Position numbers and translations under genes: made by a program. From Candidatus Gastranaerophilales bacterium (GTDB taxonomy: Bacteria; Cyanobacteriota; Vampirovibrionia; Gastranaerophilales; Gastranaerophilaceae), in assembly GCA_944324845.1 (NCBI GenBank), contig CALUXX010000001.1, positions 186,001-250,000 of the forward strand: a stretch of DNA of 64,000 nt. The letters run 5' to 3'. The notes under the pieces are model-generated. The model had not been told where the DNA came from. It ran no database searches and saw only the letters and a list, made by a program, of their open reading frames with translations. Of the stretch, positions 1-64,000 are shown piece after piece. Each line of letters opens with the position of its first letter. Positions within the stretch are counted from its first letter, which is position 1.

Positions 1-1
1 T

Positions 2-250
2 TTGAAAACTAATAATCAAAAAATATTTGCTTATATGTTTGCAAATAATATAAAAAAAGTTATTACAATAGGTAATCTTGATTTTGATAATCCTGTAAAA
101 GCTGTTGTGAAAGTTCCAAAATTTAATCCGAAACATCAAAACGTTTTGCCTATAAAAATAAGTACGATGCCTGATGTTAAAAAAGGAAAGGTTATAGTAA
201 ATTTAAAACCAGGTGAAGTTGTTGTAATTATTATTCATGAATTGCTGTAG
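2..250 (+). CDS. C-terminal fragment, probable alpha-amylase-family protein
   Basis: Only the last 82 or so codons lie in the window; the TTG at base 2 is an internal codon, not a real start. The fragment has the alternating hydrophobic pattern of an all-beta C-terminal domain. It lines up by eye with the last 60 residues of the GH13 protein encoded near 45-47 kb: both have a V-x-VP segment, an LLP/VLPI segment, then GKV-x-V-[N/D]-L-x-PG followed by a hydrophobic strand at the very end. I infer a second alpha-amylase-family enzyme whose catalytic part lies to the left. The next gene is convergent and starts 2 bases after this stop codon, with no terminator between them. Family assignment is moderate because no catalytic motif is visible. 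Confidence 0.5.
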   Translation: MKTNNQKIFAYMFANNIKKVITIGNLDFDNPVKAVVKVPKFNPKHQNVLPIKISTMPDVKKGKVIVNLKPGEVVVIIIHELL

Positions 251-252
251 TG

Positions 253-1179
253 TTAAACTAATTTTTCGGCTAATTTTATAGCTGCAATCATTCCGGTATA
301 ATCTGCAATATTTTTTCCTGCAATATCAAAGGCTGTTCCATGTCCCGGGGATGTTCTTATGATATCAAGTCCGATTGTTGTATTTACTGTATTCATGCCG
401 GCAACTGTTTTTATAGGTATTAGTCCTTGATCGTGGTAGGTTGCAATATAGCAATCATATTCATCTTTTGTTTTGTTATAATAATGTTTTGCAGCTTCTA
501 CAAATAATGTATCTGCCGGTAGTGGTTTTGTAATATTTATACCTTCTTCATTTAGTTCTTTTACAGCAGGAATTAGTATTTCAAGTTCTTCTTTACCTAA
601 GATTCCGTTTTCTCCTGCGTGAGGATTTAGACCACATAGTGCAAATTTTGGATTTTTTATTTTTAATTTATTTTCGAAAACATGAAATGTATTTTTTATT
701 TTTGTTTTTACCAAATCTTTTGTTAGATTTATTTCTTTTAAAGGACAATGTCTTGTAAGTAACAGAACTCTAAAATTTTCTGCAATGAATAACATTTCGG
801 CTTGTTGATTTTTGTTTGCCAAATAATGTTGTAATACTTCAGTCTGTCCATTAAAAATGTGACCAGCCATATGCATTGCTTCTTTAGCGGTTGGAGCTGT
901 TACTATTGCTTGTGGCATAATTTCACATACTTTTTTCAAACTTTGGAATGCAAATTCACCGGCTTCTTTTGTTATTTTCCCTGGTTTTATATTGTCTTTA
1001 GAATATGGAATTTCTATTATCTCGTAGGCATCGTTTAATTTTTCATAATAATTTAAGATTTCTTTATTCGAGATTATTACAATTTTATCTTTGTTAATAT
1101 TTAGATTATTTAGGGCGTTTATGGTAATTTCTGCGCCAATTCCGTTTGGATCACCTGTTGTTATTGCAATTTTATCCAT
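253..1179 (-). CDS. pdxA: PdxA-family dehydrogenase (4-phospho-threonate/erythronate or 4-hydroxythreonine-4-P dehydrogenase)
   Basis: A 308-residue protein of normal PdxA length. The N-terminal GDPNGIG (residues 9-15) and the three metal-binding histidines of the family are present: H144 in RHCPL, H187 in NPHAGE and H249 in YHDQG. The usual G-H-T-E substrate loop reads GQTE, so a conserved His is Gln at 112. PdxA enzymes oxidise a 4-phospho-hydroxyacid with NAD and release CO2. The start codon overlaps the stop of the upstream DUF1537 kinase (TAATG), so the two are probably translationally coupled. That pairing is typical of PdxA2, which acts on D-threonate or D-erythronate 4-phosphate and gives dihydroxyacetone phosphate. 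A vitamin B6 role cannot be excluded, especially if the genome has no other pdxA. Confidence 0.9.
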   Translation of the reverse strand: MDKIAITTGDPNGIGAEITINALNNLNINKDKIVIISNKEILNYYEKLNDAYEIIEIPYSKDNIKPGKITKEAGEFAFQSLKKVCEIMPQAIVTAPTAKEAMHMAGHIFNGQTEVLQHYLANKNQQAEMLFIAENFRVLLLTRHCPLKEINLTKDLVKTKIKNTFHVFENKLKIKNPKFALCGLNPHAGENGILGKEELEILIPAVKELNEEGINITKPLPADTLFVEAAKHYYNKTKDEYDCYIATYHDQGLIPIKTVAGMNTVNTTIGLDIIRTSPGHGTAFDIAGKNIADYTGMIAAIKLAEKLV

Positions 1180-2504
1180 TATAATTGTTCTTCGTGTTTT
1201 TTAAAATAGTTTAATATTTCAATAAGTGTATTTACGCCACCAAGATTACCTGATTTTGTAACAAGCCATTGATCAGATGTTGCATTTTTGCTTAGTGCAA
1301 TTGCCGGTAATACTTCATCTATAAGTTTTAGTTGATTTGCATCAATAGCATTACAACATTTGTAAGAGGTTTCTCCACCTAAAGTTATTAGTACAGCCTT
1401 GCACTTGCTAAGAACTTGTTTTGTTAATTCTGCCAGAAAATCTGTAACAGCTCCTGCAAGTCCTGATTTTGTTAAGTCAGCTTTCATTGTATCTTCAGAA
1501 AAACCGTCAAAGTTGTTTAGTAATTTTGATGTGTGAATAAGTACAACATTTGAACCTACAAGATTTGATACAATTCTGTTAACCAAATCTTCTTTCACAC
1601 CACCTAAAATTGTGTCCATCCCTAGTTCTATAACTAAACTGTTTTCTTCAAAATCTTCTGATTGTTCGTATTTATCAATTTGATTTAGTGTAATTTGTGT
1701 AGCACTTCCCGATACAATAAATTTTGGTAATTTAGGAAGTTTTATCGGTAATACTTCTGAATATTCATCTTTTGGAATCCATTCATTACTTAGAACTTTT
1801 CCTGCTGCTGCATTACCTACAGGTAAGATTTTATAATTTGATTTTTGCATTGCCAGCGCAAGTTGTTCTAAATCCGTTATTGAAACAGCATCAGCAACAA
1901 TTATTTTTACTCCGTTTTCAACAAGTTTATTGATTGCTTGTAATATAGGTCCTGCTCCATCTAATATCGTTTTTAATTCAATAGAGCCGACAATGTTTTT
2001 TAGATTGTTGCCTAATTGTGATTGCAAAAGCGTAGGAAGATGTGATTCGAAAATAGGAGAATGCGGATCTCTTGCCATTTCTGTTCTTTCGATTGGTACG
2101 CTTTTTAATAATTGGTATCCGCCTACAGTTATCCTGTTTTCTTGAGGAAATGCCGGCATAATTAAAGCGGCGTCCCATTCTAAAACTTCTAACATTGACA
2201 TTACTTCTACTGCAATGTTTCCCCTAATTGTTGAGTCTATTTTTTTGTAAAAATAATCAGGGTTAACTTTGTCCAGTAAATATTTGGTCGCTTGTTTTAC
2301 CTTTTCAAAAGCATATTCAGGTGCAATGTTTCTAGTTTCTGTTGCTATTGCCCAAACTTGTGGTGCATCAGATATTGCTGGCTCTTGTTCTGTGTTTAAT
2401 AAAATGTGTGTGTCTGCATTATTAAGCATAAATTGAAGAGCGGTATCATTTGCACCTGTCAAATCATCTGCTATTATTCCTACGGTATTTGAATTTATTA
2501 TCAT
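1179..2504 (-). CDS. Four-carbon acid sugar kinase family protein (DUF1537)
   Basis: A 441-residue protein with the DUF1537 signatures. ADDLTGAND lies at residues 12-20, KIDSTIRGN at 88-96, and a C-terminal nucleotide-binding LGGETS is followed by KSGNLGG. Members phosphorylate D-threonate, D-erythronate or related four-carbon acids at O4. The next gene encodes a PdxA-type dehydrogenase with a 1-base overlap, which would oxidise the product, so the pair forms a short catabolic route to triose phosphate. The start ATG overlaps the end of ssb by 4 bases (ATGA). The exact substrate cannot be read from sequence, so I give no otnK/dtnK symbol. Confidence 0.88.
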   Translation of the reverse strand: MIINSNTVGIIADDLTGANDTALQFMLNNADTHILLNTEQEPAISDAPQVWAIATETRNIAPEYAFEKVKQATKYLLDKVNPDYFYKKIDSTIRGNIAVEVMSMLEVLEWDAALIMPAFPQENRITVGGYQLLKSVPIERTEMARDPHSPIFESHLPTLLQSQLGNNLKNIVGSIELKTILDGAGPILQAINKLVENGVKIIVADAVSITDLEQLALAMQKSNYKILPVGNAAAGKVLSNEWIPKDEYSEVLPIKLPKLPKFIVSGSATQITLNQIDKYEQSEDFEENSLVIELGMDTILGGVKEDLVNRIVSNLVGSNVVLIHTSKLLNNFDGFSEDTMKADLTKSGLAGAVTDFLAELTKQVLSKCKAVLITLGGETSYKCCNAIDANQLKLIDEVLPAIALSKNATSDQWLVTKSGNLGGVNTLIEILNYFKKHEEQL

Positions 2505-2848
2505 AATACTGTTTCTTCTACGTCCTTTTTAGAGCCTAATAATCTGATTGTATTTGCACGGATGTAAAAAGATTCTCTTTCATTATTTGTAGTTTTATCT
2601 ATCCATTTGTTGTTTGCGATTGCTCCATCTACAGCTACAAGTCTGCCTTTTTTGACATATTCTGCTGCAAATTCTGCTTGTTTATCCCAAACATCTATAT
2701 TAAACCAGTCGGTTACTTCTGATTTTGTTTTGGAATCCCAGCGGTTTACTGCTACAGAAAAACTTGCTTTCATTTTTCCTGAATCAAATGCTTTGAAGTT
2801 TTCTGATGCATCTCTGCCTACTCTTCCAACTACTACTACTGTGTTCAT
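2501..2848 (-). CDS. ssb: Single-stranded DNA-binding protein
   Basis: A 115-residue single OB-fold protein. It has the family start (MNTVVVVGRVGRD), the central strand FSVAVNRW, then TDWFNIDVWDKQAE and the VKKGRLVAVDGAI region typical of SSB. It binds ssDNA during replication and repair. It lacks the acidic C-terminal tail (D-D-D-I-P-F type) that recruits partner proteins in E. coli SSB and ends in KKDVEETVL, so it may be a short or secondary SSB. It overlaps the downstream sugar-acid kinase by 4 bases, an unusual operon partner. Confidence 0.9.
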   Translation of the reverse strand: MNTVVVVGRVGRDASENFKAFDSGKMKASFSVAVNRWDSKTKSEVTDWFNIDVWDKQAEFAAEYVKKGRLVAVDGAIANNKWIDKTTNNERESFYIRANTIRLLGSKKDVEETVL

Positions 2849-2906
2849 TTATTTACCTCTTTCAGTATTATTTTATATTATACAAATTTTGTTTTTTTAG
2901 TCAAAA

Positions 2907-3908
2907 TTAATACATTCTAACAAGACTTCTTACTTTTGAAAGAACTTCTCCTGCTCTTTCTCTTGCTTTTGCAGAGCCTTCTTTTATTATGTCGTGAACT
3001 TCGTCAATGTGTTCTTCATAATATTTTCGACGTTGTCTTATTGGTGCAAATTTTTCATTAATCTTTTCTGCTAATTGACGCTTACATTGTGCGCAGCCTC
3101 TTAATCCTTTTTCACATTCGCAACGTACTGTTTCAATTTCTTGTTCATCGCCAAATATTGACCAGTATTTGAAGGCTACTTCGCAATCGTCAGGATGTCC
3201 CGGATCATCTTTTCGTAATCTTGAACGATCTGTTATTGCTGTCATTATTTTCTTTGCGGTTACTTCTTCTGTGTCGGATATTTTTATGTCATTGTTAAAT
3301 GATTTACCCATCTTGTTTCCGTCTAAACCACAAATTAGTGAACAATTATTTAAGATAGGTTTTGATTCTTTAAAGAATTCTTCACCATATAAATTGTTAA
3401 ATCTTCTTGCAATATCTCTTGTTATTTCTATGTGTGCTACTTGATCTATTCCTACAGGTATGTAATCTGCATTAAACATCATTATATCTGCACTCATTAA
3501 GACTGGATAACCCATTAGTCCGTAATTTATTTGAGAGCCTTGACCTTCCTTTGTTTTTAATATTTTTGCCATATCCTTTAAGGTTGGATCTCGTTCTACC
3601 CAGTTTTGTGGTGTTATCATTCCTAAATAGATATTTAATTCCGCAATTTCCGGTACTAATGATTGTACATAAATTACGGATTTTTTCGGGTCTAGTCCGC
3701 AAGCTAACCAATCTATTATTACATCAAGAGTGTTTTGCTTTAATTCTTCGGTTTTATCATATTTTGTTGTTAAAGCATGCCAGTCTGCAGCAAAAAAGTA
3801 ACAATCATATTCATCTTGAAGTTTTACCCAGTTTTGGATAACTCCAAGGTAGTGGCCTAAATGTAATCTGCCTGTCGGGCGCATTCCTGATACGATAACT
3901 TGCTTCAT
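2907..3908 (-). CDS. trpS: Tryptophanyl-tRNA synthetase with a [4Fe-4S]-type cysteine motif
   Basis: A 333-residue class I synthetase of normal length that charges tRNA-Trp. The HIGH-like motif is HLGH (residues 16-19) and the KMSKS-like loop is KMGKS (199-203). The anticodon-binding region contains C242-x22-C265-x6-C272-x2-C275, with an extra Cys at 263. This spacing matches the [4Fe-4S] cluster motif known from Thermotoga maritima TrpRS. It is preceded by an RGC-type linker region and followed by the normal C-terminal helices. It lies upstream of ssb on the same strand, 58 bases away. The family assignment is certain; cluster binding is inferred from the cysteines. Confidence 0.97.
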   Translation of the reverse strand: MKQVIVSGMRPTGRLHLGHYLGVIQNWVKLQDEYDCYFFAADWHALTTKYDKTEELKQNTLDVIIDWLACGLDPKKSVIYVQSLVPEIAELNIYLGMITPQNWVERDPTLKDMAKILKTKEGQGSQINYGLMGYPVLMSADIMMFNADYIPVGIDQVAHIEITRDIARRFNNLYGEEFFKESKPILNNCSLICGLDGNKMGKSFNNDIKISDTEEVTAKKIMTAITDRSRLRKDDPGHPDDCEVAFKYWSIFGDEQEIETVRCECEKGLRGCAQCKRQLAEKINEKFAPIRQRRKYYEEHIDEVHDIIKEGSAKARERAGEVLSKVRSLVRMY

Positions 3909-3991
3909 TTATAAATCCTTTCTATATAACGTAGTTATTATATTACAAAAACAACGCCTTAAGAGTGAAATTTTGTAAAGATATCAATATC

Positions 3992-4966
3992 TTAATTCTT
4001 TTCTGTTTCGTATTCTTCAAGTATTTCGTTCATATCATCTACAAAATCTTTAAACTCTAATTGGGTTATATCAGGTTTTGTTTCTTTTATTGAGTCCATT
4101 AAGTCTTTTTCTGTTATATCAGAATTTTGTGTTTTTACTTTGGCATTTTCAATGATGTTAATTATACCTTGCGCACTGTAGGCTTCATCATTTTCGATTG
4201 CTTTAGTAATTTCATTTCCCAATTTGTTGTAGTCAATATCTTCGTTTGTATATTCTTTTGTATGATATTTGAAGATTTGTGCTGCATCTTGTCTGTTTGG
4301 CGGTCCTAAAAATATTTGATATGGTATTAAGTTTACATTGAGTAAGCCAGTATCAAATTGTCTTGGTTGACTTGATGTCATAATTACGGTTGCTTTGTAT
4401 TTGTTTGCACAATCTTCAAGCAGGTTAGCAAATTGACCGGCTTTTGTTTCTTTGAAATCTATAATTCCTATTTTTAATTCTTTTTTGTCTTTTTCACTCA
4501 GTAATGTACTAAAATTAAAATCATCAAGTAATATTATTGTTCTTTTTTGAGGAGTTTCTTTAGAATTATAACGCTTTTTAGCATTTTTAAATTCTTTTTT
4601 TAAGTCCCTAATGATATCATCATCATCTTGAATTGTATCTATCGAAACAAATTCACAGTCAGTTTTTTGAGCGAATGCTTTTGCAAATTTTGTTTTTCCT
4701 GTTCCGTGTTGTCCATATAGCAATATACCGTTTGGAATATTTGCATTGTATCCGATTTTTTCTAAATTAAGTTTACTGATAAAGATATCTTCTAATCTGT
4801 CTTTTATCTTTTCGTAACCTGCAATTTTATTCCATTCTTCTTGGTTTTTTGCTTTTGAAAATTTATCTTGATTCATATTGAATAGAATCATTTCCATATT
4901 GGTTTTTTCTTTTGCTTGTTGTTTACCTAAACCAAATATTTTCTGTAATAAGTTACGTGAATCCAA
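3992..4966 (-). CDS. AAA+ ATPase (in-frame part; the true N-terminus probably lies across a -1 frameshift)
   Basis: Counting from the TTG used here (324 residues), the Walker A GQHGTGKT is at 85-92, with K91 and T92. The Walker B strand TIILLDDF has two aspartates at 148-149, and an SSQPRQFD segment resembles a sensor/arginine region. The fold is a single AAA+ module of FtsH/CDC48-like type, with an acidic C-terminus (EILEEYETEKN). Its substrate is unknown. No good ribosome site precedes the TTG. The same frame stays open and protein-like for about 50 codons further upstream without an ATG, while a well-placed ATG lies in the +1 frame at 5109. The start given here is therefore probably not the real one; see the fragment listed next. 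Confidence 0.7.
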   Translation of the reverse strand: MDSRNLLQKIFGLGKQQAKEKTNMEMILFNMNQDKFSKAKNQEEWNKIAGYEKIKDRLEDIFISKLNLEKIGYNANIPNGILLYGQHGTGKTKFAKAFAQKTDCEFVSIDTIQDDDDIIRDLKKEFKNAKKRYNSKETPQKRTIILLDDFNFSTLLSEKDKKELKIGIIDFKETKAGQFANLLEDCANKYKATVIMTSSQPRQFDTGLLNVNLIPYQIFLGPPNRQDAAQIFKYHTKEYTNEDIDYNKLGNEITKAIENDEAYSAQGIINIIENAKVKTQNSDITEKDLMDSIKETKPDITQLEFKDFVDDMNEILEEYETEKN

Positions 4967-4974
4967 ATTCTTTT

Positions 4975-5109
4975 TTAATCGAGTTTCATAATCAAAAGTG
5001 TCATCTGCAGTAAAATGAATTTCAAATTCTTTTTTTGAGGTTGGAGTATTTGATTGGAAGACATAAAATATCTTGTAGTAGAAGCCTTCCCAACTGGTTG
5101 TATGTGCAT
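4975..5109 (-). CDS. Probable N-terminal segment of the AAA+ ATPase, in the other frame
   Basis: ATG at 5109 has a good ribosome site (AAGGGA, about 9 bases upstream) and opens 44 codons starting MHIQPVGKASTT. In this frame the codons CAA AAA AAG contain the heptamer A-AAA-AAG, the canonical -1 slippery sequence of dnaX type, in a run of seven A (5030-5036 on this strand). A -1 slip joins residue 27 to the long AAA+ frame and would give a protein of about 372 residues with the junction QPQKKEFEIHF. Without the slip, translation stops at TAA 4977-4975. Programmed frameshifting, an A missing from the run through sequencing error, or a true pseudogene would all look like this. Confidence 0.5.
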   Translation of the reverse strand: MHIQPVGKASTTRYFMSSNQILQPQKKNLKFILLQMTLLIMKLD

Positions 5110-5234
5110 TATTTTAATCCCTTTTATCGTTATTATAAACCGCTAAAATATAAATGTTACATTTTTAGTAGTTTAAGGTAATATTTCTTTATATTTTTCA
5201 ATTTATATATTAACTAAAATAAATATAAACAATA

Positions 5235-5265
5235 AAAAGGCTTTAGAGATTTTCTAAAGCCTTTT
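5235..5265 (-). terminator. Rho-independent terminator of tRNA-Pro
   Basis: A perfect 13-bp hairpin (arms 5235-5247 and 5253-5265, 5-base loop) lies 6 bases beyond the tRNA 3' end. T-runs on both sides make it usable on either strand. Confidence 0.8.
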
Positions 5266-5271
5266 TTTAAA

Positions 5272-5348
5272 TGGTCGGGATGACACGATTTGAACGTGCG
5301 ACCCCCTCGTCCCAAGCGAGGTGCGCTACCAAACTGCGCTACATCCCG
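5272..5348 (-). tRNA. tRNA-Pro (anticodon TGG)
   Basis: Read on the minus strand, a full cloverleaf is visible. The acceptor stem is CGGGATG/CATCCCG with discriminator A and an encoded CCA. The D arm has GCGC pairs around AGTTTGGTA. The anticodon stem CCTCG/CGAGG holds the loop CTTGGGA (anticodon TGG). The T arm has GTTCAAATC. The gene has its own promoter and terminator. An ORF in the opposite strand here is only a shadow of the tRNA. Confidence 0.96.
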
Positions 5349-5442
5349 ATATATAATTTTCAAGGTTTTGGGTTGCCTATTACCATGCTAATCTTTTGCT
5401 ATGTTTTCGGCTTTTCCCTTTCGTCTTTCCGACTGCTCCTTT

Positions 5443-5471
5443 ATACTAGGATAAAAATTTTTTAAAGTCAA
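5443..5471 (-). promoter_or_regulatory. Sigma-70-type promoter for tRNA-Pro
   Basis: On the minus strand, TTGACT (-35) and TAGTAT (-10) are separated by 17 bases. Transcription should begin near 5436, which leaves a leader of about 88 bases before the tRNA. Confidence 0.65.
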
Positions 5472-5491
5472 TCCTTTTTTGTAAATTTAGT

Positions 5492-5521
5492 TTTACGTTA
5501 TATATTTTTATGTGATATAAT
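5492..5521 (+). promoter_or_regulatory. Promoter of the DUF374 gene; transcript may be leaderless
   Basis: TTTACG and TATAAT are spaced by 18 bases. The -10 ends only 9 bases before the ATG at 5531 and there is no Shine-Dalgarno sequence, so the mRNA may begin at or just before the start codon. Confidence 0.5.
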
Positions 5522-5530
5522 TACCATATT

Positions 5531-6199
5531 ATGGTCAGACTAATCAATAAAAAGAATATGTCAGTTGTTGCGGATGGGGTTTATTCTTGGATGAAAATTC
5601 AAGATAAATTGACTTATATTGCAGAGTATAATAATCCGGGAATTACTCCTTGTATTTATGCGATGTGGCATGGTAATCAATTTTGTGTGCATGGTTTACC
5701 TGATAGAGGTAATGTTAATATTTTAATCAGTACTTCTATTGATGGTGAAATTATTTCTGCTATTGCCAGAAAATTAGGTTATCAAACTTGTCGAGGGTCT
5801 TCAGGTCGAAGAGGTTCTGTTTCCGGTACCTTACAGATGATTTCCAAGTTGAAAAATGGCGAAAATATTGCTATTATGGTCGATGGTCCGAAAGGTCCTA
5901 TTTATACGGTTAAACCAGGTGCAATTACTCTTGCTCGCGAAGCGGGTGTTCCTATTGTGCCTGTAGATTGGTATTCTGATAATTTGACATTTTTAAAATT
6001 CCCTTCTTGGGATAAAATGACTTGTCCGTTCGGTCCAACTTGGATATTGAATACTTATGGGGATCCGATTTATACTGAAGGGAAATCGGATGAGAAGGTT
6101 GCCGATGAAGTTAGAAATTCGCTGTTGGAATTGCAAAGGTTAGCGCCTGAGCGTTATAAAGAAGCAAAGAAGTTAAAGCTATGGAAAAAAAGGAAGTAA
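5531..6199 (+). CDS. DUF374 lysophospholipid acyltransferase-like protein
   Basis: A 222-residue protein with the DUF374 branch of the LPLAT fold. W46-H47-G48 is followed by S-T-S-x-DGE (68-73) and the RGSSG loop (88-92), then MVDGPKGP and a hydrophobic strand ending IVPVDW. Family members are thought to transfer acyl chains to a lipid or lipid A precursor at the membrane; the substrate is unproven. There is no signal peptide or clear membrane anchor. It overlaps the next gene (nitrilase) by 19 bases, so the first genes of this plus-strand run are likely one transcript. No Shine-Dalgarno precedes the ATG. Confidence 0.85.
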   Translation: MVRLINKKNMSVVADGVYSWMKIQDKLTYIAEYNNPGITPCIYAMWHGNQFCVHGLPDRGNVNILISTSIDGEIISAIARKLGYQTCRGSSGRRGSVSGTLQMISKLKNGENIAIMVDGPKGPIYTVKPGAITLAREAGVPIVPVDWYSDNLTFLKFPSWDKMTCPFGPTWILNTYGDPIYTEGKSDEKVADEVRNSLLELQRLAPERYKEAKKLKLWKKRK

Positions 6200-7005
6200 A
6201 AGTTTCAATGCTTCAAATGTCATCTGTTGTCGGTGATATTGAAGCTAATATTAATAAGGTAAAAGAGTTAACTAATTATAGATTACCATCAGATTCTGAT
6301 GTTTTAGTTTTACCAGAAGTGTGGACTGTTGGGTGGGATTGTGCTTGTTTTAGAGATTCTGCTTTACCTTTAGGGTGTGGCTTGGTTCATGATTTTCTTT
6401 CTGGTATTGCTAAAAAATATTCTGTTAATATTATTGGCGGTAGTTATATTACCCTTGAGGATGGAAAGTTCTATAATACTTGTCCTGTTTACGATAGAGA
6501 TGGTAATCTTATTGCAAGTTATTCTAAAAATCATTTGTATTCATATTACGGGTGTGATGAAGATAAATATGTTTCGATTGGAAAATCTCCTGTTATGGTT
6601 AATTTAGATGGTGTAAATTTTGGGTTAACTATTTGTTATGATATTAGATTTCCTGAAATTTACAGAGCTTATATGAAGTTAGGTGCAGATGTTTTAATAA
6701 ATTGTGCGGCTTGGGGATTTAAGAAAGCTGTTCCTTGGGAGATTATGACAAAATCAAGAGCTGTTGAAAATCAGTGTTATATGATTGCTTTAACTCAGTC
6801 CGGGTATATTAAAAATAACGAATATAACCTTGGAGAATCTCGCATTATTGATTATGAGGGAAAAGAAGTTGTTTCTATTATGTCCGGCGAAGGTATTGTT
6901 TCCGGAGTTTTAGATTTAAAATCAATGTATGAATTTAGGACAAAATCTCCAACCTTAAAAGATATAAGGGATAGTTATGAGGTAAAATTAGTATGCAAAA
7001 AGTAA
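6181..7005 (+). CDS. Carbon-nitrogen hydrolase (nitrilase superfamily, omega-amidase-like)
   Basis: A 274-residue single nitrilase domain. The catalytic triad is visible as E46 (LPEVW), K116 (YSKNHLY) and C152 (ICYDIRFPE). The YDIRFPE context and the overall length resemble Nit2/omega-amidase proteins, which hydrolyse 2-oxoglutaramate-type amides as metabolite repair. Other C-N hydrolases cannot be excluded. It is a cytoplasmic enzyme. It overlaps the upstream acyltransferase by 19 bases and the downstream carboxypeptidase gene by 13 bases. Confidence 0.88.
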   Translation: MEKKEVKVSMLQMSSVVGDIEANINKVKELTNYRLPSDSDVLVLPEVWTVGWDCACFRDSALPLGCGLVHDFLSGIAKKYSVNIIGGSYITLEDGKFYNTCPVYDRDGNLIASYSKNHLYSYYGCDEDKYVSIGKSPVMVNLDGVNFGLTICYDIRFPEIYRAYMKLGADVLINCAAWGFKKAVPWEIMTKSRAVENQCYMIALTQSGYIKNNEYNLGESRIIDYEGKEVVSIMSGEGIVSGVLDLKSMYEFRTKSPTLKDIRDSYEVKLVCKK

Positions 7006-8339
7006 TTTGTTTTATATTGTTTTTTATGTTGTCAATTACTTCAGTTTTAGCTGAATCTATAGATAAAACTCTTAATAAAATGGATATCAACAAGGGTGCA
7101 GTTTCTGTTATGATAAAAAATGTTCAAAGTGGTGATACTGTTTATGCTTTGAATGAAACAACTCCAATGCACCCGGCTTCAACATTGAAAATTTTAACGT
7201 CATCTGCTGCTGTTGATACGCTTGGTGCTGATTATAAATTTAAGACACAATTATATAAAAGTACCAATAATGATTTATATTTTAAACTGTCAGGAGATCC
7301 TTTGTTAAAAACATCAGATCTTGAAAAATTAATCAAAGCTGCAAAAACAAAAAAGATATCGCCTAAAAATGTTTATGTCGATGATTCTGTTTTTGATAAA
7401 AATGAATGGGGTGAAGGTTGGCAGTGGGATGATGCTTTAAATCCTTTAATGCCTAAATTTAGTGCATACAATATTAATAAAAATCTTCTTTATTTGTATA
7501 TTAACCCATCACAAGAAGGTAGTCCTGCTATTATTGAAGTTAATTCAAGTTATCCAGTTCCTTTTATGAATTATACAAAAACGGTTTTGAACGGTGCTTC
7601 AAATGTAGGTATTTCAAAAAATGAAGAAATTCCAAATCTTTTGAATATTGTTGGTACAGTTTCCAAGAAGTTAACAAAAGTTCTTCCTGTAAAAAATCCT
7701 AAATTGAACTTTATATTATGTTTGGAAGATGTTATAAAAGATAGCGGATTTGAATATTATTCAAAGATTGTCAGTGCAAAAATGCCTGCAAACAATATTT
7801 ATCTTGTAGGTGAAGTTGAACATGGACTTGAAAATATTCTTCCTTTAGTATTGAAAAATAGTGATAATCTAGCTGCTGAAACAATATTTAAAATGGGTGG
7901 TGCTGTTTATTCTGACTCTCAAGGTTCTTTTGCTAATTCTCAAAAGATGCTTGATGCTTATTTCGAAAAACTTGGTTTAAATTCTGCTGATATTAAAATT
8001 GTTGATGGTAGCGGTGTTTCTAAAAATAATTTGATGACAGCTGAATTTATGACAAATTTCCTTATGAATAGGGCAAATGCCAGTGGGTTTGAAGAGTTTC
8101 AAGAATTATTACCGAAACCTTCCGAGGGAACTTTGAAAAACAGAATGTTATATTTTCAGGATAATTTGCACGCAAAAACAGGAACTTTAGCTGATACCAG
8201 TGCTATTGCAGGTTATCTTACTTCAAAACGCGGTAAAATGTATGCTTTTGATATAATGATAAATGATGCAAGAACATCTGAGGCTGATAAAAAGAATATC
8301 GAAGAACAAATTCTTCGTGCTTTATATATGAGTTATTAG
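6993..8339 (+). CDS. dacB: D-alanyl-D-alanine carboxypeptidase/endopeptidase, PBP4 type (S13)
   Basis: A 448-residue exported protein. The signal peptide covers about residues 1-20, ending SVLA-E. The three penicillin-binding motifs are present: S63-T-L-K66 (acylated serine), S290-D-N292 and K395-T-G397. The large insert between the first two motifs is typical of S13 enzymes such as DacB. It trims or cuts peptidoglycan peptide crosslinks in the periplasm. Its start overlaps the nitrilase gene. An outer-membrane-type periplasm is consistent with the Kdo genes elsewhere in the window. Confidence 0.95.
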   Translation: MQKVICFILFFMLSITSVLAESIDKTLNKMDINKGAVSVMIKNVQSGDTVYALNETTPMHPASTLKILTSSAAVDTLGADYKFKTQLYKSTNNDLYFKLSGDPLLKTSDLEKLIKAAKTKKISPKNVYVDDSVFDKNEWGEGWQWDDALNPLMPKFSAYNINKNLLYLYINPSQEGSPAIIEVNSSYPVPFMNYTKTVLNGASNVGISKNEEIPNLLNIVGTVSKKLTKVLPVKNPKLNFILCLEDVIKDSGFEYYSKIVSAKMPANNIYLVGEVEHGLENILPLVLKNSDNLAAETIFKMGGAVYSDSQGSFANSQKMLDAYFEKLGLNSADIKIVDGSGVSKNNLMTAEFMTNFLMNRANASGFEEFQELLPKPSEGTLKNRMLYFQDNLHAKTGTLADTSAIAGYLTSKRGKMYAFDIMINDARTSEADKKNIEEQILRALYMSY

Positions 8340-8363
8340 TGAAACAAATAAAGGTAAAAAATT

Positions 8364-9230
8364 ATGTATGAACCCGAAGTATCTATAATTACACCAACTT
8401 ATAATATTGTTGAAAATGGACAGTCTGACGATTTTACATTGCTGATAAATTTGTTAAATCGCCAAACGTATGAATATGTTGAACATATTGTTATAGATAA
8501 TGCCTCAACAGATGGTACTCAGGTTATTTTGAAAGAATATAAAAATGCAGGTTATTTAAGTTTTTTCTCTGAACCGGATAGAGGAAAATATGATGCAATG
8601 AATAAAGGTTTACTTAGAGCAAAAGGTAAATATGTTGGGTTTTTAAGTTGTGATGACTTTTATCATGATATTACCGGTCTTGCTGACGTTGTTAATGTTA
8701 TGGAAAGTGAAGATGCTGATTTTTGCTTTTTCCCTTCCTATTGCTGTCAACCTGACGGATCAGTTTTTCAATTTGTTCCTGCTATGCTAAATGTATTTCA
8801 GGTGGCACCTTGTCCTAGACAAGCTGTAATCTTTAAAAAATCTGTATTAAATGATATGAGAGGGTTTGATGAAAAATTTAAACTTCTTGCGGATTATGAT
8901 TTGATGATTAGATTAGTTTTGCAAGGGTATAGGGGTGTTTTGTTTGATGGAAATATCGTAACTTATAAGATGGGTGTTGAAGCAATGAAACATTCTGTTC
9001 AAGCTGAGGCGGAGTGTAATCATATTTTTTATAAAAATTATAAACCTTTATATCCTGTCAATAACGAGATTCTTGATAGAATGGTTAAAATCTCTGAAAT
9101 TCCAAAACCTCTTTTGGATAAATTGGTTAAATGCTTTCCTGACGAGGATTATGATTTGTTCTTTGAACGTTATCAACAAATGTATAATATTCGTAAGGAT
9201 GCTGCAAAAAATCTTAGAAATCAAAGATAA
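8364..9230 (+). CDS. Glycosyltransferase family 2
   Basis: A 288-residue GT-A glycosyltransferase. It begins with the GT2 strand VSIITPTYN, followed by IDNASTDGT, the EPDRGKYDAMNKGL segment and the acidic metal-binding SCDDF motif. The C-terminal part has LLADYDLMIRL, the usual GT2 E/D-D motif region. It has no membrane segment, so it should act on nucleotide sugars at the inner face of the membrane. The acceptor is unknown. It follows dacB by 24 bases and is likely in the same transcript, ahead of a separate promoter for the next group. Confidence 0.9.
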   Translation: MYEPEVSIITPTYNIVENGQSDDFTLLINLLNRQTYEYVEHIVIDNASTDGTQVILKEYKNAGYLSFFSEPDRGKYDAMNKGLLRAKGKYVGFLSCDDFYHDITGLADVVNVMESEDADFCFFPSYCCQPDGSVFQFVPAMLNVFQVAPCPRQAVIFKKSVLNDMRGFDEKFKLLADYDLMIRLVLQGYRGVLFDGNIVTYKMGVEAMKHSVQAEAECNHIFYKNYKPLYPVNNEILDRMVKISEIPKPLLDKLVKCFPDEDYDLFFERYQQMYNIRKDAAKNLRNQR

Positions 9231-9265
9231 TTGTAAATTTGTTTTTAATGTTTATTGTAAACAAT

Positions 9266-9293
9266 TTGCTAATTAATCTTTCGTGTTTATAAT
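9266..9293 (+). promoter_or_regulatory. Promoter for the Gfo/Idh-PgsA-like-trmL-nnrD operon
   Basis: TTGCTA and a perfect TATAAT are separated by 16 bases, 41 bases before the start codon of the oxidoreductase gene. Confidence 0.6.
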
Positions 9294-9334
9294 TAAGATA
9301 TAGTTTAGTTTTTATATAAGAAAGTTAGGGAAAT

Positions 9335-10339
9335 ATGAGTGAAAAGAAAATAGCAGTTTTAGGTTGCGGTTTATGGGGAAGAAATATTGTCCGTAATTTT
9401 TACAATTTGAATGCTTTGGGTATGGTTTGTGACTTGGATGATGAAAATTTGGCAAAAGTTAAAGAACAGTATCCTGAAGTTAAAACTACAAAAGATTTTC
9501 ACGATATTTTAAATAGTGATGAGATTATGGGGGTTGTTGTAGTTACTCCTAGTCATACTCATTATAAATTTGTTAAGGCTATGCTTGAAGCCGGAAAACA
9601 TGTTTACGTTGAAAAACCTATTTCAACTGTTGCTCAAGAAGCTAAAGATTTGAAAGATCTTGCAGATAGCAAAGGGCTTGTTTTAATGGTAGGTCATTTG
9701 CTTTTATATCATCCTGCGGTTAACAGACTTAAAATGCTTGTTGAAGAAGGTGTTTTAGGTGATATTGTTTATGCTCAAAGTGACAGACTTAATATAAATT
9801 ATTTTAAAAATGACAGAAGTGTTATGTGGGATTTGGCTCCACATGATGTTTCAATGATAAGTTATGTATTGGGTAAAAATCCTCAGCGTGTAATTTCTGC
9901 TATCGGATGTTCTTCTGATGGAAATGATATTATGGATATTACTCATATCGGAATTCAAATGGAAGGCGGAGCTATTGCTCATATTACAGATAGTTGGATT
10001 ACTCCAAGAAAACATGTTCAACTTCTTGTTCGAGGCACTAAAGCTACTGCAATTCTTGATGATACAGTGCCTGAGCATAAGTTGACTATTTATGATAATT
10101 ATAAAGCCGGTACTATTGAAAATGTTCAGCTAGATTATCTTGAAATTGAACCGCTTAAACTTGAATGTCAACATTTTATAAGCTGTTGTGAAACAGGTAA
10201 AAAGGCTCGTTCAGACGGGGAAAATGGTTTTATCGTGGTAAGTATTTTGGAAGAAGCAGAAAAAATTATGCTTGGTGACAGAGTCCAAAATCTTGATCAT
10301 ATGAATTTTGCCTTATCAAGATCTAAGAAATTAAAATAA
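9335..10339 (+). CDS. Gfo/Idh/MocA-family oxidoreductase
   Basis: A 334-residue NAD(P)-dependent sugar oxidoreductase. The Rossmann loop G-C-G-x-x-G lies at residues 10-15. The family strand VVVTPSHTHY follows, then E93-K94-P95 in YVEKPIS, whose Lys is catalytic. The C-terminal alpha/beta domain includes WDLAPHDVSMI. The substrate is probably a nucleotide sugar or inositol-like compound; genes next to glycosyltransferases often make special sugars for glycans. It has an AGTTAGGGA ribosome site and its own promoter upstream. Confidence 0.9.
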   Translation: MSEKKIAVLGCGLWGRNIVRNFYNLNALGMVCDLDDENLAKVKEQYPEVKTTKDFHDILNSDEIMGVVVVTPSHTHYKFVKAMLEAGKHVYVEKPISTVAQEAKDLKDLADSKGLVLMVGHLLLYHPAVNRLKMLVEEGVLGDIVYAQSDRLNINYFKNDRSVMWDLAPHDVSMISYVLGKNPQRVISAIGCSSDGNDIMDITHIGIQMEGGAIAHITDSWITPRKHVQLLVRGTKATAILDDTVPEHKLTIYDNYKAGTIENVQLDYLEIEPLKLECQHFISCCETGKKARSDGENGFIVVSILEEAEKIMLGDRVQNLDHMNFALSRSKKLK

Positions 10340-10362
10340 GTAAAAGAGAGGATAATATTATA

Positions 10363-10980
10363 ATGGATATAAAAAATAACACAGCGAATATTGTTTCTGT
10401 GACTAGAATTTTTGTTGCATTTGCAGCTATCGGATTATTATTTGTTCATACTACGACATCTTATATTTGGGCTGTTGTTTTGACGATTATTGCATTTGCT
10501 ATGGATGGTGTTGACGGGTATATTGCAAGAAAATACAATCAGACTTCTGAATGGGGCTCTGTGTTGGATATTATGGGCGATAGAATTGTAGAAGCTTCTT
10601 ATTGGATTGTTTTTGCAGTTATGGGATGGTTAAATATTTTATTTCCGATCGTTTGTATTGCAAGAGCTTTCACTACAGACAGTATTAGAAGTGTTGCTTT
10701 GTCAAAAGGAATGACAGCTTTTGGTGATAAATCCATGCAATCTACTGCGTGGGGTAAATTTATTTGTGCTTCTAAATTTATGAGAATAAGTTATGCTGTT
10801 GCAAAGGTTGCGGCTTTTGTTCTTATGATTGTTGCTTATACTCCGCATTTGGAGTCTGATGTTGCTGAAGTTATAAGATTAGTAGCAGTTGTTCTTGCGT
10901 GGTTTGCAATTATATTTTGTGTTGTTCGTGCAGTTCCTGTTGTTGCAGAAAGCGGAAAGTTATTTAACGATGGCAAGTAA
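10363..10980 (+). CDS. CDP-alcohol phosphatidyltransferase
   Basis: A 205-residue membrane protein with the full CDP-alcohol phosphotransferase signature: D48-x-x-D51-G-x-x-A-R-x8-G65-x3-D69-x3-D73. About five or six hydrophobic segments surround it, including residues 15-50 and two at the C-terminus. Such enzymes attach an alcohol phosphate to CDP-diacylglycerol, as PgsA and PssA do; the alcohol cannot be read from the motif. The CDP-diacylglycerol would come from CdsA, encoded near 60 kb. Its stop overlaps the start of trmL by 11 bases. Confidence 0.88.
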   Translation: MDIKNNTANIVSVTRIFVAFAAIGLLFVHTTTSYIWAVVLTIIAFAMDGVDGYIARKYNQTSEWGSVLDIMGDRIVEASYWIVFAVMGWLNILFPIVCIARAFTTDSIRSVALSKGMTAFGDKSMQSTAWGKFICASKFMRISYAVAKVAAFVLMIVAYTPHLESDVAEVIRLVAVVLAWFAIIFCVVRAVPVVAESGKLFNDGK

Positions 10981-11422
10981 ACTTAATATTGTTCTTTATG
11001 AACCGGAAATTCCTCAAAATACTGGTAATATTGCAAGACTTTGTGCTTGTTGCGGCGCAAGTTTATATTTAGTTGGCAAATTAGGTTTTTCTTTATCCGC
11101 TAAATATACCAAAAGAGCCGGATTAGATTATTGGGATAGTGTTGATCTTCATAGAGTAGAGTCAATGGAAGATTTATACAAAGAATTTCCTAACGGTACA
11201 TTTTATTATTTAACAACTAAGACTGATAAATTATATACTGATATTGAGTTTAAGGATGGGGATTTTATTGTCTTTGGACCTGAAACAAGGGGGTTGCCTG
11301 AAAAATATGTCAAAGATTCTCATGCCAGAACTATTCCTATGATGCCCGGACAGAGGAGTTTAAATTTATCTAATTCTGTGGCTATAGTTGCTTATGAGGC
11401 GATAAGACAAAATGGATTATAA
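10970..11422 (+). CDS. trmL: tRNA (cytidine(34)-2'-O)-methyltransferase
   Basis: A 150-residue SPOUT methyltransferase. The family start LNIVLYEPEIPQNTGNIAR is followed by the knot motifs FGPETRGLPE and SLNLSNSVAIV near the C-terminus. It methylates the ribose at wobble position 34 of leucine tRNAs. The frame is open further upstream inside the previous gene, but homology begins right after ATG 10970, which has GGAAAG about 10 bases ahead, so that start is chosen. It overlaps both neighbours, which indicates translational coupling. Confidence 0.95.
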   Translation: MASKLNIVLYEPEIPQNTGNIARLCACCGASLYLVGKLGFSLSAKYTKRAGLDYWDSVDLHRVESMEDLYKEFPNGTFYYLTTKTDKLYTDIEFKDGDFIVFGPETRGLPEKYVKDSHARTIPMMPGQRSLNLSNSVAIVAYEAIRQNGL

Positions 11423-12236
11423 ATTACCTGACAGAAAAGAAAATTCGCATAAAGGGACTTTCGGTAGGGTATTGAATTTTGCAGGTTCTGATTATATGCC
11501 GGGGGCGGCTTATTTATCAAGTGTTTCTGCTTTGAAAATCGGATGTGGATATTGTTTTCTTTGCTCTACAGATAGAGTAATAAATATTGTAGCAACAAAA
11601 GCTCATAATGTTGTTTTTCTCCCTCATTCAAAGTTGTTTGATAATCTTGATTCTTATGATGTAGTAGAACTTGGTTGCGGTTTATCTCAAGATGTTGGAT
11701 ATAAAAATTTGCTTGAAAATTTGTTATCGAAGTTACGAAAAGATATTCCGCTTCTTGTTGATGCTGATGGTATAAATATTATTGCAAATTTTCCTGAGAT
11801 GTTTTTGAAACATAAATTTCAAAATGTTGTTTTTACACCTCACCCGCAGGAAGCCGCAAGACTTTTGAATTGTTCAGTTGATGAAATTTTATCAGATACT
11901 AAGCTCAGTGCTCAAAAAATTTCTCAAAAATATAACTGTATAACTGTCTTAAAAACTCATAGAACTTTAGTAGTTAATCCGTGTGGTGAAATTTATGAAA
12001 ATACAACAGGTAATAGTGCGATGGCAAAAGCTGGTTCAGGAGATGTTCTTGCCGGCATGATTGCAGGATTGATTGCTCAAGGGATGAATGTTTTTGAGGC
12101 GTCTTGTTTGGGTGTTTATTTACATGGTTTGTGTGGCGATATTGCAAGAAATAAACTTACACAATATTCTGTTTTAGCTGAAGATTTAATAAGTTTTATT
12201 CCTGATGCTATTAAAATATTACAGCCAGAAGTTTAA
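11412..12236 (+). CDS. nnrD: ADP-dependent NAD(P)H-hydrate dehydratase
   Basis: A 274-residue ribokinase-like protein matching the C-terminal half of YjeF. It has HKGTFGRVLNFAGS near the start, VFTPHPQEAARLL in the middle and the nucleotide-binding AGSGDVLAGMI near residue 210. It repairs hydrated NAD(P)H. The companion epimerase domain (NnrE) is not fused here, so it must be encoded elsewhere. Its ATG lies 11 bases inside trmL. A strong bidirectional terminator follows. Confidence 0.92.
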   Translation: MDYKLPDRKENSHKGTFGRVLNFAGSDYMPGAAYLSSVSALKIGCGYCFLCSTDRVINIVATKAHNVVFLPHSKLFDNLDSYDVVELGCGLSQDVGYKNLLENLLSKLRKDIPLLVDADGINIIANFPEMFLKHKFQNVVFTPHPQEAARLLNCSVDEILSDTKLSAQKISQKYNCITVLKTHRTLVVNPCGEIYENTTGNSAMAKAGSGDVLAGMIAGLIAQGMNVFEASCLGVYLHGLCGDIARNKLTQYSVLAEDLISFIPDAIKILQPEV

Positions 12237-12250
12237 AAAGAATAAAAATA

Positions 12251-12282
12251 AATAGCCTGATAGGTTTTCCTATCAGGCTATT
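12251..12282. terminator. Bidirectional terminator between nnrD and speD
   Basis: A perfect 14-bp hairpin (12251-12264 with 12269-12282) with a TTTT loop. It sits between two convergent genes and has A/T-rich flanks on both sides. Confidence 0.8.
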
Positions 12283-12303
12283 TCAATCTTATATGCTTTT
12301 ATT

Positions 12304-12759
12304 TTAGCTTGCGATTTGTTCCATTATTTCAAAAGGTTTTTCAATAACTTTCATTGACTGTCTTGTTATTATACCTCTTTTTAGTTCGCTAAAAGATGCT
12401 CTTTTTGAACTGAATTTTTTCTTTAAAAATTCATAAGCAACTTTTGGATCGCATTTTGAACCACAAGTAAATAAATCAACTGCAGCATAACCTAATTCTG
12501 GCCATGTGTGAATTGCTAAATGGCTTTCAGAAATAATAACCACACCTGAGACTCCATATGGACTGAACATATGGAAGCATTTTTGTACAATTGTAGCTCC
12601 GCATTCTAATGCTGCATCTATCATGTATTTTTCAACCTTATCAATACTGTTAAGGGTATTAGGGTCACATTCAAAAAATTCTGCAAGTACGTGTTGTCCT
12701 AAGTGAATTTCGTCAATTTGCTCATTTTTTTCGAACATGTCTAATGGTGAATTTGTCAA
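12304..12759 (-). CDS. speD: S-adenosylmethionine decarboxylase proenzyme
   Basis: A 151-residue bacterial-type SpeD. The self-cleavage site is E78-S79-H80 in SESHLAIHTWPE, where the Ser becomes the pyruvoyl group. The catalytic VDLFTCG (C99) follows. It makes decarboxylated SAM, the aminopropyl donor for spermidine. Translation starts at TTG, supported by AAGGAG 10 bases upstream; M8 is an alternative but has no ribosome site. No spermidine synthase gene is nearby. Confidence 0.95.
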   Translation of the reverse strand: MTNSPLDMFEKNEQIDEIHLGQHVLAEFFECDPNTLNSIDKVEKYMIDAALECGATIVQKCFHMFSPYGVSGVVIISESHLAIHTWPELGYAAVDLFTCGSKCDPKVAYEFLKKKFSSKRASFSELKRGIITRQSMKVIEKPFEIMEQIAS

Positions 12760-12864
12760 TTTTTGTATCTCCTTTTGTTATAAATGTATATTTCGTACTT
12801 TAATATAATATAATAAAAATCAAATTTTTTGCTATTATTTCTCTACCTGTTTTTCTATTATATT

Positions 12865-12892
12865 TTGCAATAGTCATAAATACACTTGTAAT
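12865..12892 (+). promoter_or_regulatory. Promoter of the response-regulator gene
   Basis: TTGCAA and TGTAAT are separated by 16 bases. Transcription would start near 12899, inside the longest possible reading frame, which supports the later start codon at 12972. Confidence 0.5.
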
Positions 12893-12971
12893 GATAATTA
12901 CAGCCATTTACCCTGTATTAAGTTTTGTTAAGGCTATTTTATTTGTTTCTGCTTTGTATTATGATTTGAGT

Positions 12972-13670
12972 ATGAATAATAAAATTTTAGTTATTGATGA
13001 TGACAGAGCTATAAATGAATTAATAAAAGTAAATCTTGAATTAGCAGGGTATGCTGTAGTTCAGGCTTATGACGGGATTAAAGGGTTTGCACTTTGCAAG
13101 CAGGAATTACCTTCTTTAGTTGTTTTGGATGTTATGATGCCTGAAGTTGATGGGTTTACTGTTGCAAAAAGAATTAGGCAAAATGACGAAACTAGTGATA
13201 TTCCGATTATCATGCTTACTGCGCTTTCTCAATTAAATGATAAAGTTAACGGATTCAATATCGGGGTTGATGATTATTTGGTTAAACCTTTTGAAATCGA
13301 AGAGTTATTGGTAAGGGTTCGTGCGCTGTTGAAGCGTACTAATCAAATTCCAAAGTCAGCTTCAACAAGAGATTTGCTCACACTTGGCGAAATAACTTTA
13401 TTGCCTGAGCTTTATAGTGTGAAAATTAATGATAAGCAAGTTAAACTTACTCCGATTGAATTTGAAATATTTAATTTGTTATTTCAAAATCATGGAAATA
13501 TGGTTTCATCTGCAAAATTGCTGAAAGAAGTTTGGGGGTATTCTCCTGATGATGATATTGAAACAATTAGAGTTCATATAAGGCATTTAAGGTCGAAAAT
13601 TGATAAAATTGCCGATGGTAAAAAATATATTGAAACAATCTATGGTGGCGGATATAAATTAAATATTTAG
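12972..13670 (+). CDS. OmpR/PhoB-family response regulator
   Basis: A 232-residue regulator. The receiver domain has the acidic triad at residues 9-11, phospho-acceptor D53 (VLDVMMP), T83 and K105 (VKPF). The C-terminal winged-helix domain ends HIRHLRSKID..YGGGYKLNI. It binds DNA when phosphorylated. Receiver phrases such as IPIIMLTAL and the EVWGYSP DNA-binding helix recall the cyanobacterial RpaB type. The frame is open 27 codons upstream, but that part is unlike the family and precedes the predicted transcription start, so ATG 12972 is used. No histidine kinase gene is adjacent; the next gene, a helicase, begins 9 bases later. Confidence 0.93.
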   Translation: MNNKILVIDDDRAINELIKVNLELAGYAVVQAYDGIKGFALCKQELPSLVVLDVMMPEVDGFTVAKRIRQNDETSDIPIIMLTALSQLNDKVNGFNIGVDDYLVKPFEIEELLVRVRALLKRTNQIPKSASTRDLLTLGEITLLPELYSVKINDKQVKLTPIEFEIFNLLFQNHGNMVSSAKLLKEVWGYSPDDDIETIRVHIRHLRSKIDKIADGKKYIETIYGGGYKLNI

Positions 13671-13679
13671 TGGAGTTAT

Positions 13680-16352
13680 ATGGCATTAAAATTTAAGGGT
13701 TCTTGGCGAATTTACCAAAAGCGGGTTTTAGATGAATTGGATTTTCATTTAACCGACAGTAAGCTCCATATAGTCGCTGCTCCGGGCGCTGGTAAGACTA
13801 CTTTAGGAATTGAAGTTTTAGCCCGATTAAATCAACCATCTCTTATTTTGTGTCCGACAAATACTATTAAAAATCAATGGAAAGAACGTATTTGTTCATC
13901 TTTTTTAAATGAAGATGAGTTTAATCTAGTATCTGCTGATATAAATAATCCAAAATTTATTACAATAATTACGTATCAGGCATTATTTGCCGCTTTTACC
14001 AAAAGTGAAAATGATGAAATCGAAGAAATTACAGATGAAGAACAAGATGATGTTGATACAAAAAGAAAGTTTAATTCAGAAGTTGCCGATCAAGTTATAG
14101 AAGTATTAAAAAATGCCCGAATTTCAGTTTTATGTTTTGATGAGGCTCATCATTTGAGAAAAGAGTGGTGGAAGGTTTTGACGTATTTAACTGAGAACCT
14201 TAATCCAAAACAAACTTTAGCACTTACTGCAACTCCTCCTTACGATGTTGATTATTCGGAATGGGAAAGATATGAAGCCATTTGTGGACCAATTGATGCA
14301 ATTATTTCTATTCCTGAATTAGTTAAAAACAATGATTTATGTCCGCATCAAGATTATATTTATTTTTCAAGTTTAAAAAGTAAAGAAGCTTATGCTGTTC
14401 AAGATTATTATAATAAAGTTATCAGATTTATGGCAATCGTCAAAAATGACAGTAGTTTAATATCTTATTTAGGGGCTTTGGATATTTGGAATATGTCTGA
14501 CGCTTGTGTGGAAAAGGTTTTAGATAATCCCGAATTTTATGTTTCTGTTGCTTCTTTATTGAAATCTTCTAATATTGCTGTTTCTAAGAAATTTTTGGAT
14601 TTATTTGGAGCAAAATATTCTGAACTCCCATCTTTTGATGTAAAACAAGCAAAATGTTTTCTGAACGGTTTTTTAGTAACTTTAGCTTCGGAGTTTCCAG
14701 AAGTAAAAGATAAGATAGATAGTTATTATAATCTTGCTAAAAGATTTGGGCTTGTTCAAAAAAAGAAAGTGGTACTTGAAGATAGTGCTAAAATCCAAAA
14801 ACAAATAGCAAATTCTTTAGGAAAATTGGATTCGATTGTCGATATTGTTAAATCAGAATATGCTTCTCTTAATTCGGACTTAAGAATGGTTATTTTAACA
14901 GATTATATAAGAGCTGAAGATGTTGATAATTCTCATTTAGGGGTGGTGCCTATCTGGCGAGTTTTAAATGATAAGTTCGGTTTAACTATTCCAATAGGAA
15001 TACTCTCCGGATCTGTAATCGTTTTACCGAAATCAACTTTAGATTGTTTTTATAAATTATTAGAACAAAAAGACATAGATGTTGATAGCGTAAATATTCA
15101 AGTTTATGGAGAGGATGCTGATTACATTAAAATTATTCCTAATAATTCGGCTAAATATAAAATTGTTTCTTTGATTACCGAAATGTTTACCCTAGGAGAA
15201 GTTCAAGTTTTAGTCGGAACTCAAGCTTTACTTGGGGAAGGGTGGGATGCTCCTTGTATAAATTCTTTAATTTTATCAAGTACGGTCAGTTCTTATATGT
15301 TGTCAAATCAAATGAGAGGACGTGCGATAAGAAAAGATAAAAACAACCCGAATAAGGTTTCAAATATTTGGCATCTTGCAACTATAGGTAAACCTTCAAC
15401 TTCATCCTTTTTTAATATCTTTGATGATCCATACTCAGATTCTTCTTGTTTCTATGATATTAATCAGTTGGCAAAAAGATTTGAGGGTTTTGAGGCTCCT
15501 TCATTTTTTGGAAAACACGAAATTATGAGTGGTATATCTCGTGTGATTGATTTTAATATGTTAAAGTCTTTATGTGAATATGATACATTGTTATCAGGTT
15601 TAAATAGTTCAACTTTGAAAATAGCGGGCAATAGAGCAGAAATTAAAAAATGGTGGGATAATGCCTTATATCTTGGGTATTCAGGTGGTGAAATGCGGCT
15701 TAGAAATGGGCTTGTTGTCCCTAAAGTTACCTCAAAAACTTTATGTTATAAAGGGTATAAGCAGATTTTTGGGAGTATGATTTTTTTGATATTGTACATT
15801 TTAGGTCAATTTTGTTCGTATCCTTTATATAAATATTTTATTTGGTTTGTAGTCATCTCTTTGGGATGTTTAGGGTGGGTTGGTTATAACTATCTACGTA
15901 CAGGTTCTATTGCGGGGGTGTTGAAACAAGTTGCTATTGTACATCTTGAAGTTTTAGAGTATTTAGGTTTGATTAAAACTTCATTGCAAAATGTCAAAAT
16001 TCAGGCTGATAATTTGGGCTATATTACTTGTTGTAATCTTGCGCCTGAAGAAAATAATGTTGTAATTTCTGCTTTGCAAGAATTTTTGGGTCCTATTAAA
16101 AATCCGAGATATCTCTTGATAAGAAAAGGAAATTTCCCAGGTCAGTGCGATTATTTTGCTATTCCGTCCGTTATTGCAACGAGTAGAAAAAATGTTGATA
16201 TATTTGAAAAACTTTGGAATAAATATATCGGAAATGGAAAAATTGTATATACAAGAAATGTTGAAGGTCGTAAATTGCTTTTGAAGGCTCGTAAAGTAGC
16301 ATTTTCAGCTATGCAAAGGGAAAGGACAGAAAAACTTTCTAAATGGCAATAG
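13680..16352 (+). CDS. Superfamily II DEAD/DEAH helicase with C-terminal membrane segments
   Basis: An 890-residue protein. The N-terminal SF2 helicase core has Walker A APGAGKT (34-40), D154-E-A-H157, motif III LTATPP, motif V GEGWDAP and motif VI Q-M-R-G-R-A-I-R. An acidic insert (about residues 110-130) lies between motifs I and II, and a long helical insert separates the two RecA lobes. After the core, at about residues 699-742, there are two hydrophobic stretches long enough to span the membrane, then a soluble C-terminus of about 145 residues. This layout resembles type III restriction or XPB-like helicases for the core only. It follows the response regulator by 9 bases. The biological role is unknown. 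Confidence 0.85.
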   Translation: MALKFKGSWRIYQKRVLDELDFHLTDSKLHIVAAPGAGKTTLGIEVLARLNQPSLILCPTNTIKNQWKERICSSFLNEDEFNLVSADINNPKFITIITYQALFAAFTKSENDEIEEITDEEQDDVDTKRKFNSEVADQVIEVLKNARISVLCFDEAHHLRKEWWKVLTYLTENLNPKQTLALTATPPYDVDYSEWERYEAICGPIDAIISIPELVKNNDLCPHQDYIYFSSLKSKEAYAVQDYYNKVIRFMAIVKNDSSLISYLGALDIWNMSDACVEKVLDNPEFYVSVASLLKSSNIAVSKKFLDLFGAKYSELPSFDVKQAKCFLNGFLVTLASEFPEVKDKIDSYYNLAKRFGLVQKKKVVLEDSAKIQKQIANSLGKLDSIVDIVKSEYASLNSDLRMVILTDYIRAEDVDNSHLGVVPIWRVLNDKFGLTIPIGILSGSVIVLPKSTLDCFYKLLEQKDIDVDSVNIQVYGEDADYIKIIPNNSAKYKIVSLITEMFTLGEVQVLVGTQALLGEGWDAPCINSLILSSTVSSYMLSNQMRGRAIRKDKNNPNKVSNIWHLATIGKPSTSSFFNIFDDPYSDSSCFYDINQLAKRFEGFEAPSFFGKHEIMSGISRVIDFNMLKSLCEYDTLLSGLNSSTLKIAGNRAEIKKWWDNALYLGYSGGEMRLRNGLVVPKVTSKTLCYKGYKQIFGSMIFLILYILGQFCSYPLYKYFIWFVVISLGCLGWVGYNYLRTGSIAGVLKQVAIVHLEVLEYLGLIKTSLQNVKIQADNLGYITCCNLAPEENNVVISALQEFLGPIKNPRYLLIRKGNFPGQCDYFAIPSVIATSRKNVDIFEKLWNKYIGNGKIVYTRNVEGRKLLLKARKVAFSAMQRERTEKLSKWQ

Positions 16353-16366
16353 TTAAATGACAAACA

Positions 16367-16394
16367 AAAAGCACTCAAAACATTGAGTGCTTTT
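16367..16394. terminator. Bidirectional terminator between the helicase gene and rpsP
   Basis: A 12-bp hairpin (16367-16378 with 16383-16394) with loop AACA and a T-run after each arm, located between convergent genes. Confidence 0.8.
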
Positions 16395-16419
16395 TTGAAA
16401 TCTGTTAGATGGATATTGC

Positions 16420-16785
16420 TTATGCTTGAGCAGTTTCAGCTTCTGCAGCAGCTGCTTCAGCCGCAGCTTTTGCTGCTTCTTCTTCAGCTTGTTTTTTAGC
16501 TAATGCTTTTTTAGAAAGTTTTACAGTTTCTTTTTTAACATAGTTCAATGTACCATCTTCGTTACAATTTTTGATTAAGTATGCAACTGTTTCTGTAGGT
16601 TGAGCACCTTTTGATACCCAATCAAGTGCTGCTGCTTTGTCTAATTGCATAACTTTTGTTTTTGGATTATAGTGACCTAATTCTTGAATAGGACGACCTT
16701 CTCTTTTTGTTGTTGAATTGATAACAATAATTCTGTAAGTAGGGTTTTTCTTTGCACCTAATCTTTTTAATCTGATTTTTAACAT
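16420..16785 (-). CDS. rpsP: 30S ribosomal protein S16
   Basis: A 121-residue protein. The first 80 or so residues are typical S16 (MLKIRLKRLGAKKNPTYRI..., RPIQELGHYNPKT, GAQPTETV). It continues with a Lys-rich then Ala/Glu-rich tail (residues 85-121), longer than the usual 80-90 residues. It is a small-subunit assembly protein. It stands alone here, without rimM, trmD or ffh. A structured leader lies upstream. Confidence 0.97.
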   Translation of the reverse strand: MLKIRLKRLGAKKNPTYRIIVINSTTKREGRPIQELGHYNPKTKVMQLDKAAALDWVSKGAQPTETVAYLIKNCNEDGTLNYVKKETVKLSKKALAKKQAEEEAAKAAAEAAAAEAETAQA

Positions 16786-16820
16786 TCTTTATTTCCTTTT
16801 TTCTAATATCTAACAATTAC

Positions 16821-16848
16821 GGGAATCAACCGCCGCTTGTTGATTTCC
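16821..16848 (-). other. Stem-loop in the rpsP leader
   Basis: GGGAATCAAC (16821-16830) and GTTGATTTCC (16839-16848) can pair over 10 positions, one of them G-U, around an 8-base GC-rich loop. The hairpin lies 36-63 bases upstream of the rpsP start in an otherwise AT-rich gap. It has no T-run, so it is more likely a leader structure than a terminator. Function is unknown. Confidence 0.35.
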
Positions 16849-17044
16849 TGAATCGGATAATAGAGGAATTAGCCGATTGTATCTTAATTCAAGCATAAAT
16901 ACATTATTCTTGCAAGTGTTTGTTTCAATCCCTTATAAAAACTTATCTTTTGTTCAACTAGGCTATTTGTATGAGTTGCTTTTATTCTTTTTTGCGATAA
17001 AATCAACACTAGATACATGTGTAAATAGGAAAAGGATATTAAAG

Positions 17045-18367
17045 ATGGAAACAACATTAACTAAAGTAAAAGACAATCTTGTTAAAATAACAATGACAAT
17101 TCCTGCATCTGAAGCATCTGTTGCTTACAATAATGCAGCTTCTAAAATTTCTCAGTATATCAATATTGATGGTTTTAGAAAAGGTAAAGCGCCTAGAGCG
17201 GTTGTAGAAAGACACGTTGGCGTTGACAGAATTCGTCAAGAAGCTTTGGAATCTTTATTGCCTAAATATTTAGGTCAAGCAATTTATGATAACAAATTAG
17301 ATGTTATCACACAACCTGCTGTTACTGATTTCAAATTTGAAAACGGACAAGATGTTGAAGTAACTTTTGAAGTTGAAACAAGACCTGAAGTTTCTTTAGG
17401 TACTTACAAAGGTTTAGAAGTAAAAGTTGAAATTCCGGCTGAAGATGATGGTGCTTTCGACAAGGCTTTGAATGGATTTTTAACTCAACACGCTTCTTAT
17501 GAATTAGTTCTTGACAGACCTTCTAACAATACTGATACTGTTGTATTTGATTTTGAAGGTACTTGCAATGGTGAATTAATTCAAGGCGGTTCTGCTAAAG
17601 GTTATACTCTTGATTTAGGTAATTCTAATTTTATTCCTGGTTTTGCAGAACAATTAGTTGGTCACAATATTAAAGATGAGTTTGATATTCAGGTTACTTT
17701 CCCTGAAGATTATCACGATGAAAAATTGAAAGGTCAGCCTGCTACTTTCGCTATTAAATTGAACGAAATTAAGCAAAGAGTTTTACCTGAACTTAATGAT
17801 GAATTCGTTAAAAAAGTAAGCAGATTCCAAACTGTTGATGAATTAAAGGCTGATATTAAAGATTATATTGAACAACAAAGAAAGAATATCAAAAAAGTAA
17901 ATGCAGAAAATGCAATCTTTAAAACAATTATTGATTCTACTTCTGTTGATATTCCTCAATCTATGATTGATAGAGAATCTGCGTCTATTAAAGAAGATTA
18001 CAAACAAAGAATGTCTTATCAAGGTTTAGATTGGGATTCTTTTGTAAAATCTCAAGGTGAAGACTTTGAAGCTAATATTAGTGCTGATGCAGCTGCAAGA
18101 ATTAAAAATTCTTTAATTATTGATAAAATTTCTAAAGAAGTTGAAATCAAAGTTGAGCAAGAAGATTTCCAATCTAAATTGTCTCAAATGGCTAGTATGT
18201 ATGGCATTGGTGCTTCAGAATTAGTTAAACAGTTTGGTCAAAATCCTGACTTTTTATCTTCAATTTCTCAACAAATTGTTAATGAAAAAGTTAGAGAATA
18301 CTTATTCGAAAACAACAAAGTTGAGTATGTTGAAGTTAAGCCGGAAGAAAAAACTGTTGAAGTATAA
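17045..18367 (+). CDS. tig: Trigger factor
   Basis: A 440-residue ribosome-associated chaperone and peptidyl-prolyl isomerase. The N-terminal ribosome-binding loop reads GFRKGKAPRAVVERH (about 46-60), matching the GFRxGKxP signature. The FKBP-type domain follows (TVVFDFEGT...GGSAKGYTLDLG...FIPGFAEQLVG), then the helical C-terminal domain. The frame is open 56 codons further upstream, but family similarity starts at ATG 17045, which has AAAAGGA ahead of it. It heads the tig-clpP-clpX operon, as in many bacteria. Confidence 0.97.
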   Translation: METTLTKVKDNLVKITMTIPASEASVAYNNAASKISQYINIDGFRKGKAPRAVVERHVGVDRIRQEALESLLPKYLGQAIYDNKLDVITQPAVTDFKFENGQDVEVTFEVETRPEVSLGTYKGLEVKVEIPAEDDGAFDKALNGFLTQHASYELVLDRPSNNTDTVVFDFEGTCNGELIQGGSAKGYTLDLGNSNFIPGFAEQLVGHNIKDEFDIQVTFPEDYHDEKLKGQPATFAIKLNEIKQRVLPELNDEFVKKVSRFQTVDELKADIKDYIEQQRKNIKKVNAENAIFKTIIDSTSVDIPQSMIDRESASIKEDYKQRMSYQGLDWDSFVKSQGEDFEANISADAAARIKNSLIIDKISKEVEIKVEQEDFQSKLSQMASMYGIGASELVKQFGQNPDFLSSISQQIVNEKVREYLFENNKVEYVEVKPEEKTVEV

Positions 18368-18408
18368 TACAATAAAGTTATAATATTAAATAAGAAAGGG
18401 AATTAATC

Positions 18409-18999
18409 ATGAGTTTTGTACCTGTAGTAATTGAACAATCCAGCCGTGGAGAAAGATCATTCGATATTTTCTCTAGGTTACTAAGGGAAAGAATTATCTT
18501 TTTGGGAACCCAGATTGATGATATGGTAGCAAATCTTGTTGTAGCACAGTTATTGCTATTAGATAGCGAAAATCCTGAAAAGGATATTATGCTATACATC
18601 AACAGCCCTGGTGGTAGTGTAACTGCAGGTTTTGCAATTTATGATACTATGCAGCATATTAGAGCTGATGTTTCTACAATTTGTTTAGGACAAGCAGCTT
18701 CTATGGGGGCATTCCTACTTTCTTCAGGTACTAAGGGTAAGAGAATGGCTTTACCTCATTCAAGAGTCCTAATTCACCAACCTTTAGGTGGTGCTCAAGG
18801 TCAGGCTACTGATATTGAAATTCAGGCTGCTGAAATTATTCGTATCAAAAAAGCTTTGAACGAAATTTTAGCTTCTAACACCGGTCAATCTATTAAAAAG
18901 ATTGAAAAGGATACTGATAGAGATTATATTATGACTCCTCAAGAAGCCCTTGAATATGGTATGATTGATAAAGTTATATCCAGAGATATTGTAAAATAA
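18409..18999 (+). CDS. clpP: ATP-dependent Clp protease proteolytic subunit
   Basis: A 196-residue serine protease of normal length. The catalytic triad is S98 (GQAASMGA), H123 (LIHQPLGG) and D172. It begins with the typical propeptide-like start [17 protein letters not shown]. It forms the tetradecameric chamber that degrades substrates unfolded by ClpX, encoded 22 bases downstream. A ribosome site GAAAGGG lies ahead of the start. Confidence 0.98.
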
Positions 19000-19021
19000 T
19001 ATAAATTTGGAGATTATTTAA

Positions 19022-20323
19022 ATGCCAAAAAACGATGATAAATTAAAATGTTCCTTTTGTGGAAAAACTCAAGATCAAGTAAAAAAATTGATTGCTGGTC
19101 CTGAAGTTTATATTTGTGATGAATGCGTTGAACTTTGTAATGAAATTCTGGAAGAAGAATTTTTTGAAGCGAAGGATAAAGACGATTCTGCAAAAACAGG
19201 AAAAGGTGAGAAAGAAGAAGCACCTATTCCAAAACCACATGAAATCAAGGAATATTTAGATAAGTATATTGTAGGTCAGGATGATGCTAAAAAAGTTTTA
19301 TCCGTAGCTGTTTACAATCATTATAAACGTTTAAAACATAACAAAAATAATGATGCGGATAATGTTGAAATTCAAAAGTCAAATATTTTGCTTGTTGGAC
19401 CAACAGGTTCAGGTAAAACTTTGTTAGCTCAAACTCTTGCAAAAATGCTTGATGTACCTTTCGCAGTTGCTGATGCAACTACATTAACTGAAGCCGGTTA
19501 TGTAGGTGATGACGTTGAAAATATACTTTTAAGATTGTATCAGAATGCTGAATTTGATTCTGCAAAAGCTGAAAGAGGTATAATTTATATCGATGAAATC
19601 GACAAAATTTCACGTAAATCTGAAAATACCTCAATAACAAGAGATGTTTCAGGTGAAGGTGTTCAGCAGGCACTTTTAAAAATGATTGAAGGTACTGTTG
19701 CTCATGTTCCGCCTCAAGGTGGAAGAAAGCATCCGCATCAAGAATTTATAGAAATTGATACTAGTAATATATTATTTATTGTTGGTGGAGCTTTTGTTGG
19801 GCTTGAAAAAATTGTTGATGCTCGTGCAGGTGAAGGTAATTCAGTTGGTTTCGGTGCTAAGGCTGCTATGTCTCAAGCTGAAAAAGAAGCAAATGCTGTT
19901 AGATTATTGAAGAAACTTCAACCTGAAGATTTGTTGAAATTCGGTTTGATTCCTGAATTTATCGGTCGTGTTCCTGTTTATGCAGTGCTTGATCAGTTGA
20001 ATGAAAAAACTCTTAAAATGATTTTGACTGAACCTAAGAATGCTGTTTTAAAACAGTATCAAGCATTGTTGAAAATGGATGGCGTTGATCTTGAATTTGA
20101 ACCTGAAGCAGTTGATTTAATTGCCAAAGAAGCAATCAAGCGTAAAACTGGAGCAAGAGCATTACGTTCTATTGTTGAAGAAATTATGCTTGACGTTATG
20201 TATGATGTTCCAACAAAAGAAAATGTTGATAAGTTCGTGGTTACTGCTGAAATGGTGAAAAATCGTAAAAATGCAGAAGTGGTAAAGTTACCAACTAAAA
20301 AAGATCAAGAAATTATCGCTTAA
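19022..20323 (+). CDS. clpX: Clp protease ATP-binding subunit ClpX
   Basis: A 433-residue AAA+ unfoldase. The zinc-binding domain has C10, C13, C32 and C35. Walker A is GPTGSGKT and Walker B IYIDEIDK. The R[11 protein letters not shown] segment and sensor regions follow, and the C-terminal domain has [19 protein letters not shown]. It feeds substrates to ClpP. The ribosome site is TGGAGA. The ClpP-docking loop region lies in the expected middle part. It is followed by a strong terminator. Confidence 0.98.
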
Positions 20324-20339
20324 TTTAATATGAATTTCT

Positions 20340-20373
20340 AAAGAGGCAGGCTTTATTTAAAGCCTGCCTCTTT
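20340..20373 (+). terminator. Terminator of the tig-clpP-clpX operon
   Basis: A perfect 15-bp GC-containing hairpin (20340-20354 with 20359-20373) with loop ATTT, followed by T-rich sequence, 17 bases after clpX. Confidence 0.85.
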
Positions 20374-20405
20374 AATTTATTTTTCATTCAAGAATTTATT
20401 CAATA

Positions 20406-20435
20406 AAAAAAGAAGGCTTTTAAACCTTCTTTTTT
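20406..20435 (-). terminator. Terminator of the HD-GYP-like gene
   Basis: An 11-bp hairpin (AGAAGG/CCTTCT core extended by A-T pairs) just downstream of the minus-strand gene, with a T-run on that strand. Confidence 0.65.
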
Positions 20436-20442
20436 ATGTTAT

Positions 20443-21678
20443 TTATTTTACTGTTTTAATTAGTGCATTTATTACATCTTGATCCCATTTTTTATTAACT
20501 TCTGACGTCATAATTTCCAGAGCTTTATCTGATGTCATTGCCTTTCTGTATGGTCTATCAGATGTCATTGCAGAATAGGCATCAGCTACTGCAATAATTC
20601 GTGAACCAAGAGGAATTGATTGACCTTTTAAACCTTCAGGTTTGCCTGTGCCGTCAACTCTTTCTGTTTGATATGTTATATATGGTACAACTTCTGATAA
20701 GAAGTTTATATTCATCAATAGGTTAACTCCAACGTTTGAGTGGTTTTGAATTTTTTGAAGTTCTTCTGTTGATAATTTTCCGTTTGTTGCAAAAATTCTT
20801 TCAGGTAAAACAATTTTTCCTATATTTTGAAGTAATCCTGCATAGTAAATAAGGTCAGTTGTTTTTTCATTTAAACCTAATGTTTTGCATATGTTTCTTG
20901 CAAGTTTTGCAGTATTTCTTGAATGTGATACTGTATATTGACCTTTTCTATCAACTGCACTTGCAAGTGCTTCTACAAAATTCTGTTGATAATCGCATAA
21001 ATCACCAATTAATGCTGTTAGTTCAGCTCTTGATTGTTTCAGTTCAATTTCAGTAGTTTCTGAAATGCCTACAATTTTATTTACATGCTCAATTTCGTTT
21101 TGTAGAGTAATTGTTGTGCCTAGTAAATTGGCTATACTAATTAGAAGTTCTGCAAAATCTTCTTCTAATTTCTCATCTCTAACAACTTCAATCATACCTA
21201 CAGCTGTTGCTACTCCGCGCATTGGGATATATAAATGTCTGCCATTGGCGATTGTATCGTTGTATAACAAGTCGTTTATTGTTATTTCATTAGATTCAAT
21301 GGTTTTTCCTGTTGAACCTACTAGTGTCAATTTATTGTCTTTTACTAAATGTATTGAGCAGTTTTCAACTTCAAGCATATCAACAATAGATTTTGCTATT
21401 GATGTATAAATCGCCTGCTCTTCACCTTGCGTAAAATTTAACACGCACAATGTGTTTTTTGAAGAATAGATATCAATTAATTCTAATAATTGATTTTGTA
21501 ATCTTTCCTTTTTGTTGGCTGTAATACTTATCTTTTTTGCTAAATCTTCTGAGATAAGTGTTTCAGATATAAAGTCACCCAAATTGAGTGCAAACATCTC
21601 TTCTATTGGATCTGAGCCCGCTAAATTTTCACTCTGTCCAAATAGTGAAACACCCGTTTTCTTCTCTTCTCTATCCAT
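20443..21678 (-). CDS. GAF-like plus degenerate HD-GYP domain protein
   Basis: A 411-residue protein with a GAF-like sensory region (about 60-200), a short coiled linker, and an HD-GYP fold from about 235. Active HD-GYP enzymes cleave cyclic di-GMP with metal-binding His and Asp residues. Here the first His (H252) and H313 remain. The HD pair reads Q284-N285, the HHE pair reads Y336-Q337, and the GYP motif reads G-K-P (345-347). The fold-defining phrases GSRIIAVADAYSAMTSDRPYRKA and DGTG are kept. I infer a non-catalytic signalling protein, perhaps a ligand sensor. It is a single-gene transcript with its own terminator. Confidence 0.85.
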   Translation of the reverse strand: MDREEKKTGVSLFGQSENLAGSDPIEEMFALNLGDFISETLISEDLAKKISITANKKERLQNQLLELIDIYSSKNTLCVLNFTQGEEQAIYTSIAKSIVDMLEVENCSIHLVKDNKLTLVGSTGKTIESNEITINDLLYNDTIANGRHLYIPMRGVATAVGMIEVVRDEKLEEDFAELLISIANLLGTTITLQNEIEHVNKIVGISETTEIELKQSRAELTALIGDLCDYQQNFVEALASAVDRKGQYTVSHSRNTAKLARNICKTLGLNEKTTDLIYYAGLLQNIGKIVLPERIFATNGKLSTEELQKIQNHSNVGVNLLMNINFLSEVVPYITYQTERVDGTGKPEGLKGQSIPLGSRIIAVADAYSAMTSDRPYRKAMTSDKALEIMTSEVNKKWDQDVINALIKTVK

Positions 21679-21827
21679 AAATTTTCCTTTATTGCATGCC
21701 TTCTTTTATTATATACGGCAAAATATTTTTAATCTTTAATATCTTTTCAAAAAATTCATACTTTAGTATGGTATATTTCCAACTAAAGTTTTATCTAATT
21801 GTTTAATATTTTGTAATTTTTAGCACT

Positions 21828-21858
21828 AAAAAGCACCTTATTTATTAAGGTGCTTTTT
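21828..21858 (-). terminator. Terminator after the FtsL-like gene
   Basis: A 13-bp hairpin (21828-21840 with 21846-21858) ending in a T-run on the minus strand, 19 bases beyond the stop codon. Confidence 0.8.
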
Positions 21859-21877
21859 TAAAATTTTTATTTATTTT

Positions 21878-22348
21878 TTAGTAACCTATAGCCCAGTCAA
21901 AATTGTTATTTATAGGTTTTGTTACTTGTGAAACATCTTTTTTATCAGTATTTAATGCTGTTATTTCTAAAACTTTGTCAGCTTTTTTTAGAAGATTGAA
22001 TTCTTCAACTTTATTATCAACATTGTTGAAAGATTGAAATTTGTCTAGTTCAGCTTGCAAATCTTGATTTTCAGCGTTTAATCTAACGATTTCGCTATCA
22101 AGTTTGTTTAATTTAGCTTCGCAATTCATCGCTGTATAATAGCTGATAAATGTAACACTAATTGCAACTGTTATACAAAAACCTAATGCTTTATTAATTC
22201 TTCTAACAAACATTTCTTGTATTGTTATAGGTTTTTCTTGTATAAAACCACCATCGATAACAGTGTTATCAGAAGCAACAGGTTCTGTTGCATAATGGTT
22301 ATAACTTTCTACTTGCTCTATTCTCACTCTTGCTGAATTTAAATTCAT
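21878..22348 (-). CDS. FtsL-like membrane/coiled-coil protein
   Basis: A 156-residue protein with a cytoplasmic N-terminus of about 50 residues and one membrane span (about 53-72, GFCITVAISVTFISYYTAM region). A leucine-rich coiled coil follows at about 75-105 (LNKLDSEIVRLNAENQDLQAEL), then a polar tail. FtsL/DivIC-type divisome proteins have this layout and ftsL usually follows rsmH directly, as here (gap 28 bases). The sequence itself carries no unique FtsL signature, so the call rests on topology and position. No ftsI or mur genes follow, unlike a standard dcw cluster. Confidence 0.55.
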   Translation of the reverse strand: MNLNSARVRIEQVESYNHYATEPVASDNTVIDGGFIQEKPITIQEMFVRRINKALGFCITVAISVTFISYYTAMNCEAKLNKLDSEIVRLNAENQDLQAELDKFQSFNNVDNKVEEFNLLKKADKVLEITALNTDKKDVSQVTKPINNNFDWAIGY

Positions 22349-22376
22349 TCCCTAAACTACCTGCCCATAAACTCTT

Positions 22377-23309
22377 TTACCGTATGCATCTTGCGACTCT
22401 AAGTTTTGCACTCCTTGACGGTGGATTCTCTTCTAACTCTTTTTCTGATGCTGTTATTGGTTTTTTGTTTATCAACTCTAACTTCGGTGGTGGGCAGTGA
22501 CAAATCATATCTGTCTTACTGCAATGACACTTTGTTGAGTGATATTTCATAAATTGCTTAACTATCCTATCCTCAAGAGAATGGAAACTTATTACACTAA
22601 TTATAGCACCAACATCTAATATATCCAATACATTATTTAATGTAGATTTTACATTTTGTAACTCTTGATTAACTTCAATTCTTATTGCTTGAAAAACCCT
22701 TGTGGCTGGGTGTATAGAGCTTTTTACTTTGGGTACTGATCCTGTAATAATTTGTGACAATTCTGTAGTTGTTTTTATTGGATTTTGTTTCCTTTTTGTA
22801 ACAATTGCTTTTGCTATACGTTTTGAGAAACGTTCTTCCCCGTATTCTGAGAAGATTTTTACCAATTCTTCTTCTTTATAATTATTTACAACGTCATACG
22901 CTGAGAAATCAGAATCTTTGTTAAATCTCATATCAAGCGGTGCTTCTTTTGAAAAAGAAAAACCTCTTTCTTGTTTGGTTAATTGATGGTATGAAGCGCC
23001 TAAATCAAATAATATTCCGCCTGTAATTTTTTCGATATTAAGATCTTTTAGAACTTGTTTGATATTTGTATAAGAACTTTTTACTATTGTTAGATTTTTA
23101 TAATCTTTTAATTTTTCAGAAGCTGCATCGATAGCATCTTGATCTATGTCAAAGGCTATAAGTTTTCCTTCCGGAGAGATTCTTTCCAATATCAGTCCGC
23201 TGTGTCCGCCGCCACCTAGTGTGCAGTCAACATAAATTAAGCCTTTTTTGCATTCTAAGGCATCGACAGCTTCGTGTTTCATAACAGTATAATGTTTAAA
23301 TTCCTGCAT
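22377..23309 (-). CDS. rsmH: 16S rRNA (cytosine(1402)-N(4))-methyltransferase
   Basis: A 310-residue protein. The SAM-binding loop DCTLGGGGHS is near residue 30, then GILFDLGASYHQL, RGFSF, and the C-terminal family motifs ISFHSLEDRIVK and NPPSRSAKLRVA. It methylates C1402 in the decoding region of 16S rRNA. A short Cys/His-rich loop (CHCSKTDMICHCPPP) lies before the C-terminus. It is the first gene of the pair with the FtsL-like gene. Confidence 0.96.
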   Translation of the reverse strand: MQEFKHYTVMKHEAVDALECKKGLIYVDCTLGGGGHSGLILERISPEGKLIAFDIDQDAIDAASEKLKDYKNLTIVKSSYTNIKQVLKDLNIEKITGGILFDLGASYHQLTKQERGFSFSKEAPLDMRFNKDSDFSAYDVVNNYKEEELVKIFSEYGEERFSKRIAKAIVTKRKQNPIKTTTELSQIITGSVPKVKSSIHPATRVFQAIRIEVNQELQNVKSTLNNVLDILDVGAIISVISFHSLEDRIVKQFMKYHSTKCHCSKTDMICHCPPPKLELINKKPITASEKELEENPPSRSAKLRVARCIR

Positions 23310-23393
23310 AGTTTAATACTAGCACGAAAAATTTTTTGTGCCGATAGCAAAATATTTTTTTTACGTGTATTATATTTTTTAAGGAGGATATTT

Positions 23394-23792
23394 ATGCAAG
23401 TATTAAATAATAATTTAGATAAGATCCAATTTGGCGTAAGAATTGTTCCCAATGACGCTTTTCGTAAAACCGTTAAGTTTGCACAAAAAAGCGGAAGATT
23501 AGATGAACTCGATAACGCTTTACATATATTGTCAAAGGTAGGAGAAGGCGATTTGTTACTTATTAATGGCGTTGATAAGTCAGGTAATATGTATTCCAAC
23601 TTTACAATTAATGCAAAACGCACAGTTGCCAATAACTATAGAAGAACACCTGAAGAATCAGCTATTGATGGTTTTATTGAATTAGCTGAATTAGGTGAAA
23701 AATTTAAAAAATTATTTGGGAAAAATGTTAAATTTAAAAAGCTTAAAGCCACTGATGTTGTGAATAAATATTCAGATAAGTCTTTAGGTTAA
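23394..23792 (+). CDS. Hypothetical 132-residue protein
   Basis: ATG 23394 has a near-perfect ribosome site (AAGGAGGA, 6 bases upstream), so it is chosen over an upstream in-frame ATG inside the divergent rsmH region. The protein is soluble, mixed alpha/beta by composition, with a basic C-terminus (LFGKNVKFKKLKATDVVNKYS). I recognise no family. It is divergent from rsmH and followed by a hairpin terminator, so it is a single-gene transcript. The strong ribosome site suggests high expression. Confidence 0.75.
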   Translation: MQVLNNNLDKIQFGVRIVPNDAFRKTVKFAQKSGRLDELDNALHILSKVGEGDLLLINGVDKSGNMYSNFTINAKRTVANNYRRTPEESAIDGFIELAELGEKFKKLFGKNVKFKKLKATDVVNKYSDKSLG

Positions 23793-23817
23793 TGGTTTAA
23801 ATTTTTAATTAATATCG

Positions 23818-23847
23818 AAGAAGAGGTAATTTATTTTACCTCTTCTT
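23818..23847. terminator. Bidirectional terminator between two small hypothetical genes
   Basis: A 12-bp hairpin (AAGAAGAGGTAA with its complement, 6-base loop) between convergent genes. Confidence 0.7.
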
Positions 23848-23877
23848 AAACTTTATTAAATTATTGAATTATCAAAA

Positions 23878-24099
23878 TTACATAATAAATCCGGCTAAAC
23901 CTTTATTATCAAAGATTTCAACAAATTTATTCATTGTGCAAGCAACTTCTTCTGTGCCTTTTTCATCGATAATTTGAATAATATTGTTGAATTCTGCATC
24001 TTGTACTGCTTGGTTTTTTGAAACAATAATTACTGAACTTGCTTCTTGTAAACCCTTGTCAGTAAATTCAAATAATTTTTCTTCTTTTGTTAAATCCAT
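23878..24099 (-). CDS. Hypothetical 73-residue protein
   Basis: The start at ATG 24099 has AGAGG 7-8 bases upstream. The longer frame beginning at 24162 has a Lys-rich, poorly placed extension and was not used. The protein is acidic and soluble, begins MDLTKEEKLFEFTDKGL and has a segment NNIIQIIDEKGTEEV. I recognise no family and see no membrane segment. It lies alone between a terminator and a long AT-rich gap. Confidence 0.6.
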   Translation of the reverse strand: MDLTKEEKLFEFTDKGLQEASSVIIVSKNQAVQDAEFNNIIQIIDEKGTEEVACTMNKFVEIFDNKGLAGFIM

Positions 24100-24522
24100 T
24101 TTAGACCTCTTTCGTTTTGTAATTTTCGTAACCACATTTTTAATATCGTTATCTTTTTTCAAAACTTTAGGATTTTATGTTGTATCGTTACATTTGTTTA
24201 CAATCATGTGTCTATTTAATATTTGTAAATACTATTTGAGAGTTTTGCGGGAGTGTTTTTAATTTTCTTAATAAAAATTTACAAAAAATTTATGTTGACT
24301 TTTTGTTTAATATTTGAAAATTTTTGTCAGAATTTGGTTGTTTTTTTATAAAATTCATAGAAATTTGTCTAAAAATTTGTATTTTTATAAAAATATGCAA
24401 AAAATCGTCTTTACATTATTTTTACATTTAAAGATAATTACGCAATTTTTTTTTTGACCGCTTTTAATATAAATGTGTCTTGAGTATAATTAAGACATAT
24501 TCGGCACAGATAGTAAATTATT
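24100..24522. other. 423-base AT-rich intergenic region
   Basis: This is the longest gene-free stretch in the window. It holds the promoters of two divergent genes. On the plus strand a TATAAT is visible at 24485-24490, 32 bases before the next ATG, with only a weak -35 (TTTTAA); a TTGACC at 24454 is 25 bases from it, too far for a standard promoter. The middle is rich in A- and T-tracts and has two exact AAATTTGT copies, 12 bases apart (24361 and 24373), plus near copies. I see no RNA gene or ORF. Confidence 0.5.
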
Positions 24523-26211
24523 ATGATAAATAAAGTTGAATTAGGTAGTGTAAATAGCAAATGTGCCCCGGCTGGAAAGTTTGGGTTGAAACAAAAAGGA
24601 TCGACTAGTTTTACAGGACTAGGCGGATTTGCATTGAAAGGTATTCAAAAATGTGAAGAATACCCAATGCTTAACGTTACTGTTTTGGATTTATCTACTG
24701 CGATTATTCCAAGAACTTTCTTTGAAACTTTTATTGGTTCAAAGAAAAAGGATGAAAACGGTAATGAACAAAAAGAACGTAAATTAAATATTATGGGTGG
24801 TTTTGAAGCTTTCAGACGTGAATCTTCAGGACTTATTATCAACTGTATTATTCCTAGTTTTATCGTTCAAGCAGTTGCGTGTGTATTACAAAAGCCTATA
24901 ATGGGTGTTTTTAGTAAGTCAGGTTTGTTCAGAAGTTGGGCTAACAGTGATACTATAAACAAAGTTCAAAAATATTACACTGAAGCTATTGGTGATAGCA
25001 AAGAAGATAAAATCTTTAATACCCTAAAATCTATGTTTGATGATATTGAGGGTGTTGATGGTGATATTGATAAAAATGGTTTGAAGAAGTTTAAAGATAT
25101 TTTAGGTAATGACAGTGAATATATCTCAAAATTAAGAGAAACTGCTAAAAATATTGCTTCTGACAATCATAAAGGTTCTTCTGATCTTTACAAATACATT
25201 GTTTCTAAAACAGGTATTGCAGAAAATATAAGATTTTCTAAAGAAAAAGGATTTTTCTCAAGCAGCTTAGGACATCTTTGCGAAAGTGCTCAAGATTTGT
25301 TGCATGGTATCGTAAAAGAAGAGGCTAATATTAAAAATGCTGATGATTTAACAAGATACTTTACAAAAGCTAAACATCTTGTTAATGCTAAGAGTATTTT
25401 CGGGTTGGGTATAATTATACCTTTAGCTCTTGCGGCTCAACCTATCAATAGATGGATTACTCACAAAATGTCCGGTAAAAAAGGTGCTCCGATTTATAAT
25501 GATGATAAAGAAAGAGTTTTAACTCCGGAAGAAAAAGTTAAATTAACTGCTCAAAAATTCTTAGCAGTTCCTTCTATGTTAGGTGTTGCTGCTTTATCTA
25601 TGATTATGGATAGACCAAGTTTGAAAATGTTCCAATTTAAGAATATTTTCCCTACTATGGATCAGGCAAGAATTATCTCTGCTGCTACTTTCTCTAGTAG
25701 AATTGCTGCTTCTGAAGATTCCAACGAATTAAAAGAAAATACTATAAGAGATATTGCAACGTTTTCAAGTTTTTATTTCTTAGGCGATTATGCAGCTAAA
25801 GGTATTGCTACATTCCTTGAAAATAAAAACAATGACGGTATTAAACTAATTAACAGACTTAAAAATACTGCTGATGATGCTAATGTATTGCAAAAATTCT
25901 GGAATTGGGCTAAACATACCAAGATGAAATCAACAGATGAATTGGAAGCTATTGCAGATACAGCATTAAGGACTAAGGCTAAAAACTTGAGAGCCTTCTG
26001 TCAATTAGGTAATCTTGCATTCTCACTAATTTCATTGGGTGTATTTATACCTCTATATACAAGAACTCAAACTAATAAGAAAAATCAACAAAATCAACAA
26101 CAAAACGAAAATGCTAGTAATATGATAAAAACCTCTAATGGAGCCGCTACAACATTTACCCAAAAATTAATAAAAGATAAAACTACAGCATTCAGTTCAT
26201 TTTTTAACTAA
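24523..26211 (+). CDS. Uncharacterised membrane protein, paralogue A (562 aa)
   Basis: I recognise no known family. A polar N-terminus carries S-F-T-G (residues 29-32). A block follows with VLDL (54-57), I-I-P-R-T (61-65) and F-E-A-F-R-R-E (94-100). Hydrophobic segments lie at about 103-122, 292-308, 345-361, 405-425 and 495-515, with a large charged helical region between the first two. The second segment ends AAQPINRW, and the third is followed by FQFKNIFPTMDQ and NELKE. The C-terminus is rich in Gln and Asn. The adjacent downstream gene shares all these blocks in the same order. There is no cleavable signal peptide, so the N-terminus should be cytoplasmic. Confidence 0.8.
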   Translation: MINKVELGSVNSKCAPAGKFGLKQKGSTSFTGLGGFALKGIQKCEEYPMLNVTVLDLSTAIIPRTFFETFIGSKKKDENGNEQKERKLNIMGGFEAFRRESSGLIINCIIPSFIVQAVACVLQKPIMGVFSKSGLFRSWANSDTINKVQKYYTEAIGDSKEDKIFNTLKSMFDDIEGVDGDIDKNGLKKFKDILGNDSEYISKLRETAKNIASDNHKGSSDLYKYIVSKTGIAENIRFSKEKGFFSSSLGHLCESAQDLLHGIVKEEANIKNADDLTRYFTKAKHLVNAKSIFGLGIIIPLALAAQPINRWITHKMSGKKGAPIYNDDKERVLTPEEKVKLTAQKFLAVPSMLGVAALSMIMDRPSLKMFQFKNIFPTMDQARIISAATFSSRIAASEDSNELKENTIRDIATFSSFYFLGDYAAKGIATFLENKNNDGIKLINRLKNTADDANVLQKFWNWAKHTKMKSTDELEAIADTALRTKAKNLRAFCQLGNLAFSLISLGVFIPLYTRTQTNKKNQQNQQQNENASNMIKTSNGAATTFTQKLIKDKTTAFSSFFN

Positions 26212-26236
26212 AATATAAATAGCAAAGGCATAACTT

Positions 26237-27970
26237 ATGAAAATCGAAAGTAACTTACAACAATTTAGAACACAAAAATATTCAGATAAAAGACAAGTAC
26301 AAAATTCGGCGATATACGGTAATCAAAACTTAAATAATAAATCTTCAAATCCTAATTTTACGGGTTGGGGTGATTTGTTTTTAAGATTTTTAGATACCAA
26401 CCAAGCTTGGGGTGCAACATTTGTTGACCTTGGATTTATGGTATTGCCAAGAACGGTTACAGATTTTACTCGTAATACAGATGCCGGTATTGAAACTTTC
26501 CGTCGTGAAGGTATGGGAAATGCTAATCACGCGATGATTGGTTTATATGGTACTTTGGCAGGATTACTTTTTGCTACTGGAATTAATAGGCTTTTTCAAT
26601 TAGGTAAAAATGATGTAAAAGCCAGCTCAATTTTTGCAGATTCTGAAACTATCAATTTACACGGTCAAATTTATAATGAAGCTTTGAAATCTGCAAAAGA
26701 TAATGCTAACGCTAATCCTTTGCGAGATTATTTAAAAGAAACTTTGAAAAATTATGAAGCTTTAAGCCCTGATGAAAATGCTAAATGGGTTAAATTTAAT
26801 AGTAAAACGATAGATTCAGTTTCTGATATTTTAGAAAGTGAAATTAGAGCAGATGGTAAGAAACTTTCTAAGGATTCATTTAATCAAATTAGAAGTCTTT
26901 TGGTTTCTGATTCTAAAGTTGAAAATAATTACAGAATTGTTGCAAAAGCTGGTGAAAGATTACATTCATCTCGTTATGAAATCGGATCTATTATCAGTAA
27001 TATGTTTAACTTAGGTAAAGTATTCAATAAACAAACTGTTATTGATGCCTTTAATGCTGCTGAAGAGTCAGCTAGAGCTGCTGCTAATAAAGCGGAACCT
27101 ATTGTTGGAAATGCATTTTTAAAAGCGCTGAAATCTTTGAACTTAAAACGTTCACTATTAGGTATTGGAATTGCTTCTGCTGTTGGTATTTCTGCTCAAC
27201 CTCTTAATATGTATTTAACTAAGTTAAAAACCGGGAATAGTGGTTTTGTAGGTGGTGGCGAAGAAGATAAATCTAATGCATTCAAACTTAAAAAAGGTCT
27301 ATTTGCAACCTTATTTGGTGCTGGTGTTCTTGCAACAATCGGCAATCCTAAAAACTTGCTTAAAAATCTTCAATTTAAAGGTTTATCTCCGACTATTAAC
27401 CAATTTAAGTTTATTTATGGCGTTACCATTATGTCAAGATTTTTTGCAGCCAGAAATGATAACGAATTGAAAGAAGCATCTTTTAAAGATATTTTAGGTT
27501 TTGCTAACTGGCTTTTATTGGGTAACTTTGTTCAAAAACTTGTTGCTCAAGGTTTGGATAAATCTTTAATTAAACGTGATGGTAAAGGTGTTCTTAACTG
27601 GATTCAAAATTCTGCACTAAAAACCAGAGATGAAATTTTATTTGCTCATTTAGGTGAAAAAGCTTTTGATAAAAATGGTAAGGCGCTTTCTTACCAAAGT
27701 ATGGTAAATCTTGCTGATAAAGCTACAAAAACTAAACTTAAATATATCAAGATTGCTCAACTTGCTGGTTATTTATATTCAGGACTGGTATTAGGTTTTG
27801 GTATTCCAAAATTGAATATTTATATGACTAAACGCCGTATGGCAAAACAAAATGCTAATCAAAATCAAGATCAAGCTAATGTTATTGCAGCGGATAATAT
27901 GCTAAAACCGGAAAATATTAAGTTCCTACGAAATATGAATAATTTTACAGGTTCAGAAATTTTAAGATAA
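26237..27970 (+). CDS. Uncharacterised membrane protein, paralogue B (577 aa)
   Basis: This is the tandem paralogue of the preceding gene (25-base gap, AAAGG ribosome site). The same ordered blocks appear: N-F-T-G (40-43), FVDL (62-65), L-P-R-T (70-73), I-E-T-F-R-R-E (85-91), a hydrophobic segment at about 98-116, a second ending SAQPLNMYLT, then LQFKGLSPTINQ, SRFFAA, NELKE and a last hydrophobic stretch LVLGFGIPKL. A second N-F-T-G lies a few residues from the C-terminus. The function is unknown. Its stop codon is 2 bases from the convergent atpG stop, with no terminator between them. Confidence 0.8.
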   Translation: MKIESNLQQFRTQKYSDKRQVQNSAIYGNQNLNNKSSNPNFTGWGDLFLRFLDTNQAWGATFVDLGFMVLPRTVTDFTRNTDAGIETFRREGMGNANHAMIGLYGTLAGLLFATGINRLFQLGKNDVKASSIFADSETINLHGQIYNEALKSAKDNANANPLRDYLKETLKNYEALSPDENAKWVKFNSKTIDSVSDILESEIRADGKKLSKDSFNQIRSLLVSDSKVENNYRIVAKAGERLHSSRYEIGSIISNMFNLGKVFNKQTVIDAFNAAEESARAAANKAEPIVGNAFLKALKSLNLKRSLLGIGIASAVGISAQPLNMYLTKLKTGNSGFVGGGEEDKSNAFKLKKGLFATLFGAGVLATIGNPKNLLKNLQFKGLSPTINQFKFIYGVTIMSRFFAARNDNELKEASFKDILGFANWLLLGNFVQKLVAQGLDKSLIKRDGKGVLNWIQNSALKTRDEILFAHLGEKAFDKNGKALSYQSMVNLADKATKTKLKYIKIAQLAGYLYSGLVLGFGIPKLNIYMTKRRMAKQNANQNQDQANVIAADNMLKPENIKFLRNMNNFTGSEILR

Positions 27971-27972
27971 TT

Positions 27973-28902
27973 CTAGTCTAAAGAATTTGCACCATTAACA
28001 ACTTCGATAATTTCTTGGGTTATATTAAATTGTCTTGTTTTGTTATACTCTATTGACAATTCAGAAATCATTTTTTCTGCATTTGTTGTAGCGGCTGACA
28101 TTGATGTCATTCGTGAAGCTAATTCGCTTGCTTGAGCTTCCAATAATGCTTGGTAAAATATATTTGTCATATACATTGGCACAATTTTTTGCATAATATG
28201 GTGCTCATCAGGCATAAATTCCATTAGAGGATCTATTACGTTATCAGTAATTCTTGTATGCTCATCTACAACACCTACAACAGGTAATACTTGCCAATCT
28301 TCTACAAAATAGCTCATCATATTCTTAAATCGTGTTGTTACAATTTCTATTTTGTCAATTTTACCTTCTACGTAATATTCAGCCATGTCTTCTGCAATAT
28401 CTCTTGCTTCCATTGGTGATGGTTTATCAATAGCTGAAAAATATTTTTTTACGATTGGACATCCTAAGCTTTGACACTTTTTGCGTAACGCAGAAATGCC
28501 TTTTTGACCGGCAATAAAAAGAATTGTTTCTATATTTTGTTCTTTATAGGCTTTTATTCTTTTTAATGTTTCTCTAACAACATTTGCATTGTATGCTCCT
28601 GCCAGGCCTTTGTTTGATGTTATTACAAGCATTCCAACGGTTTTTATCTCGTGGTGAGCCAGTAAGTTTGGGTAATCATCAATGGCATATTTAATTTTTA
28701 ATGTTTCACTACTAAATTCCGGTACTGAATTTAGTAACTTTTGAAACATTGAAACAAGTTCTTTTGTATATGGACGCGAAGCTTTTACAGCAGATTCAGA
28801 TTTTTTTACTCTGGCTGCTGCAACCATCTTCATCGCACGAGTTATTTTTTTTGTGCTTTCTATACTTTGTATTCTGTTTTTTATTTCTTTTAAATTTGCC
28901 AT
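27973..28902 (-). CDS. atpG: ATP synthase gamma subunit
   Basis: A 309-residue rotor-shaft subunit. The N-terminal helix is LKEIKNRIQSIESTKKITRAMKMVAAAR, split here by family convention, and the C-terminal helix holds the EAQASELASRMTSMSAATTNA region with the conserved R-M-x-A-M-x-x-A-T-x-N pattern. The central Rossmann-like part has the usual IVTSNKGLAGAYN. Its length is close to cyanobacterial gamma. It is the last gene of the operon and is separated from atpA by a small zinc-protein gene. Confidence 0.97.
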   Translation of the reverse strand: MANLKEIKNRIQSIESTKKITRAMKMVAAARVKKSESAVKASRPYTKELVSMFQKLLNSVPEFSSETLKIKYAIDDYPNLLAHHEIKTVGMLVITSNKGLAGAYNANVVRETLKRIKAYKEQNIETILFIAGQKGISALRKKCQSLGCPIVKKYFSAIDKPSPMEARDIAEDMAEYYVEGKIDKIEIVTTRFKNMMSYFVEDWQVLPVVGVVDEHTRITDNVIDPLMEFMPDEHHIMQKIVPMYMTNIFYQALLEAQASELASRMTSMSAATTNAEKMISELSIEYNKTRQFNITQEIIEVVNGANSLD

Positions 28903-28919
28903 TGCTTTACCTTATTTTC

Positions 28920-29126
28920 TTAATCAAAGACACATATTAACAATAGTACCGTTATTATCAAAAAGCCCGCAAAAGATAATATTTGACTTCCTTTTAATCC
29001 TTTTTGACAGTTATTTTTGCAACGTACATCTTTGGAATCTTGCTTCATACATTCTAAGCATAAGCCTTTTCCGCATACTGTACATACTCCAAAAGCATCT
29101 CTATCGTGATGATTGTAACATTTCAT
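28920..29126 (-). CDS. Small zinc-finger membrane protein inside the ATP synthase operon
   Basis: A 68-residue protein. The N-terminal half has C3, H6/H7, C15, C18, C23, C26, C36 and C40, spaced like a B-box or double zinc-binding knuckle (C-x2-H, C-x2-C, C-x4-C-x2-C, C-x3-C). The C-terminal half is one membrane helix (about 48-66) ending CVFD. It lies between atpA and atpG, 17 and 28 bases from its neighbours, on the same strand with its own AAAGGAGA ribosome site. It is not a recognised ATP synthase subunit. A role in assembly or regulation is inference from position only. Confidence 0.8.
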   Translation of the reverse strand: MKCYNHHDRDAFGVCTVCGKGLCLECMKQDSKDVRCKNNCQKGLKGSQILSFAGFLIITVLLLICVFD

Positions 29127-29154
29127 AATATCGATTCTCCTTTGTTTTTAGCTG

Positions 29155-30675
<1,521 letters not shown>

Positions 30676-31215
30676 TTATCTATTTATTTCATTACTTAAA
30701 TTTTCTAATTTGGTTTTTACGCTTGTATCAATAACGCAATCACCTATTTTGAAGATTAATCCTGCTATTAAACTTTCATCAATATTCCATATTGGAATTA
30801 CTTCTGTATTTAATTTGTGTTCTAATTTGAATAATATTGCCGTTTTCTTTTCAAAATCTAAATCTATTGGCGATGTTATTTCAACTTTTGTCTTATTTGA
30901 AAGTTTGGATACATCTTCTTTGTATATTTCTTTAATTGTATCAAATTCATTAAATCTGTTTTTCTCTATTAGAATTTTGATAAAATTTAATAACTTTTTG
31001 TCTATTTTGTTCCCAAATATTTCATCTACAATTTCAATTTTTTTTGATGTTGATATCGCAGAATTTGCCATAACGATTTGTAAATCATTTGAATTTTTCA
31101 GCACATTGGTTATTTCTTCCAGTTGGTTTATATAACAAGAATAATCACCACTTTCTTGTGCTGCTTCTAATAGTGCTTTTGCATAATTCTTTGAAATTAC
31201 TGAGGTTTTTATCAT
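30676..31215 (-). CDS. atpH: ATP synthase delta subunit
   Basis: A 179-residue F1 delta (OSCP) subunit. The N-terminal helical bundle begins KNYAKALLEAAQESGDY. The C-terminal part holds VEITSPIDLDFEKKTAI and the typical glycine-containing IAGLIFKIGDCVIDTSVKTKLENL end. It links F1 to the peripheral stalk. The start ATG shares a base with the end of the b-subunit gene. Confidence 0.95.
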   Translation of the reverse strand: MIKTSVISKNYAKALLEAAQESGDYSCYINQLEEITNVLKNSNDLQIVMANSAISTSKKIEIVDEIFGNKIDKKLLNFIKILIEKNRFNEFDTIKEIYKEDVSKLSNKTKVEITSPIDLDFEKKTAILFKLEHKLNTEVIPIWNIDESLIAGLIFKIGDCVIDTSVKTKLENLSNEINR

Positions 31216-31724
31216 TATAGTTTTACCTTATCTAGTTCATCCAAACTTTGTTGTATAAATTGATTGTGTAAGTCCGGATTCTTTCTTAAAATATCAATAA
31301 TTTTAGTTTTGGCTAAATCAATAGAGTCTTGAGATGTTTTTTCCTTTATGTGATTTGATAATTTTTTCTCCTCTATTGCCATAACTTTTTTTATTGATTG
31401 CGTTAGGTCTGTTATTGTTTTTTGTGTTGTTATTGCAATATTATCTTCGAATGCTTTTATTTTGCTTGCTGAAGTTTGTTCTAATGCTGCAAGCTCATTC
31501 GGCAATTCTTCCATCTTCTTTTGACTTTTTACCAGATTATCTTGGCTGTTTTGTTTCGTTTTTTCTGAAGTTTCTATATTATTTTGAATTTTGTCAGCTG
31601 CACTTTGAAACGAATCGTTTAAGTGGATTTTTCGAACAATCATTCCAAGTATCACCAACATTATTATAAAGTTTATGGTGTTTGATTCTGCTAATGTCTT
31701 TAGTATTGAAAGAATTTCTTGCAT
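31215..31724 (-). CDS. atpF: ATP synthase b subunit
   Basis: A 169-residue peripheral-stalk subunit. It has a single N-terminal membrane helix (about 15-32, TINFIIMLVILGMIVRKI), then a long charged coiled coil with many Lys, Glu and Gln. It is the second of two b-type genes side by side, the arrangement of photosynthetic-lineage enzymes that use a b/b' heterodimer. The b' gene lies 11 bases upstream. Which of the two corresponds to cyanobacterial b rather than b' is judged from gene order only. Confidence 0.9.
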   Translation of the reverse strand: MQEILSILKTLAESNTINFIIMLVILGMIVRKIHLNDSFQSAADKIQNNIETSEKTKQNSQDNLVKSQKKMEELPNELAALEQTSASKIKAFEDNIAITTQKTITDLTQSIKKVMAIEEKKLSNHIKEKTSQDSIDLAKTKIIDILRKNPDLHNQFIQQSLDELDKVKL

Positions 31725-31735
31725 TGTCTTTTCTC

Positions 31736-32179
31736 TTATTGTTTTACTCGAACTTGATTATTGTTTAGAAGTTTTTCGGTAATGGAATTGGCTAAATCTT
31801 CGACCACGCTACCTTGCAGTCTTTGTTGTAATTCCATTTCTTCTTTTGATAATCTGTCTTTTTCTGTTTGTATTATTGCTTTATTATTTTCTTTTGCGTC
31901 TTTTATTTTTCCTGCTGCACTCTCTTGCAACTTGTTTACTGCAGTGTAAAAATCTTTTCTGCACTTTGCTTGTGTTGCATTAATTTGCGAATTTCTATTT
32001 TCTTCAAGTTCTTTTGCTGTTTTTTCATTCTTTGAGGAGGCTTCATAATTTGAATTGATATATTCTTCTCGTTTTCTAATTATGTTTAAAACAGGTCGAT
32101 AGAATATCGCATTCATTATCATTATGAACACAACAAAACTCAACATCGCAATTATAAATGTAGCATTAAATTCGATCAT
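31736..32179 (-). CDS. atpF': ATP synthase b' subunit
   Basis: A 147-residue protein with one N-terminal membrane helix (about 7-25, IIAMLSFVVFIMIMNAIF). The conserved stalk start F-Y-R-P-V-L-N-I-I-R-K-R-E follows, then a coiled coil. It is encoded directly after the c subunit, the position of cyanobacterial b' (often called atpG there). It pairs with the b subunit encoded next to form the peripheral stalk. Confidence 0.92.
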   Translation of the reverse strand: MIEFNATFIIAMLSFVVFIMIMNAIFYRPVLNIIRKREEYINSNYEASSKNEKTAKELEENRNSQINATQAKCRKDFYTAVNKLQESAAGKIKDAKENNKAIIQTEKDRLSKEEMELQQRLQGSVVEDLANSITEKLLNNNQVRVKQ

Positions 32180-32193
32180 TTTTTATTTAGTCC

Positions 32194-32430
32194 TTATTTG
32201 AATAACAACATAATTGCAATAAATAACGCATAAATCGCTGTTGCTTCAGCAAGACCTGCACCGATAATAAAGTTTTTGAATGCTTCATCTTTAATTTCAG
32301 GTTGTCTTGCGATTGCATCTAATACACCCTTTGTTGCTATACCTAAGCCTAAACCGCCGCCGATTGCACCAAATCCGATTGCAATACCTGCTCCTAATTT
32401 TGCTAAATCTAATGTTTGTTCTATAGCCAT
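32194..32430 (-). CDS. atpE: ATP synthase c subunit
   Basis: A 78-residue two-helix proteolipid. Helix 1 is glycine-rich (G-A-I-G-G-G-L-G-L-G). The polar loop is ARQPE (41-45). Ion-binding E62 is in helix 2 (LAEATAIY). At the position of the Na+-ligand Gln in known Na+ rotors there is Leu (29), and the residue after E62 is Ala instead of Ser, so proton coupling is more likely than Na+; this is inference from motif comparison. It forms the membrane rotor ring. Confidence 0.98.
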   Translation of the reverse strand: MAIEQTLDLAKLGAGIAIGFGAIGGGLGLGIATKGVLDAIARQPEIKDEAFKNFIIGAGLAEATAIYALFIAIMLLFK

Positions 32431-32463
32431 CTTTTCTCTCCTTTATTTTTTATAAATAGTTCT

Positions 32464-33153
32464 CTACTCTTCTTGTACTGCCATTGATATATAAGTTGTT
32501 GATAATAGCGTAAATACCAATGCCTGTATTAGTGCTACAAATAATTCAAATAACATAAATGGTAATGGTATCACTACTGCACATAAACTTATAAAGGTTG
32601 CAACTAATAATTCACCTGCAAGTATGTTTGCAAAAAGTCGCAGTGCCAATGAAAATGGTCTTACAAATAATTCTAACGTATCCACAAGTGTAATTATTAT
32701 TCCATCAATGCTGAAACCTTTGAAAAAGAACTTAAATCCGTTCTTTTGTATTCCATAGTATATGTAATATATTGAAACAACTATCGCCATTGCTGCTGTC
32801 ATATTGATATCATTGTTTGGTGATGCTAATTCTCCTGTGGTTAGGTGAATTATTTTTAGCGGTAACTGTCCGACTAAATTGGCTGTTAATATGAACATAA
32901 ATAGTGTTAAAATAATGGCAATATGTTTTTGAGCATTGTCATTACCCATACTCGCTTTTGCTATGTTATTAAAATATTTTATTATGCCTTCTGCACATAA
33001 TTGAAGCTTTCCAGGTACCATTTTCAGATTTCTGGTTGATATAAATGCAATAACAATTAATATTAACATTGAAAGCCACATTGTTATTAATGTATCCATA
33101 TTAATTGTTACACCATGTCCTAATATGCTTAAATTGTAAGTCCAATGTTCCAT
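32464..33153 (-). CDS. atpB: ATP synthase a subunit
   Basis: A 229-residue membrane protein with five or six hydrophobic helices. The helix with the essential arginine reads LELFVRPFSLALRLFANILAGEL near residue 165, with the R-L-F-A-N signature. The C-terminal helix ALVFTLLSTTYISMA is typical. It provides the ion half-channels next to the c ring. It is the first ATP synthase gene here; an atpI gene is not present upstream, where coaE lies 56 bases away. Confidence 0.97.
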   Translation of the reverse strand: MEHWTYNLSILGHGVTINMDTLITMWLSMLILIVIAFISTRNLKMVPGKLQLCAEGIIKYFNNIAKASMGNDNAQKHIAIILTLFMFILTANLVGQLPLKIIHLTTGELASPNNDINMTAAMAIVVSIYYIYYGIQKNGFKFFFKGFSIDGIIITLVDTLELFVRPFSLALRLFANILAGELLVATFISLCAVVIPLPFMLFELFVALIQALVFTLLSTTYISMAVQEE

Positions 33154-33209
33154 TTGGCTCCCTCTTTTATATCATGTTATCACTGAAAAAATTTTTCCGC
33201 AATTATATT

Positions 33210-33782
33210 TTATATATTTTTTAAAAATCTCTGAATTTCTTGTTCTAGTGCCTTTTTGTCAGAATTGTTATTTATTACGATATCAGATTTTGTAATTTTC
33301 TCTTCTTGTGATTGTTGTGATGACAGTCTTTTTTGTGCATATTCTATATTATAATTGTTCCTTTTTATAAGTCTTTCCAATCTTATTTTATCGTCACAAT
33401 ATATGAATAATATTTTATCAAATAAATCCTCCATTTGTGCTTCAAATAAAAGCGGAATTGCTACAAAGGCTGCTTTTTTATCTTTATTTTCTTGAAAAAA
33501 TTTTTCTATTTCAATTCTGACAATCGGGTATAATATATTTTCTAATTTTTTCTTTTCTTCTGTGTTGTTGAAAACTAATTGGCCAAGTTTTTCTCGTGAA
33601 ATTTCTCCATTTTGTAGAAAAACATTATATTCTTTAAAGGTTTCTTTTATGTGTTCTGTTTCAGTTAATAACCTGTGACAAACTTTGTCTGTATCTAGAA
33701 CAGGATAGTTGTTTTGCTTTATTATTTCTTCTACTGTTGATTTCCCGCTTGCAATATTTCCTACAAGTGCATATTTAATCAT
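33210..33782 (-). CDS. coaE: Dephospho-CoA kinase
   Basis: A 190-residue P-loop kinase. The P-loop VGNIASGKST lies at residues 8-17. DTDKVCHRL (about 31-39) and IPLLFEA (about 104-110) are typical CoaE motifs, and a lid region with RLERLIKRN follows. It carries out the last step of CoA synthesis. It overlaps the pseudouridine synthase gene by 8 bases and precedes the ATP synthase operon, so the two groups may be co-transcribed. Confidence 0.95.
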   Translation of the reverse strand: MIKYALVGNIASGKSTVEEIIKQNNYPVLDTDKVCHRLLTETEHIKETFKEYNVFLQNGEISREKLGQLVFNNTEEKKKLENILYPIVRIEIEKFFQENKDKKAAFVAIPLLFEAQMEDLFDKILFIYCDDKIRLERLIKRNNYNIEYAQKRLSSQQSQEEKITKSDIVINNNSDKKALEQEIQRFLKNI

Positions 33783-34512
33783 TTTTCTTGGAGATCCTTT
33801 TTAAAAAGTTCTTTAAATCTTTTATTTGACCAGGTTTTATTGGTTTAAATTCCCCTCTTTTTAGCCCGTCTAAATTTATTGTTGCGTGTTGTATTCTTTT
33901 TAAGGTCACAACTTCATATCCCAGATGTTCAAACATCTTTCTAATTTGTCTGTTTAGTCCTTGATACAAAACTATTTCCATTACAGTATGTTTTGAGTCA
34001 ATTTCTAATACATCGACTTGGGCATATCCGATTTTGCCAGGCTCTATTTCTATTCCTTTATACATTGCATCTATATCATTTTGAGTTATTTTTCCATTTA
34101 CTGAAACTCGATATAGTTTTGGAACTTTTATCGATGGATGTGTAAGTTCATTTATTAAGTCTCCATCATTTGTTAGGATTAATAATCCTGTTGAATCTTT
34201 GTCTAATCGCCCTACAGGTTTTAATTTTTGTAAGTTTTCAGGTAACAAATCATAGATTGTTTTTCTTCCTTTTTCATCTTCTGCTGTTGTTATATAACCT
34301 GCAGGTTTATAAAACCTATAGTATTCGTGTTTTATCGGATGAATTAGTTTGTTGTTTACAAATACTTTGTCTTTTGGCTGAACAATATACCCCGGTTCGT
34401 TTACTTTTTTACCGTTTACATTTACTGAACCGCTTTCTATCAGTTCATCAGCTTTTCTTCTTGAACAAATGCCTGATGAGGCTATGTATTTGTTTAAACG
34501 AGTGCCGGGCAT
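33775..34512 (-). CDS. rluB: RluB/RsuA-family pseudouridine synthase
   Basis: A 245-residue protein with an N-terminal S4 RNA-binding domain (RLNKYIASSGICSRRKADELI) and a catalytic domain with GRLDKDSTGLLILTNDG, where the Asp of R-L-D is the catalytic residue. LNRQIRKMFEHLG is also a family motif. It modifies a uridine in 23S or 16S rRNA; RluB versus RsuA/RluF is not certain. It overlaps the upstream thioesterase gene by 19 bases and coaE by 8. Confidence 0.88.
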   Translation of the reverse strand: MPGTRLNKYIASSGICSRRKADELIESGSVNVNGKKVNEPGYIVQPKDKVFVNNKLIHPIKHEYYRFYKPAGYITTAEDEKGRKTIYDLLPENLQKLKPVGRLDKDSTGLLILTNDGDLINELTHPSIKVPKLYRVSVNGKITQNDIDAMYKGIEIEPGKIGYAQVDVLEIDSKHTVMEIVLYQGLNRQIRKMFEHLGYEVVTLKRIQHATINLDGLKRGEFKPIKPGQIKDLKNFLKRISKKND

Positions 34513-34916
34513 TTTAAAACCTCTTCAAATTTTTTGGATAATATTTCCGGTAATTTTCTGTATAATTTTCCGTCATTATTTATCGCAACTACTATAACAT
34601 CAGCTTCTACGTAGGTTTTTCCTGTTTCTTTTGATTTGATTATTTGCTTGAATGTTACACTATAACTCTTTAATTCTGTAAGCTCTGTTTCTATAAGTAT
34701 TTTGTCCTCTAGTTTTGCAGAACTTTTATATTTAATATTCAAGTTCGTTACTGGAAGTACGATGTCTTGATTTTGTAAATCTATAAGATTTAATCCAAGA
34801 TTTTCGCAAAATTCTACTCTGCCCATTTCAAGCCATCTTAAATATGCACCGTGCCAGACTACGCCGTATGAATCTGTGTCTGAATAATATACTTTTTGTT
34901 CTAATATGTCTTTCAT
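34494..34916 (-). CDS. YbgC-like acyl-CoA thioesterase (hotdog fold)
   Basis: A 140-residue hotdog-fold protein. The 4-hydroxybenzoyl-CoA thioesterase signature is visible at the N-terminus: YYSDTDSYGVVWHGAYLRW, with the catalytic Asp and the GVVWH-xx-YL pattern. YbgC-type enzymes hydrolyse short acyl-CoA and are often linked to phospholipids. It is the first gene of the group ending with the ATP synthase genes and is divergent from rex; 42-57 bases separate their start codons. Confidence 0.85.
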   Translation of the reverse strand: MKDILEQKVYYSDTDSYGVVWHGAYLRWLEMGRVEFCENLGLNLIDLQNQDIVLPVTNLNIKYKSSAKLEDKILIETELTELKSYSVTFKQIIKSKETGKTYVEADVIVVAINNDGKLYRKLPEILSKKFEEVLKCPALV

Positions 34917-34938
34917 ATCCTAAATTATACCATTAAAA

Positions 34939-34967
34939 TTAATATTTATTATCTTTTTATGTATAAT
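34939..34967 (+). promoter_or_regulatory. Promoter of rex; transcript probably leaderless
   Basis: A perfect TATAAT (34962-34967) with a weak TTAATA 17 bases upstream. The expected transcription start falls at ATG 34974, and no Shine-Dalgarno is seen. Confidence 0.5.
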
Positions 34968-34973
34968 GTTTAT

Positions 34974-35588
34974 ATGCAAAAGAATTTTTCAGAAAAAGTT
35001 ATTAATCGTTTGACTTTATATCATTGCATTTTACGTGATTATATTACTGAAGGAAAAGAATATATTTCAAGTAAACAAATCGCAACACTTTTGCGTATTG
35101 ATGATTCGCAAGTTAGGAAAGATATTAATCTTTTAAATAATTCAGGTAAATCAAGAGTTGGGTATATTGTTAAAGAATTAAAAACTTCTATTGAAAAATC
35201 TTTGGGGTTTGAAAAAACTAAAAAAGCTTGCATTATTGGTGCCGGTAATTTGGGCATGGCCCTTGCTAAGTATGATAATTTTACCAGTTATGGTTTGAAT
35301 ATTATCAGTTTATTTGATAACGATAAAAATAAAATCGGCAAGGAAATTAATGGCAAAAAAATTATTGATATAAAAAATCTTCCAGAAATTGCTTTGCGTG
35401 ATGGAACTGATATTGCTATACTTACAGTTCCGGGAATGTTTGCTCAACAAACGGCTAATCTTATTATAAAATCTAATATTAAATATATTTGGAATTTTAC
35501 TCCTACGGTTTTAGAAGTTCCGGCTGATGTTCAGGTTTGGAATGAAAATCTTATGGGGACTTTCTTGCAGTTTACTTATAATATTTAA
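34974..35588 (+). CDS. rex: Redox-sensing transcriptional repressor Rex
   Basis: A 204-residue protein when started at ATG 34974; a start 15 bases earlier is possible but would lie before the predicted transcription start. The winged-helix N-terminus has ISSKQIATLLRIDDSQVRKDI. The NAD(H)-binding Rossmann domain has IIGAGNLGMALAKYDNF. Rex senses the NADH/NAD ratio and represses fermentative and respiratory genes. It is divergent from the thioesterase-rluB-coaE-atp run, so it may control that group as well as itself; no clear Rex palindrome is visible in the gap. Confidence 0.93.
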   Translation: MQKNFSEKVINRLTLYHCILRDYITEGKEYISSKQIATLLRIDDSQVRKDINLLNNSGKSRVGYIVKELKTSIEKSLGFEKTKKACIIGAGNLGMALAKYDNFTSYGLNIISLFDNDKNKIGKEINGKKIIDIKNLPEIALRDGTDIAILTVPGMFAQQTANLIIKSNIKYIWNFTPTVLEVPADVQVWNENLMGTFLQFTYNI

Positions 35589-35622
35589 TTTATTATATTT
35601 ATTTTTATGTTTATTTAATTAA

Positions 35623-35654
35623 AAAAATAGAACCTCAGTTGAGGTTCTATTTTT
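35623..35654. terminator. Bidirectional terminator between rex and dnaK
   Basis: A 15-bp hairpin (AATAGAACCTCA core with its complement, 2-base loop) flanked by A- and T-runs, between convergent genes. Confidence 0.8.
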
Positions 35655-35680
35655 CATCTTTATATAGGTGAATGAAATAA

Positions 35681-37528
35681 TTATTCTTTTACGTATTCTG
35701 CATCGATAACATCGTCATCATTATTGTTAGAAGATGAGTTTGAAGTTGATGCTGATTCAGAATTTGCACTTTGTGCTGCTTCGCCTTCTTTTTGTACTGC
35801 TTCGTAAGCTTTTTGTGAAATTGCAAACATTGTTTGTTGTAATTCATCTGATAATTTCTTTAATTCATCAGTTGATTTGTTTTCATCAATAGCTTTTTGA
35901 AGTGCTGATTTTTGTTCTTCTAATTTTGATTTGTCGTTAGCATCGATTTTGCCTTCAAAATCTTTGATAACTCTTTCTGCTGATGCGATCATACTTGATG
36001 CATTATTTCTGATTTCTGCTTCTTCTTTTTTCTTTTTGTCTTCTGCAGCGTTTGCTTCAGCTTCTTTTACCATCTTTTCTATATCTTGTTCTGATAAGTT
36101 AGATGAATTTGTTATTGTGATTTTTTGTTCTTTGTTTGTTGCTTTATCTTTTGCTGAAACATTTACTATACCGTTAGCATCGATATCAAAGGTAACTTCA
36201 ATTTGAGGAATACCTCTCATTGCAGGAGCTATACCTTCAAGTCTGAACATACCTAATGATTTGTTATCTCTTGCCATTGGTCTTTCACCTTGTAGAACTT
36301 GAATATCTACTGCTGTTTGATTGTTTTCTGCTGTTGAGAATACTTGTGATTTTGATACTGGTATTGTTGTGTTTCTTGGTACTAATGGTGTCATTACTCC
36401 ACCTAGGGTTTCAATACCTAATGTCAATGGTGTTACATCAAGTAATACGATGTCTTTTACTTCACCAGCCAATACACCTGCTTGAATTGCTGCACCTACT
36501 GCAACTACTTCATCTGGGTTTACTGATTGGTTTGGTTCTTTTCCTGTGTATTCTTTTACAAGTCTTTGTACTGCAGGAATTCTTGATGAACCACCAACTA
36601 ATACTACTTCGTTAATGTCTGATTTTGAGATTCCTGCGTCTTGGATTGCTTGTTCTACAGGTTTTTTACATCTTTCTAACAAGTCATAGCATAAATCTTC
36701 AAATTTTGCTCTTGTTAAATCCATGTTCAAGTGTTTTGGTCCGTTTGCATCTGCTGTGATAAACATTAGGTTAATGTTTGTTTCCATCAATGATGATAAT
36801 TCACATTTTGCCTTTTCTGCAGCTTCTTTTATACGTTGCATTGCTTGTTTATCATTTCTTAAATCGATGCCTTCTAATTTCTTGAATTCGTCACAAATCC
36901 AATCCATTATCTTTTGGTCAAAGTCATCACCACCTAAGTGGGTATCTCCTGATGTTGATAATACTTCGTGAACACCGTCACCAATTTCAAGTATAGATAC
37001 ATCAAATGTACCACCACCTAAGTCAAATACTAAAACTTTTTCACTCTTGTCTTTTTCTAGTCCGTATGCAAGTGCTGCTGCTGTTGGTTCGTTTACGATA
37101 CGCAATACATCCAATCCAGCAATTTTACCTGCGTCTTTTGTTGCTTGTCTTTGTGCATCGTTAAAATATGCAGGTACTGTAATTACTGCTGATGTAACTT
37201 TTTCTCCAAGATAATTACTTGCATCATCTGCTAGTTTTCTTAATATCATTGCTGATATTTCTTGCGGTGTATAATCTTTACCTTCAATATTTACTTTATA
37301 ATCTTCACCCATGTGTCTTTTTATGGATGCGACAGTTTTATCAGGGTTAAGAATTGCTTGACGCTTTGCTAATTGTCCAACTAATCTTTCTCCAGTTTTT
37401 GAAAATCCCACGATAGAAGGAGTTGTTCTAGAACCTTCTGCGTTTGCAATAACGGTTGGCTTACCACCTTCCATAACTGCAACAACTGAGTTTGTAGTAC
37501 CCAAGTCAATACCAATTGTTTTTGCCAT
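35681..37528 (-). CDS. dnaK: Chaperone protein DnaK (Hsp70)
   Basis: A 615-residue Hsp70. The nucleotide-binding domain starts [18 protein letters not shown] and has [15 protein letters not shown] and [17 protein letters not shown]. The linker VLLDVTP precedes the substrate-binding domain. The C-terminal lid ends in a Ser/Asn-rich tail and [12 protein letters not shown], close to the usual EEVD-type acidic end. The ribosome site is AAGGAG. No dnaJ, grpE or hrcA gene is adjacent and I see no CIRCE operator upstream. Confidence 0.99.
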
Positions 37529-37667
37529 AATTTTTATCTCCTTTTCTTAAATAATTTTTGCTATTTTTTCTATATTTTTGTTATAACACCTTTTTTTTTA
37601 TTTCTTGAAAAAATAAACAAAAAATTAACATTTCAGAAAAGTTGGAATAAAAATAATTATTAACTAG

Positions 37668-38789
37668 TTAATCGATTTGTATTATTGAAGATTTTAGTAC
37701 TTCTTTTGAGTAATTTATTATGGGATTTAATCTATTGACAACCATTTCCCAATTTGTATTTTCTATTAACGGATTGTTTGCATACAAGTGATTTGTCAAC
37801 CCGGAAAGAGTTAATATCGTAAGTATTTTTTCATTATTCCCATCTCGTGTAAAAGCAAGAAATTCTCTTTGAAATATAATAGCAAAACAAATTCCATGAT
37901 AAGAGTTAGTGTAAATATAATTTGCATTTTTTATCAAATTTAAAAATTCTTCAATTTTATATGGTGTAGGATTATCATTTAGAATACTTTTTGTCATTGA
38001 TGAAAATGAGTTTATAGTTATTAATTCTAAATTCTTTGATTTCGCAAATTCTTTAGCACTTTTAACCATTTTATCATTGTATTCTTGGCAGTGGTAAAGC
38101 AATACATAGTTTTTATACTTGCAGTCATTTGGAATTAAGTTATCATATTCCTTTTTATCCACTAAAAATACTGGATCTATAGTTACACAAATATCGTTTC
38201 TATTTAAAAGGTTTTTAATATATTCTAATTTAAAAATATTTCTAATTGAAATATTTTTAAAATTCTTAGCATAATTAATAAGTTGTTCTTTACTGATTAT
38301 ATCAGCCGTACCAAAATCAATTGAGTATGCGATATTGGGCTTTCCTTTCATGTTAGGAAAATCACACATAAAACCTCTGTCATATCTTCCTTTATGGGTA
38401 GTCCAAGTTACATCAGTTTCACATATATACTGATCAATATTCCTCAAATCAGACAAATTTTTCTCACTATATTCTTTTGTTGTAATTTTGCAATTTTTAT
38501 TAAAGAAATCAATAAAATATTTTCTTTTAGTTAAATAATTCTTTGTATTTTTGTAATTGAATATTGTTCTATAAATATTACACGTTAATAACCCTTTAAT
38601 GTATTTTTTATAAAAAGATTTACTTTCTACTTGTTTAGAATAATAATTAATAATATAAACATTACATTTTGTAATTGTCTTTAAATATTTGTAAAAAGCG
38701 AAGGAATGTAATGCGGCACCATAATTATAAGGATGAGAATGTATTGAAAAGGAAATAATCCCTATATTTTTTGTGTGCTTATTCTCCAT
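37668..38789 (-). CDS. Polysaccharide pyruvyl transferase family protein
   Basis: A 373-residue protein. The family N-terminus has YNYGAALHSFAFYKYLK. An ITIDPVFLVDKKEY-like segment (CVTIDPVF) and the C-terminal NANYIYTNSYHGICFAIIF, with the S-Y-H-G active-site region, are also present. Such enzymes add a pyruvate ketal to a sugar in exopolysaccharides or cell-wall polymers. It is the last gene of the surface-glycan operon and overlaps the SDR gene by 11 bases. It is rich in Ile, Lys, Asn and Tyr and poor in Ala, unlike the housekeeping genes, which could reflect transfer. Confidence 0.88.
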   Translation of the reverse strand: MENKHTKNIGIISFSIHSHPYNYGAALHSFAFYKYLKTITKCNVYIINYYSKQVESKSFYKKYIKGLLTCNIYRTIFNYKNTKNYLTKRKYFIDFFNKNCKITTKEYSEKNLSDLRNIDQYICETDVTWTTHKGRYDRGFMCDFPNMKGKPNIAYSIDFGTADIISKEQLINYAKNFKNISIRNIFKLEYIKNLLNRNDICVTIDPVFLVDKKEYDNLIPNDCKYKNYVLLYHCQEYNDKMVKSAKEFAKSKNLELITINSFSSMTKSILNDNPTPYKIEEFLNLIKNANYIYTNSYHGICFAIIFQREFLAFTRDGNNEKILTILTLSGLTNHLYANNPLIENTNWEMVVNRLNPIINYSKEVLKSSIIQID

Positions 38790-39849
38790 AACAAATCCTT
38801 TCTTTAAAACTTTTAATCAATCTATTAAACATTTCTTCAAGACTAACTTTTGCAATCCATTTTGTATCTTCAAAAATTTTTGTTGTATCTAAATCATATT
38901 TAACAGTATCAAGATAGTAATTTGTATTATTAGAATTTTTAATAAACTGTAGCCTAGAATATTTGCTTTTATCACAGAGCATTCTAGCCATTTCTTTAAT
39001 TGAACAGGTTGTTTCAATGTTCGCTACATTATAAATCTCACCATTTTGCCCCTGCACAAGCAGCGCAAATATTGCAGTTATAACATCTGTTATATAACAG
39101 TAACTTCTTATTGTTTTACCGTCTGTTAATAATGTAATATCTTTTTTTTCTACTATATTCCTTGCAAATTGTGCAAATACTCTATTGTCAGAGTAATCAA
39201 CCCCTGCTCCTATAGTTTGTGCTAATCGAGCAATTTTTACAGGAATATTATATTCTTGAGAATAACTATAACATAGATTCTCAGTTAGTCGTTTTGCTTC
39301 TGGATAAGAATTTCTTGTGTTTTGTAAGTCAATATAACCGTAATCTTTTTCAGTTAATGGTTTTTCCCTATTATAATCAGTTTTTCCGTACACTTCCATT
39401 GATGAAAGATAAACAATAGATTTTACATTTGATTGACGACTATATTCTAATATATTTTTGGTTCCAAAGATTATTGAATCTATTGTTTCTACTGGTTGCT
39501 CTACAAAACTTTTAGAAGATGTTCCATTTGCAGTATGGATTATAAAATCAACATTATCAGATATTTGTATTTGTTCTGTTATATCTTGAACAATAAATTC
39601 TAAGTTTTGAGTTTTATTTTCAGCAAATTTTTTCTGTGCTTTTTCTTTATTGCGAACATGCGCTAAAATTTTTATATTAGCATTGAATATTTCATTTGCT
39701 AATAGAAGTGACAAAATAATTTGCGAACCAATTAACCCTGTAGCACCTGTTACTAAAATTGTTGAATTTTTAAAATAATCCCAATCTATATATTCAGAGG
39801 TTACTATTTCGTGAGTGTCTGCTGTTTCAATATTGGTAGTGAATTCCAT
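38779..39849 (-). CDS. NAD-dependent sugar epimerase/dehydratase (extended SDR)
   Basis: A 356-residue protein. The Rossmann loop TGATGLIGSQI lies at about residues 34-44. The catalytic region has YLSSMEVYGKTD, with the Ser, and a Y-x3-K (YPEAK) downstream. It resembles dTDP-glucose dehydratase or UDP-sugar epimerases; the substrate is unknown. An N-terminal extension of about 30 residues precedes the Rossmann fold. It lies 6 bases after the cytidylyltransferase gene, so a CDP-linked sugar or polyol substrate is possible. Confidence 0.85.
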   Translation of the reverse strand: MEFTTNIETADTHEIVTSEYIDWDYFKNSTILVTGATGLIGSQIILSLLLANEIFNANIKILAHVRNKEKAQKKFAENKTQNLEFIVQDITEQIQISDNVDFIIHTANGTSSKSFVEQPVETIDSIIFGTKNILEYSRQSNVKSIVYLSSMEVYGKTDYNREKPLTEKDYGYIDLQNTRNSYPEAKRLTENLCYSYSQEYNIPVKIARLAQTIGAGVDYSDNRVFAQFARNIVEKKDITLLTDGKTIRSYCYITDVITAIFALLVQGQNGEIYNVANIETTCSIKEMARMLCDKSKYSRLQFIKNSNNTNYYLDTVKYDLDTTKIFEDTKWIAKVSLEEMFNRLIKSFKERICYGE

Positions 39850-39855
39850 TATTCT

Positions 39856-40617
39856 TTAATCTCCATATTTATTAACTCCAAAAGCTTCCATGTCTTCTTT
39901 GAACCTTATTAATGCTCTTAATATATATAAGTCTTCTATTGTTGTAATTTTTATATTCCCAAAATTTCCGCGAATCATATAAGGAGATTTTCCTTGTTTT
40001 TTTAATAACGTACATGAATCAATAATATCAACATAGTTCGGATTTACTTGCCTTTCTATTTCATGCGCTTTAAGTATTTCTTTTAATTTAAATGTTTGTG
40101 GAGCTTGAGCTGTATATGTTTCTCTCCTATATGGAACACTTGTCGGTACTAAACCATCTTTACTTATTAAAACTGTTTCATAACAGGGAGTACATGTGAC
40201 TGCAGAACCGAATTTCATTGCATTTTCTATATTTTTATTAATTACTTCTTGCGTTATATTTGGTCTGACCCCATCATGTATAAGAACCAAAGATTCTTCC
40301 GAATTTTCCTTTTGCGCCAATTTTAATATCTTGTATATAGATTCCTGTCCTGAGTTTCCTCCTTCTATGATGCCTGCAACCTTGGAAAGATGGTAATATT
40401 CAACCAACTCATGCATATATTTAAGATGGGTTGGAACAATTGCAATATAAATTTTATCAATATTTTCATTTTTCTGAAAAAGTTCAACAGAATGAATAAT
40501 TATTGGTTTATCATTTACCTTTAAAAATTGTTTTGGAACTGAATCTTCACCATTTAATCTTTTACCGACACCACCAGCAAATATCACAGCTATATTGTTA
40601 ATTTTTTTATTTTGCAT
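39856..40617 (-). CDS. IspD/TarI-like cytidylyltransferase
   Basis: A 253-residue nucleotidyltransferase. The CTP-binding loop FAGGVGKRL is followed by PKQFL, HDGVRP and the R-R-E-T-Y-T-A-Q-A-P-Q-T-F segment. These are shared by IspD (2-C-methylerythritol 4-phosphate) and TarI/Bcs1 (ribitol 5-phosphate). The next gene upstream encodes a LicD domain, which transfers polyol or choline phosphates from CDP compounds, so I favour a glycan role. It overlaps that gene by 11 bases. If the genome has no other ispD, it could serve isoprenoid synthesis. Confidence 0.82.
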   Translation of the reverse strand: MQNKKINNIAVIFAGGVGKRLNGEDSVPKQFLKVNDKPIIIHSVELFQKNENIDKIYIAIVPTHLKYMHELVEYYHLSKVAGIIEGGNSGQESIYKILKLAQKENSEESLVLIHDGVRPNITQEVINKNIENAMKFGSAVTCTPCYETVLISKDGLVPTSVPYRRETYTAQAPQTFKLKEILKAHEIERQVNPNYVDIIDSCTLLKKQGKSPYMIRGNFGNIKITTIEDLYILRALIRFKEDMEAFGVNKYGD

Positions 40618-42466
40618 CTATTAAACCATCTTTCAAATTCTTAATAACACATTTATCTTCATCAGTTAAATTAGCATATGTACTATGACCAAAACCTATT
40701 TTATTTGGATACTCCATATAATTTTTATATAACCTTTTTAAGAATATCTCCGGCATATTCATAGCAGGAAATTTAAATCCCTCAAAATCCATAGTTTTTA
40801 AAGGAAAAATTACATTGTAATTAGTAAACCAATTTTTCCACCTATGATGAAAATCTATCCCCCAAACAATATCCGATTCTGTAACATTATCTGGGATTTC
40901 ATTTATCAAAATTTTTGTTTGCATAACTTCTTGATTTTTTGCAGTTACTTCTTTTACAGTCATATTAAAATTTGATTCTTTTTTGCGATTAGCAATAATT
41001 CCCACTATGTATTGGGTTTGTTCCAATTGTTTTTGTTCACTCATTGCTTTCCCGTATATATCAAACGGAAAGATGTCAACAAAAAGATATTTACAATGCC
41101 TGTGCTGCACCTTAATAATAATTTGAGCCGGATTTGTTTTATCTCTATAAAAATCTGCATAAATATCAGGATTGCGGGAAGAAACTTTAAAAGCCTCAAT
41201 TATTTTATTATAATCTTGTCTCAGCATGCCAACATCTATATCATCATCCCAAGGAATATAGCCCTTGTGTCTGACAGCCCCCAAAAGACTTCCGGCATCC
41301 AGCCAATATTGCAAATTATTCTGCTTACAGACATAATCCAATTCTTTTAGCAATGCTAAATTCGCAAGTTGAATATCTCTTATTTGACCTGTTGCTTTGG
41401 GTAATGTTGTTATATCAATATTGTTTTTCTGGTAATAATAAAATGGATTTTCTTTTTGTTTTTGGGCATATTCTTTTTTAGGAAATTTGATTTTTATGCC
41501 TAATATTTTCATTATACGATGTGTTTGACCATAATCTTTTATTGAAAATATGCAGGCAAAAAGTTGTGTGAAATAAGTTAACCATAATGCTTTATAAAAT
41601 CTTGGCCTTAGAAAGAAGAACGGTCTATATTTTAGATAGGCCAATAATGATGCTTTTTGGTTATCTTTTGTCCAATGTATTAATTCTTTTTCTGATAATT
41701 TCCATGGCGTTAGTTGAAGATATTTAAAATATAAATCTCTATGGTAACTGAAAGATGCCCAGTGCCAAGGTTTATTTACTGCTGTGAAATGTACTATTTT
41801 GGGGGTGTTTGTATAACTTGAGCGATTTGTGAAATTGCTTGATTGAACATTCCATTCGTCTTCTATTACCAGAATATTGCCTCTACAAACTTCATTTATT
41901 ATTTCCTGATCGCCTGTTTTTATTGTATTTATATGTTCTTTTGTCCATTGTAAAAATTTTTCTTCAAGGTTTTGCTTGCGCATATTATCTAAATCCATTA
42001 CAAGCATTCCTGAGTTGACGTAAGTAGGGTTTGTTTTGGTGATTTTTTTCTTTGTGTCTTTAACTCCAGCAAGTGGAAAGCCTTGCATATTTTTGTTAAA
42101 TAATGGCTTTATTGATTGATTTACAACAACATCACAATCTAAATATATTACTCTAGAAATATTTGATAGTAATGAAGGTAATTTTAATCTATAACAAGCT
42201 GCAAGTGTTATATATTTGTGTGTTTTTACTTTTTTGTATTCTTCAAAAAGAGATTCATCTATTTCTATAAAGTTTATTTCGCAATCTTTTATTGATTTTA
42301 GTTCTTGGATTTTTTGTTTATTTTCTTGAGCGATTCCACCATCTAGGATGTAAAATGTGAGGTTGTCTTCGGTATTTGCATTGGCTAGTATTGATGCTAT
42401 TACTACGCCCGCGTATTTTGAATAATTGTCATCACATGCTAAACATACATTTATAACTTCATTCAT
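40607..42466 (-). CDS. Two-domain protein: GT8 glycosyltransferase fused to LicD
   Basis: A 619-residue fusion. Residues 1 to about 270 are a GT8 glycosyltransferase: VCLACDDNYSKYAGVVIASIL at the start, metal-binding D-C-D in YLDCDVVVN, and the GDQEIIN and WNVQ motifs. Residues from about 365 are a LicD domain: LDAGSLLGAVRHKGYIPWDDDIDVG, with the acidic D-D-D-I-D-V-G. The first half adds a sugar and the second a phosphopolyol or phosphocholine from a CDP donor, probably made by the cytidylyltransferase encoded next. It heads the four-gene operon. There is no membrane span. Confidence 0.88.
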   Translation of the reverse strand: MNEVINVCLACDDNYSKYAGVVIASILANANTEDNLTFYILDGGIAQENKQKIQELKSIKDCEINFIEIDESLFEEYKKVKTHKYITLAACYRLKLPSLLSNISRVIYLDCDVVVNQSIKPLFNKNMQGFPLAGVKDTKKKITKTNPTYVNSGMLVMDLDNMRKQNLEEKFLQWTKEHINTIKTGDQEIINEVCRGNILVIEDEWNVQSSNFTNRSSYTNTPKIVHFTAVNKPWHWASFSYHRDLYFKYLQLTPWKLSEKELIHWTKDNQKASLLAYLKYRPFFFLRPRFYKALWLTYFTQLFACIFSIKDYGQTHRIMKILGIKIKFPKKEYAQKQKENPFYYYQKNNIDITTLPKATGQIRDIQLANLALLKELDYVCKQNNLQYWLDAGSLLGAVRHKGYIPWDDDIDVGMLRQDYNKIIEAFKVSSRNPDIYADFYRDKTNPAQIIIKVQHRHCKYLFVDIFPFDIYGKAMSEQKQLEQTQYIVGIIANRKKESNFNMTVKEVTAKNQEVMQTKILINEIPDNVTESDIVWGIDFHHRWKNWFTNYNVIFPLKTMDFEGFKFPAMNMPEIFLKRLYKNYMEYPNKIGFGHSTYANLTDEDKCVIKNLKDGLIDAK

Positions 42467-42675
42467 ATTTATTATATATTTTCTCCATGTAGAATAGTTG
42501 TTTTTATATTTTTGGATGTATTTACGTAGAATTTTACAAGTCTAATTCTTAAGACCTTTTTTTAATCTTTTATTTTTATTCAAAAAAACTTAATTCCGAA
42601 ATCAATCATATCACTTAACAATAGATTATCAAGATATCATTAAAATATGTTATGAAATTTTAGTTAGATCGAAAA

Positions 42676-42748
<73 letters not shown>

Positions 42749-42807
42749 TTATTTATTCTTTATTTTCCCCTAAAAATTTTAGCACAAGTTTTTCTACCAG
42801 TCCAGTT

Positions 42808-43752
42808 TTATTCTTGGAATATTATTTTTTCTGTTATGTCTGCTGGTTGGGTTGGTGTTTTGGGGTTTTCCTTCCATAATTTTAGGTATATAATTTTACC
42901 TTTTTCTTTGTCAGGGGTATCGTTTTTAAATTCTACAAATTCTTGTCGTGGTGAACCATTGTTGCAACCGCCTTTTACTTTGCAAGAACTTCCAAGATGT
43001 ATAAAGTTGTTCAATTCAAATACTTCTTTTGATATATTTGTGTCGCTTTTAAATTCTATATCATAGGTTGTTTTTTCTTTATCCAGATAGATGTACTTAT
43101 AACCTAAATCTCTTGCGTTTAGACCGTTAAATTGGTAAAAAGTATTATTTCCTTTTGTTGAGAACGGTAATTTTTGATATTTTACGGTTATCTCTTTTTG
43201 TAAACCATTATATGTTATGGATAATGGAATTAGTGTGGATAAACTTGTGTTACAAAAAGTAGTATCTTTTACATCATAAAACCAAAATGGATATTCTAAC
43301 GCTATAAGGGCTGTTGGATTATTTATAAAACGTGATTCTTCTGAGGCTCCGCTTGTCGGCAAATAATCTTTGCTTTTTTCATAGCATATATAATTTGATA
43401 CCCAAGGTTTTCTATCTGTTATTTGTCCAAAAACTTCTTCTGATGGTTCATAATTTTGGTTTTTGAATATTGATTTTTCAACATATTTTTTTCTAATTTT
43501 ATAGATTTCTTTTTTTGTTTTCCAACTTAAAGATATTGGGTAATTTACGGGTATCTCTAAATTGGTGTTGTCTGTTTTTATTGGGGTATAATATTTTATA
43601 ATTTCTTTTTCTTGTTTTTGATAATTTTGTGAATTAATCGGGTGTTCTTTTGCTATTTTTGTTGTTGTGTTTTCTCTGTTGGATGTGTATATTAGGCATA
43701 TAATCGCTGCAATTAAAAGTATAAATGCTATAACATTATAAGTTTTATTCAT
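42808..43752 (-). CDS. Hypothetical exported or membrane-anchored 314-residue protein
   Basis: An N-terminal hydrophobic segment (about 7-22) is followed by a polar stalk, so the protein is either anchored or secreted into the periplasm. The rest is beta-rich and tyrosine-rich. Several cysteines (in NYICYEKS, TTFCNTS and SSCKVKGGCNN) could form disulfides. I recognise no family. It lies upstream of tRNA-Thr on the same strand, 59 bases apart, so read-through is possible. The ribosome site AAGGAG is strong. Confidence 0.7.
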   Translation of the reverse strand: MNKTYNVIAFILLIAAIICLIYTSNRENTTTKIAKEHPINSQNYQKQEKEIIKYYTPIKTDNTNLEIPVNYPISLSWKTKKEIYKIRKKYVEKSIFKNQNYEPSEEVFGQITDRKPWVSNYICYEKSKDYLPTSGASEESRFINNPTALIALEYPFWFYDVKDTTFCNTSLSTLIPLSITYNGLQKEITVKYQKLPFSTKGNNTFYQFNGLNARDLGYKYIYLDKEKTTYDIEFKSDTNISKEVFELNNFIHLGSSCKVKGGCNNGSPRQEFVEFKNDTPDKEKGKIIYLKLWKENPKTPTQPADITEKIIFQE

Positions 43753-43808
43753 TTGTTGCTCCTTTTTATTATTTTATAAATTTTTATTTTGTTCGTCAAT
43801 TTGTAAAA

Positions 43809-43837
43809 AAAATCCCCACTGTTTTTGTGAGGATTTT
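43809..43837 (-). terminator. Terminator of the 167-residue protein gene
   Basis: A hairpin with arms AAAATCC and GGATTTT plus CAC/GTG after one mismatch, and a run of eight T on the minus strand. Confidence 0.65.
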
Positions 43838-43865
43838 AATAGTTTATGAACAATGATCTCTTATC

Positions 43866-44369
43866 TTATTGTATTCCCAACATTAGTTTATTCATGTTGG
43901 CTGTTATATTCATTGCACTTAGAAGTGTGTTTTGACTTTTGCTTATTCCTGTATATTCATTTTGTATTGAATTCAGTTCGTTTTGATAGTTGTTTATTTC
44001 ATTTGATTTTTGGTTATTGTTTTGTTCGGTTGTTAAGGTGTTTAATCTTGTGGAAATTTTATCTATAAGGTTGTCTAAAGTGTCGTTTGTTGATGTTGAG
44101 ATGTTTAGTTTTGAAGCTAAGTCTTTTGCTCTTGAAATTAATTCACTTTCGCTTGTGGTACAGGTGTTTTGTGAGGAACTTTCATTTTTAGTTTCTTGTA
44201 TTTTTTGTTGTGCGGATGCAATTAGCGCTTGTGCTTGTGATTCTGAAGTTACCGTTGATGGATCTATTCCCAATGCTTGTAATTTTCGCTTTGTTTCTTC
44301 GCTTAGTTTATTTTGGGTTGTTTGTGTTAAATTATATCCACTTGTTGAAGAAATACTATTTACAGACAT
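43866..44369 (-). CDS. Hypothetical 167-residue coiled-coil protein
   Basis: A soluble protein rich in Ser, Thr, Asn and Gln, without a signal peptide or membrane span. Predicted helices with heptad spacing cover the middle (ELISRAKDLASKLN) and the region NQKSNEINNYQNELNSIQNEY. The segment LQALGIDPSTVTSESQAQALIASAQ looks like a short helical hairpin. I recognise no family. It is divergent from mlaE and ends in a clear terminator. Confidence 0.65.
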   Translation of the reverse strand: MSVNSISSTSGYNLTQTTQNKLSEETKRKLQALGIDPSTVTSESQAQALIASAQQKIQETKNESSSQNTCTTSESELISRAKDLASKLNISTSTNDTLDNLIDKISTRLNTLTTEQNNNQKSNEINNYQNELNSIQNEYTGISKSQNTLLSAMNITANMNKLMLGIQ

Positions 44370-44424
44370 TTTTATTCGCTCCTCTCTTCTTTGATTTAAT
44401 GATGAAGTCTAAAATGTCAATGTT

Positions 44425-44452
44425 TTGTTTTGAAAATTTTGTGGTATATTAT
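44425..44452 (+). promoter_or_regulatory. Promoter of the mlaE-like gene
   Basis: TTGTTT and TATTAT are spaced by 16 bases, 27 bases before the TTG start. The ribosome site AGAAGGGG lies between. Confidence 0.55.
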
Positions 44453-44478
44453 TTCATATAGGCAGAAGGGGCTAAAGT

Positions 44479-45213
44479 TTGATTAAATTTTTAGGATTAT
44501 GCGTACAAAATTTATTTGAGTGCTTGAAGTATTTATTCGGGGGAAATGTAAAGTTCCGAAATGTTATTTCCCAAGCAGCTTCTATTAGTTATGATTCTTT
44601 GCCTATTTCGCTTATTATTGTTTTTATTTCAGCTGCGGTTATTGCAATTCAGGTTTCAAAAGAGTTTTTAATGACCGGTGCTGAAGCTTATATTGGCGGA
44701 ACTATTGCAGTTGTTATGATTAGAGAAATTGCTCCTGGGTTTGTTGCTCTTGCGATAGGTGCTCGTGCTGGTACTGCTATTTCTGCTGAAATTGCTAATA
44801 TGCAAGTTACATCTCAAGTTGATGCAATTAAAACTTTAAAAATTAGTCCTGTAGGTTACTATTTTACTCCAAGAATTCTCGCTTCTGCAATTACCGTTCC
44901 TATGGTTGTGTTGATTGCCGAATTTATTGGTATTGTTGGTGGTATGGTTATCGCTTGGGGTACTATTAATCTTAACCCTGCAAGGTATATGGCTTCTGCT
45001 TGGGCTTGGATGGCTACTAAGGATATTTATATTAGTTTATTAAAAGCGTGTATCTTTGGTGCTTTAATAGCTCTTGTTTGCGCAACAAAAGGTTACGAAA
45101 CAAGAGGCGGCGCTAAAGAAGTTGGTACTTCAACTACTCAAGCCGCTATTCTTTCTACTATCTATATGTTAGTAGCAGATTTTCTAATTAATCTTGTTTT
45201 TTATATTACCTAA
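44479..45213 (+). CDS. mlaE: MlaE/YrbE-family ABC transporter permease
   Basis: A 244-residue protein with about five membrane helices. The MlaE core is visible: SLIIVFISAAVIAIQ, VMIREIAPGFVALAIGARAGTAISAEIANM and the D-A-I-K-T-L coupling segment. This permease moves phospholipids between the inner and outer membranes with an ATPase (MlaF) and an MCE protein (MlaD), whose genes are not in this window. The start is TTG, supported by AGAAGGGG 9 bases upstream. It stands alone between two unknown genes. Confidence 0.92.
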   Translation: MIKFLGLCVQNLFECLKYLFGGNVKFRNVISQAASISYDSLPISLIIVFISAAVIAIQVSKEFLMTGAEAYIGGTIAVVMIREIAPGFVALAIGARAGTAISAEIANMQVTSQVDAIKTLKISPVGYYFTPRILASAITVPMVVLIAEFIGIVGGMVIAWGTINLNPARYMASAWAWMATKDIYISLLKACIFGALIALVCATKGYETRGGAKEVGTSTTQAAILSTIYMLVADFLINLVFYIT

Positions 45214-45225
45214 GTTTATCTTATT

Positions 45226-46992
45226 TTAAATGTTTTGTTTATAAACTTGATCTGTGTAAGATTCTATATATGGTGTATCAATTTCAAATACGTGAACTCT
45301 TCCAGGTCCAAGGTCTACTGCTACTTTTCCTTGTGATACTTGGAATTTGCTATCTTCACCGTATGAAGGTAATAAGTTTTCAAGTTTTTGGCGTTCTTTT
45401 AATGTCGGTACAATGACATTTCCTGTTGTTCTTCTGTTAACATTGCGATTTGCTATAACTAATATTGTTTTTCCTCTTTTGTGTCTTGCAAATGCAATAA
45501 TTTGATCTTTTTTATCGCCTTCTTTGTTCAATACTATATATGAACCTGTACTGATTAAGTCTATGTATTTATCTCTGAATTTCATTGCGTCAGTAAAGAA
45601 TTCTCCGATTTCTGGATTCTCTCCGCCAGGTTTACGTGATAAATTGAAAATATCAAGCTTCCCTTCGTGAGTTTTCATCTCATTAGAATCAGTTTGAGTC
45701 TTTTCGTTATATGTATTTCCATATTTATAAGTGTAATAATCTCCTGATTGGAAACCATCTACCGAATATGGATTTAACATTGGTAAGGTTGCTTGTAAAC
45801 CTGATGTTAAATTACAATATACAGTACCGCCATGGAACATTGGTGATATGTCATCGTGAGTTGCGAATGAACCGATTAATGATTTACCTTTTTCCAATCT
45901 GTATGACATATTTAGATTATCAATTACGTAATTGTGTAATTCTTTTGCTGTGTTCCATTCATTAAAAATGTGATACTGTCCATAGTATGTATCAAAACCT
46001 GCTCTTAATGAGTCTTCAGGTCTATCATAAGGCATGTTTGCTTGTGGTGATGCATCTTCATATGTATATGTTTCTGCTAACCAAGCAAATTCAGGATTCC
46101 TTTTTCTTGAGTATGGAATTAAAATGTCCCAAAATTCAACAGGTTTTGCTCTGGCTACGTCTGCTCTAATTCCGTCAACTCCTGCATCTATTAACATATC
46201 AACAAATTTTCTGTGATATTCAAGTAGCTCAGGATTTAATGTTCTTTTTCCTTCATCTTCCCAAGGTTCAAACATTCTAATATCGTACCAACCTTGTGGT
46301 GTTTTTGCTAAACCGTTTCGTTCATGAGCCATTAGATCAGGTCTGTTTTCATATAATGTAAATGATGCACAACTTGGCATATCTACCATAACTCTTATGC
46401 CTCTGTTATGACATGCATCTACAAATGCTTTGAATTGTTCTTTATCTGAGCGTGGATCATTTTTATCAACTAACATTGGGTCTATTTTTAATAAATCTTC
46501 CGGGGAATATACAGAGCCTGCTGTTCCCATTGCGTTTTCTTTTCCTGGTGGATTTATTGGTAATACGTGTAGTGTATTGTAGCCTTGTGCTTTTATTTCA
46601 TCAAGTCGTTTTATTCCATTTAAAAATGTTCCGCAAGTTTCGTTTTGATCTATATATTCATTGCCGTTTTTATCTTGAGCATTAAACGTTCTTGGCACCA
46701 TTGCTAGTATTTTTACTCTGTTTGTTAAAAATAAGGTTCGCAAGTCATTTTTGTATGGTTTTACAGGCTCAGTATTTATTTCTGATACCGGTTTTACTAC
46801 AGGTTTATTTGCATTTGCTATATTTTCCAAATATTGACTTAATAAATTACTTCCGGTCAAGCCTGTTCTAATTGTCGGTTGACTTTGGATTTCTGATATT
46901 GGATTTGTTGTTTGGGTTGTTATAGCGGTATTTCTATATTTGTCCAAAAAATTAGAGCCAAAAGTTGTTTTGTTATAATTCATTGTAATCAT
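45226..46992 (-). CDS. GH13 alpha-amylase-family protein with duplicated N-terminal module
   Basis: A 588-residue protein. The GH13 barrel has region I-like VMVDMPSCAS, nucleophile Asp in GIRADVARA, acid/base Glu in WLAETYT and the third acid in FATHDDISP, so it should be active on alpha-glucans. A C-terminal all-beta domain ends at about 580. There is no signal peptide, so a cytoplasmic role in glycogen use is likely. The first 77 residues contain two copies of a 30-residue module (GSN-[F/L]-L..Y, then P-[I/V]-S-E-I). D107-x-N-x-N-x3-D-x2-E118 resembles a calcium-binding loop. The start overlaps the previous gene's stop (TAATG). Confidence 0.9.
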   Translation of the reverse strand: MITMNYNKTTFGSNFLDKYRNTAITTQTTNPISEIQSQPTIRTGLTGSNLLSQYLENIANANKPVVKPVSEINTEPVKPYKNDLRTLFLTNRVKILAMVPRTFNAQDKNGNEYIDQNETCGTFLNGIKRLDEIKAQGYNTLHVLPINPPGKENAMGTAGSVYSPEDLLKIDPMLVDKNDPRSDKEQFKAFVDACHNRGIRVMVDMPSCASFTLYENRPDLMAHERNGLAKTPQGWYDIRMFEPWEDEGKRTLNPELLEYHRKFVDMLIDAGVDGIRADVARAKPVEFWDILIPYSRKRNPEFAWLAETYTYEDASPQANMPYDRPEDSLRAGFDTYYGQYHIFNEWNTAKELHNYVIDNLNMSYRLEKGKSLIGSFATHDDISPMFHGGTVYCNLTSGLQATLPMLNPYSVDGFQSGDYYTYKYGNTYNEKTQTDSNEMKTHEGKLDIFNLSRKPGGENPEIGEFFTDAMKFRDKYIDLISTGSYIVLNKEGDKKDQIIAFARHKRGKTILVIANRNVNRRTTGNVIVPTLKERQKLENLLPSYGEDSKFQVSQGKVAVDLGPGRVHVFEIDTPYIESYTDQVYKQNI

Positions 46993-49541
46993 TATTTTGC
47001 CTCCTTATTTTTCCAAGGATTTTTGTTTCTTCCAATAAATAGTTGAGCTAGTAATGTTACTCCAATTAGCCCTGCACCTAATTTTCCAAATACACTGAAC
47101 CATTTACCACTGTTAAACATGTTGTGGAATGCTTTATAGGCAACATCTGCCGGTGCGCATCCTGTTAGTATAAATCTTTGTTCTGATGTTGATTTTACTT
47201 TTCTTCCATCTACAAGATGATTTGGTTTTGCAAAATAGAAGTCTCCTCCAAGAATTTCTAGTGCATCTTTTCTGAAATTCCTGAAATCATCCCAGAATCC
47301 TGATTTCTTTATTTTTTCTGCTGTATCTGGGTGTAAGTCTTCTCCATACATTAATTTCATTACGGACTCAAAGTAATGCCTATCATTTGCAAATTCAACA
47401 CATTCTTTTTCGCCTACTCCTAAGTATTGATTTATTACTTTTCCATTTGCCGTTTCTATTTGTCTATAGTCACTCTTATTTGCTTCAGGATTTCGTAATT
47501 GCCAGAATTTAACTGCAAAGTCTGAAGTATGACCTTCTAGCATTATTGTTTTTGCTAGTTCTACCATTTCTTCTTTTACTTCTTTTGGTATCCTATTATT
47601 TAATATTGCAGTATCTCGACCATCTAAATGGGCTATTCTGTAATATAAATCTGCAAAGTTTAAGAATCTATAGAATGAACTTTTTACACCTTTTATTCTG
47701 TCATCTACAAATTTTAGCATTAATTGTCTTGATGAAGTGTTTGGTGAAACTATATTTCCATAACCATCAATTATTCCTCCTATTGATGATGCGGTATGTC
47801 TCATTCCATTTCCTAATAAGGTCTTTGCTGTGTTATCACAAGTTGAATTAACTATTGTTTTATATGCGTTTTCATCTTGGGTCATATCTATTTGTGTTGA
47901 TTTGCTGTATAAATTAGATAATAAGTTTTCCATCTTATCGATGAATTTTGTATAACTTTCTTTATTTGCAACTATTGATTCCATTTTATTACGTAGAATT
48001 TCTGTTGCTATTTCATTATCTATTCTTGCTTGTTTTATTTCATCTTGTGTAAAGTTCATTGCTTTAAATATTTCATCAGACATGTGGTTCCAAATATTGG
48101 CAAGTCCTGTTTCCGGAGCTTGGGCAACTTTTATGTAAGCATATCTGTCTAGAACTGCACTTTCTGCTTTGAATGTATTTAATCTATCACTTACGGCTTT
48201 TATTGTTTTTACTTTTTCCGGTGTTAAGATTTCTGCAGGTTCAAGTTTTAACGCCTCAAATAATGGTGAATCTTTTCCTAACTTTTGTGAATGAACTATT
48301 TTCTTTGCGTTAAATTGAAGTTGTTTTTTGGTTCTTTCATCCACTTCTGATGATATATCTTCTATATTTTTGGTTAATATGCGTTGTAATGTTTTTGAAT
48401 GTTCTGTAAAATCATTATATGTGCCATTTAGCAAACCTTTACTTGTAAATTCTTCTGTTAGTGTTTGAGCATTCGGTATTATTCTTTCTACAATATTTTC
48501 AGGAAGTTTTATCGGTTTTAATACTTCTCTTATAGTATCTTGAATTGCTTTTACGCTATTATCTGTGATTTTATAGTTTTTATCTTGCGGTAATAGCAAA
48601 TCTAAATCTCTTTTTAAACTATCACTAACTACTTTATCAAGTCCGTTTGATATGTTTTTGTGTAAAGATTCTACTAATTCTTTTGTTATTGGTTTGCCTT
48701 CATTTTCTGTTAATATTTTTGCTAATTCGGCACTGCCTTTGCTGAAATCATATTTTTTGATTTCTTGTGGGAAGTGTTCTAAAAGATTATCTGCAAATTT
48801 ATCCATTTTTTGATCTGTAATTTTATTTACAGGTTTTTCTAAAGCGTTACATAATAACGCACTTATTAATGGTGTTGCAAATCCTGAGGTTAACATCCAT
48901 AGGGTGTTATTTTGTAATGCAATTTGACGCATTTTTTCTTGTATTGCATTTCTTCTGTTTGGTATATCTTTTGGTATTCCTAATCTGTCACCAATTCTAT
49001 TGATTACATCGTCTGGGTATAAGTCCCAAGGTATAAATTGGTGATCTTGGTAAAATAATTTCTTTCTTCCATAATTATCTTCGTAATATTGTCTTACGTT
49101 GAATCCATGCACTAATTGTGCCGGAAGTTGGATAAATAATTTCGGCCATAAATCCATTGCTGCAAAAAATGTTCCAAATCCTATAAATTCAAATAATTTA
49201 GTTTTTGGAGTTTGTTTTTTAGTGAATAAATATGATGCCAAAACCAATCCGCCAAATTTCATTCCAACATCATTTAAGCGTCCTAGTTCGTGATCGTTTG
49301 CTTTTCCTCTTAGTGCGTGATAAAAAGCTTTTATGTCATATTTTATATCTTTTTGAATTTCTGCCGGATAATCCATAATTGTCGGGTTCAAAAGTTTTCC
49401 GTTGCTTGGCAATGGCTTTATAAATGTTCTGTTTGTTAGTTCTCTGTGAACATCAAAATCTCTTGATACCTTATCAGACTGATATTGTTGTGTGTTTGGA
49501 TTGTTTCTTATGTATGATTGTAGTATATTTGTTGTTCTCAT
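46992..49541 (-). CDS. Uncharacterised 849-residue membrane-associated protein
   Basis: I recognise no known family. Hydrophobic stretches occur at about 93-107, 125-140, 210-232 and near the C-terminus (WFSVFGKLGAGLIGVTLLAQLF), with a long charged helical middle of about 450 residues. A block LPAQLVHGF..FIPWDLYPDD (about 144-187) has a counterpart in the gene upstream, which has KPIQMITGI..FPRWDLLYGD. The gene starts right after that gene's stop and its own stop overlaps the amylase start, so the three are one operon. The middle region has heptad-like spacing. Confidence 0.78.
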   Translation of the reverse strand: MRTTNILQSYIRNNPNTQQYQSDKVSRDFDVHRELTNRTFIKPLPSNGKLLNPTIMDYPAEIQKDIKYDIKAFYHALRGKANDHELGRLNDVGMKFGGLVLASYLFTKKQTPKTKLFEFIGFGTFFAAMDLWPKLFIQLPAQLVHGFNVRQYYEDNYGRKKLFYQDHQFIPWDLYPDDVINRIGDRLGIPKDIPNRRNAIQEKMRQIALQNNTLWMLTSGFATPLISALLCNALEKPVNKITDQKMDKFADNLLEHFPQEIKKYDFSKGSAELAKILTENEGKPITKELVESLHKNISNGLDKVVSDSLKRDLDLLLPQDKNYKITDNSVKAIQDTIREVLKPIKLPENIVERIIPNAQTLTEEFTSKGLLNGTYNDFTEHSKTLQRILTKNIEDISSEVDERTKKQLQFNAKKIVHSQKLGKDSPLFEALKLEPAEILTPEKVKTIKAVSDRLNTFKAESAVLDRYAYIKVAQAPETGLANIWNHMSDEIFKAMNFTQDEIKQARIDNEIATEILRNKMESIVANKESYTKFIDKMENLLSNLYSKSTQIDMTQDENAYKTIVNSTCDNTAKTLLGNGMRHTASSIGGIIDGYGNIVSPNTSSRQLMLKFVDDRIKGVKSSFYRFLNFADLYYRIAHLDGRDTAILNNRIPKEVKEEMVELAKTIMLEGHTSDFAVKFWQLRNPEANKSDYRQIETANGKVINQYLGVGEKECVEFANDRHYFESVMKLMYGEDLHPDTAEKIKKSGFWDDFRNFRKDALEILGGDFYFAKPNHLVDGRKVKSTSEQRFILTGCAPADVAYKAFHNMFNSGKWFSVFGKLGAGLIGVTLLAQLFIGRNKNPWKNKEAK

Positions 49542-50588
49542 CTAGCACACCACACTTTCTTTTTTAGGATTAATCACGTCATTATGTTTTTGTGGTTTTT
49601 GAGTCAGGTGTACTGAATTTGCTACACCTAAAACTGTTGTTATCGCTGCTAAACCTAATAGTGCTTTCCCTGCATGCTTTGTTATCGGCGATTTAGAATG
49701 AACCGGTCCTTCATATAAAGCTTTTGCACTTCTTACTAAACTTCTGCCGAAAACTTTTAGGGAATGCATAAAATCTTTTCCTTTCCATACTTTTAGGGTT
49801 GCAGCCTTAAAGTAATCATCCCACGGCTTTTGGAATGCTAATGCTACAGCTGTTACTGCCCATAAAAATGATGAAAAACTCTTTGCTAATTTTGATTTTA
49901 CCAATACTTCTTTGTATATAGGTTTTACGTCTTGGTCGGAATCGTTCAAGTCTGTTCCTAATCCATTTTTCTGTGCGATTTTATCATATCTGAAGTTTCT
50001 CGCTTCACCTTTTTTAGGATCTCCATATAATAAATCCCATCTTGGAAAATCTACACTTTCTCCAACCTTATGATATTCAATACTTGTTAAATCATCATAA
50101 ACACCAGGTCTTTCTTGTAAGAAGTAATTAACTTTTGCATATGGAAGTTCTGTATCTATGCCTGTTATCATTTGGATTGGTTTTGTAACCAATACTTTTG
50201 ATGCTTCTTTGGCTAAGGCATATAATAATACTCCTAATGCCATTTTGTTGCCTAATTTTGCCGCTTTTATTGCTGCATTGTGTGAAAAATGCTTGTTAAC
50301 ACTGTTAAATATCGAAATTAATGTTGCACTACCAATTATGAATGGTACGTTTTGTCCCAGTGTTAAAAATTCATAAAAGTTTGAATTGATACTTCCTTTT
50401 AAACCTTTTGCAGGATATATTGTGAACGCTTTAGTTAATTTGTCTAAACCTATCCTCGTTCTTGTTGCAAAATTGTTGTTTAATAAGGTATCCTCATCGT
50501 ATGCAGAATCCGCCCCTGTTTTTTCTTTCGGCTCTGATTTAAATGTTACTAATCTGTTTTCCCTAAAATTACTAATCGGTGATATCAT
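49542..50588 (-). CDS. Uncharacterised 348-residue membrane protein
   Basis: I recognise no known family. The N-terminus carries V-T-F-K-S (14-18). Hydrophobic segments lie at about 78-95, 112-128, 243-258 and 318-334 (LLGLAAITTVLGVANSV). The block KPIQMITGI...FPRWDLLYGD matches a block of the next gene's product. It is the first gene of a three-gene operon ending in the GH13 enzyme. An inverted repeat lies 39-62 bases upstream of its start. Confidence 0.75.
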   Translation of the reverse strand: MISPISNFRENRLVTFKSEPKEKTGADSAYDEDTLLNNNFATRTRIGLDKLTKAFTIYPAKGLKGSINSNFYEFLTLGQNVPFIIGSATLISIFNSVNKHFSHNAAIKAAKLGNKMALGVLLYALAKEASKVLVTKPIQMITGIDTELPYAKVNYFLQERPGVYDDLTSIEYHKVGESVDFPRWDLLYGDPKKGEARNFRYDKIAQKNGLGTDLNDSDQDVKPIYKEVLVKSKLAKSFSSFLWAVTAVALAFQKPWDDYFKAATLKVWKGKDFMHSLKVFGRSLVRSAKALYEGPVHSKSPITKHAGKALLGLAAITTVLGVANSVHLTQKPQKHNDVINPKKESVVC

Positions 50589-50626
50589 GATAACTCCACA
50601 AATTTACATCATTAGAATACGCGTCA

Positions 50627-50650
50627 AGATAAAATTTTGTTATTTTATCT
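50627..50650. promoter_or_regulatory. Inverted repeat upstream of the 348/849/GH13 operon
   Basis: A perfect 9-base inverted repeat AGATAAAAT-(6)-ATTTTATCT, next to a TTGACG on the minus strand. It has no T-run, so an operator is more likely than a terminator; this is inference. Confidence 0.35.
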
Positions 50651-50681
50651 CCATTTTTTTTACAATTATTAACAATCTTTT

Positions 50682-51530
50682 TTATCTATAAATATTGAAA
50701 AAGATTAATGTGAATACACCCATTATAACACAATAATATCCGAATATATTTAGTGAAAATTTTGAAATAAATTTCATGAAATATTTGATACACAAATATC
50801 CTACAATTCCTGAAATTATTGTTCCGATAATAATAGATGTCCAGTTATATCCTGCAGCTTCTGCCATGTCAATTTTGACAAGCGGATAAACCATTGAGGC
50901 TCCCATAATTATTGGGACACTCAATAAAAAAGAATATCTTGCGGCAGTTTGTCTGTCAAGTCCTAAAAATAATCCTGCTGCGATTGTCCAGCCAGATCTT
51001 GATAAACCGGGTAATACTGCCACTCCCTGTGCTAATCCGATTAATAGTGCTTGGATTAGATTTATTTCTGTTGATTTTGAATCCTTTTTCTTTGATAAAT
51101 ATTCACTGAAAAATAACGCACCTCCTGTTAAAATTAATAGTCCGCCAACTATTGCCGGATGAAATACTAAATGGCTTGCAAATTTCTCTAATGGAAGTGC
51201 TAAGATTATTGTTACTATTGTTCCTAAGATTATGTATAAGCCTAATTTCGCATCTGTTGTTCCGTAATTTTTTGTTTTGATTGCTTGCCATAAGGCTTTA
51301 CATATATCCCAAATCTCTTTTCTAAAATAAATTAAAACAGCAATTAATGTTCCAAAGTGCAGCATGATGTCAAAGAAAATTTCTTGAGTAGAATGCTCTT
51401 GTTGGATTGTTACTTGTTTAAATATTTTATAAAAATTTGATGTAAAAACTATATGTGCAGAACTTGATATTGGTAAAAATTCACTCAAGCCCTGTACCGC
51501 TCCCATTAGTGATGATGCTATTAAATCCAT
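50682..51530 (-). CDS. uppP: Undecaprenyl-diphosphatase
   Basis: A 282-residue BacA/UppP-type membrane protein with about eight helices. The two catalytic loops are QGLSEFLPISSSAHIV near residue 14-29 and LPGLSRSGWTIAAGLFLGL near 165-185, including the Ser-Arg-Ser-Gly motif. It recycles undecaprenyl pyrophosphate for peptidoglycan and LPS assembly. It lies 24 bases after queD, at the end of the kds-queD run. Confidence 0.96.
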   Translation of the reverse strand: MDLIASSLMGAVQGLSEFLPISSSAHIVFTSNFYKIFKQVTIQQEHSTQEIFFDIMLHFGTLIAVLIYFRKEIWDICKALWQAIKTKNYGTTDAKLGLYIILGTIVTIILALPLEKFASHLVFHPAIVGGLLILTGGALFFSEYLSKKKDSKSTEINLIQALLIGLAQGVAVLPGLSRSGWTIAAGLFLGLDRQTAARYSFLLSVPIIMGASMVYPLVKIDMAEAAGYNWTSIIIGTIISGIVGYLCIKYFMKFISKFSLNIFGYYCVIMGVFTLIFFNIYR

Positions 51531-51554
51531 TAGTTAACTTCTCCTTTAAACATG

Positions 51555-51917
51555 CTATTCGGCTTCATAATATGAACAGCATGAGGTTTGTGTTTCCCAC
51601 ACTGTTATCTTGCTCAACTGTACTATTCTCTCTTTTAATTTTGTGTATATATATGCAGAAATCATTTCGCTTGAAGGGCTTTCTCCTGCAAATTCAGGTA
51701 GGTCATTCAAATCTTTATGATCTAATGTATCCAGTACGTTATTTAACTCTTTTTTTAATATTTTGTAGTCTATTAAAATATTACTTTTATCAAGAGTTTC
51801 TCCCTTTACAAAGGCTTCTACCATCCAATTATGACCATGCTGATTTTCACATTCTCCATCATAGTTTAATAAGTGATGTGCTGCAGAAAAATATGCCTGT
51901 GTTTTTATTTCGTACAT
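51555..51917 (-). CDS. queD: 6-carboxy-5,6,7,8-tetrahydropterin synthase
   Basis: A 120-residue protein. Zinc-binding residues are visible in FSAAHHL and HGHNW. The catalytic Cys is in GECENQHGH, and PSSEMISAYIYTKL is also typical. It makes a precursor of queuosine, a wobble-base modification. No other que gene is near. It is placed between kdsC and uppP, which is a housekeeping-type neighbourhood and not a queuosine operon. Confidence 0.92.
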   Translation of the reverse strand: MYEIKTQAYFSAAHHLLNYDGECENQHGHNWMVEAFVKGETLDKSNILIDYKILKKELNNVLDTLDHKDLNDLPEFAGESPSSEMISAYIYTKLKERIVQLSKITVWETQTSCCSYYEAE

Positions 51918-51944
51918 TTATTTATCCCTTCAAATTAATATCTC

Positions 51945-52448
51945 TTACTCTTCTATTTTATTATCAAAAATAAAATCGCACAACTGGCGAACTGCTCCTC
52001 TGCCGCCATTTAGTGTTGACGTGAAATTACAAACTTTTTTTACTTTATCCACTGCATCCCCCGGGCATGCCGCTATTGCTACTTTTTCCAAAATGCAAAT
52101 ATCAGGTTCGTCATCTCCCATATATGAAACTTGCGAAAAATCAAGTTCATATTTTTGCATAATGGCTTCTAATATTGGTAACTTATTGCGCACCCCTTGG
52201 AAAACTTCCGTTACCCTTAAGTCTGATGCTCGTCTATCTACGGTGCCGTTGTTTCGACCTGTTATTATTGCTGTTATATAACCGTTTTTGGTCATCTTCG
52301 CAAGTCCATGCCCGTCTTTTGCATTAAATGTTTTGTATTCAATACCGTTTTCATCGTATGTGATGCTTCCGTCGGTCATTACTCCGTCAACATCGAATGC
52401 CAAAAGTTTAATTTTACTTGCTTTTTCTTTTAATTCTTCAAAACTCAT
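51945..52448 (-). CDS. kdsC: 3-deoxy-D-manno-octulosonate 8-phosphate phosphatase
   Basis: A 167-residue HAD-superfamily phosphatase without a cap domain. The D-V-D-G-V-M-T-D-G motif lies near residue 19-27, followed by GLAKMTKNGYITAIITGR and YMGDDEPDICIL. It removes phosphate from Kdo 8-phosphate. The start overlaps kdsD's stop by 1 base. With kdsD it supports an LPS-type outer membrane. Confidence 0.93.
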   Translation of the reverse strand: MSFEELKEKASKIKLLAFDVDGVMTDGSITYDENGIEYKTFNAKDGHGLAKMTKNGYITAIITGRNNGTVDRRASDLRVTEVFQGVRNKLPILEAIMQKYELDFSQVSYMGDDEPDICILEKVAIAACPGDAVDKVKKVCNFTSTLNGGRGAVRQLCDFIFDNKIEE

Positions 52449-53479
52449 TATGCAACCCCTGCTCTAAGCAAATCATGAACGTGAATTACTCCGATTGGTT
52501 TGTTCATTTCATCAACGACAGGAAGTGCTGTTATTGAAAATTTTTCCATAAGATTTAAGGCTGATGCTGCATATGCTTCTTCTGTAATTTTTTTAGGATT
52601 TGCTGTCATTACTTCGCTTACCTTCAAACCTTCAAGTTTTGTGTGGCGCATAACTGTTCTTCTTATGTCCCCATCTGTTAGCACACCCGTTAAATTGCCT
52701 TCTGAATTTAATATCATAGTCATTCCAAGACCATATTCTGAAATCATTTTTACAACGTCTAGGAAAGTTTCAGAATCTTTAACGATTGGCATTTTTTCGC
52801 CTGTAATCATTAAGTCTTTTACTTTGTAGGTCAAGCCTTTTCCTAATTTCCCTGATGGGTGGAACATTAAAAAGTCTTCTTTGGTAAATCCTTTTTTCTC
52901 CATTAGGCAAACTGCCAGTGTATCACCCATTGCAAGGGTTGCTGTTGTACTTGCAGTTGGAGCTTTCCCAAGTGGACATGCTTCTTTTTCTACTGATATA
53001 TCAAGAACTACTTCACTTGTTTTTGCAAGTGTTGAATTAAGGTTGCCTGTCATTCCTATCATTGGGCAGCCAAATCTTTTTATTAGCGGTAATAAATTCA
53101 TCAATTCTTGAGTTTCTCCGCTGTTTGAAATTGCAATAATGACATCATCCCTTGTTATTATCCCTGAATCTCCATGGGTACTTTCTGCAGGATGCAAAAA
53201 GTATGCAGGTGTTCCTGTTGATGACATTGTGGCTGCAATTTTTTTGCCGATAATTCCTGATTTACCCATTCCTGTAACTATTACACGACCTTTGCAGTTG
53301 TATAATATATCTATTGCTTTATCAAATTCTTCTCCAATGTTTTCCTTTAATCGTAGAATTGATTTTGCTTCTATATCAAGAACTTCTTTTGCAAGTTCAT
53401 TAATTCTGCTTAATGTCATAGCTACCATATCCACCTCACTTACCCTTTTATCTGTTATTATATTATAAATATCCTCCAT
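52448..53479 (-). CDS. kdsD: D-arabinose 5-phosphate isomerase (KdsD/KpsF)
   Basis: A 343-residue protein. The SIS domain has VTGMGKSGIIGKKIAATMSSTG and HGDSGI-x-T-R-D-D followed by ISNSGETQE. Two CBS domains follow, with the end GVIHVHDLLRAGVA. It converts ribulose 5-phosphate to arabinose 5-phosphate, the first step towards Kdo. It is the first gene of the kdsD-kdsC-queD-uppP run. A ribosome site GGAGG lies before the gene. Confidence 0.95.
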   Translation of the reverse strand: MEDIYNIITDKRVSEVDMVAMTLSRINELAKEVLDIEAKSILRLKENIGEEFDKAIDILYNCKGRVIVTGMGKSGIIGKKIAATMSSTGTPAYFLHPAESTHGDSGIITRDDVIIAISNSGETQELMNLLPLIKRFGCPMIGMTGNLNSTLAKTSEVVLDISVEKEACPLGKAPTASTTATLAMGDTLAVCLMEKKGFTKEDFLMFHPSGKLGKGLTYKVKDLMITGEKMPIVKDSETFLDVVKMISEYGLGMTMILNSEGNLTGVLTDGDIRRTVMRHTKLEGLKVSEVMTANPKKITEEAYAASALNLMEKFSITALPVVDEMNKPIGVIHVHDLLRAGVA

Positions 53480-53538
53480 GTGATGTATTTTTGCAAAATC
53501 TTTATAAAAATTTAAGATTATTTTTCGTTATATTTTAT

Positions 53539-53754
53539 ATGAAAAATTTGCATGATAATAGTTTGGGAAATAGCGTTGAAATTATTGATTTGACTAATAA
53601 AAATTTGTTTGAGTCAATTCAAATTATTATTAATACTTCTACTTCTTGTATGTGTAAAAAATCTTTTTCAAAATTAAAATATAAGTCAAATATTCCTAAT
53701 ATTGAAAAAACTGTTAAGGATATTCCAATTTTATCATCCGTTGAATTTGTTTAA
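53539..53754 (+). CDS. Possible small hypothetical protein (71 aa)
   Basis: An ORF in the gap between kdsD and the peptide-transporter genes. It encodes a soluble polar protein starting MKNLHDNSL, with Ile-rich and Lys-rich parts and a CMC pair. A TATATT lies 5 bases ahead of the ATG and no ribosome site is visible, so expression from this ATG is doubtful. Codon use looks like the neighbours. No family is recognised. Confidence 0.35.
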   Translation: MKNLHDNSLGNSVEIIDLTNKNLFESIQIIINTSTSCMCKKSFSKLKYKSNIPNIEKTVKDIPILSSVEFV

Positions 53755-53813
53755 TTTTAAGAATTGTCCTTCAGATTAGTTATAATTAATCTTTTTTATG
53801 CTATCCTTTGGTT

Positions 53814-55658
53814 ATGAATTGGAGAGTTATTAGGGTTATAGTTGTAATTGTCTTAGTTGCATTGCTTTGCAAATCTTGCTTAGTAAAAGATGTTCCGATT
53901 GAGGATAATTCTGTTACCATTAAACAAGAAGAAGCTCAAATTCAAAAATATCCGGGGCAAAAGAATGTAACTATTAATGGAGTTGATTATTTACAGTCAC
54001 AAGCACCTGTCGGCAGGTTTGGCGGGGAGCTTATAACTTCTACTATCGGTCAAGGTCCTAAAACTTTTAATCCTTTTAATAGTAAGGATAATATTTCTGC
54101 AGCTATGTCAGAAATTATGTATGACGGACTTTTGTCTACTCATCCTGTTACAGGGCAGCCGGTTCCAAAACTTGCTAAATCTTATGAAATTCTTCCTGAT
54201 GGTATGACTTATATTATAAAGTTGCGTCATGGTATTAAATGGTCTGATGGTGTTCCTATTACGGCAGATGATGTTGTTTTTACTTGGAGAGATATTATTT
54301 TTGCCGGAATGGGAGATACTTCTTTACGTGATTCAATGGTAATTGATAACGAATTGCCTACGGTTCGCAAAATTGATGATTATACCGTTGAATTTAAAAC
54401 TCCGAAACCTTATGCTCCGTTTATTCGTTCCTTATCTGCATCCATTGCACCTAAACATGTATTTCAAGATGCTGTTAAAAAGGGAAATGTTTATTTTGAC
54501 AGTTTTCTTTCTACAACAACAAAACCTAAGGATATGGTTATTTCCGGAGCTTTTAAGTTGAAGGAATATCTTCCTGCGCAAAGAGTTGTCTACGAAAGAA
54601 ATCCTAATTATTACATTATAAATACCCAAGAACAAAAGTTACCGTATTTAGATAAATTAGTTTATTTAATTGTTGGGGATTTGAATAATGAAATTTTAAA
54701 GTTTGAAGCAGGTGAGATTGATGTAATTGCACTTCAAGGTGCAAAGGTTGCAAGGTACAAGGCGATTGAACCTCATTCTGATTTTACGCTTTATAATCTT
54801 GGTCCTGCGACAAGTACAATGTATCTTTCTGTTAATTTGAATGATAGAAAAGATGAAAATAATAAGTATTATGTTAATCCAATTAAGCAAAAGTGGTTTC
54901 AGGATCTAAATTTTAGAAAAGCTGTTGATCTTGCTATTGATAGAAAAAATATGGTGTTTAATATTGCAAATGGTATTGGAACACCTTTGTTTACGCCAGA
55001 AAGTCTAAATTCGATTTATTTGAATAAGAATTTGAAGCCTTTTGATAGAGATATTGTAAAAGCTGAAAAATATTTGAAAAAATCAGGTTTTTATAAAGAT
55101 AAAAAAGGAAGATTATACGATAAAGACGGTAATAGGGTTGAATTTGACTTATATACCAATGCAGGTAATACCGAAAGAGAAGCCATAGGGGTTATGGTCA
55201 AGCAAGATTTAGAAGATTTAGGGATGAAGGTTAATTTTAAACCTATAGAATTTAATTCACTTGTCAATAAACTTGTAAGTACCTTTGATTGGGATATGGT
55301 AATTATGGGCTTAACAGGTTCTCCTTTGGAGCCAAATGGTGGAAAAAACGTTTGGATGTCTGATGGTAGGTTGCATATGTTTAATATGAGAACGCCTAAT
55401 GAAGGTAAGAAAAATATTCTTCCTTGGGAAAAAGAACTTGATGAAATGTTTACAAAAGGTGCTTTGGCTACTACTTTTGAAGATAGAAAGAAATATTATG
55501 ACAGATATCAGGAAATAATTTATGATGAAAAACCTATGATTTATATTTATTCGCCTGTAATAATTAACGCAATCAGAAATAAATTCAAGAATATATATCC
55601 TTCATCTTTGAACGGATTAACTCATAATCTTGAAGAAATTTATGTTGAGGAAAAGTAA
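53814..55658 (+). CDS. Peptide ABC transporter substrate-binding protein (family 5)
   Basis: A 614-residue exported protein. An N-terminal hydrophobic stretch (about 5-20) is followed by CKSC, so it is probably a lipoprotein with a non-standard lipobox. The family 5 domain is clear: LAKSYEILPDGMTYIIKLRHGIKWSDGVPITADDVVFTW and the C-terminal RKKYYDRYQEIIYDEKPMIYIY. It binds oligopeptides or similar ligands in the periplasm. The permease genes follow with zero to minus 4 bases of spacing. A TTG two codons earlier is an alternative start. Confidence 0.93.
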   Translation: MNWRVIRVIVVIVLVALLCKSCLVKDVPIEDNSVTIKQEEAQIQKYPGQKNVTINGVDYLQSQAPVGRFGGELITSTIGQGPKTFNPFNSKDNISAAMSEIMYDGLLSTHPVTGQPVPKLAKSYEILPDGMTYIIKLRHGIKWSDGVPITADDVVFTWRDIIFAGMGDTSLRDSMVIDNELPTVRKIDDYTVEFKTPKPYAPFIRSLSASIAPKHVFQDAVKKGNVYFDSFLSTTTKPKDMVISGAFKLKEYLPAQRVVYERNPNYYIINTQEQKLPYLDKLVYLIVGDLNNEILKFEAGEIDVIALQGAKVARYKAIEPHSDFTLYNLGPATSTMYLSVNLNDRKDENNKYYVNPIKQKWFQDLNFRKAVDLAIDRKNMVFNIANGIGTPLFTPESLNSIYLNKNLKPFDRDIVKAEKYLKKSGFYKDKKGRLYDKDGNRVEFDLYTNAGNTEREAIGVMVKQDLEDLGMKVNFKPIEFNSLVNKLVSTFDWDMVIMGLTGSPLEPNGGKNVWMSDGRLHMFNMRTPNEGKKNILPWEKELDEMFTKGALATTFEDRKKYYDRYQEIIYDEKPMIYIYSPVIINAIRNKFKNIYPSSLNGLTHNLEEIYVEEK

Positions 55659-56630
55659 ATGGAAACTTTGAAATATATATTTAAACGGATACTTCAGACT
55701 ATACCATTATTGATAGTGGTATCAGTTATAAGTTTTTTTATCATAAGATTATCTCCAGTAGATCCTTTAGCGGAGTTGAAGTTAAATCCTTCTATATCTC
55801 CTGAAACCGTTCAAAGAGAAAAAGAACGTTTAGGGTTAGATAAACCGATTATTGTTCAATATGGAAAATGGGCAATTTCTTTTGTGAAAGGTGATTTGGG
55901 GGTAACTTCAAATGGCGAAAAAGTTAGTAATAAATTGAAAGAAAGAATTCCTTATACGCTTTTGTTAACATCTATTGTAATTTTGTTAACTTGGCTTGTG
56001 GGGGTTCCTTTGGGGATAATTTCTGCGGTTAATTGGAAAACTCCTTTTGATAGAATTTTAACAGTATTAACAAGTATCGGTATGGCAATTCCATCATTTT
56101 TCTTCGCTGTTTTACTGTTGATGTTTGCTGTTAAGACGGGGTGGTTTCCTATTGGGGGGCTTACGAGTCCGAATTTTGCTGAAATGAGTTGGGGGAGAAA
56201 GTTTTTTGATATAGCTTATCATTTAGTTTTGCCGGTAACTGTTTTATTCACAATTTCGCTTGCCAGTTTGCAAAGACAGATGCGAGCTAATATGTTGGAT
56301 GTTTTAGATAGCGATTATGTCAAATTTGCAAGGGCTAAGGGGTTATCTGAATTTAAGGTTGTGTATAAGCACGCACTTAGAAATGCTATCAATCCTATGA
56401 TAACACTTTTAGGGTTTGAATTTGCGGGATTGTTGAGCGGGGCTGCGTTAACTGAATATGTGTTTAATTATCCAGGATTAGGTACTTTAATTTTGGAAGC
56501 CGTTATGAAATCTGATATCAATCTTGTAATGGCATCTTTGATGATGGGTGCGGTTATGCTTGTTGTTGGTAATTTGATTGCGGATATTCTATTAATTCTT
56601 ACTGATCCGAGAATAAGGGTGAAATCATGA
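55659..56630 (+). CDS. Peptide ABC transporter permease, DppB type
   Basis: A 323-residue permease with six membrane helices. The N-terminal helix contains LLIVVSVISFFIIRLSPVDP, and the coupling loop YVKFARAKGLSEFKVVYKHALRNA has the E-A-A-like motif. It starts on the base after the substrate-binding gene's stop codon and overlaps the next permease gene by 4 bases. It forms half of the membrane channel. The ATPase genes (dppD/dppF-like) are not in this window. Confidence 0.94.
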   Translation: METLKYIFKRILQTIPLLIVVSVISFFIIRLSPVDPLAELKLNPSISPETVQREKERLGLDKPIIVQYGKWAISFVKGDLGVTSNGEKVSNKLKERIPYTLLLTSIVILLTWLVGVPLGIISAVNWKTPFDRILTVLTSIGMAIPSFFFAVLLLMFAVKTGWFPIGGLTSPNFAEMSWGRKFFDIAYHLVLPVTVLFTISLASLQRQMRANMLDVLDSDYVKFARAKGLSEFKVVYKHALRNAINPMITLLGFEFAGLLSGAALTEYVFNYPGLGTLILEAVMKSDINLVMASLMMGAVMLVVGNLIADILLILTDPRIRVKS

Positions 56631-57697
56631 TGGTAAAAGAAGTTTTTAAACAATTATGGAAAGATAAATTCGCAAGAGTTGCATTGTTTGTGCTCGGAAT
56701 TATTTATTTGCTGTTGTTTTTGGCTGATTTTATCGCTCCTTATACTAAAGATTTTTCGGATAGAACTATGGCTTATGTTCCGCCGTCTAAAGTTTTTACG
56801 ATTGACGAAAACGGTAAATTGTCTAAACCTTATACTTATAACTATGTTAGAGAATTTGATGATAATTCTTTGGAAATTAAATATAAATTCGACAGGTCTA
56901 AAAAACATTATATTAAGTTCTTTGCTAAAGGTGAACCGTATAAGTTTTTAGGGTTGATTCCTGCAAAAATTCATTTGTTTACAACAGACAAAGACGGAAG
57001 AATTTATCTTTTGGGAACTGATATTAATGGTAGAGATGTTTTTTCAAGATTGTTGTTTGGTGGTCGAATTTCTATGACAATAGGGTTTTTAGCTTTGTTT
57101 GTTTTATTCCCTATTGGTTTATTGTATGGCGGAATATCAGGTTATTTTGGCGGAAAAGTCGATATGCTTATGATGCGATTTGCCGAAGCTATTATGTCTA
57201 TTCCAAGTTTTTATCTTTTGATTATTCTCGCTTCTATTTTACCTCCGGGTATGACGAGTACTCAAAGATTTTTGCTAATTGTTATTATTCTTGCACTTAT
57301 CGGATGGGCTGGGTTTGCAAGAGTTGTCAGGGGGATGGTTTTGTCTATTAAAAATCAAGAGTATGTGCAGGCAGCTCAGTCTATCGGAGCTTCTAAGTTT
57401 AGAATAATTGTTAAACATATTTTGCCTCAGACTACCAGTTTTGTTATTGTTGCTATGACGTTGTCTGTGCCTTCTTATATCCTTTCCGAATCCGGTTTAA
57501 GTTTTATAGGTTTGGGTATTCAGCAGCCTGATGCAAGTTGGGGTAATATGCTTAAAGAAGCTCAAGAGTTTACTAATATTATTTATAGACCTTGGCTTTT
57601 AACTCCCGGTGTTTTAATTTTTATATCGGTATTGGCTTTTAATCTTATCGGTGATACCATAAGAGATATACTTGATCCGCAAAGTAAGGTCAGGTAG
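56627..57697 (+). CDS. Peptide ABC transporter permease, DppC type with periplasmic insert
   Basis: A 356-residue permease. The DppC core is clear: HLFTTDKDGRIYLLGTDINGRDVFSRLLFGGRISMTIG and, near the end, SESGLSFIGLGIQQPDASWGNML. Between the first helix (about 15-35) and that core there is an extracytoplasmic insert of about 85 residues, longer than in E. coli DppC but seen in other bacterial long-form permeases. It is the last gene of this importer group; no ATPase genes follow, so they must be shared or elsewhere. Confidence 0.93.
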   Translation: MMVKEVFKQLWKDKFARVALFVLGIIYLLLFLADFIAPYTKDFSDRTMAYVPPSKVFTIDENGKLSKPYTYNYVREFDDNSLEIKYKFDRSKKHYIKFFAKGEPYKFLGLIPAKIHLFTTDKDGRIYLLGTDINGRDVFSRLLFGGRISMTIGFLALFVLFPIGLLYGGISGYFGGKVDMLMMRFAEAIMSIPSFYLLIILASILPPGMTSTQRFLLIVIILALIGWAGFARVVRGMVLSIKNQEYVQAAQSIGASKFRIIVKHILPQTTSFVIVAMTLSVPSYILSESGLSFIGLGIQQPDASWGNMLKEAQEFTNIIYRPWLLTPGVLIFISVLAFNLIGDTIRDILDPQSKVR

Positions 57698-57726
57698 TAG
57701 TTTTTAGTTGAGAGGGTTTGAAAAAG

Positions 57727-58467
57727 ATGGATGATACAATTCAACATTTGGTTAATATAGTTAATCTTGATTATATAATTAGGATTTCTATAGCTGTAAT
57801 ATTTGGTTTTTGTATTGGTTTGGAACGAGAATTAACTAATAAATATGCAGGGTTAAGAACTCATATTTTAGTGTGTTTGGGTGCTTGTGTATTTACATTG
57901 ATTTCTATATATGGTTTCCCGACTTTTGCGCCGGGGGATAATGTAGATGTTATGCAGGCTACAGGTATAAGAGATACGTCAAGGGTTGCGGCTCAAATTG
58001 TTACCGGTATCGGTTTTATTGGTGCAGGTACGGTTTTAAGAAACGGTCCGATTGTTTTGGGACTTACTACTGCTGCTACTTTGTGGATTGCTGCTAGTAT
58101 TGGTATGGCATGCGGTGCTGGCATGTTTGAAATTGCTTTTGCCGGAACTCTTTTATCTATATTAACTCTTGTTATGATCAGAGTTTTAGAAAAAAAGGTT
58201 CTTCCTACAAGTACAAAACGTATTAAACGTATTAAGTTAAGCATTGTTTGTCAGAATGATTTTGTTGATAGTATTCAAGATTTTGTAATTGATAAGTTTC
58301 AAGAAATTTCAGGATTATCTAAGAAAAAATATAGTGCGGAATCTAATACTTCTAAAATTTCTTGTATTGTGGAAGTTCAAAGTAAAAAAACTATAAAAGA
58401 CTTGTATAAAACATTTAATAATATTGAAGGTATAGAATCGCTATCAATTCAAGAAACGTTAGAGTGA
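57727..58467 (+). CDS. MgtC/SapB-family membrane protein
   Basis: A 246-residue protein. Four or five N-terminal membrane helices include the MgtC signatures GFCIGLERELTNKYAGLRTH and IGFIGAGTVLR. A soluble C-terminal domain of about 80 residues follows. The family is linked to growth at low magnesium and to inhibition of ATP synthase in pathogens; the function here is unknown. ATG 57727 is chosen because AGAGGG ends 10 bases before it; the TTG three codons earlier is too close to that site. Confidence 0.9.
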   Translation: MDDTIQHLVNIVNLDYIIRISIAVIFGFCIGLERELTNKYAGLRTHILVCLGACVFTLISIYGFPTFAPGDNVDVMQATGIRDTSRVAAQIVTGIGFIGAGTVLRNGPIVLGLTTAATLWIAASIGMACGAGMFEIAFAGTLLSILTLVMIRVLEKKVLPTSTKRIKRIKLSIVCQNDFVDSIQDFVIDKFQEISGLSKKKYSAESNTSKISCIVEVQSKKTIKDLYKTFNNIEGIESLSIQETLE

Positions 58468-58487
58468 TAATATACCTTAATATATTG

Positions 58488-58516
58488 TTTACAGGAAAGT
58501 TTCTTTAAGTTAGGAT
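58488..58516 (+). promoter_or_regulatory. Promoter of the pyrH-frr-cdsA-rnc-rpe operon
   Basis: TTTACA and TAGGAT are spaced by exactly 17 bases, 27 bases before the pyrH start. Confidence 0.55.
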
Positions 58517-58542
58517 AATACAAAGGTTAAGGGAGAAGTATT

Positions 58543-59253
58543 TTGAAGTATAAAAGAATTTTATTAAAGATAAGTGGCGAGGCTCTTTTAGGTAGTCAAC
58601 AATTTGGAATTGACCAAGTGCCTGTAAAAATGATTTCAAATGAAATTAAAAAAGTTACAGATGAAGGTGCACAGGTTGCTGTTGTTGTAGGTGGCGGCAA
58701 TATATTCAGAGGAATGAAAAATAGTGCAAAATTAGGTATGGATCAAGCTTCAGGAGATTATGTCGGAATGCTTGCAACTGTTATGAATGCTATAGCTCTT
58801 CAATGTGCGCTTACTCAAATTGGCGTTTCTTGCAGGGTTCAATCAGCAATTACTATGAATCAAATTGCTGAACCTTATATTCGTCATAGAGCTATTAGAC
58901 ACTTAGAAAAAGGTAGGGTTGTTATTTTTGCGGCAGGTACAGGTAATCCTTTCTTTACAACAGATACTGCTGCTGCTTTGAGAGCATCTGAAATTAATGC
59001 AGAAGCTATGTTGATGGCTAAAAATGGTGTTGATGGCGTTTATACTGATGATCCAGCGGTTAATCCTGATGCTAAAAAACTTGATAATATCGGGTATGAT
59101 GATATTATCAAAAACGGTCTTAAGGTTATGGATACTGCGGCTTGTGCGTTGTGTAAACAAAATAATATACCGATTGTTGTTTTTGATTTTAAGAAAGAAG
59201 ACGGTATAAAAGATATTCTTAGTGGTAAAGAAATTGGTACTTATATAGCTTAA
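58543..59253 (+). CDS. pyrH: UMP kinase
   Basis: A 236-residue amino-acid-kinase-fold enzyme. KRILLKISGEALLG is at the start, VVVGGGNIFRG follows, then the UMP-binding TDTAAALRASEI and the C-terminal VYTDDPAVNP. It converts UMP to UDP. The start codon is TTG, supported by GGGAGA upstream. It heads an operon whose order pyrH-frr-cdsA is common in bacteria. Confidence 0.97.
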   Translation: MKYKRILLKISGEALLGSQQFGIDQVPVKMISNEIKKVTDEGAQVAVVVGGGNIFRGMKNSAKLGMDQASGDYVGMLATVMNAIALQCALTQIGVSCRVQSAITMNQIAEPYIRHRAIRHLEKGRVVIFAAGTGNPFFTTDTAAALRASEINAEAMLMAKNGVDGVYTDDPAVNPDAKKLDNIGYDDIIKNGLKVMDTAACALCKQNNIPIVVFDFKKEDGIKDILSGKEIGTYIA

Positions 59254-59276
59254 TTATTATAAGAAAGAGGTAAAAA

Positions 59277-59843
59277 ATGACAGAATCTTTGGAAGAATTA
59301 TTTTTATTCGGCGAAGAAAAAATGGAAAAAGCCATTGCCCAATTACAAAAAGAATTCGGAACAATACGTTCTGGTAGAGCAAATCCTGGAATTTTGGACA
59401 AGGTTATCGTTGAATATTACGGTGCACCTACTCCGTTAAGACAAATGTCACAAGTGTCTGTTCAAGATGGTACAACTTTGGTTATTACTCCATATGACAA
59501 ATCTATTATGAAAGAAATCGAAAAAGCTATTATCAAAGCTGAAATTGGTATTACTCCAAATAGTGATGGTATTTGCATTCGTTTAACTTTCCCACCTTTG
59601 ACAGAAGACAGACGTCGTGAAATTACAAAGGATGTTAGAAAATTGGGTGAAGATGCTAAAGTTGCAGTTAGAAATATTCGCCGTGATATGACTGATAATT
59701 TGAAGAAAATCGAAAAAGCTGAAAATCTTCCTGAAGACCTTGTTAAAGATAATCAGGATAAAATTCAAAAATTAACAGACAAATATACTGCAAATATTGA
59801 TACTGCTGTAGCAGCTAAAGAAAAAGAGGTTATGACTGTATAA
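59277..59843 (+). CDS. frr: Ribosome recycling factor
   Basis: A 188-residue protein of normal length. Family motifs are LQKEFGTIRSGRANPGILD, VEYYGAPTPLRQMSQVSV and DRRREITKDVRKLGEDAKVAVRNIRRD. With EF-G it splits post-termination ribosomes. It is encoded 23 bases after pyrH with an AGAAAGAGG ribosome site. Its stop shares bases with the cdsA start (TAATG). Confidence 0.98.
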   Translation: MTESLEELFLFGEEKMEKAIAQLQKEFGTIRSGRANPGILDKVIVEYYGAPTPLRQMSQVSVQDGTTLVITPYDKSIMKEIEKAIIKAEIGITPNSDGICIRLTFPPLTEDRRREITKDVRKLGEDAKVAVRNIRRDMTDNLKKIEKAENLPEDLVKDNQDKIQKLTDKYTANIDTAVAAKEKEVMTV

Positions 59844-60730
59844 TGATAAGTTTAGGCTTGAATAAAAATGCTGTAAGAATGCTCACCGGTTTTATCATGG
59901 GAACTTTTGTTATGCTTTCCATTATTTATGGTGGTATTCCTATGTTGATCATGCTAATTTTTATGGTTTTCATGGGGTCTATGGAATATGTAAAAATCTT
60001 AAATCACAAAGGTTTTTATCCAAGCCTTAAAGTTATCTGTCTGACTCAGGCTATTTTAACAGCTGTTGTATTTTTTAAACGTTTTGATTTAGTTGCTATT
60101 ACATTAACGATTTGTGCAATGTGTTCTTTTATGTGGGTTTTATTCAAAGGAAGACAGCCTTATATTGCTAATGTTGCAACTTCTTTGTTGGGAATGGTTT
60201 ATTGCGGTTGGTTCCCTTTGCATTTGATATTTTTAAGAGATTTGCATTGTGATAAGTATGATAGCGGACTTGGGTTTGTTGTTTTGATGTTCACTGCAAT
60301 TTTAATGACGGATGTCGGATGCTATTATGTGGGAACTAAATTCGGGAAACATAAACTTGCTCCTGTTATAAGCCCTAATAAAACTGTTGAAGGTTCTATT
60401 GGCGGTATGATTTCTGCTGTTTTAGGAGCGTTATTAATTTGGTTATATATGTATAAATTATTATCTATCGATATTCAATGGTATATCGCTGTGGCAGCAG
60501 GTTTAATTTCTACAATCTTTGCACAGATTGGTGATTTGTGTGAATCTTTAATTAAAAGAGATGCAGGGGTAAAAGATTCCGGTAGTAGTTTACCTGGTCA
60601 TGGCGGATTTTTAGATAGATCAGATAGTTTTGTGCTTACTATTCCTGTTATGTATTATTTTTGTAAATGTTTTGTCTTCCATACGGAATGGATGACTACA
60701 GTTACAAACTTTGTAAAAGGCTTATTCTAA
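59843..60730 (+). CDS. cdsA: Phosphatidate cytidylyltransferase
   Basis: A 295-residue membrane protein with about eight hydrophobic helices. The C-terminal CDP-diacylglycerol synthase signature is complete: S-x3-K-R-D-A-G-V-K-D-S-x4-P-G-H-G-G-x2-D-R-x-D-S. It makes CDP-diacylglycerol, the substrate for the CDP-alcohol phosphatidyltransferase encoded near 10.4 kb. The start overlaps frr and the stop overlaps rnc, so translation of the three is coupled. Confidence 0.96.
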   Translation: MISLGLNKNAVRMLTGFIMGTFVMLSIIYGGIPMLIMLIFMVFMGSMEYVKILNHKGFYPSLKVICLTQAILTAVVFFKRFDLVAITLTICAMCSFMWVLFKGRQPYIANVATSLLGMVYCGWFPLHLIFLRDLHCDKYDSGLGFVVLMFTAILMTDVGCYYVGTKFGKHKLAPVISPNKTVEGSIGGMISAVLGALLIWLYMYKLLSIDIQWYIAVAAGLISTIFAQIGDLCESLIKRDAGVKDSGSSLPGHGGFLDRSDSFVLTIPVMYYFCKCFVFHTEWMTTVTNFVKGLF

Positions 60731-61413
60731 TGAAAACTATTTCTGAAATTTTTGGAATAGAAACTGTTAATCAAGACAATTATAAGTACGCTTTAACGCA
60801 TTCTTCTTATACAAAAGAAAATAATTTGCCTGAAGTTCAATGCTATGAAAGACTTGAGTTTTTAGGTGATGCGGTTTTAAAATTAACTATTTCGGATGTA
60901 TTATTTAGACTTTATCCTGATTCTAGGGAAGGTGAGTTATCGAAAATTAGAGGGATTGTAGTTTCTGATAATACACTTGCTGATATTGCTAAGAAAAATG
61001 GTCTGCAAGAACTTATTATAATGAGCAAGCACGAAGAAAAACAAGGTTGTAGAAAACTAAATTCTATTTGTGCTTGTGCTTTTGAAGCTGTTTTGGGGGC
61101 TTATTATTTGGATGGAAAGTTTGCTGAATTAGAAAAATATATTGAAAAAACTTTTATTCCTTATATTAAAGATGTAGAAAATAATTTTATTAAATATAAT
61201 GCGAAAGCAATTTTGCAAGAATATACTCAGGATAAAAGTAAGTTGCCTCCTGAATATAACGTAATTAACGAAGAAGGTCCTGCACATAAAAGAATTTTTG
61301 AAGTTCAGGTCGTTTATAACAATGAAATTCTTGCAGTGGCAAAAGGTCATAGTAAAAAAGAAGCCGAACAAAAATGTGCGTATTTGGCTTGTGAAAGGTT
61401 AGGGTTGATATAG
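60730..61413 (+). CDS. rnc: Ribonuclease III with a Cys at one catalytic Asp position
   Basis: A 227-residue dsRNA endonuclease. The signature ERLEFLGDAVL carries E43 and D47. A C-terminal dsRNA-binding domain ends in KKEAEQKCAYLACERLGL. In the second catalytic motif, family members have A-D-x-x-E, but here it reads A-C116-A-F-E119, so the Asp is Cys (TGT codon) while the essential Glu remains. The start is ATG 60730, overlapping the cdsA stop; an upstream in-frame ATG inside cdsA is outside the family homology. Confidence 0.93.
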   Translation: MKTISEIFGIETVNQDNYKYALTHSSYTKENNLPEVQCYERLEFLGDAVLKLTISDVLFRLYPDSREGELSKIRGIVVSDNTLADIAKKNGLQELIIMSKHEEKQGCRKLNSICACAFEAVLGAYYLDGKFAELEKYIEKTFIPYIKDVENNFIKYNAKAILQEYTQDKSKLPPEYNVINEEGPAHKRIFEVQVVYNNEILAVAKGHSKKEAEQKCAYLACERLGLI

Positions 61414-61415
61414 TT

Positions 61416-62063
61416 ATGAGTAATGTTATTGTTTCACCATCAATTTTGTCTGCTGATTTTGCTAATTTGGAACGAGATGTTCATATGGTAGAAGATGCAG
61501 GGGCAGATTGGATTCATGTTGATGTTATGGATGGACATTTTGTGCCGAATATAACTATTGGTGCGCCTGTTGTTAAAGCATTAAAAAAAGTTACTAATAT
61601 TCCATTGGATGTTCATTTGATGATTGATAATCCGATGAAATATGTTGAGGATTTTGCTGATGCAGGTGCTGATATTTTAACTTTTCACTATGAAGCCGTT
61701 AAAGAAGATGAAATTATGCCTTTAATTGATAAAATTAAAAGTTTAGGTGTAAAAGTTGGGATTGCTGTTAAGCCAAAAACAAAGCCTTCTGATATTGATA
61801 AGTATTTACCTTTTGTTGATTTGGTTTTGGTTATGACGGTTGAACCAGGTTTTGGCGGTCAAAGTTTTATGTATGATTGCGCTGATAAAATTGAGTATTT
61901 TAAACAAAAATGCTATGCGGATGTTATTATTCAAGTAGATGGCGGTGTAAACGCTGAAACTGGCGATCTGTGTATTCGAAAAGGTGCAACTTCTCTTGTT
62001 GCAGGTAATTATATCTATAATGCAATCAATATAAATGCTTCGATTGCATCTTTAAAAGGTTAA
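61416..62063 (+). CDS. rpe: Ribulose-phosphate 3-epimerase
   Basis: A 215-residue TIM-barrel enzyme. VSPSILSADFANLE is at the start, VDVMDGHFVPNITIG carries metal ligands, then DVHLM, VEPGFGGQSF and VDGGV. It interconverts ribulose 5-phosphate and xylulose 5-phosphate. The start follows rnc by 2 bases. Its stop overlaps that of the convergent low-complexity gene (TTAA) with no terminator. Confidence 0.97.
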   Translation: MSNVIVSPSILSADFANLERDVHMVEDAGADWIHVDVMDGHFVPNITIGAPVVKALKKVTNIPLDVHLMIDNPMKYVEDFADAGADILTFHYEAVKEDEIMPLIDKIKSLGVKVGIAVKPKTKPSDIDKYLPFVDLVLVMTVEPGFGGQSFMYDCADKIEYFKQKCYADVIIQVDGGVNAETGDLCIRKGATSLVAGNYIYNAININASIASLKG

Positions 62064-63619
62064 ACAGCTTCACCTTTTCTCATTTTTCGTTTTAAGATTT
62101 CATCCAGATTTCCGCTGGCTATTTTTTCCTGTTTCTTTTCAACTTCAGTTTTCTTATCGTCTGTTATGTTGGATTCTTCTTTTTCGGCTTTTTTCATTAA
62201 GGTTTCTGTTTTGGCTATATCTGTGTTGGTTTTAGAATTTGGATTTGTTTTATCTGTTGCTTTTTCTCCGGTTTTTGTATTTTGAGTTCCTGTATTTTGA
62301 CCTGTCGTTGTAGTTCCGTTTTGTTCAGCTAATCGGTTATCGCCTGATACTTCTCCTGCTGATACTCCGGTTGTATTATAAATGTTTGTTTGACTGTCTT
62401 GAATGGTACTTCTGTTTGCGTTGTTTTTATCTGATATTATTGCTCCATTGTCCTGCAAACCTTTTCCGGCACTTACTGCATATTTGCCTATGCTTTCTAA
62501 GCTTATAATGATAGGAATGTTGAATAAGATATTTTTTACTTCTTTTTTTAAGTCTATTGTTGTATTTCCATAGTCTTGTGTTTCAACTCCAATGGTTGTT
62601 CCGTCATTTATAGTTGCTTGATATAAATTTAAATCTGTATCGTAACCTAAGGCTACATTTTGCCCTGTTGTTCCGAGATTTTTTAATTCATCTTCTATTT
62701 GTAATGCCTTTGCAAAATCTGATTGATTTTTATTTCCTTTATTTTTTATGTTATTTAATTGTGATTTAAGGTCATTTGCTTGCCCTAATAAATCACTCAT
62801 ATAGCTGTCCAAACTTGCTATTGCGTTGTCTGAAGCTTCTCCGATTGTTGTTAAATCGTTGGACTTTTCGTTTGCGGTATTTCCTTTGTTAGAACTTTCG
62901 CTGATAAATGTTTTAGCTATAGAAATTATATCTTGACCTTCTTCTTCCATTTTTTTTCGTTTTTCATCAGCGGTCATTTTTTCTTCTTGTTCTTCTTCTG
63001 TTTCTGTTCGGGGATTTGTTTCTGTGGGTTCTCCTCCTTCGGTTGAATTTGTCGTTTGGGTTTGTTCTGTCGTTGTGTTTGTTGTTGGTGTAGTATTATT
63101 TGTTTCTTGTTGTTGCTGATTTTGGACAAGTTGAGTTTGTTGGACTGTTTGATTTTGTCCATTTTGCTCAACGCCTTGTAGTGTTTCATTATTTTGTTGA
63201 AGGTTATTATATGTTTGTATAGCTTGAGATAGCTGTGTTGGTCTTACGTTCTCTTCTTCATTTCGTATCGGTTGTTGTGTTGTGGCTGGGGTGTTTGATG
63301 TCGTTTGTTCAGGTTGATTTGGTTGAGATTCTGGCTCAACTTCATTATTCTGTGCATTGTTATTTTGTTCTGGTAATGGGGCTTGTGTAGGGGTTTGAGT
63401 TTGGTTATTTTGTGGGGTCGTTGGTTTTGAGATTGCCATTTCGTATGTGGTTTCATCTGTGTCATTTTTTTCTAAATCTACACGAAATGCTCTTGCCCAA
63501 GACAAATATTCCTGGGGTACATTTATTCCCTCATTATCGTATTTTATTATTTCTTTTGCTGTTAACCTCCGCCAATCAATGATTTTGGGAGTTGTCATAC
63601 TTATTCTTGATACGTCCAT
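62060..63619 (-). CDS. Hypothetical 519-residue low-complexity protein
   Basis: The first 60 residues look folded (IIDWRRLTAKEIIKYDNEG, then VPQEYLSWARAFRVDLE). Residues 66 to about 210 are low complexity, dominated by Gln, Thr, Asn, Pro and Glu, then a charged stretch follows (about 210-228, rich in Glu and Lys). A central part with heptad-like spacing (about 255-310) and a possible beta region (NLYQATINDGTTIGVETQDYG) come next, and the C-terminus is basic. There is no signal peptide and no family is recognised. A role as a scaffold or cell-surface/appendage linker is speculation. Confidence 0.7.
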   Translation of the reverse strand: MDVSRISMTTPKIIDWRRLTAKEIIKYDNEGINVPQEYLSWARAFRVDLEKNDTDETTYEMAISKPTTPQNNQTQTPTQAPLPEQNNNAQNNEVEPESQPNQPEQTTSNTPATTQQPIRNEEENVRPTQLSQAIQTYNNLQQNNETLQGVEQNGQNQTVQQTQLVQNQQQQETNNTTPTTNTTTEQTQTTNSTEGGEPTETNPRTETEEEQEEKMTADEKRKKMEEEGQDIISIAKTFISESSNKGNTANEKSNDLTTIGEASDNAIASLDSYMSDLLGQANDLKSQLNNIKNKGNKNQSDFAKALQIEDELKNLGTTGQNVALGYDTDLNLYQATINDGTTIGVETQDYGNTTIDLKKEVKNILFNIPIIISLESIGKYAVSAGKGLQDNGAIISDKNNANRSTIQDSQTNIYNTTGVSAGEVSGDNRLAEQNGTTTTGQNTGTQNTKTGEKATDKTNPNSKTNTDIAKTETLMKKAEKEESNITDDKKTEVEKKQEKIASGNLDEILKRKMRKGEAV

Positions 63620-63735
63620 ATTTATTCCTGTTTTTGTTTTTATCGGCTTGGTTTCTTAAAATCTTTAATTTTATTATTTTATGTGTATATAAGTTAACAA
63701 AAATTAATAATTGTATTAAATATGAAAAATGTGGT

Positions 63736-63741
63736 TATAAT
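63736..63741 (+). promoter_or_regulatory. Possible -10 element of cdd
   Basis: A perfect TATAAT lies 20 bases before the cdd start codon, overlapping the region just ahead of the AGGAGAAAGAGGG ribosome site. The matching -35 (TTGTAT) is 19 bases away, so spacing is not ideal. Confidence 0.3.
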
Positions 63742-63761
63742 AGGAGAAAGAGGGTTTTAAA

Positions 63762-64000
63762 ATGAAGTATGAAGAATTAATGCAAAAAGCGATTGAAGTT
63801 TCAAAGAACTCATATTCACCGTATTCGAAATTTGCGGTGGGAGCTTGTGTTTTAGCTGAATCTGGTGAAGTTTATTGCGGATGCAATTTTGAAAATTCCA
63901 GTTTTGGGTTATCAATTTGTGCTGAACGTAATGCTATTGGTTCTGCGATTGCAAATGGTGAAAAGAAAATAAAAGCTATTGCTATTTATTCACCTAATCA
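63762..64000 (+). CDS. cdd: Cytidine deaminase, N-terminal part (cut by the window end)
   Basis: The visible 79 codons begin MKYEELMQKAIEVSKNSYSPYS and contain the zinc-binding C-A-E-R-N-A motif, the substrate-binding F-x-V-G-A and the N-F-E-N-S segment. It deaminates cytidine to uridine in the pyrimidine salvage pathway. An AGGAGAAAGAGGG ribosome site precedes the ATG. The second zinc-binding Cys pair lies beyond the window. Confidence 0.93.
   Translation, partial: MKYEELMQKAIEVSKNSYSPYSKFAVGACVLAESGEVYCGCNFENSSFGLSICAERNAIGSAIANGEKKIKAIAIYSPN

What the first reader, a model, noticed from the sequence alone, without database searches (positions are those of the whole stretch)
24523..27970. 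Tandem pair of large, unrecognised paralogous membrane proteins
The two proteins (562 and 577 residues) share an ordered set of blocks: [S/N]-F-T-G, a V-x-D-L or VLDL block, P-R-T, E-[A/T]-F-R-R-E, A-Q-P-[I/L]-N, F-K-x-x-x-P-T-x-x-Q, N-E-L-K-E and a final hydrophobic stretch. There are five hydrophobic segments at matching positions and a large charged domain. I know of no family with these features. A two-protein complex is plausible.
Basis: seen in the sequence. Interest (0 to 1): 0.65.

Follow-up and report, generated by a model that had tools for sequence, protein, structure and literature searches.

The report
Two-module protein pair, function unknown
Two neighbouring genes in a gut bacterium related to cyanobacteria encode sister proteins of a family with no known relatives, built from two parts that elsewhere are separate or swapped in order; the family occurs almost only in bacteria that also keep a second, flagellum-like export machine, so it may belong to that machine.

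Summary
A (24523-26211) and B (26237-27970) are paralogs (BLASTP 3e-25) with the same predicted order of structural elements and no match in Pfam, NCBIfam, PHROGs, PADLOC or the PDB (sequence or Foldseek). A directly precedes B in 79 of 79 Gastranaerophilales loci. 'Membrane' needs softening: B's segments are no more hydrophobic than those of soluble proteins in the window. New here: each protein fuses two modules, X and Y. A homologous family, D, has the order Y-X, a circular permutation (profile p = 1.4e-10 and 1.3e-7; shuffles no lower than 0.014). In two other families of the class X and Y are separate genes, overlapping in 12 of 12 loci (4 bp in ten), so their products probably act together. 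Function is inferred, not shown. Nearly every genome with the family carries a second FlhA-type export gate, kept even where flagellin is absent; none of 61 genomes without that gate has the family. D genes often sit beside export genes; A-B genes do not. Best guess (0.4): an X/Y complex working with, or exported by, that machine. Equal rival (0.4): a resident inner-membrane complex unrelated to export.

The parts
24523..26211 (+). protein A, 562 aa, X-Y fusion
   Evidence: ORF; paralog of B, 3e-25; AlphaFold2 pLDDT 77, pTM 0.73; no family hit
26237..27970 (+). protein B, 577 aa, X-Y fusion
   Evidence: ORF; AlphaFold2 pLDDT 82, pTM 0.77; no fold match in PDB or BFVD
26212..26236 (+). 25-bp gap between A and B; -4 to +32 bp in 79 orthologous loci
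24523..24609 (+). A: polar, disordered N-terminal leader (residues 1-29)
   Evidence: pLDDT below 50 for residues 1-31; Asn+Gln 19% in orthologs against 10% for N-termini in the genome sample
24610..24618 (+). A: F-x-G motif (F30, T31, G32) at the head of module X
   Evidence: F30 and G32 invariant in 56 orthologs
24598..25512 (+). A: module X (about residues 26-330), with the soluble insert, ending AQPINRWIT..SGKKGAP
   Evidence: matches the C-terminal half of D, p = 1.4e-10 and the separate X genes of other families
25618..26112 (+). A: module Y (about residues 366-530), SR..A..NELKE..RD, then IPLYTRTQTNKK
   Evidence: matches the N-terminal half of D, p = 1.3e-7 and the separate Y genes
26191..26202 (+). 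A: C-terminal FxxF tail (F557, F560)
   Evidence: F557 and F560 at least 90% conserved in 56 orthologs
26237..26356 (+). B: polar, disordered N-terminal leader (residues 1-40)
   Evidence: pLDDT below 50 for residues 1-42; Asn+Gln 34% in residues 2-26 of orthologs
26357..26365 (+). B: F-x-G motif (F41, T42, G43) at the head of module X
   Evidence: F41 invariant and G43 at least 90% conserved in 57 orthologs
26342..27271 (+). B: module X (about residues 36-345)
   Evidence: same element order as A
27356..27871 (+). B: module Y (about residues 374-545), opening with a second F-x-G (QFKG)

Best explanation
A and B belong to a new family, here called XY. Shown by computation: each protein is a fusion of module X (F-x-G, D..PR, E..RRE, a mixed helical domain, a long helix ending QP-x-N-x3-T) and module Y (F-x-G, SR..A, NELKE..RD, a long helix ending IP-x-x-N-x3-T); X and Y also exist as separate overlapping genes and in the reverse order. 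Inferred, likely: X and Y pack together, and A and B form a hetero-complex at a membrane through marginally hydrophobic helices, with free disordered N- and C-terminal tails that could serve as docking peptides. Inferred, speculative: the XY complex works with the second FlhA-type, flagellum-derived export machine of these bacteria, either as an exported membrane-inserting pair (in the way that translocator pairs work) or as a resident accessory of the machine.
For: Modules: halves of A/B/C match halves of D in swapped order, p = 1.4e-10 and 1.3e-7, against column shuffles with p no lower than 0.083 and 0.014 and reversed profiles at 0.24 and 0.23. X and Y are separate genes in 12/12 loci of families f5/f47, overlapping by 4 bp in ten, 7 bp in one and 1 bp in one. 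A-B adjacency 79/79. Export link: 51 of 117 class genomes have XY; 49 of them have an FlhA2 of at least 58% identity and 2 have FlhA2 fragments; of the 66 without XY, 61 lack FlhA2. An FlhA-type protein is in 116/117 family genomes although flagellin is in only 48/117 and not in this genus. D lies near export or rod genes in 11/21 loci in four arrangements: flgC-flgB-flgG-flgF, flhA-fliH-fliG-fliF-fliE, a FliG-like paralog, an FlhA C-domain paralog. Polar leader without a hydrophobic signal in nearly all orthologs and hydrophobicity near the limit reported for exported membrane proteins (PMC6110835).
Against: A-B loci themselves are at background for export genes: 1 of 21 (fliI in L073) once the F1-ATPase hits and one lytic transglycosylase hit are discarded, and C loci 2 of 20. 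Eight of the eleven linked D loci share one arrangement, so they are not independent. The XY/FlhA2 co-occurrence follows the tree of the class and could be plain descent. Four f46 genomes and one f5 genome have FlhA2 without a detected XY. No chaperone gene was seen by A-B. Nothing shows secretion, membrane insertion or binding.
Confidence: 0.4

Rival explanations
1. A and B are a resident inner-membrane complex (a transporter, channel or scaffold with two similarly built halves, as many transporters have) that has nothing to do with protein export; D is a relative that happens to lie near export genes.
For: Two-module build with conserved charged residues (D..PR..E..RRE; SR..NELKE..RD) in or next to the helices; A has clear hydrophobic segments; A-B loci often lie between rsmE-cca and the atp operon, housekeeping genes, with export genes only at background.
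Against: B is hardly more hydrophobic than soluble proteins; no match to any transporter fold; does not explain the D linkage or the FlhA2 co-occurrence.
Confidence: 0.4
2. The proteins are mainly soluble or peripheral scaffolds, for example for alpha-glucan metabolism, recruited through an F-x-G leader that several glucan enzymes of this genome also seem to carry.
For: C lies beside a GH77 gene; a GH13 protein (window 45226-46992) and two GH77 proteins have polar N-terminal leaders, with F-x-G clearest in L145:933-2960; D lies by a GH77 gene in L310, where one search matched it to 4-alpha-glucanotransferase.
Against: F-x-G is not well conserved in the GH13 orthologs; the L145 GH77 gene is in only 4 of 45 genomes; no glucan gene was recognised at A-B loci.
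Confidence: 0.12
3. The pair is a mobile or phage-derived element.
For: None found; considered because the family is unknown.
Against: No PHROGs or PADLOC hit, conserved chromosomal position next to atp genes over many genera, wide spread over the family.
Confidence: 0.02

Closest known systems
Type III translocator pairs (YopB/YopD-like)
   Same: Two proteins from neighbouring genes with weakly hydrophobic helices and polar N-termini (analogy from general knowledge).
   Different: No Pfam hit to any such family, no chaperone gene seen next to the pair, and no evidence of secretion.
Exported membrane effectors of type III/IV systems (PMC6110835)
   Same: Segments near or below the usual inner-membrane targeting level.
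   Different: A has segments above that level; export is untested; no sequence relation found.
Membrane transporters with two related halves
   Same: Two modules with similar long helices (helix at the end of X against that of Y in B, p = 7.5e-6) and conserved charged residues.
   Different: No Foldseek match; X carries a large soluble insert; X and Y can be separate genes; X-to-Y homology over the whole module is only suggestive.

Membership tests
Any Pfam, NCBIfam, PHROGs or PADLOC family | profile match above cut-off | tested here: not met
   Best Pfam hit E = 0.041, below its cut-off; only scattered single-member hits among 57 B orthologs
A solved structural family (PDB) | sequence or fold similarity to a solved structure | tested here: not met
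   Profile searches: best E = 0.07; Foldseek: no E below 0.05, TM-scores at or below 0.22
Type III translocator pair | two genes in tandem | tested here: met
   79/79 loci
Type III translocator pair | homology to a known translocator family | tested here: not met
   No Pfam hit for A, B, D, separate X or separate Y
Type III translocator pair | class II chaperone gene beside the pair | tested here: not met
   Neighbours that were read are rsmE, cca, atp genes and others; not every neighbour was scanned with profiles
Type III translocator pair | secreted by a type III machine and inserted in a target membrane | not testable with these tools
   Only indirect signs: polar leader, marginal hydrophobicity
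Integral inner-membrane protein | several clearly hydrophobic spans | tested here: inconclusive
   A: up to 2.35; B: at most 1.41, within the range of soluble proteins
FlhA-type export machine (the co-occurring machine, not A/B) | FHIPEP protein with FliI, FliF, FliE and FliH partners | tested here: met
   FlhA 690 bits (below the FlhA equivalog cut-off of 772), FliI/YscN family 548 bits (over its cut-off), FliE 57 bits (over), FliF and FliH weaker
Complete flagellum (the same machine) | flagellin gene | tested here: not met
   No PF00669 match in the own genome or the four other genomes of the genus sampled; present in 48 of 117 family genomes

The most novel reading that the evidence does not exclude
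Gastranaerophilales keep a flagellum-derived, flagellin-less protein export machine whose clients carry a polar leader ending in F-x-G, and A and B are a pair of such clients that insert in a membrane to form a new kind of translocation pore.
Probability: 0.12. Interest if true: 0.9.

Novelty: new variant of a known kind. Interest (0 to 1): 0.58.

Why it matters
The pair defines a protein family with no recognised relatives, present in most members of an abundant gut bacterial order and in two further families of its class, with a clear evolutionary build: two modules as overlapping genes, fused in one order in A/B/C and in the other in D. If the link to the second FlhA-type machine holds, the 'incomplete flagella' reported for many Gastranaerophilales (PMC4040986) would be a retained export system rather than decay, and A, B and D would give handles to test it.

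Tried and rejected
(1) F-x-G as a genome-wide sorting signal: plain F[TKS]G is not enriched at N-termini (ratio 1.13). With a polar leader required there is an excess in the own genome (14 against 4.3 +/- 2.1, B and C included; relaxed test without A, B, C and D: 42 against 22.0 +/- 4.6, maximum of 200 shuffles 33), but none in the f5/f47 sample (10 against 9.5), and in GH13 orthologs the motif is poorly kept. It also heads module Y, so part of it is module structure. Left open. (2) 'Order-restricted' distribution was an effect of a weak profile; a 57-sequence profile finds the family in two more families. (3) FliI hits beside A-B were F1-ATPase subunits, except in L073. (4) Internal X-to-Y homology: only suggestive (halves of D p = 1.9e-4; halves of A/B/C 0.0039, with the reversed control at 0.001). 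(5) Gene neighbours of A-B (rsmE, cca, atp) gave no functional clue. (6) Promoter and terminator scan: nothing above chance. (7) The other tandem pair in the window (46992-50588) showed no similarity to A/B at E 1e-3.

Full report
Check of the observation. They align over nearly their whole length at 25% identity, E = 3e-25, and every listed block is present in order; most are conserved in 56-57 orthologs. No Pfam, NCBIfam, PHROGs or PADLOC family matches; no solved structure is similar by sequence.

Structure. AlphaFold2 with 57 and 56 aligned sequences gave confident models (B: pLDDT 82, pTM 0.77; A: 77, 0.73). The order of helices and short strands is much the same in both: a helical N-terminal part, an inserted domain of helices and small strands, a long helix, further helices, and a very long last helix. 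Foldseek found nothing credible in the PDB or among viral models. AlphaFold DB was not on hand, so 'no known fold' is limited to those libraries. The two models were not superposed on each other; 'same fold' rests on element order and sequence homology.

Membrane or not. True membrane proteins in the same window reach 2.2-2.9 on the 19-residue Kyte-Doolittle scale; A reaches 2.35, C 1.77, D 2.04, and B only 1.41, within the range of soluble proteins such as DnaK. Ortholog medians of the top segment are 2.14 for A and 1.56 for B. A membrane location is likely for A and uncertain for B.

Gene order and distribution. In 79 of 79 loci from public genome contigs, nearly all filed as Gastranaerophilales, Melainabacteria or uncultured bacteria, that hold both genes, A is followed by B on the same strand with a gap of -4 to +32 bp. 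The pair often lies between rsmE-cca and the atp operon. 100 of 117 genomes of the family match B. In a tree, A sequences form one group (support 0.49) and B sequences another that also takes in three single genes (support 1.0), so the duplication is old. A third copy, C, lies elsewhere in this genome.

Two modules and a permutation. A further protein, D (L012:9317-10858; 50 of 60 genomes have a match), is homologous in a swapped way: the N-terminal half of A/B/C matches the C-terminal half of D (p = 1.4e-10) and the C-terminal half of A/B/C matches the N-terminal half of D (p = 1.3e-7); thirty column shuffles gave nothing below 0.083 and 0.014. Families f5 and f47 of the class hold X and Y as two genes; in all 12 loci examined they are adjacent on one strand and overlap, ten by 4 bp, one by 7 and one by 1. 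Five further loci there hold fused X-Y genes. The simplest reading is that X and Y are partners, fused as X-Y in A/B/C and as Y-X in D. X and Y may themselves be related, but that is only suggestive.

Link to an export machine. 116 of 117 genomes of the family have an FlhA-type protein, but only 48 have flagellin; none of the five genomes of the own genus that were searched does. The own genome carries FliE, FliF, FliH and FlhA in one cluster, and FliI, an FlhA C-domain-only paralog, FliJ and hook/rod proteins elsewhere. Over the class, 51 of 117 genomes have XY; 49 of these have this FlhA2 at 58% identity or more and two have pieces of it (G045, G469); of 66 genomes without XY, 61 lack FlhA2 and 5 have it. 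The pattern follows the tree, so descent alone could produce it. D lies near export or rod genes in 11 of 21 loci of about 14 kb, against 6 of 40 spaced 20-kb stretches of the own genome, two of which hold only a lytic transglycosylase; eight of the eleven share one arrangement. A-B loci show 1 true case in 21 and C loci 2 in 20. In G436 the separate X-Y genes lie about 3 kb from fliJ, fliK, flgD and flgE. Soo et al. described most of the Gastranaerophilales genomes then known as having only a subset of flagellar genes that would not make a functional flagellum (PMC4040986).

How it may work. Exported membrane proteins of type III and IV systems tend to have segments just below the inner-membrane targeting threshold (PMC6110835). 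A and B have polar, disordered leaders and mostly marginal segments, which fits export but also fits a resident complex. I therefore give the export-linked reading and the resident-complex reading equal weight.

What is not claimed. No secretion, binding, membrane insertion or activity has been shown. The F-x-G leader is enriched in the own genome but not in the other families sampled, and its meaning is open. Interest is set at 0.58 because a conserved, unrecognised two-module family with a permuted relative and a testable link to a second export machine would surprise a specialist, while the mechanism remains weak. Novelty is set at 'new variant of a known kind' because the best-guess role lies within type III export; as a protein family it has no known relatives.

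Noticed in passing
L298:4071-10080 (G000:C2): FliE, FliF, FliG-like, FliH and FlhA genes in a genome without flagellin: a possible flagellum-derived export machine kept in nearly all Gastranaerophilaceae.
   Followed up: partly
L130:13988-15472 (-), and L308-L312, L314, L315, L325: An FlhA paralog that keeps only the C-terminal (substrate-docking) domain, near D in several genera, with a GH77 gene between them in L310.
   Followed up: partly
window 46992-50588 (-): A second tandem pair of unrecognised proteins (849 and 348 aa) next to a divergent GH13 gene (45226-46992); not similar to A/B.
   Followed up: partly
window 45226-46992 (-): GH13 protein with a polar N-terminal extension; all 45 genomes tested have a match, most of them two.
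   Followed up: partly
L334, L335, L336, L339, L344, L351, L353: A conserved pair of unrecognised genes (about 460-560 and 380-425 aa) beside the separate X-Y genes in families f5/f47.
   Followed up: no
L175, L183, L184: Contigs filed as Muribaculaceae or Fusobacterium carry the A-B pair, so they are probably misassigned.
   Followed up: no
window 43866-44369 (-) and 62060-63619 (-): Low-complexity Asn/Gln/Ser/Thr-rich proteins of unknown role.
   Followed up: no

Follow-up and report, generated by a model that had tools for sequence, protein, structure and literature searches.

GH13 enzymes are retaining hydrolases or transferases of alpha-glucans, and some of their described relatives act at membranes beside other proteins. 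In the starch system of Bacteroides, the GH13 enzyme SusG, an outer-membrane lipoprotein located outside the cell, is found at the membrane beside dedicated membrane proteins. In the eukaryotic SLC3 heavy chains (rBAT/4F2hc), which take part in amino-acid transport, an extracellular GH13-type domain is tied to the membrane by a single transmembrane helix and works with a polytopic SLC7 partner. The window analyzed here, a 64,000-nucleotide stretch of a Gastranaerophilales genome (1.96-Mb, 19 contigs, 99% complete), contains three genes transcribed in the order 348, 849, and GH13, the first two being named after the lengths of their products (Table 1). We regard this unit as a probable clade-wide variant of such membrane-associated enzymes that brings in two new families of proteins. 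It differs from the SusG system in that its GH13 protein has no visible lipoprotein or Sec signal, and from SLC3/SLC7 in that 348 and 849 gave no transporter match.

Table 1. Features of the three-gene unit (window positions).
Feature	Position	Strand	Basis
348-aa membrane-type protein, gene 1	49542..50588	-	ORF call
849-aa membrane-type protein, gene 2	46992..49541	-	ORF call
588-aa GH13-type alpha-glucan enzyme, gene 3	45226..46992	-	ORF call, Pfam and profile matches
Shared domain in 348, residues 26-262	49803..50513	-	hhalign vs 849
Shared domain in 849, residues 41-244	48810..49421	-	hhalign vs 348
Long helical insert separating hydrophobic helices 3 and 4 in 849 (about residues 256-796)	47154..48776	-	DSSP of model
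C-terminal hydrophobic helix of 849, residues 818-836	47034..47090	-	KD19 1.67
N-terminal extension of GH13, about residues 1-80, with NLLxxYL-like motif(s)	46753..46992	-	paralogue alignment

The third gene product was examined against known GH13 structures. It scored 23.2 bits against the PF00128 cut-off of 22, and its profile matched PDB entries 4gkl (E 3.2e-25) and 1gju (E 1.2e-23), with 3dhu third; E values against 4gkl, 1gju, 3dhu, and GlgE chains ranged from 3e-25 to 3e-11. The GH13 assignment made in the preliminary description of this DNA was thus borne out. D278 and E307 are kept in 55 of the 55 aligned GH13 sequences and H379/D380 in 54, and the catalytic residues are also invariant in a separate alignment of 35 rows. 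On the basis of known motifs, we take D278 to be the nucleophile Asp, E307 the acid/base Glu, and D380 the region IV Asp. The one H379/D380 exception is a split GH13 copy (L250) in G415, a genome that carries an 849-GH13 fusion as well as this altered copy, in which region IV reads TPYD instead of THDD. The region I sequence is PSCAS, in which the Asn-His of typical hydrolases is not present and S207, C208, and S210 are invariant. This difference in region I separates subgroups, and membership in GH13 rests on the family and profile matches together with the catalytic residues.

The best single-sequence PDB match of the enzyme was the maltosyltransferase of Thermotoga maritima (1gju/1gjw; E 2.5e-15), which likewise has no region I Asn-His in the alignment, and the active site of the enzyme is inferred to be maltosyltransferase-like. 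The two proteins differ in that the Gastranaerophilales enzyme has an N-terminal extension of its own, the PSCAS form of region I, and linked membrane-type partners. The alpha-amylases 4gkl and 3dhu, which gave the best and third profile matches of the family, have short chains of 422 and 449 residues without this extension, and region I of 4gkl contains the usual NH, unlike that of the window's enzyme.

The preliminary description had reported that the three genes abut, and their coordinates, lengths, and strand proved right. The end of the 348 gene directly adjoins the start base of 849, and 849 and GH13 overlap by one base, 46992, within the sequence TAATG. Tight junctions are general in the relatives. 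In the 39 loci in which all three genes were called, the gap between 348 and 849 ranged from -13 to +48 bases (within 4 bases of zero in 29 of the 39) and that between 849 and GH13 from -121 to +11 bases; because starts were those of the longest ORFs, the large overlaps may be start-codon artefacts.

In order to examine the conservation of the unit, 146 genomes of the order, including the source genome itself, were searched with each protein. At E<=0.001, matches were found for 849 in 139 genomes, for 348 in 138, and for GH13 in 144, the last count taking in a paralogue and weak matches. Judged by the best places, 134 of the 146 genomes carry the genes in the order 348>849>GH13 on a single contig, on the same strand and within 8 kb, which supports reading them as one conserved unit. 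In six genomes (G002, G009, G011, G015, G022, and G024, the completeness of G011 and G024 being only 88%), neither 348 nor 849 was matched, and GH13 gave a weak match at most. Among the other exceptions, the order is rearranged to GH13>348>849 in G026, the genes lie on separate contigs in G005 and G113, G010 has no 348 match and its 849 near a contig end, only GH13 was found in G020 (66% complete), and G028 has 348 and 849 with a best GH13 match (E 1e-81) that is unplaced in the list. In the wider set of genomes described below, 849 is cut by a contig end in G394, and the family member G378 matched neither 348 nor 849, its GH13 match being weaker and presumably due to the paralogue. Among the genomes searched, the membrane genes were not found to occur widely without the GH13 gene, nor the GH13 gene without them, so that the pattern which the preliminary description had named as refuting its view did not appear. 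The unit is nearly universal in this gut lineage, and two of its three proteins fall in no family searched.

The neighbors in the window were checked against Pfam. In near relatives, the unit is preceded by genes for BacA (UppP-type), PTPS (QueD-type), HAD phosphatase, and SIS-CBS proteins (the short names are our own labels). These neighbors are absent from distant genera, in which the trio is kept (40 stretches and the window). Because the flanks change between genera and the trio stays, its linkage is not passive synteny. In a phylum-wide set of 386 genomes, 173 gave a match to 348 and 174 a match to the trio-type GH13 or its paralogue (E<=1e-30); all positive genomes are members of the window's order except G361, which belongs to the same class, and the other Cyanobacteria sampled in this set gave no 348 or GH13-type match at the thresholds used. 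Relatives of 849 are encoded in 364 stretches, and many of the best 80 carry gut or rumen sample names.

Profile-profile alignment with hhalign gave a probability of 96.5 and an E value of 9e-10 between 348 and 849 over a domain of about 200 residues, by which the two proteins are paralogues. The block that the preliminary description had seen in both is therefore real and larger than first noted. Gly, Pro, and Tyr positions are kept in the shared domain. Compared with 348, 849 has about 540 extra residues, mostly helical and poorly kept in sequence, at a position where the AF2 model of 348 has a short stretch only; most of the 849 sequence past residue 240 is poorly kept across the order. The 348 family has four recurrent hydrophobic segments (residues 75-93, 116-134, 234-252, and 309-327; mean KD19 1.12-1.64, next peak 0.06). 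Three such segments recur in the 849 family, and a fourth, C-terminal one was observed in single sequences. As to the earlier claim that both are membrane proteins, the hydrophobic stretches are recurrent, but their hydropathy is modest (about 1.0-1.8) and a positive-inside analysis of the charges did not fix the topology, helix 4 being basic on both sides. A membrane location of 348 and 849 is accordingly to be regarded as likely rather than proven.

The two proteins had also been said to resemble nothing known, and the family searches bore this out. Neither reached the cut-offs of Pfam or NCBIfam or matched PHROGs at E<=0.001 (best sub-threshold E 0.019-0.028), and the 348 relative of G361 likewise gave no such match. 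An assignment of 348 as DevC (NCBIfam) was rejected, with 13.7 bits against 290 needed. The AF2 models had a mean pLDDT of 83 and a pTM of 0.76 for 348, and 85 and 0.72 for 849, and a Foldseek search of the PDB gave no match at E<=0.001 for either. The best matches were at noise level: for 348, Foldseek E 0.038 and VIA Z 5.6 with an rmsd of 10.0 over 151 residues; for 849, Foldseek E 0.11 and BFVD E 0.052. The best VIA match of 849, at Z 6.9 with an rmsd of 7.1 over 202 residues, lies inside the helical insert; both VIA scores fall in the range of noise usual for helical models. With profiles against the PDB, the insert of 849 matched helical-bundle and designed helical-repeat chains (best E 0.0016), and 348 had a single match at E 0.98. 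The two predicted folds carry no functional information. Two novel proteins encoded at 24523-27970 of the window were tried as kin and rejected: P0001 gave no match to the 849 profile, and P0002 none to the 348 profile.

In G361, a genome from another order of the same class, a 348 relative is followed by a single 1030-residue ORF that matched both the 849 profile (i-E 1.9e-38, residues 116-244) and the GH13 profile (sequence E 4e-136, residues 519-1030). A match was found in 14 of 18 genomes of this order, and 14 stretches from 13 of these genomes were examined, G407, with its pieces on two contigs, being left out. Nine of the stretches contain the split trio 348>849>GH13, and in three, 348 precedes an ORF in which 849 and GH13 are fused (1030, 986, and 1082 residues; genera g52, g164, and g165); of the remaining two, one is cut by a contig end and the other (G413) has a weak GH13 match only. 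In the fusions, the 849 part with its final hydrophobic helix precedes the GH13 domain. A tree built from 55 GH13 sequences groups the three fusions into a single clade (support 0.995), so that a single fusion event is apparent and the fusion counts as one observation. When this tree was rooted on the paralogue, the other order nested inside the window's order beside L094. A transfer between the orders or a tree artefact may be behind this position, and the module may either predate the split of the orders or have passed between them.

The conserved coupling and the fusion suggest that the GH13 enzyme works with 849, and probably on it; for the view that it probably acts while bound to a membrane protein, the fusion is the best evidence. 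A functional link of the membrane genes with the enzyme, as first suggested from their adjacency, is thereby strengthened. Co-transcription alone, with GH13 a soluble maltodextrin enzyme and the membrane proteins unrelated to it in function, is unlikely: neighbors in an operon need not touch, and the window's GH13 itself contains no membrane segment, but the linkage persists as the flanks change, and the joint absence from six genomes together with the 849-GH13 fusion would be unusual for unrelated functions.

We consider, with a probability of about 0.6, that the operon is a membrane-associated alpha-glucan-processing module in which 348 and 849 form a scaffold with GH13 on its cytoplasmic face. 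The two paralogues would jointly build this scaffold in the inner membrane, and GH13 would be held to it by its N-terminal extension, close to the hydrophobic C-terminal helix of 849, as the natural fusion implies. The enzyme would cut or transfer alpha-1,4-linked glucose units by a retaining mechanism in a maltosyltransferase-like active site, and the likeliest role would be to handle maltodextrin or another alpha-glucan on arriving at or leaving the membrane, not bulk glycogen storage. The fusion predicts which protein touches which and offers an entry to alpha-glucan handling at the membrane in these predicted anaerobic fermenters. It is also conceivable, if rather doubtful, that 348 and 849 are themselves a transporter or flippase for maltodextrin or a growing alpha-glucan, which GH13 trims or transfers vectorially on the cytoplasmic side. 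Two paralogous four-helix proteins in a fixed order with an enzyme, the fusion of that enzyme straight after the last hydrophobic helix, and the kept Gly, Pro, and Tyr positions would suit such a device. However, each protein has only four modestly hydrophobic helices, neither shows a likeness to transporters above noise in sequence or fold, and no conserved transport motif was recognised in them.

The N-terminal extension of GH13 is a candidate docking segment. No signal peptide or hydrophobic stretch was seen in it in the window sequence. The source genome encodes a 517-residue GH13 paralogue with a signal-peptide-like N-terminus, which we read by eye as a Sec signal peptide, and the trio enzyme bears an unrelated extension instead. 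Because it is without the export-signal-like N-terminus of its paralogue, the trio enzyme is probably cytoplasmic, which supports its earlier designation as cytoplasmic-type, and the pair look like exported and cytoplasmic versions of one enzyme. A further GH13 of the source genome (C2:238893; longest ORF 692 residues) has a hydrophobic N-terminal part.

A surface-glucan system had also been proposed in the preliminary description, and the absence of a visible export signal from the trio GH13 speaks against it. A surface or periplasmic role would require export of the enzyme independent of Sec, and a short IxFxG-like motif does stand behind a disordered-looking leader at some N-termini of 348, GH13, and a giant GH13-like protein (see below). 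Within the first 50 residues, this motif was found in 77 of 119 members of the 348 family, 16 of 113 GH13 proteins, and 7 of 9 giant proteins, and also in 83 of 84 neighboring BacA-family proteins and 40 of 372 ORFs of the source genome. In these 372 ORFs, the loose form is barely commoner at N-termini (2.9 per 1000 residues) than in the rest (2.4). The motif is thus not clearly enriched as a general N-terminal sorting tag and proves nothing, and export of the enzyme, which has no visible signal peptide, unlike its paralogue, is very improbable. A second motif, NLLxxYL, is common to the N-terminus of 849 (62 of 119) and the GH13 extension (63 of 113) and occurs in 4 of the 372 ORFs, probably counting the window's own 849 and GH13; it was noticed post hoc, and the family members counted are not independent. 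A looser form is also present in 60 of 69 neighboring SIS-CBS proteins, and docking through this motif is an idea only.

For this lineage, published studies predict the use of starch and glycogen with storage of glycogen (PMC4040986, PMC5877343), or the use or storage of starch and/or glycogen (PMC3787301). The passages seen of these three papers and of PMC4451040 do not mention the trio proteins, and no description of the trio was found in the open-licence PMC papers searched, which is not proof of its absence from the literature. With these predictions, and with genes for GT5 (glycogen-synthase-type) widespread in the order, the trio could be thought to anchor glycogen granules or to remodel glycogen at the membrane, and the preliminary description had named glycogen as one possible system. 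Each of the six trio-less genomes, however, gave a strong GT5 match, and only weak ones (best E 1e-25 to 5e-4) came from six genomes bearing trio genes (G005, G007, G013, G017, G069, and G090), four of which (G007, G013, G069, and G090) have a listed completeness of 99%. The trio and GT5 therefore do not co-occur as members of one glg system would; a storage role is weakened, and we hold the glycogen explanation to be improbable. Phosphorylase (PF00343) was uninformative, 140 of the 146 genomes having a match, mostly of a short form and of full length in two.

A giant GH13-like protein of about 1270-1490 residues adjoins the trio in several lineages. Of 40 stretches from the window's order, 8 have its gene immediately downstream of the trio and one has it upstream in divergent orientation; in the other order, it is divergently upstream in 7 of 14. 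A search with one giant copy (E<=1e-20) gave matches in 137 of the 140 trio-bearing genomes, the exceptions being G026, G045, and G111. None of the six genomes without the trio reached this level; their best matches, if any, were E 6e-10 or weaker. Fisher's test of this co-occurrence gave p 7e-9, a value that is too optimistic because the genomes are related. The counts were made by eye and the matches may include other GH13 proteins, the listed ones lying in frames of about 1100-1630 residues. These results indicate that the giant protein is a frequent partner of the trio, and it may serve the proposed module as a frequent second enzyme. A bolder and rather unlikely view is that 348 and 849 are a new paralogous membrane family forming a dedicated conduit for alpha-glucans, at whose cytoplasmic mouth one or two GH13 proteins cut or transfer the passing chains; if true, this would be a previously undescribed vectorial glucan processing, common to two orders of non-photosynthetic Cyanobacteria. 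The GH13 motifs WRxDAAKDI and HD are visible in some giant copies and were missed by the search patterns in others, and two of the four copies scanned scored above the PF00128 cut-off, one of them narrowly. In the source genome, the giant protein is encoded away from the trio, at C7:32206-34008, in a frame of 1383 residues.

A short NLLxxYL-like motif is common to the N-terminus of the 849-residue membrane-type protein (849; window position 49541 downward) and to residues about 10-60 of the trio GH13 enzyme. It was present in 62 of 119 N-termini of 849 and in 63 of 113 GH13 sequences, compared with 4 of 372 ORFs of the window's own genome. These operon partners are unrelated to each other, yet both carry the motif. 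A relative of 849 (48% identity) lies on JAMPCZ010000042.1 (L130), a contig labelled Muribaculaceae, which is probably a misbinned Gastranaerophilales contig. One sampled genome, G415, harbors the module twice, once in fused and once in split form, and region IV of the split GH13 on its contig C12 (L250) reads TPYD instead of THDD.

Giant, diverged GH13-like proteins of about 1270-1490 aa were found nearly order-wide and frequently adjoin the trio; two of the four that were scanned missed the Pfam amylase cut-off. Glycogen-synthase-type (GT5) matches were only weak in G007, G013, G069, and G090, genomes of the order that are listed as 99% complete. The 517-aa GH13 paralogue on contig C1 of the own genome extends slightly into the start of the window.

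Proteins with GFTLAEVLIT... N-termini, which on a reading of the sequence alone appear to be type IV pilin-like, are located close to the trio in relatives and at other places in the own genome. Within the window, the adjoining 562- and 577-aa proteins are paralogues (25% identity, E 3e-25). A Pfam scan of this pair gave no family above its cut-off, and a comparison with 849 and its 348-residue relative revealed no relation. Their N-termini are rich in Asn/Ser, with an FTG motif at their end.

Features located in the window, its own genome (G000; C, contig) and the examined stretches (L numbers)
Feature	Location	Strand	Remark
GH13 paralogue, 517 aa	G000:C1 about 184697-186250 (= L002:1351-2904)		signal-peptide-like N-terminus
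Giant GH13-like protein, own genome	G000:C7:32206-34008		
Giant GH13-like proteins in relatives	L086, L089, L091, L092, L095, L099, L101, L104, L108		
Giant GH13-like proteins in relatives, continued	L227, L249, L251, L252, L254, L255, L258		
Putative type IV pilin-like proteins	L211:1826-2509, L167:215-1006		and others of the same neighbour cluster
Paralogous protein, 562 aa	window 24523-26211	+	adjoins 577-aa paralogue
Paralogous protein, 577 aa	window 26237-27970	+	adjoins 562-aa paralogue
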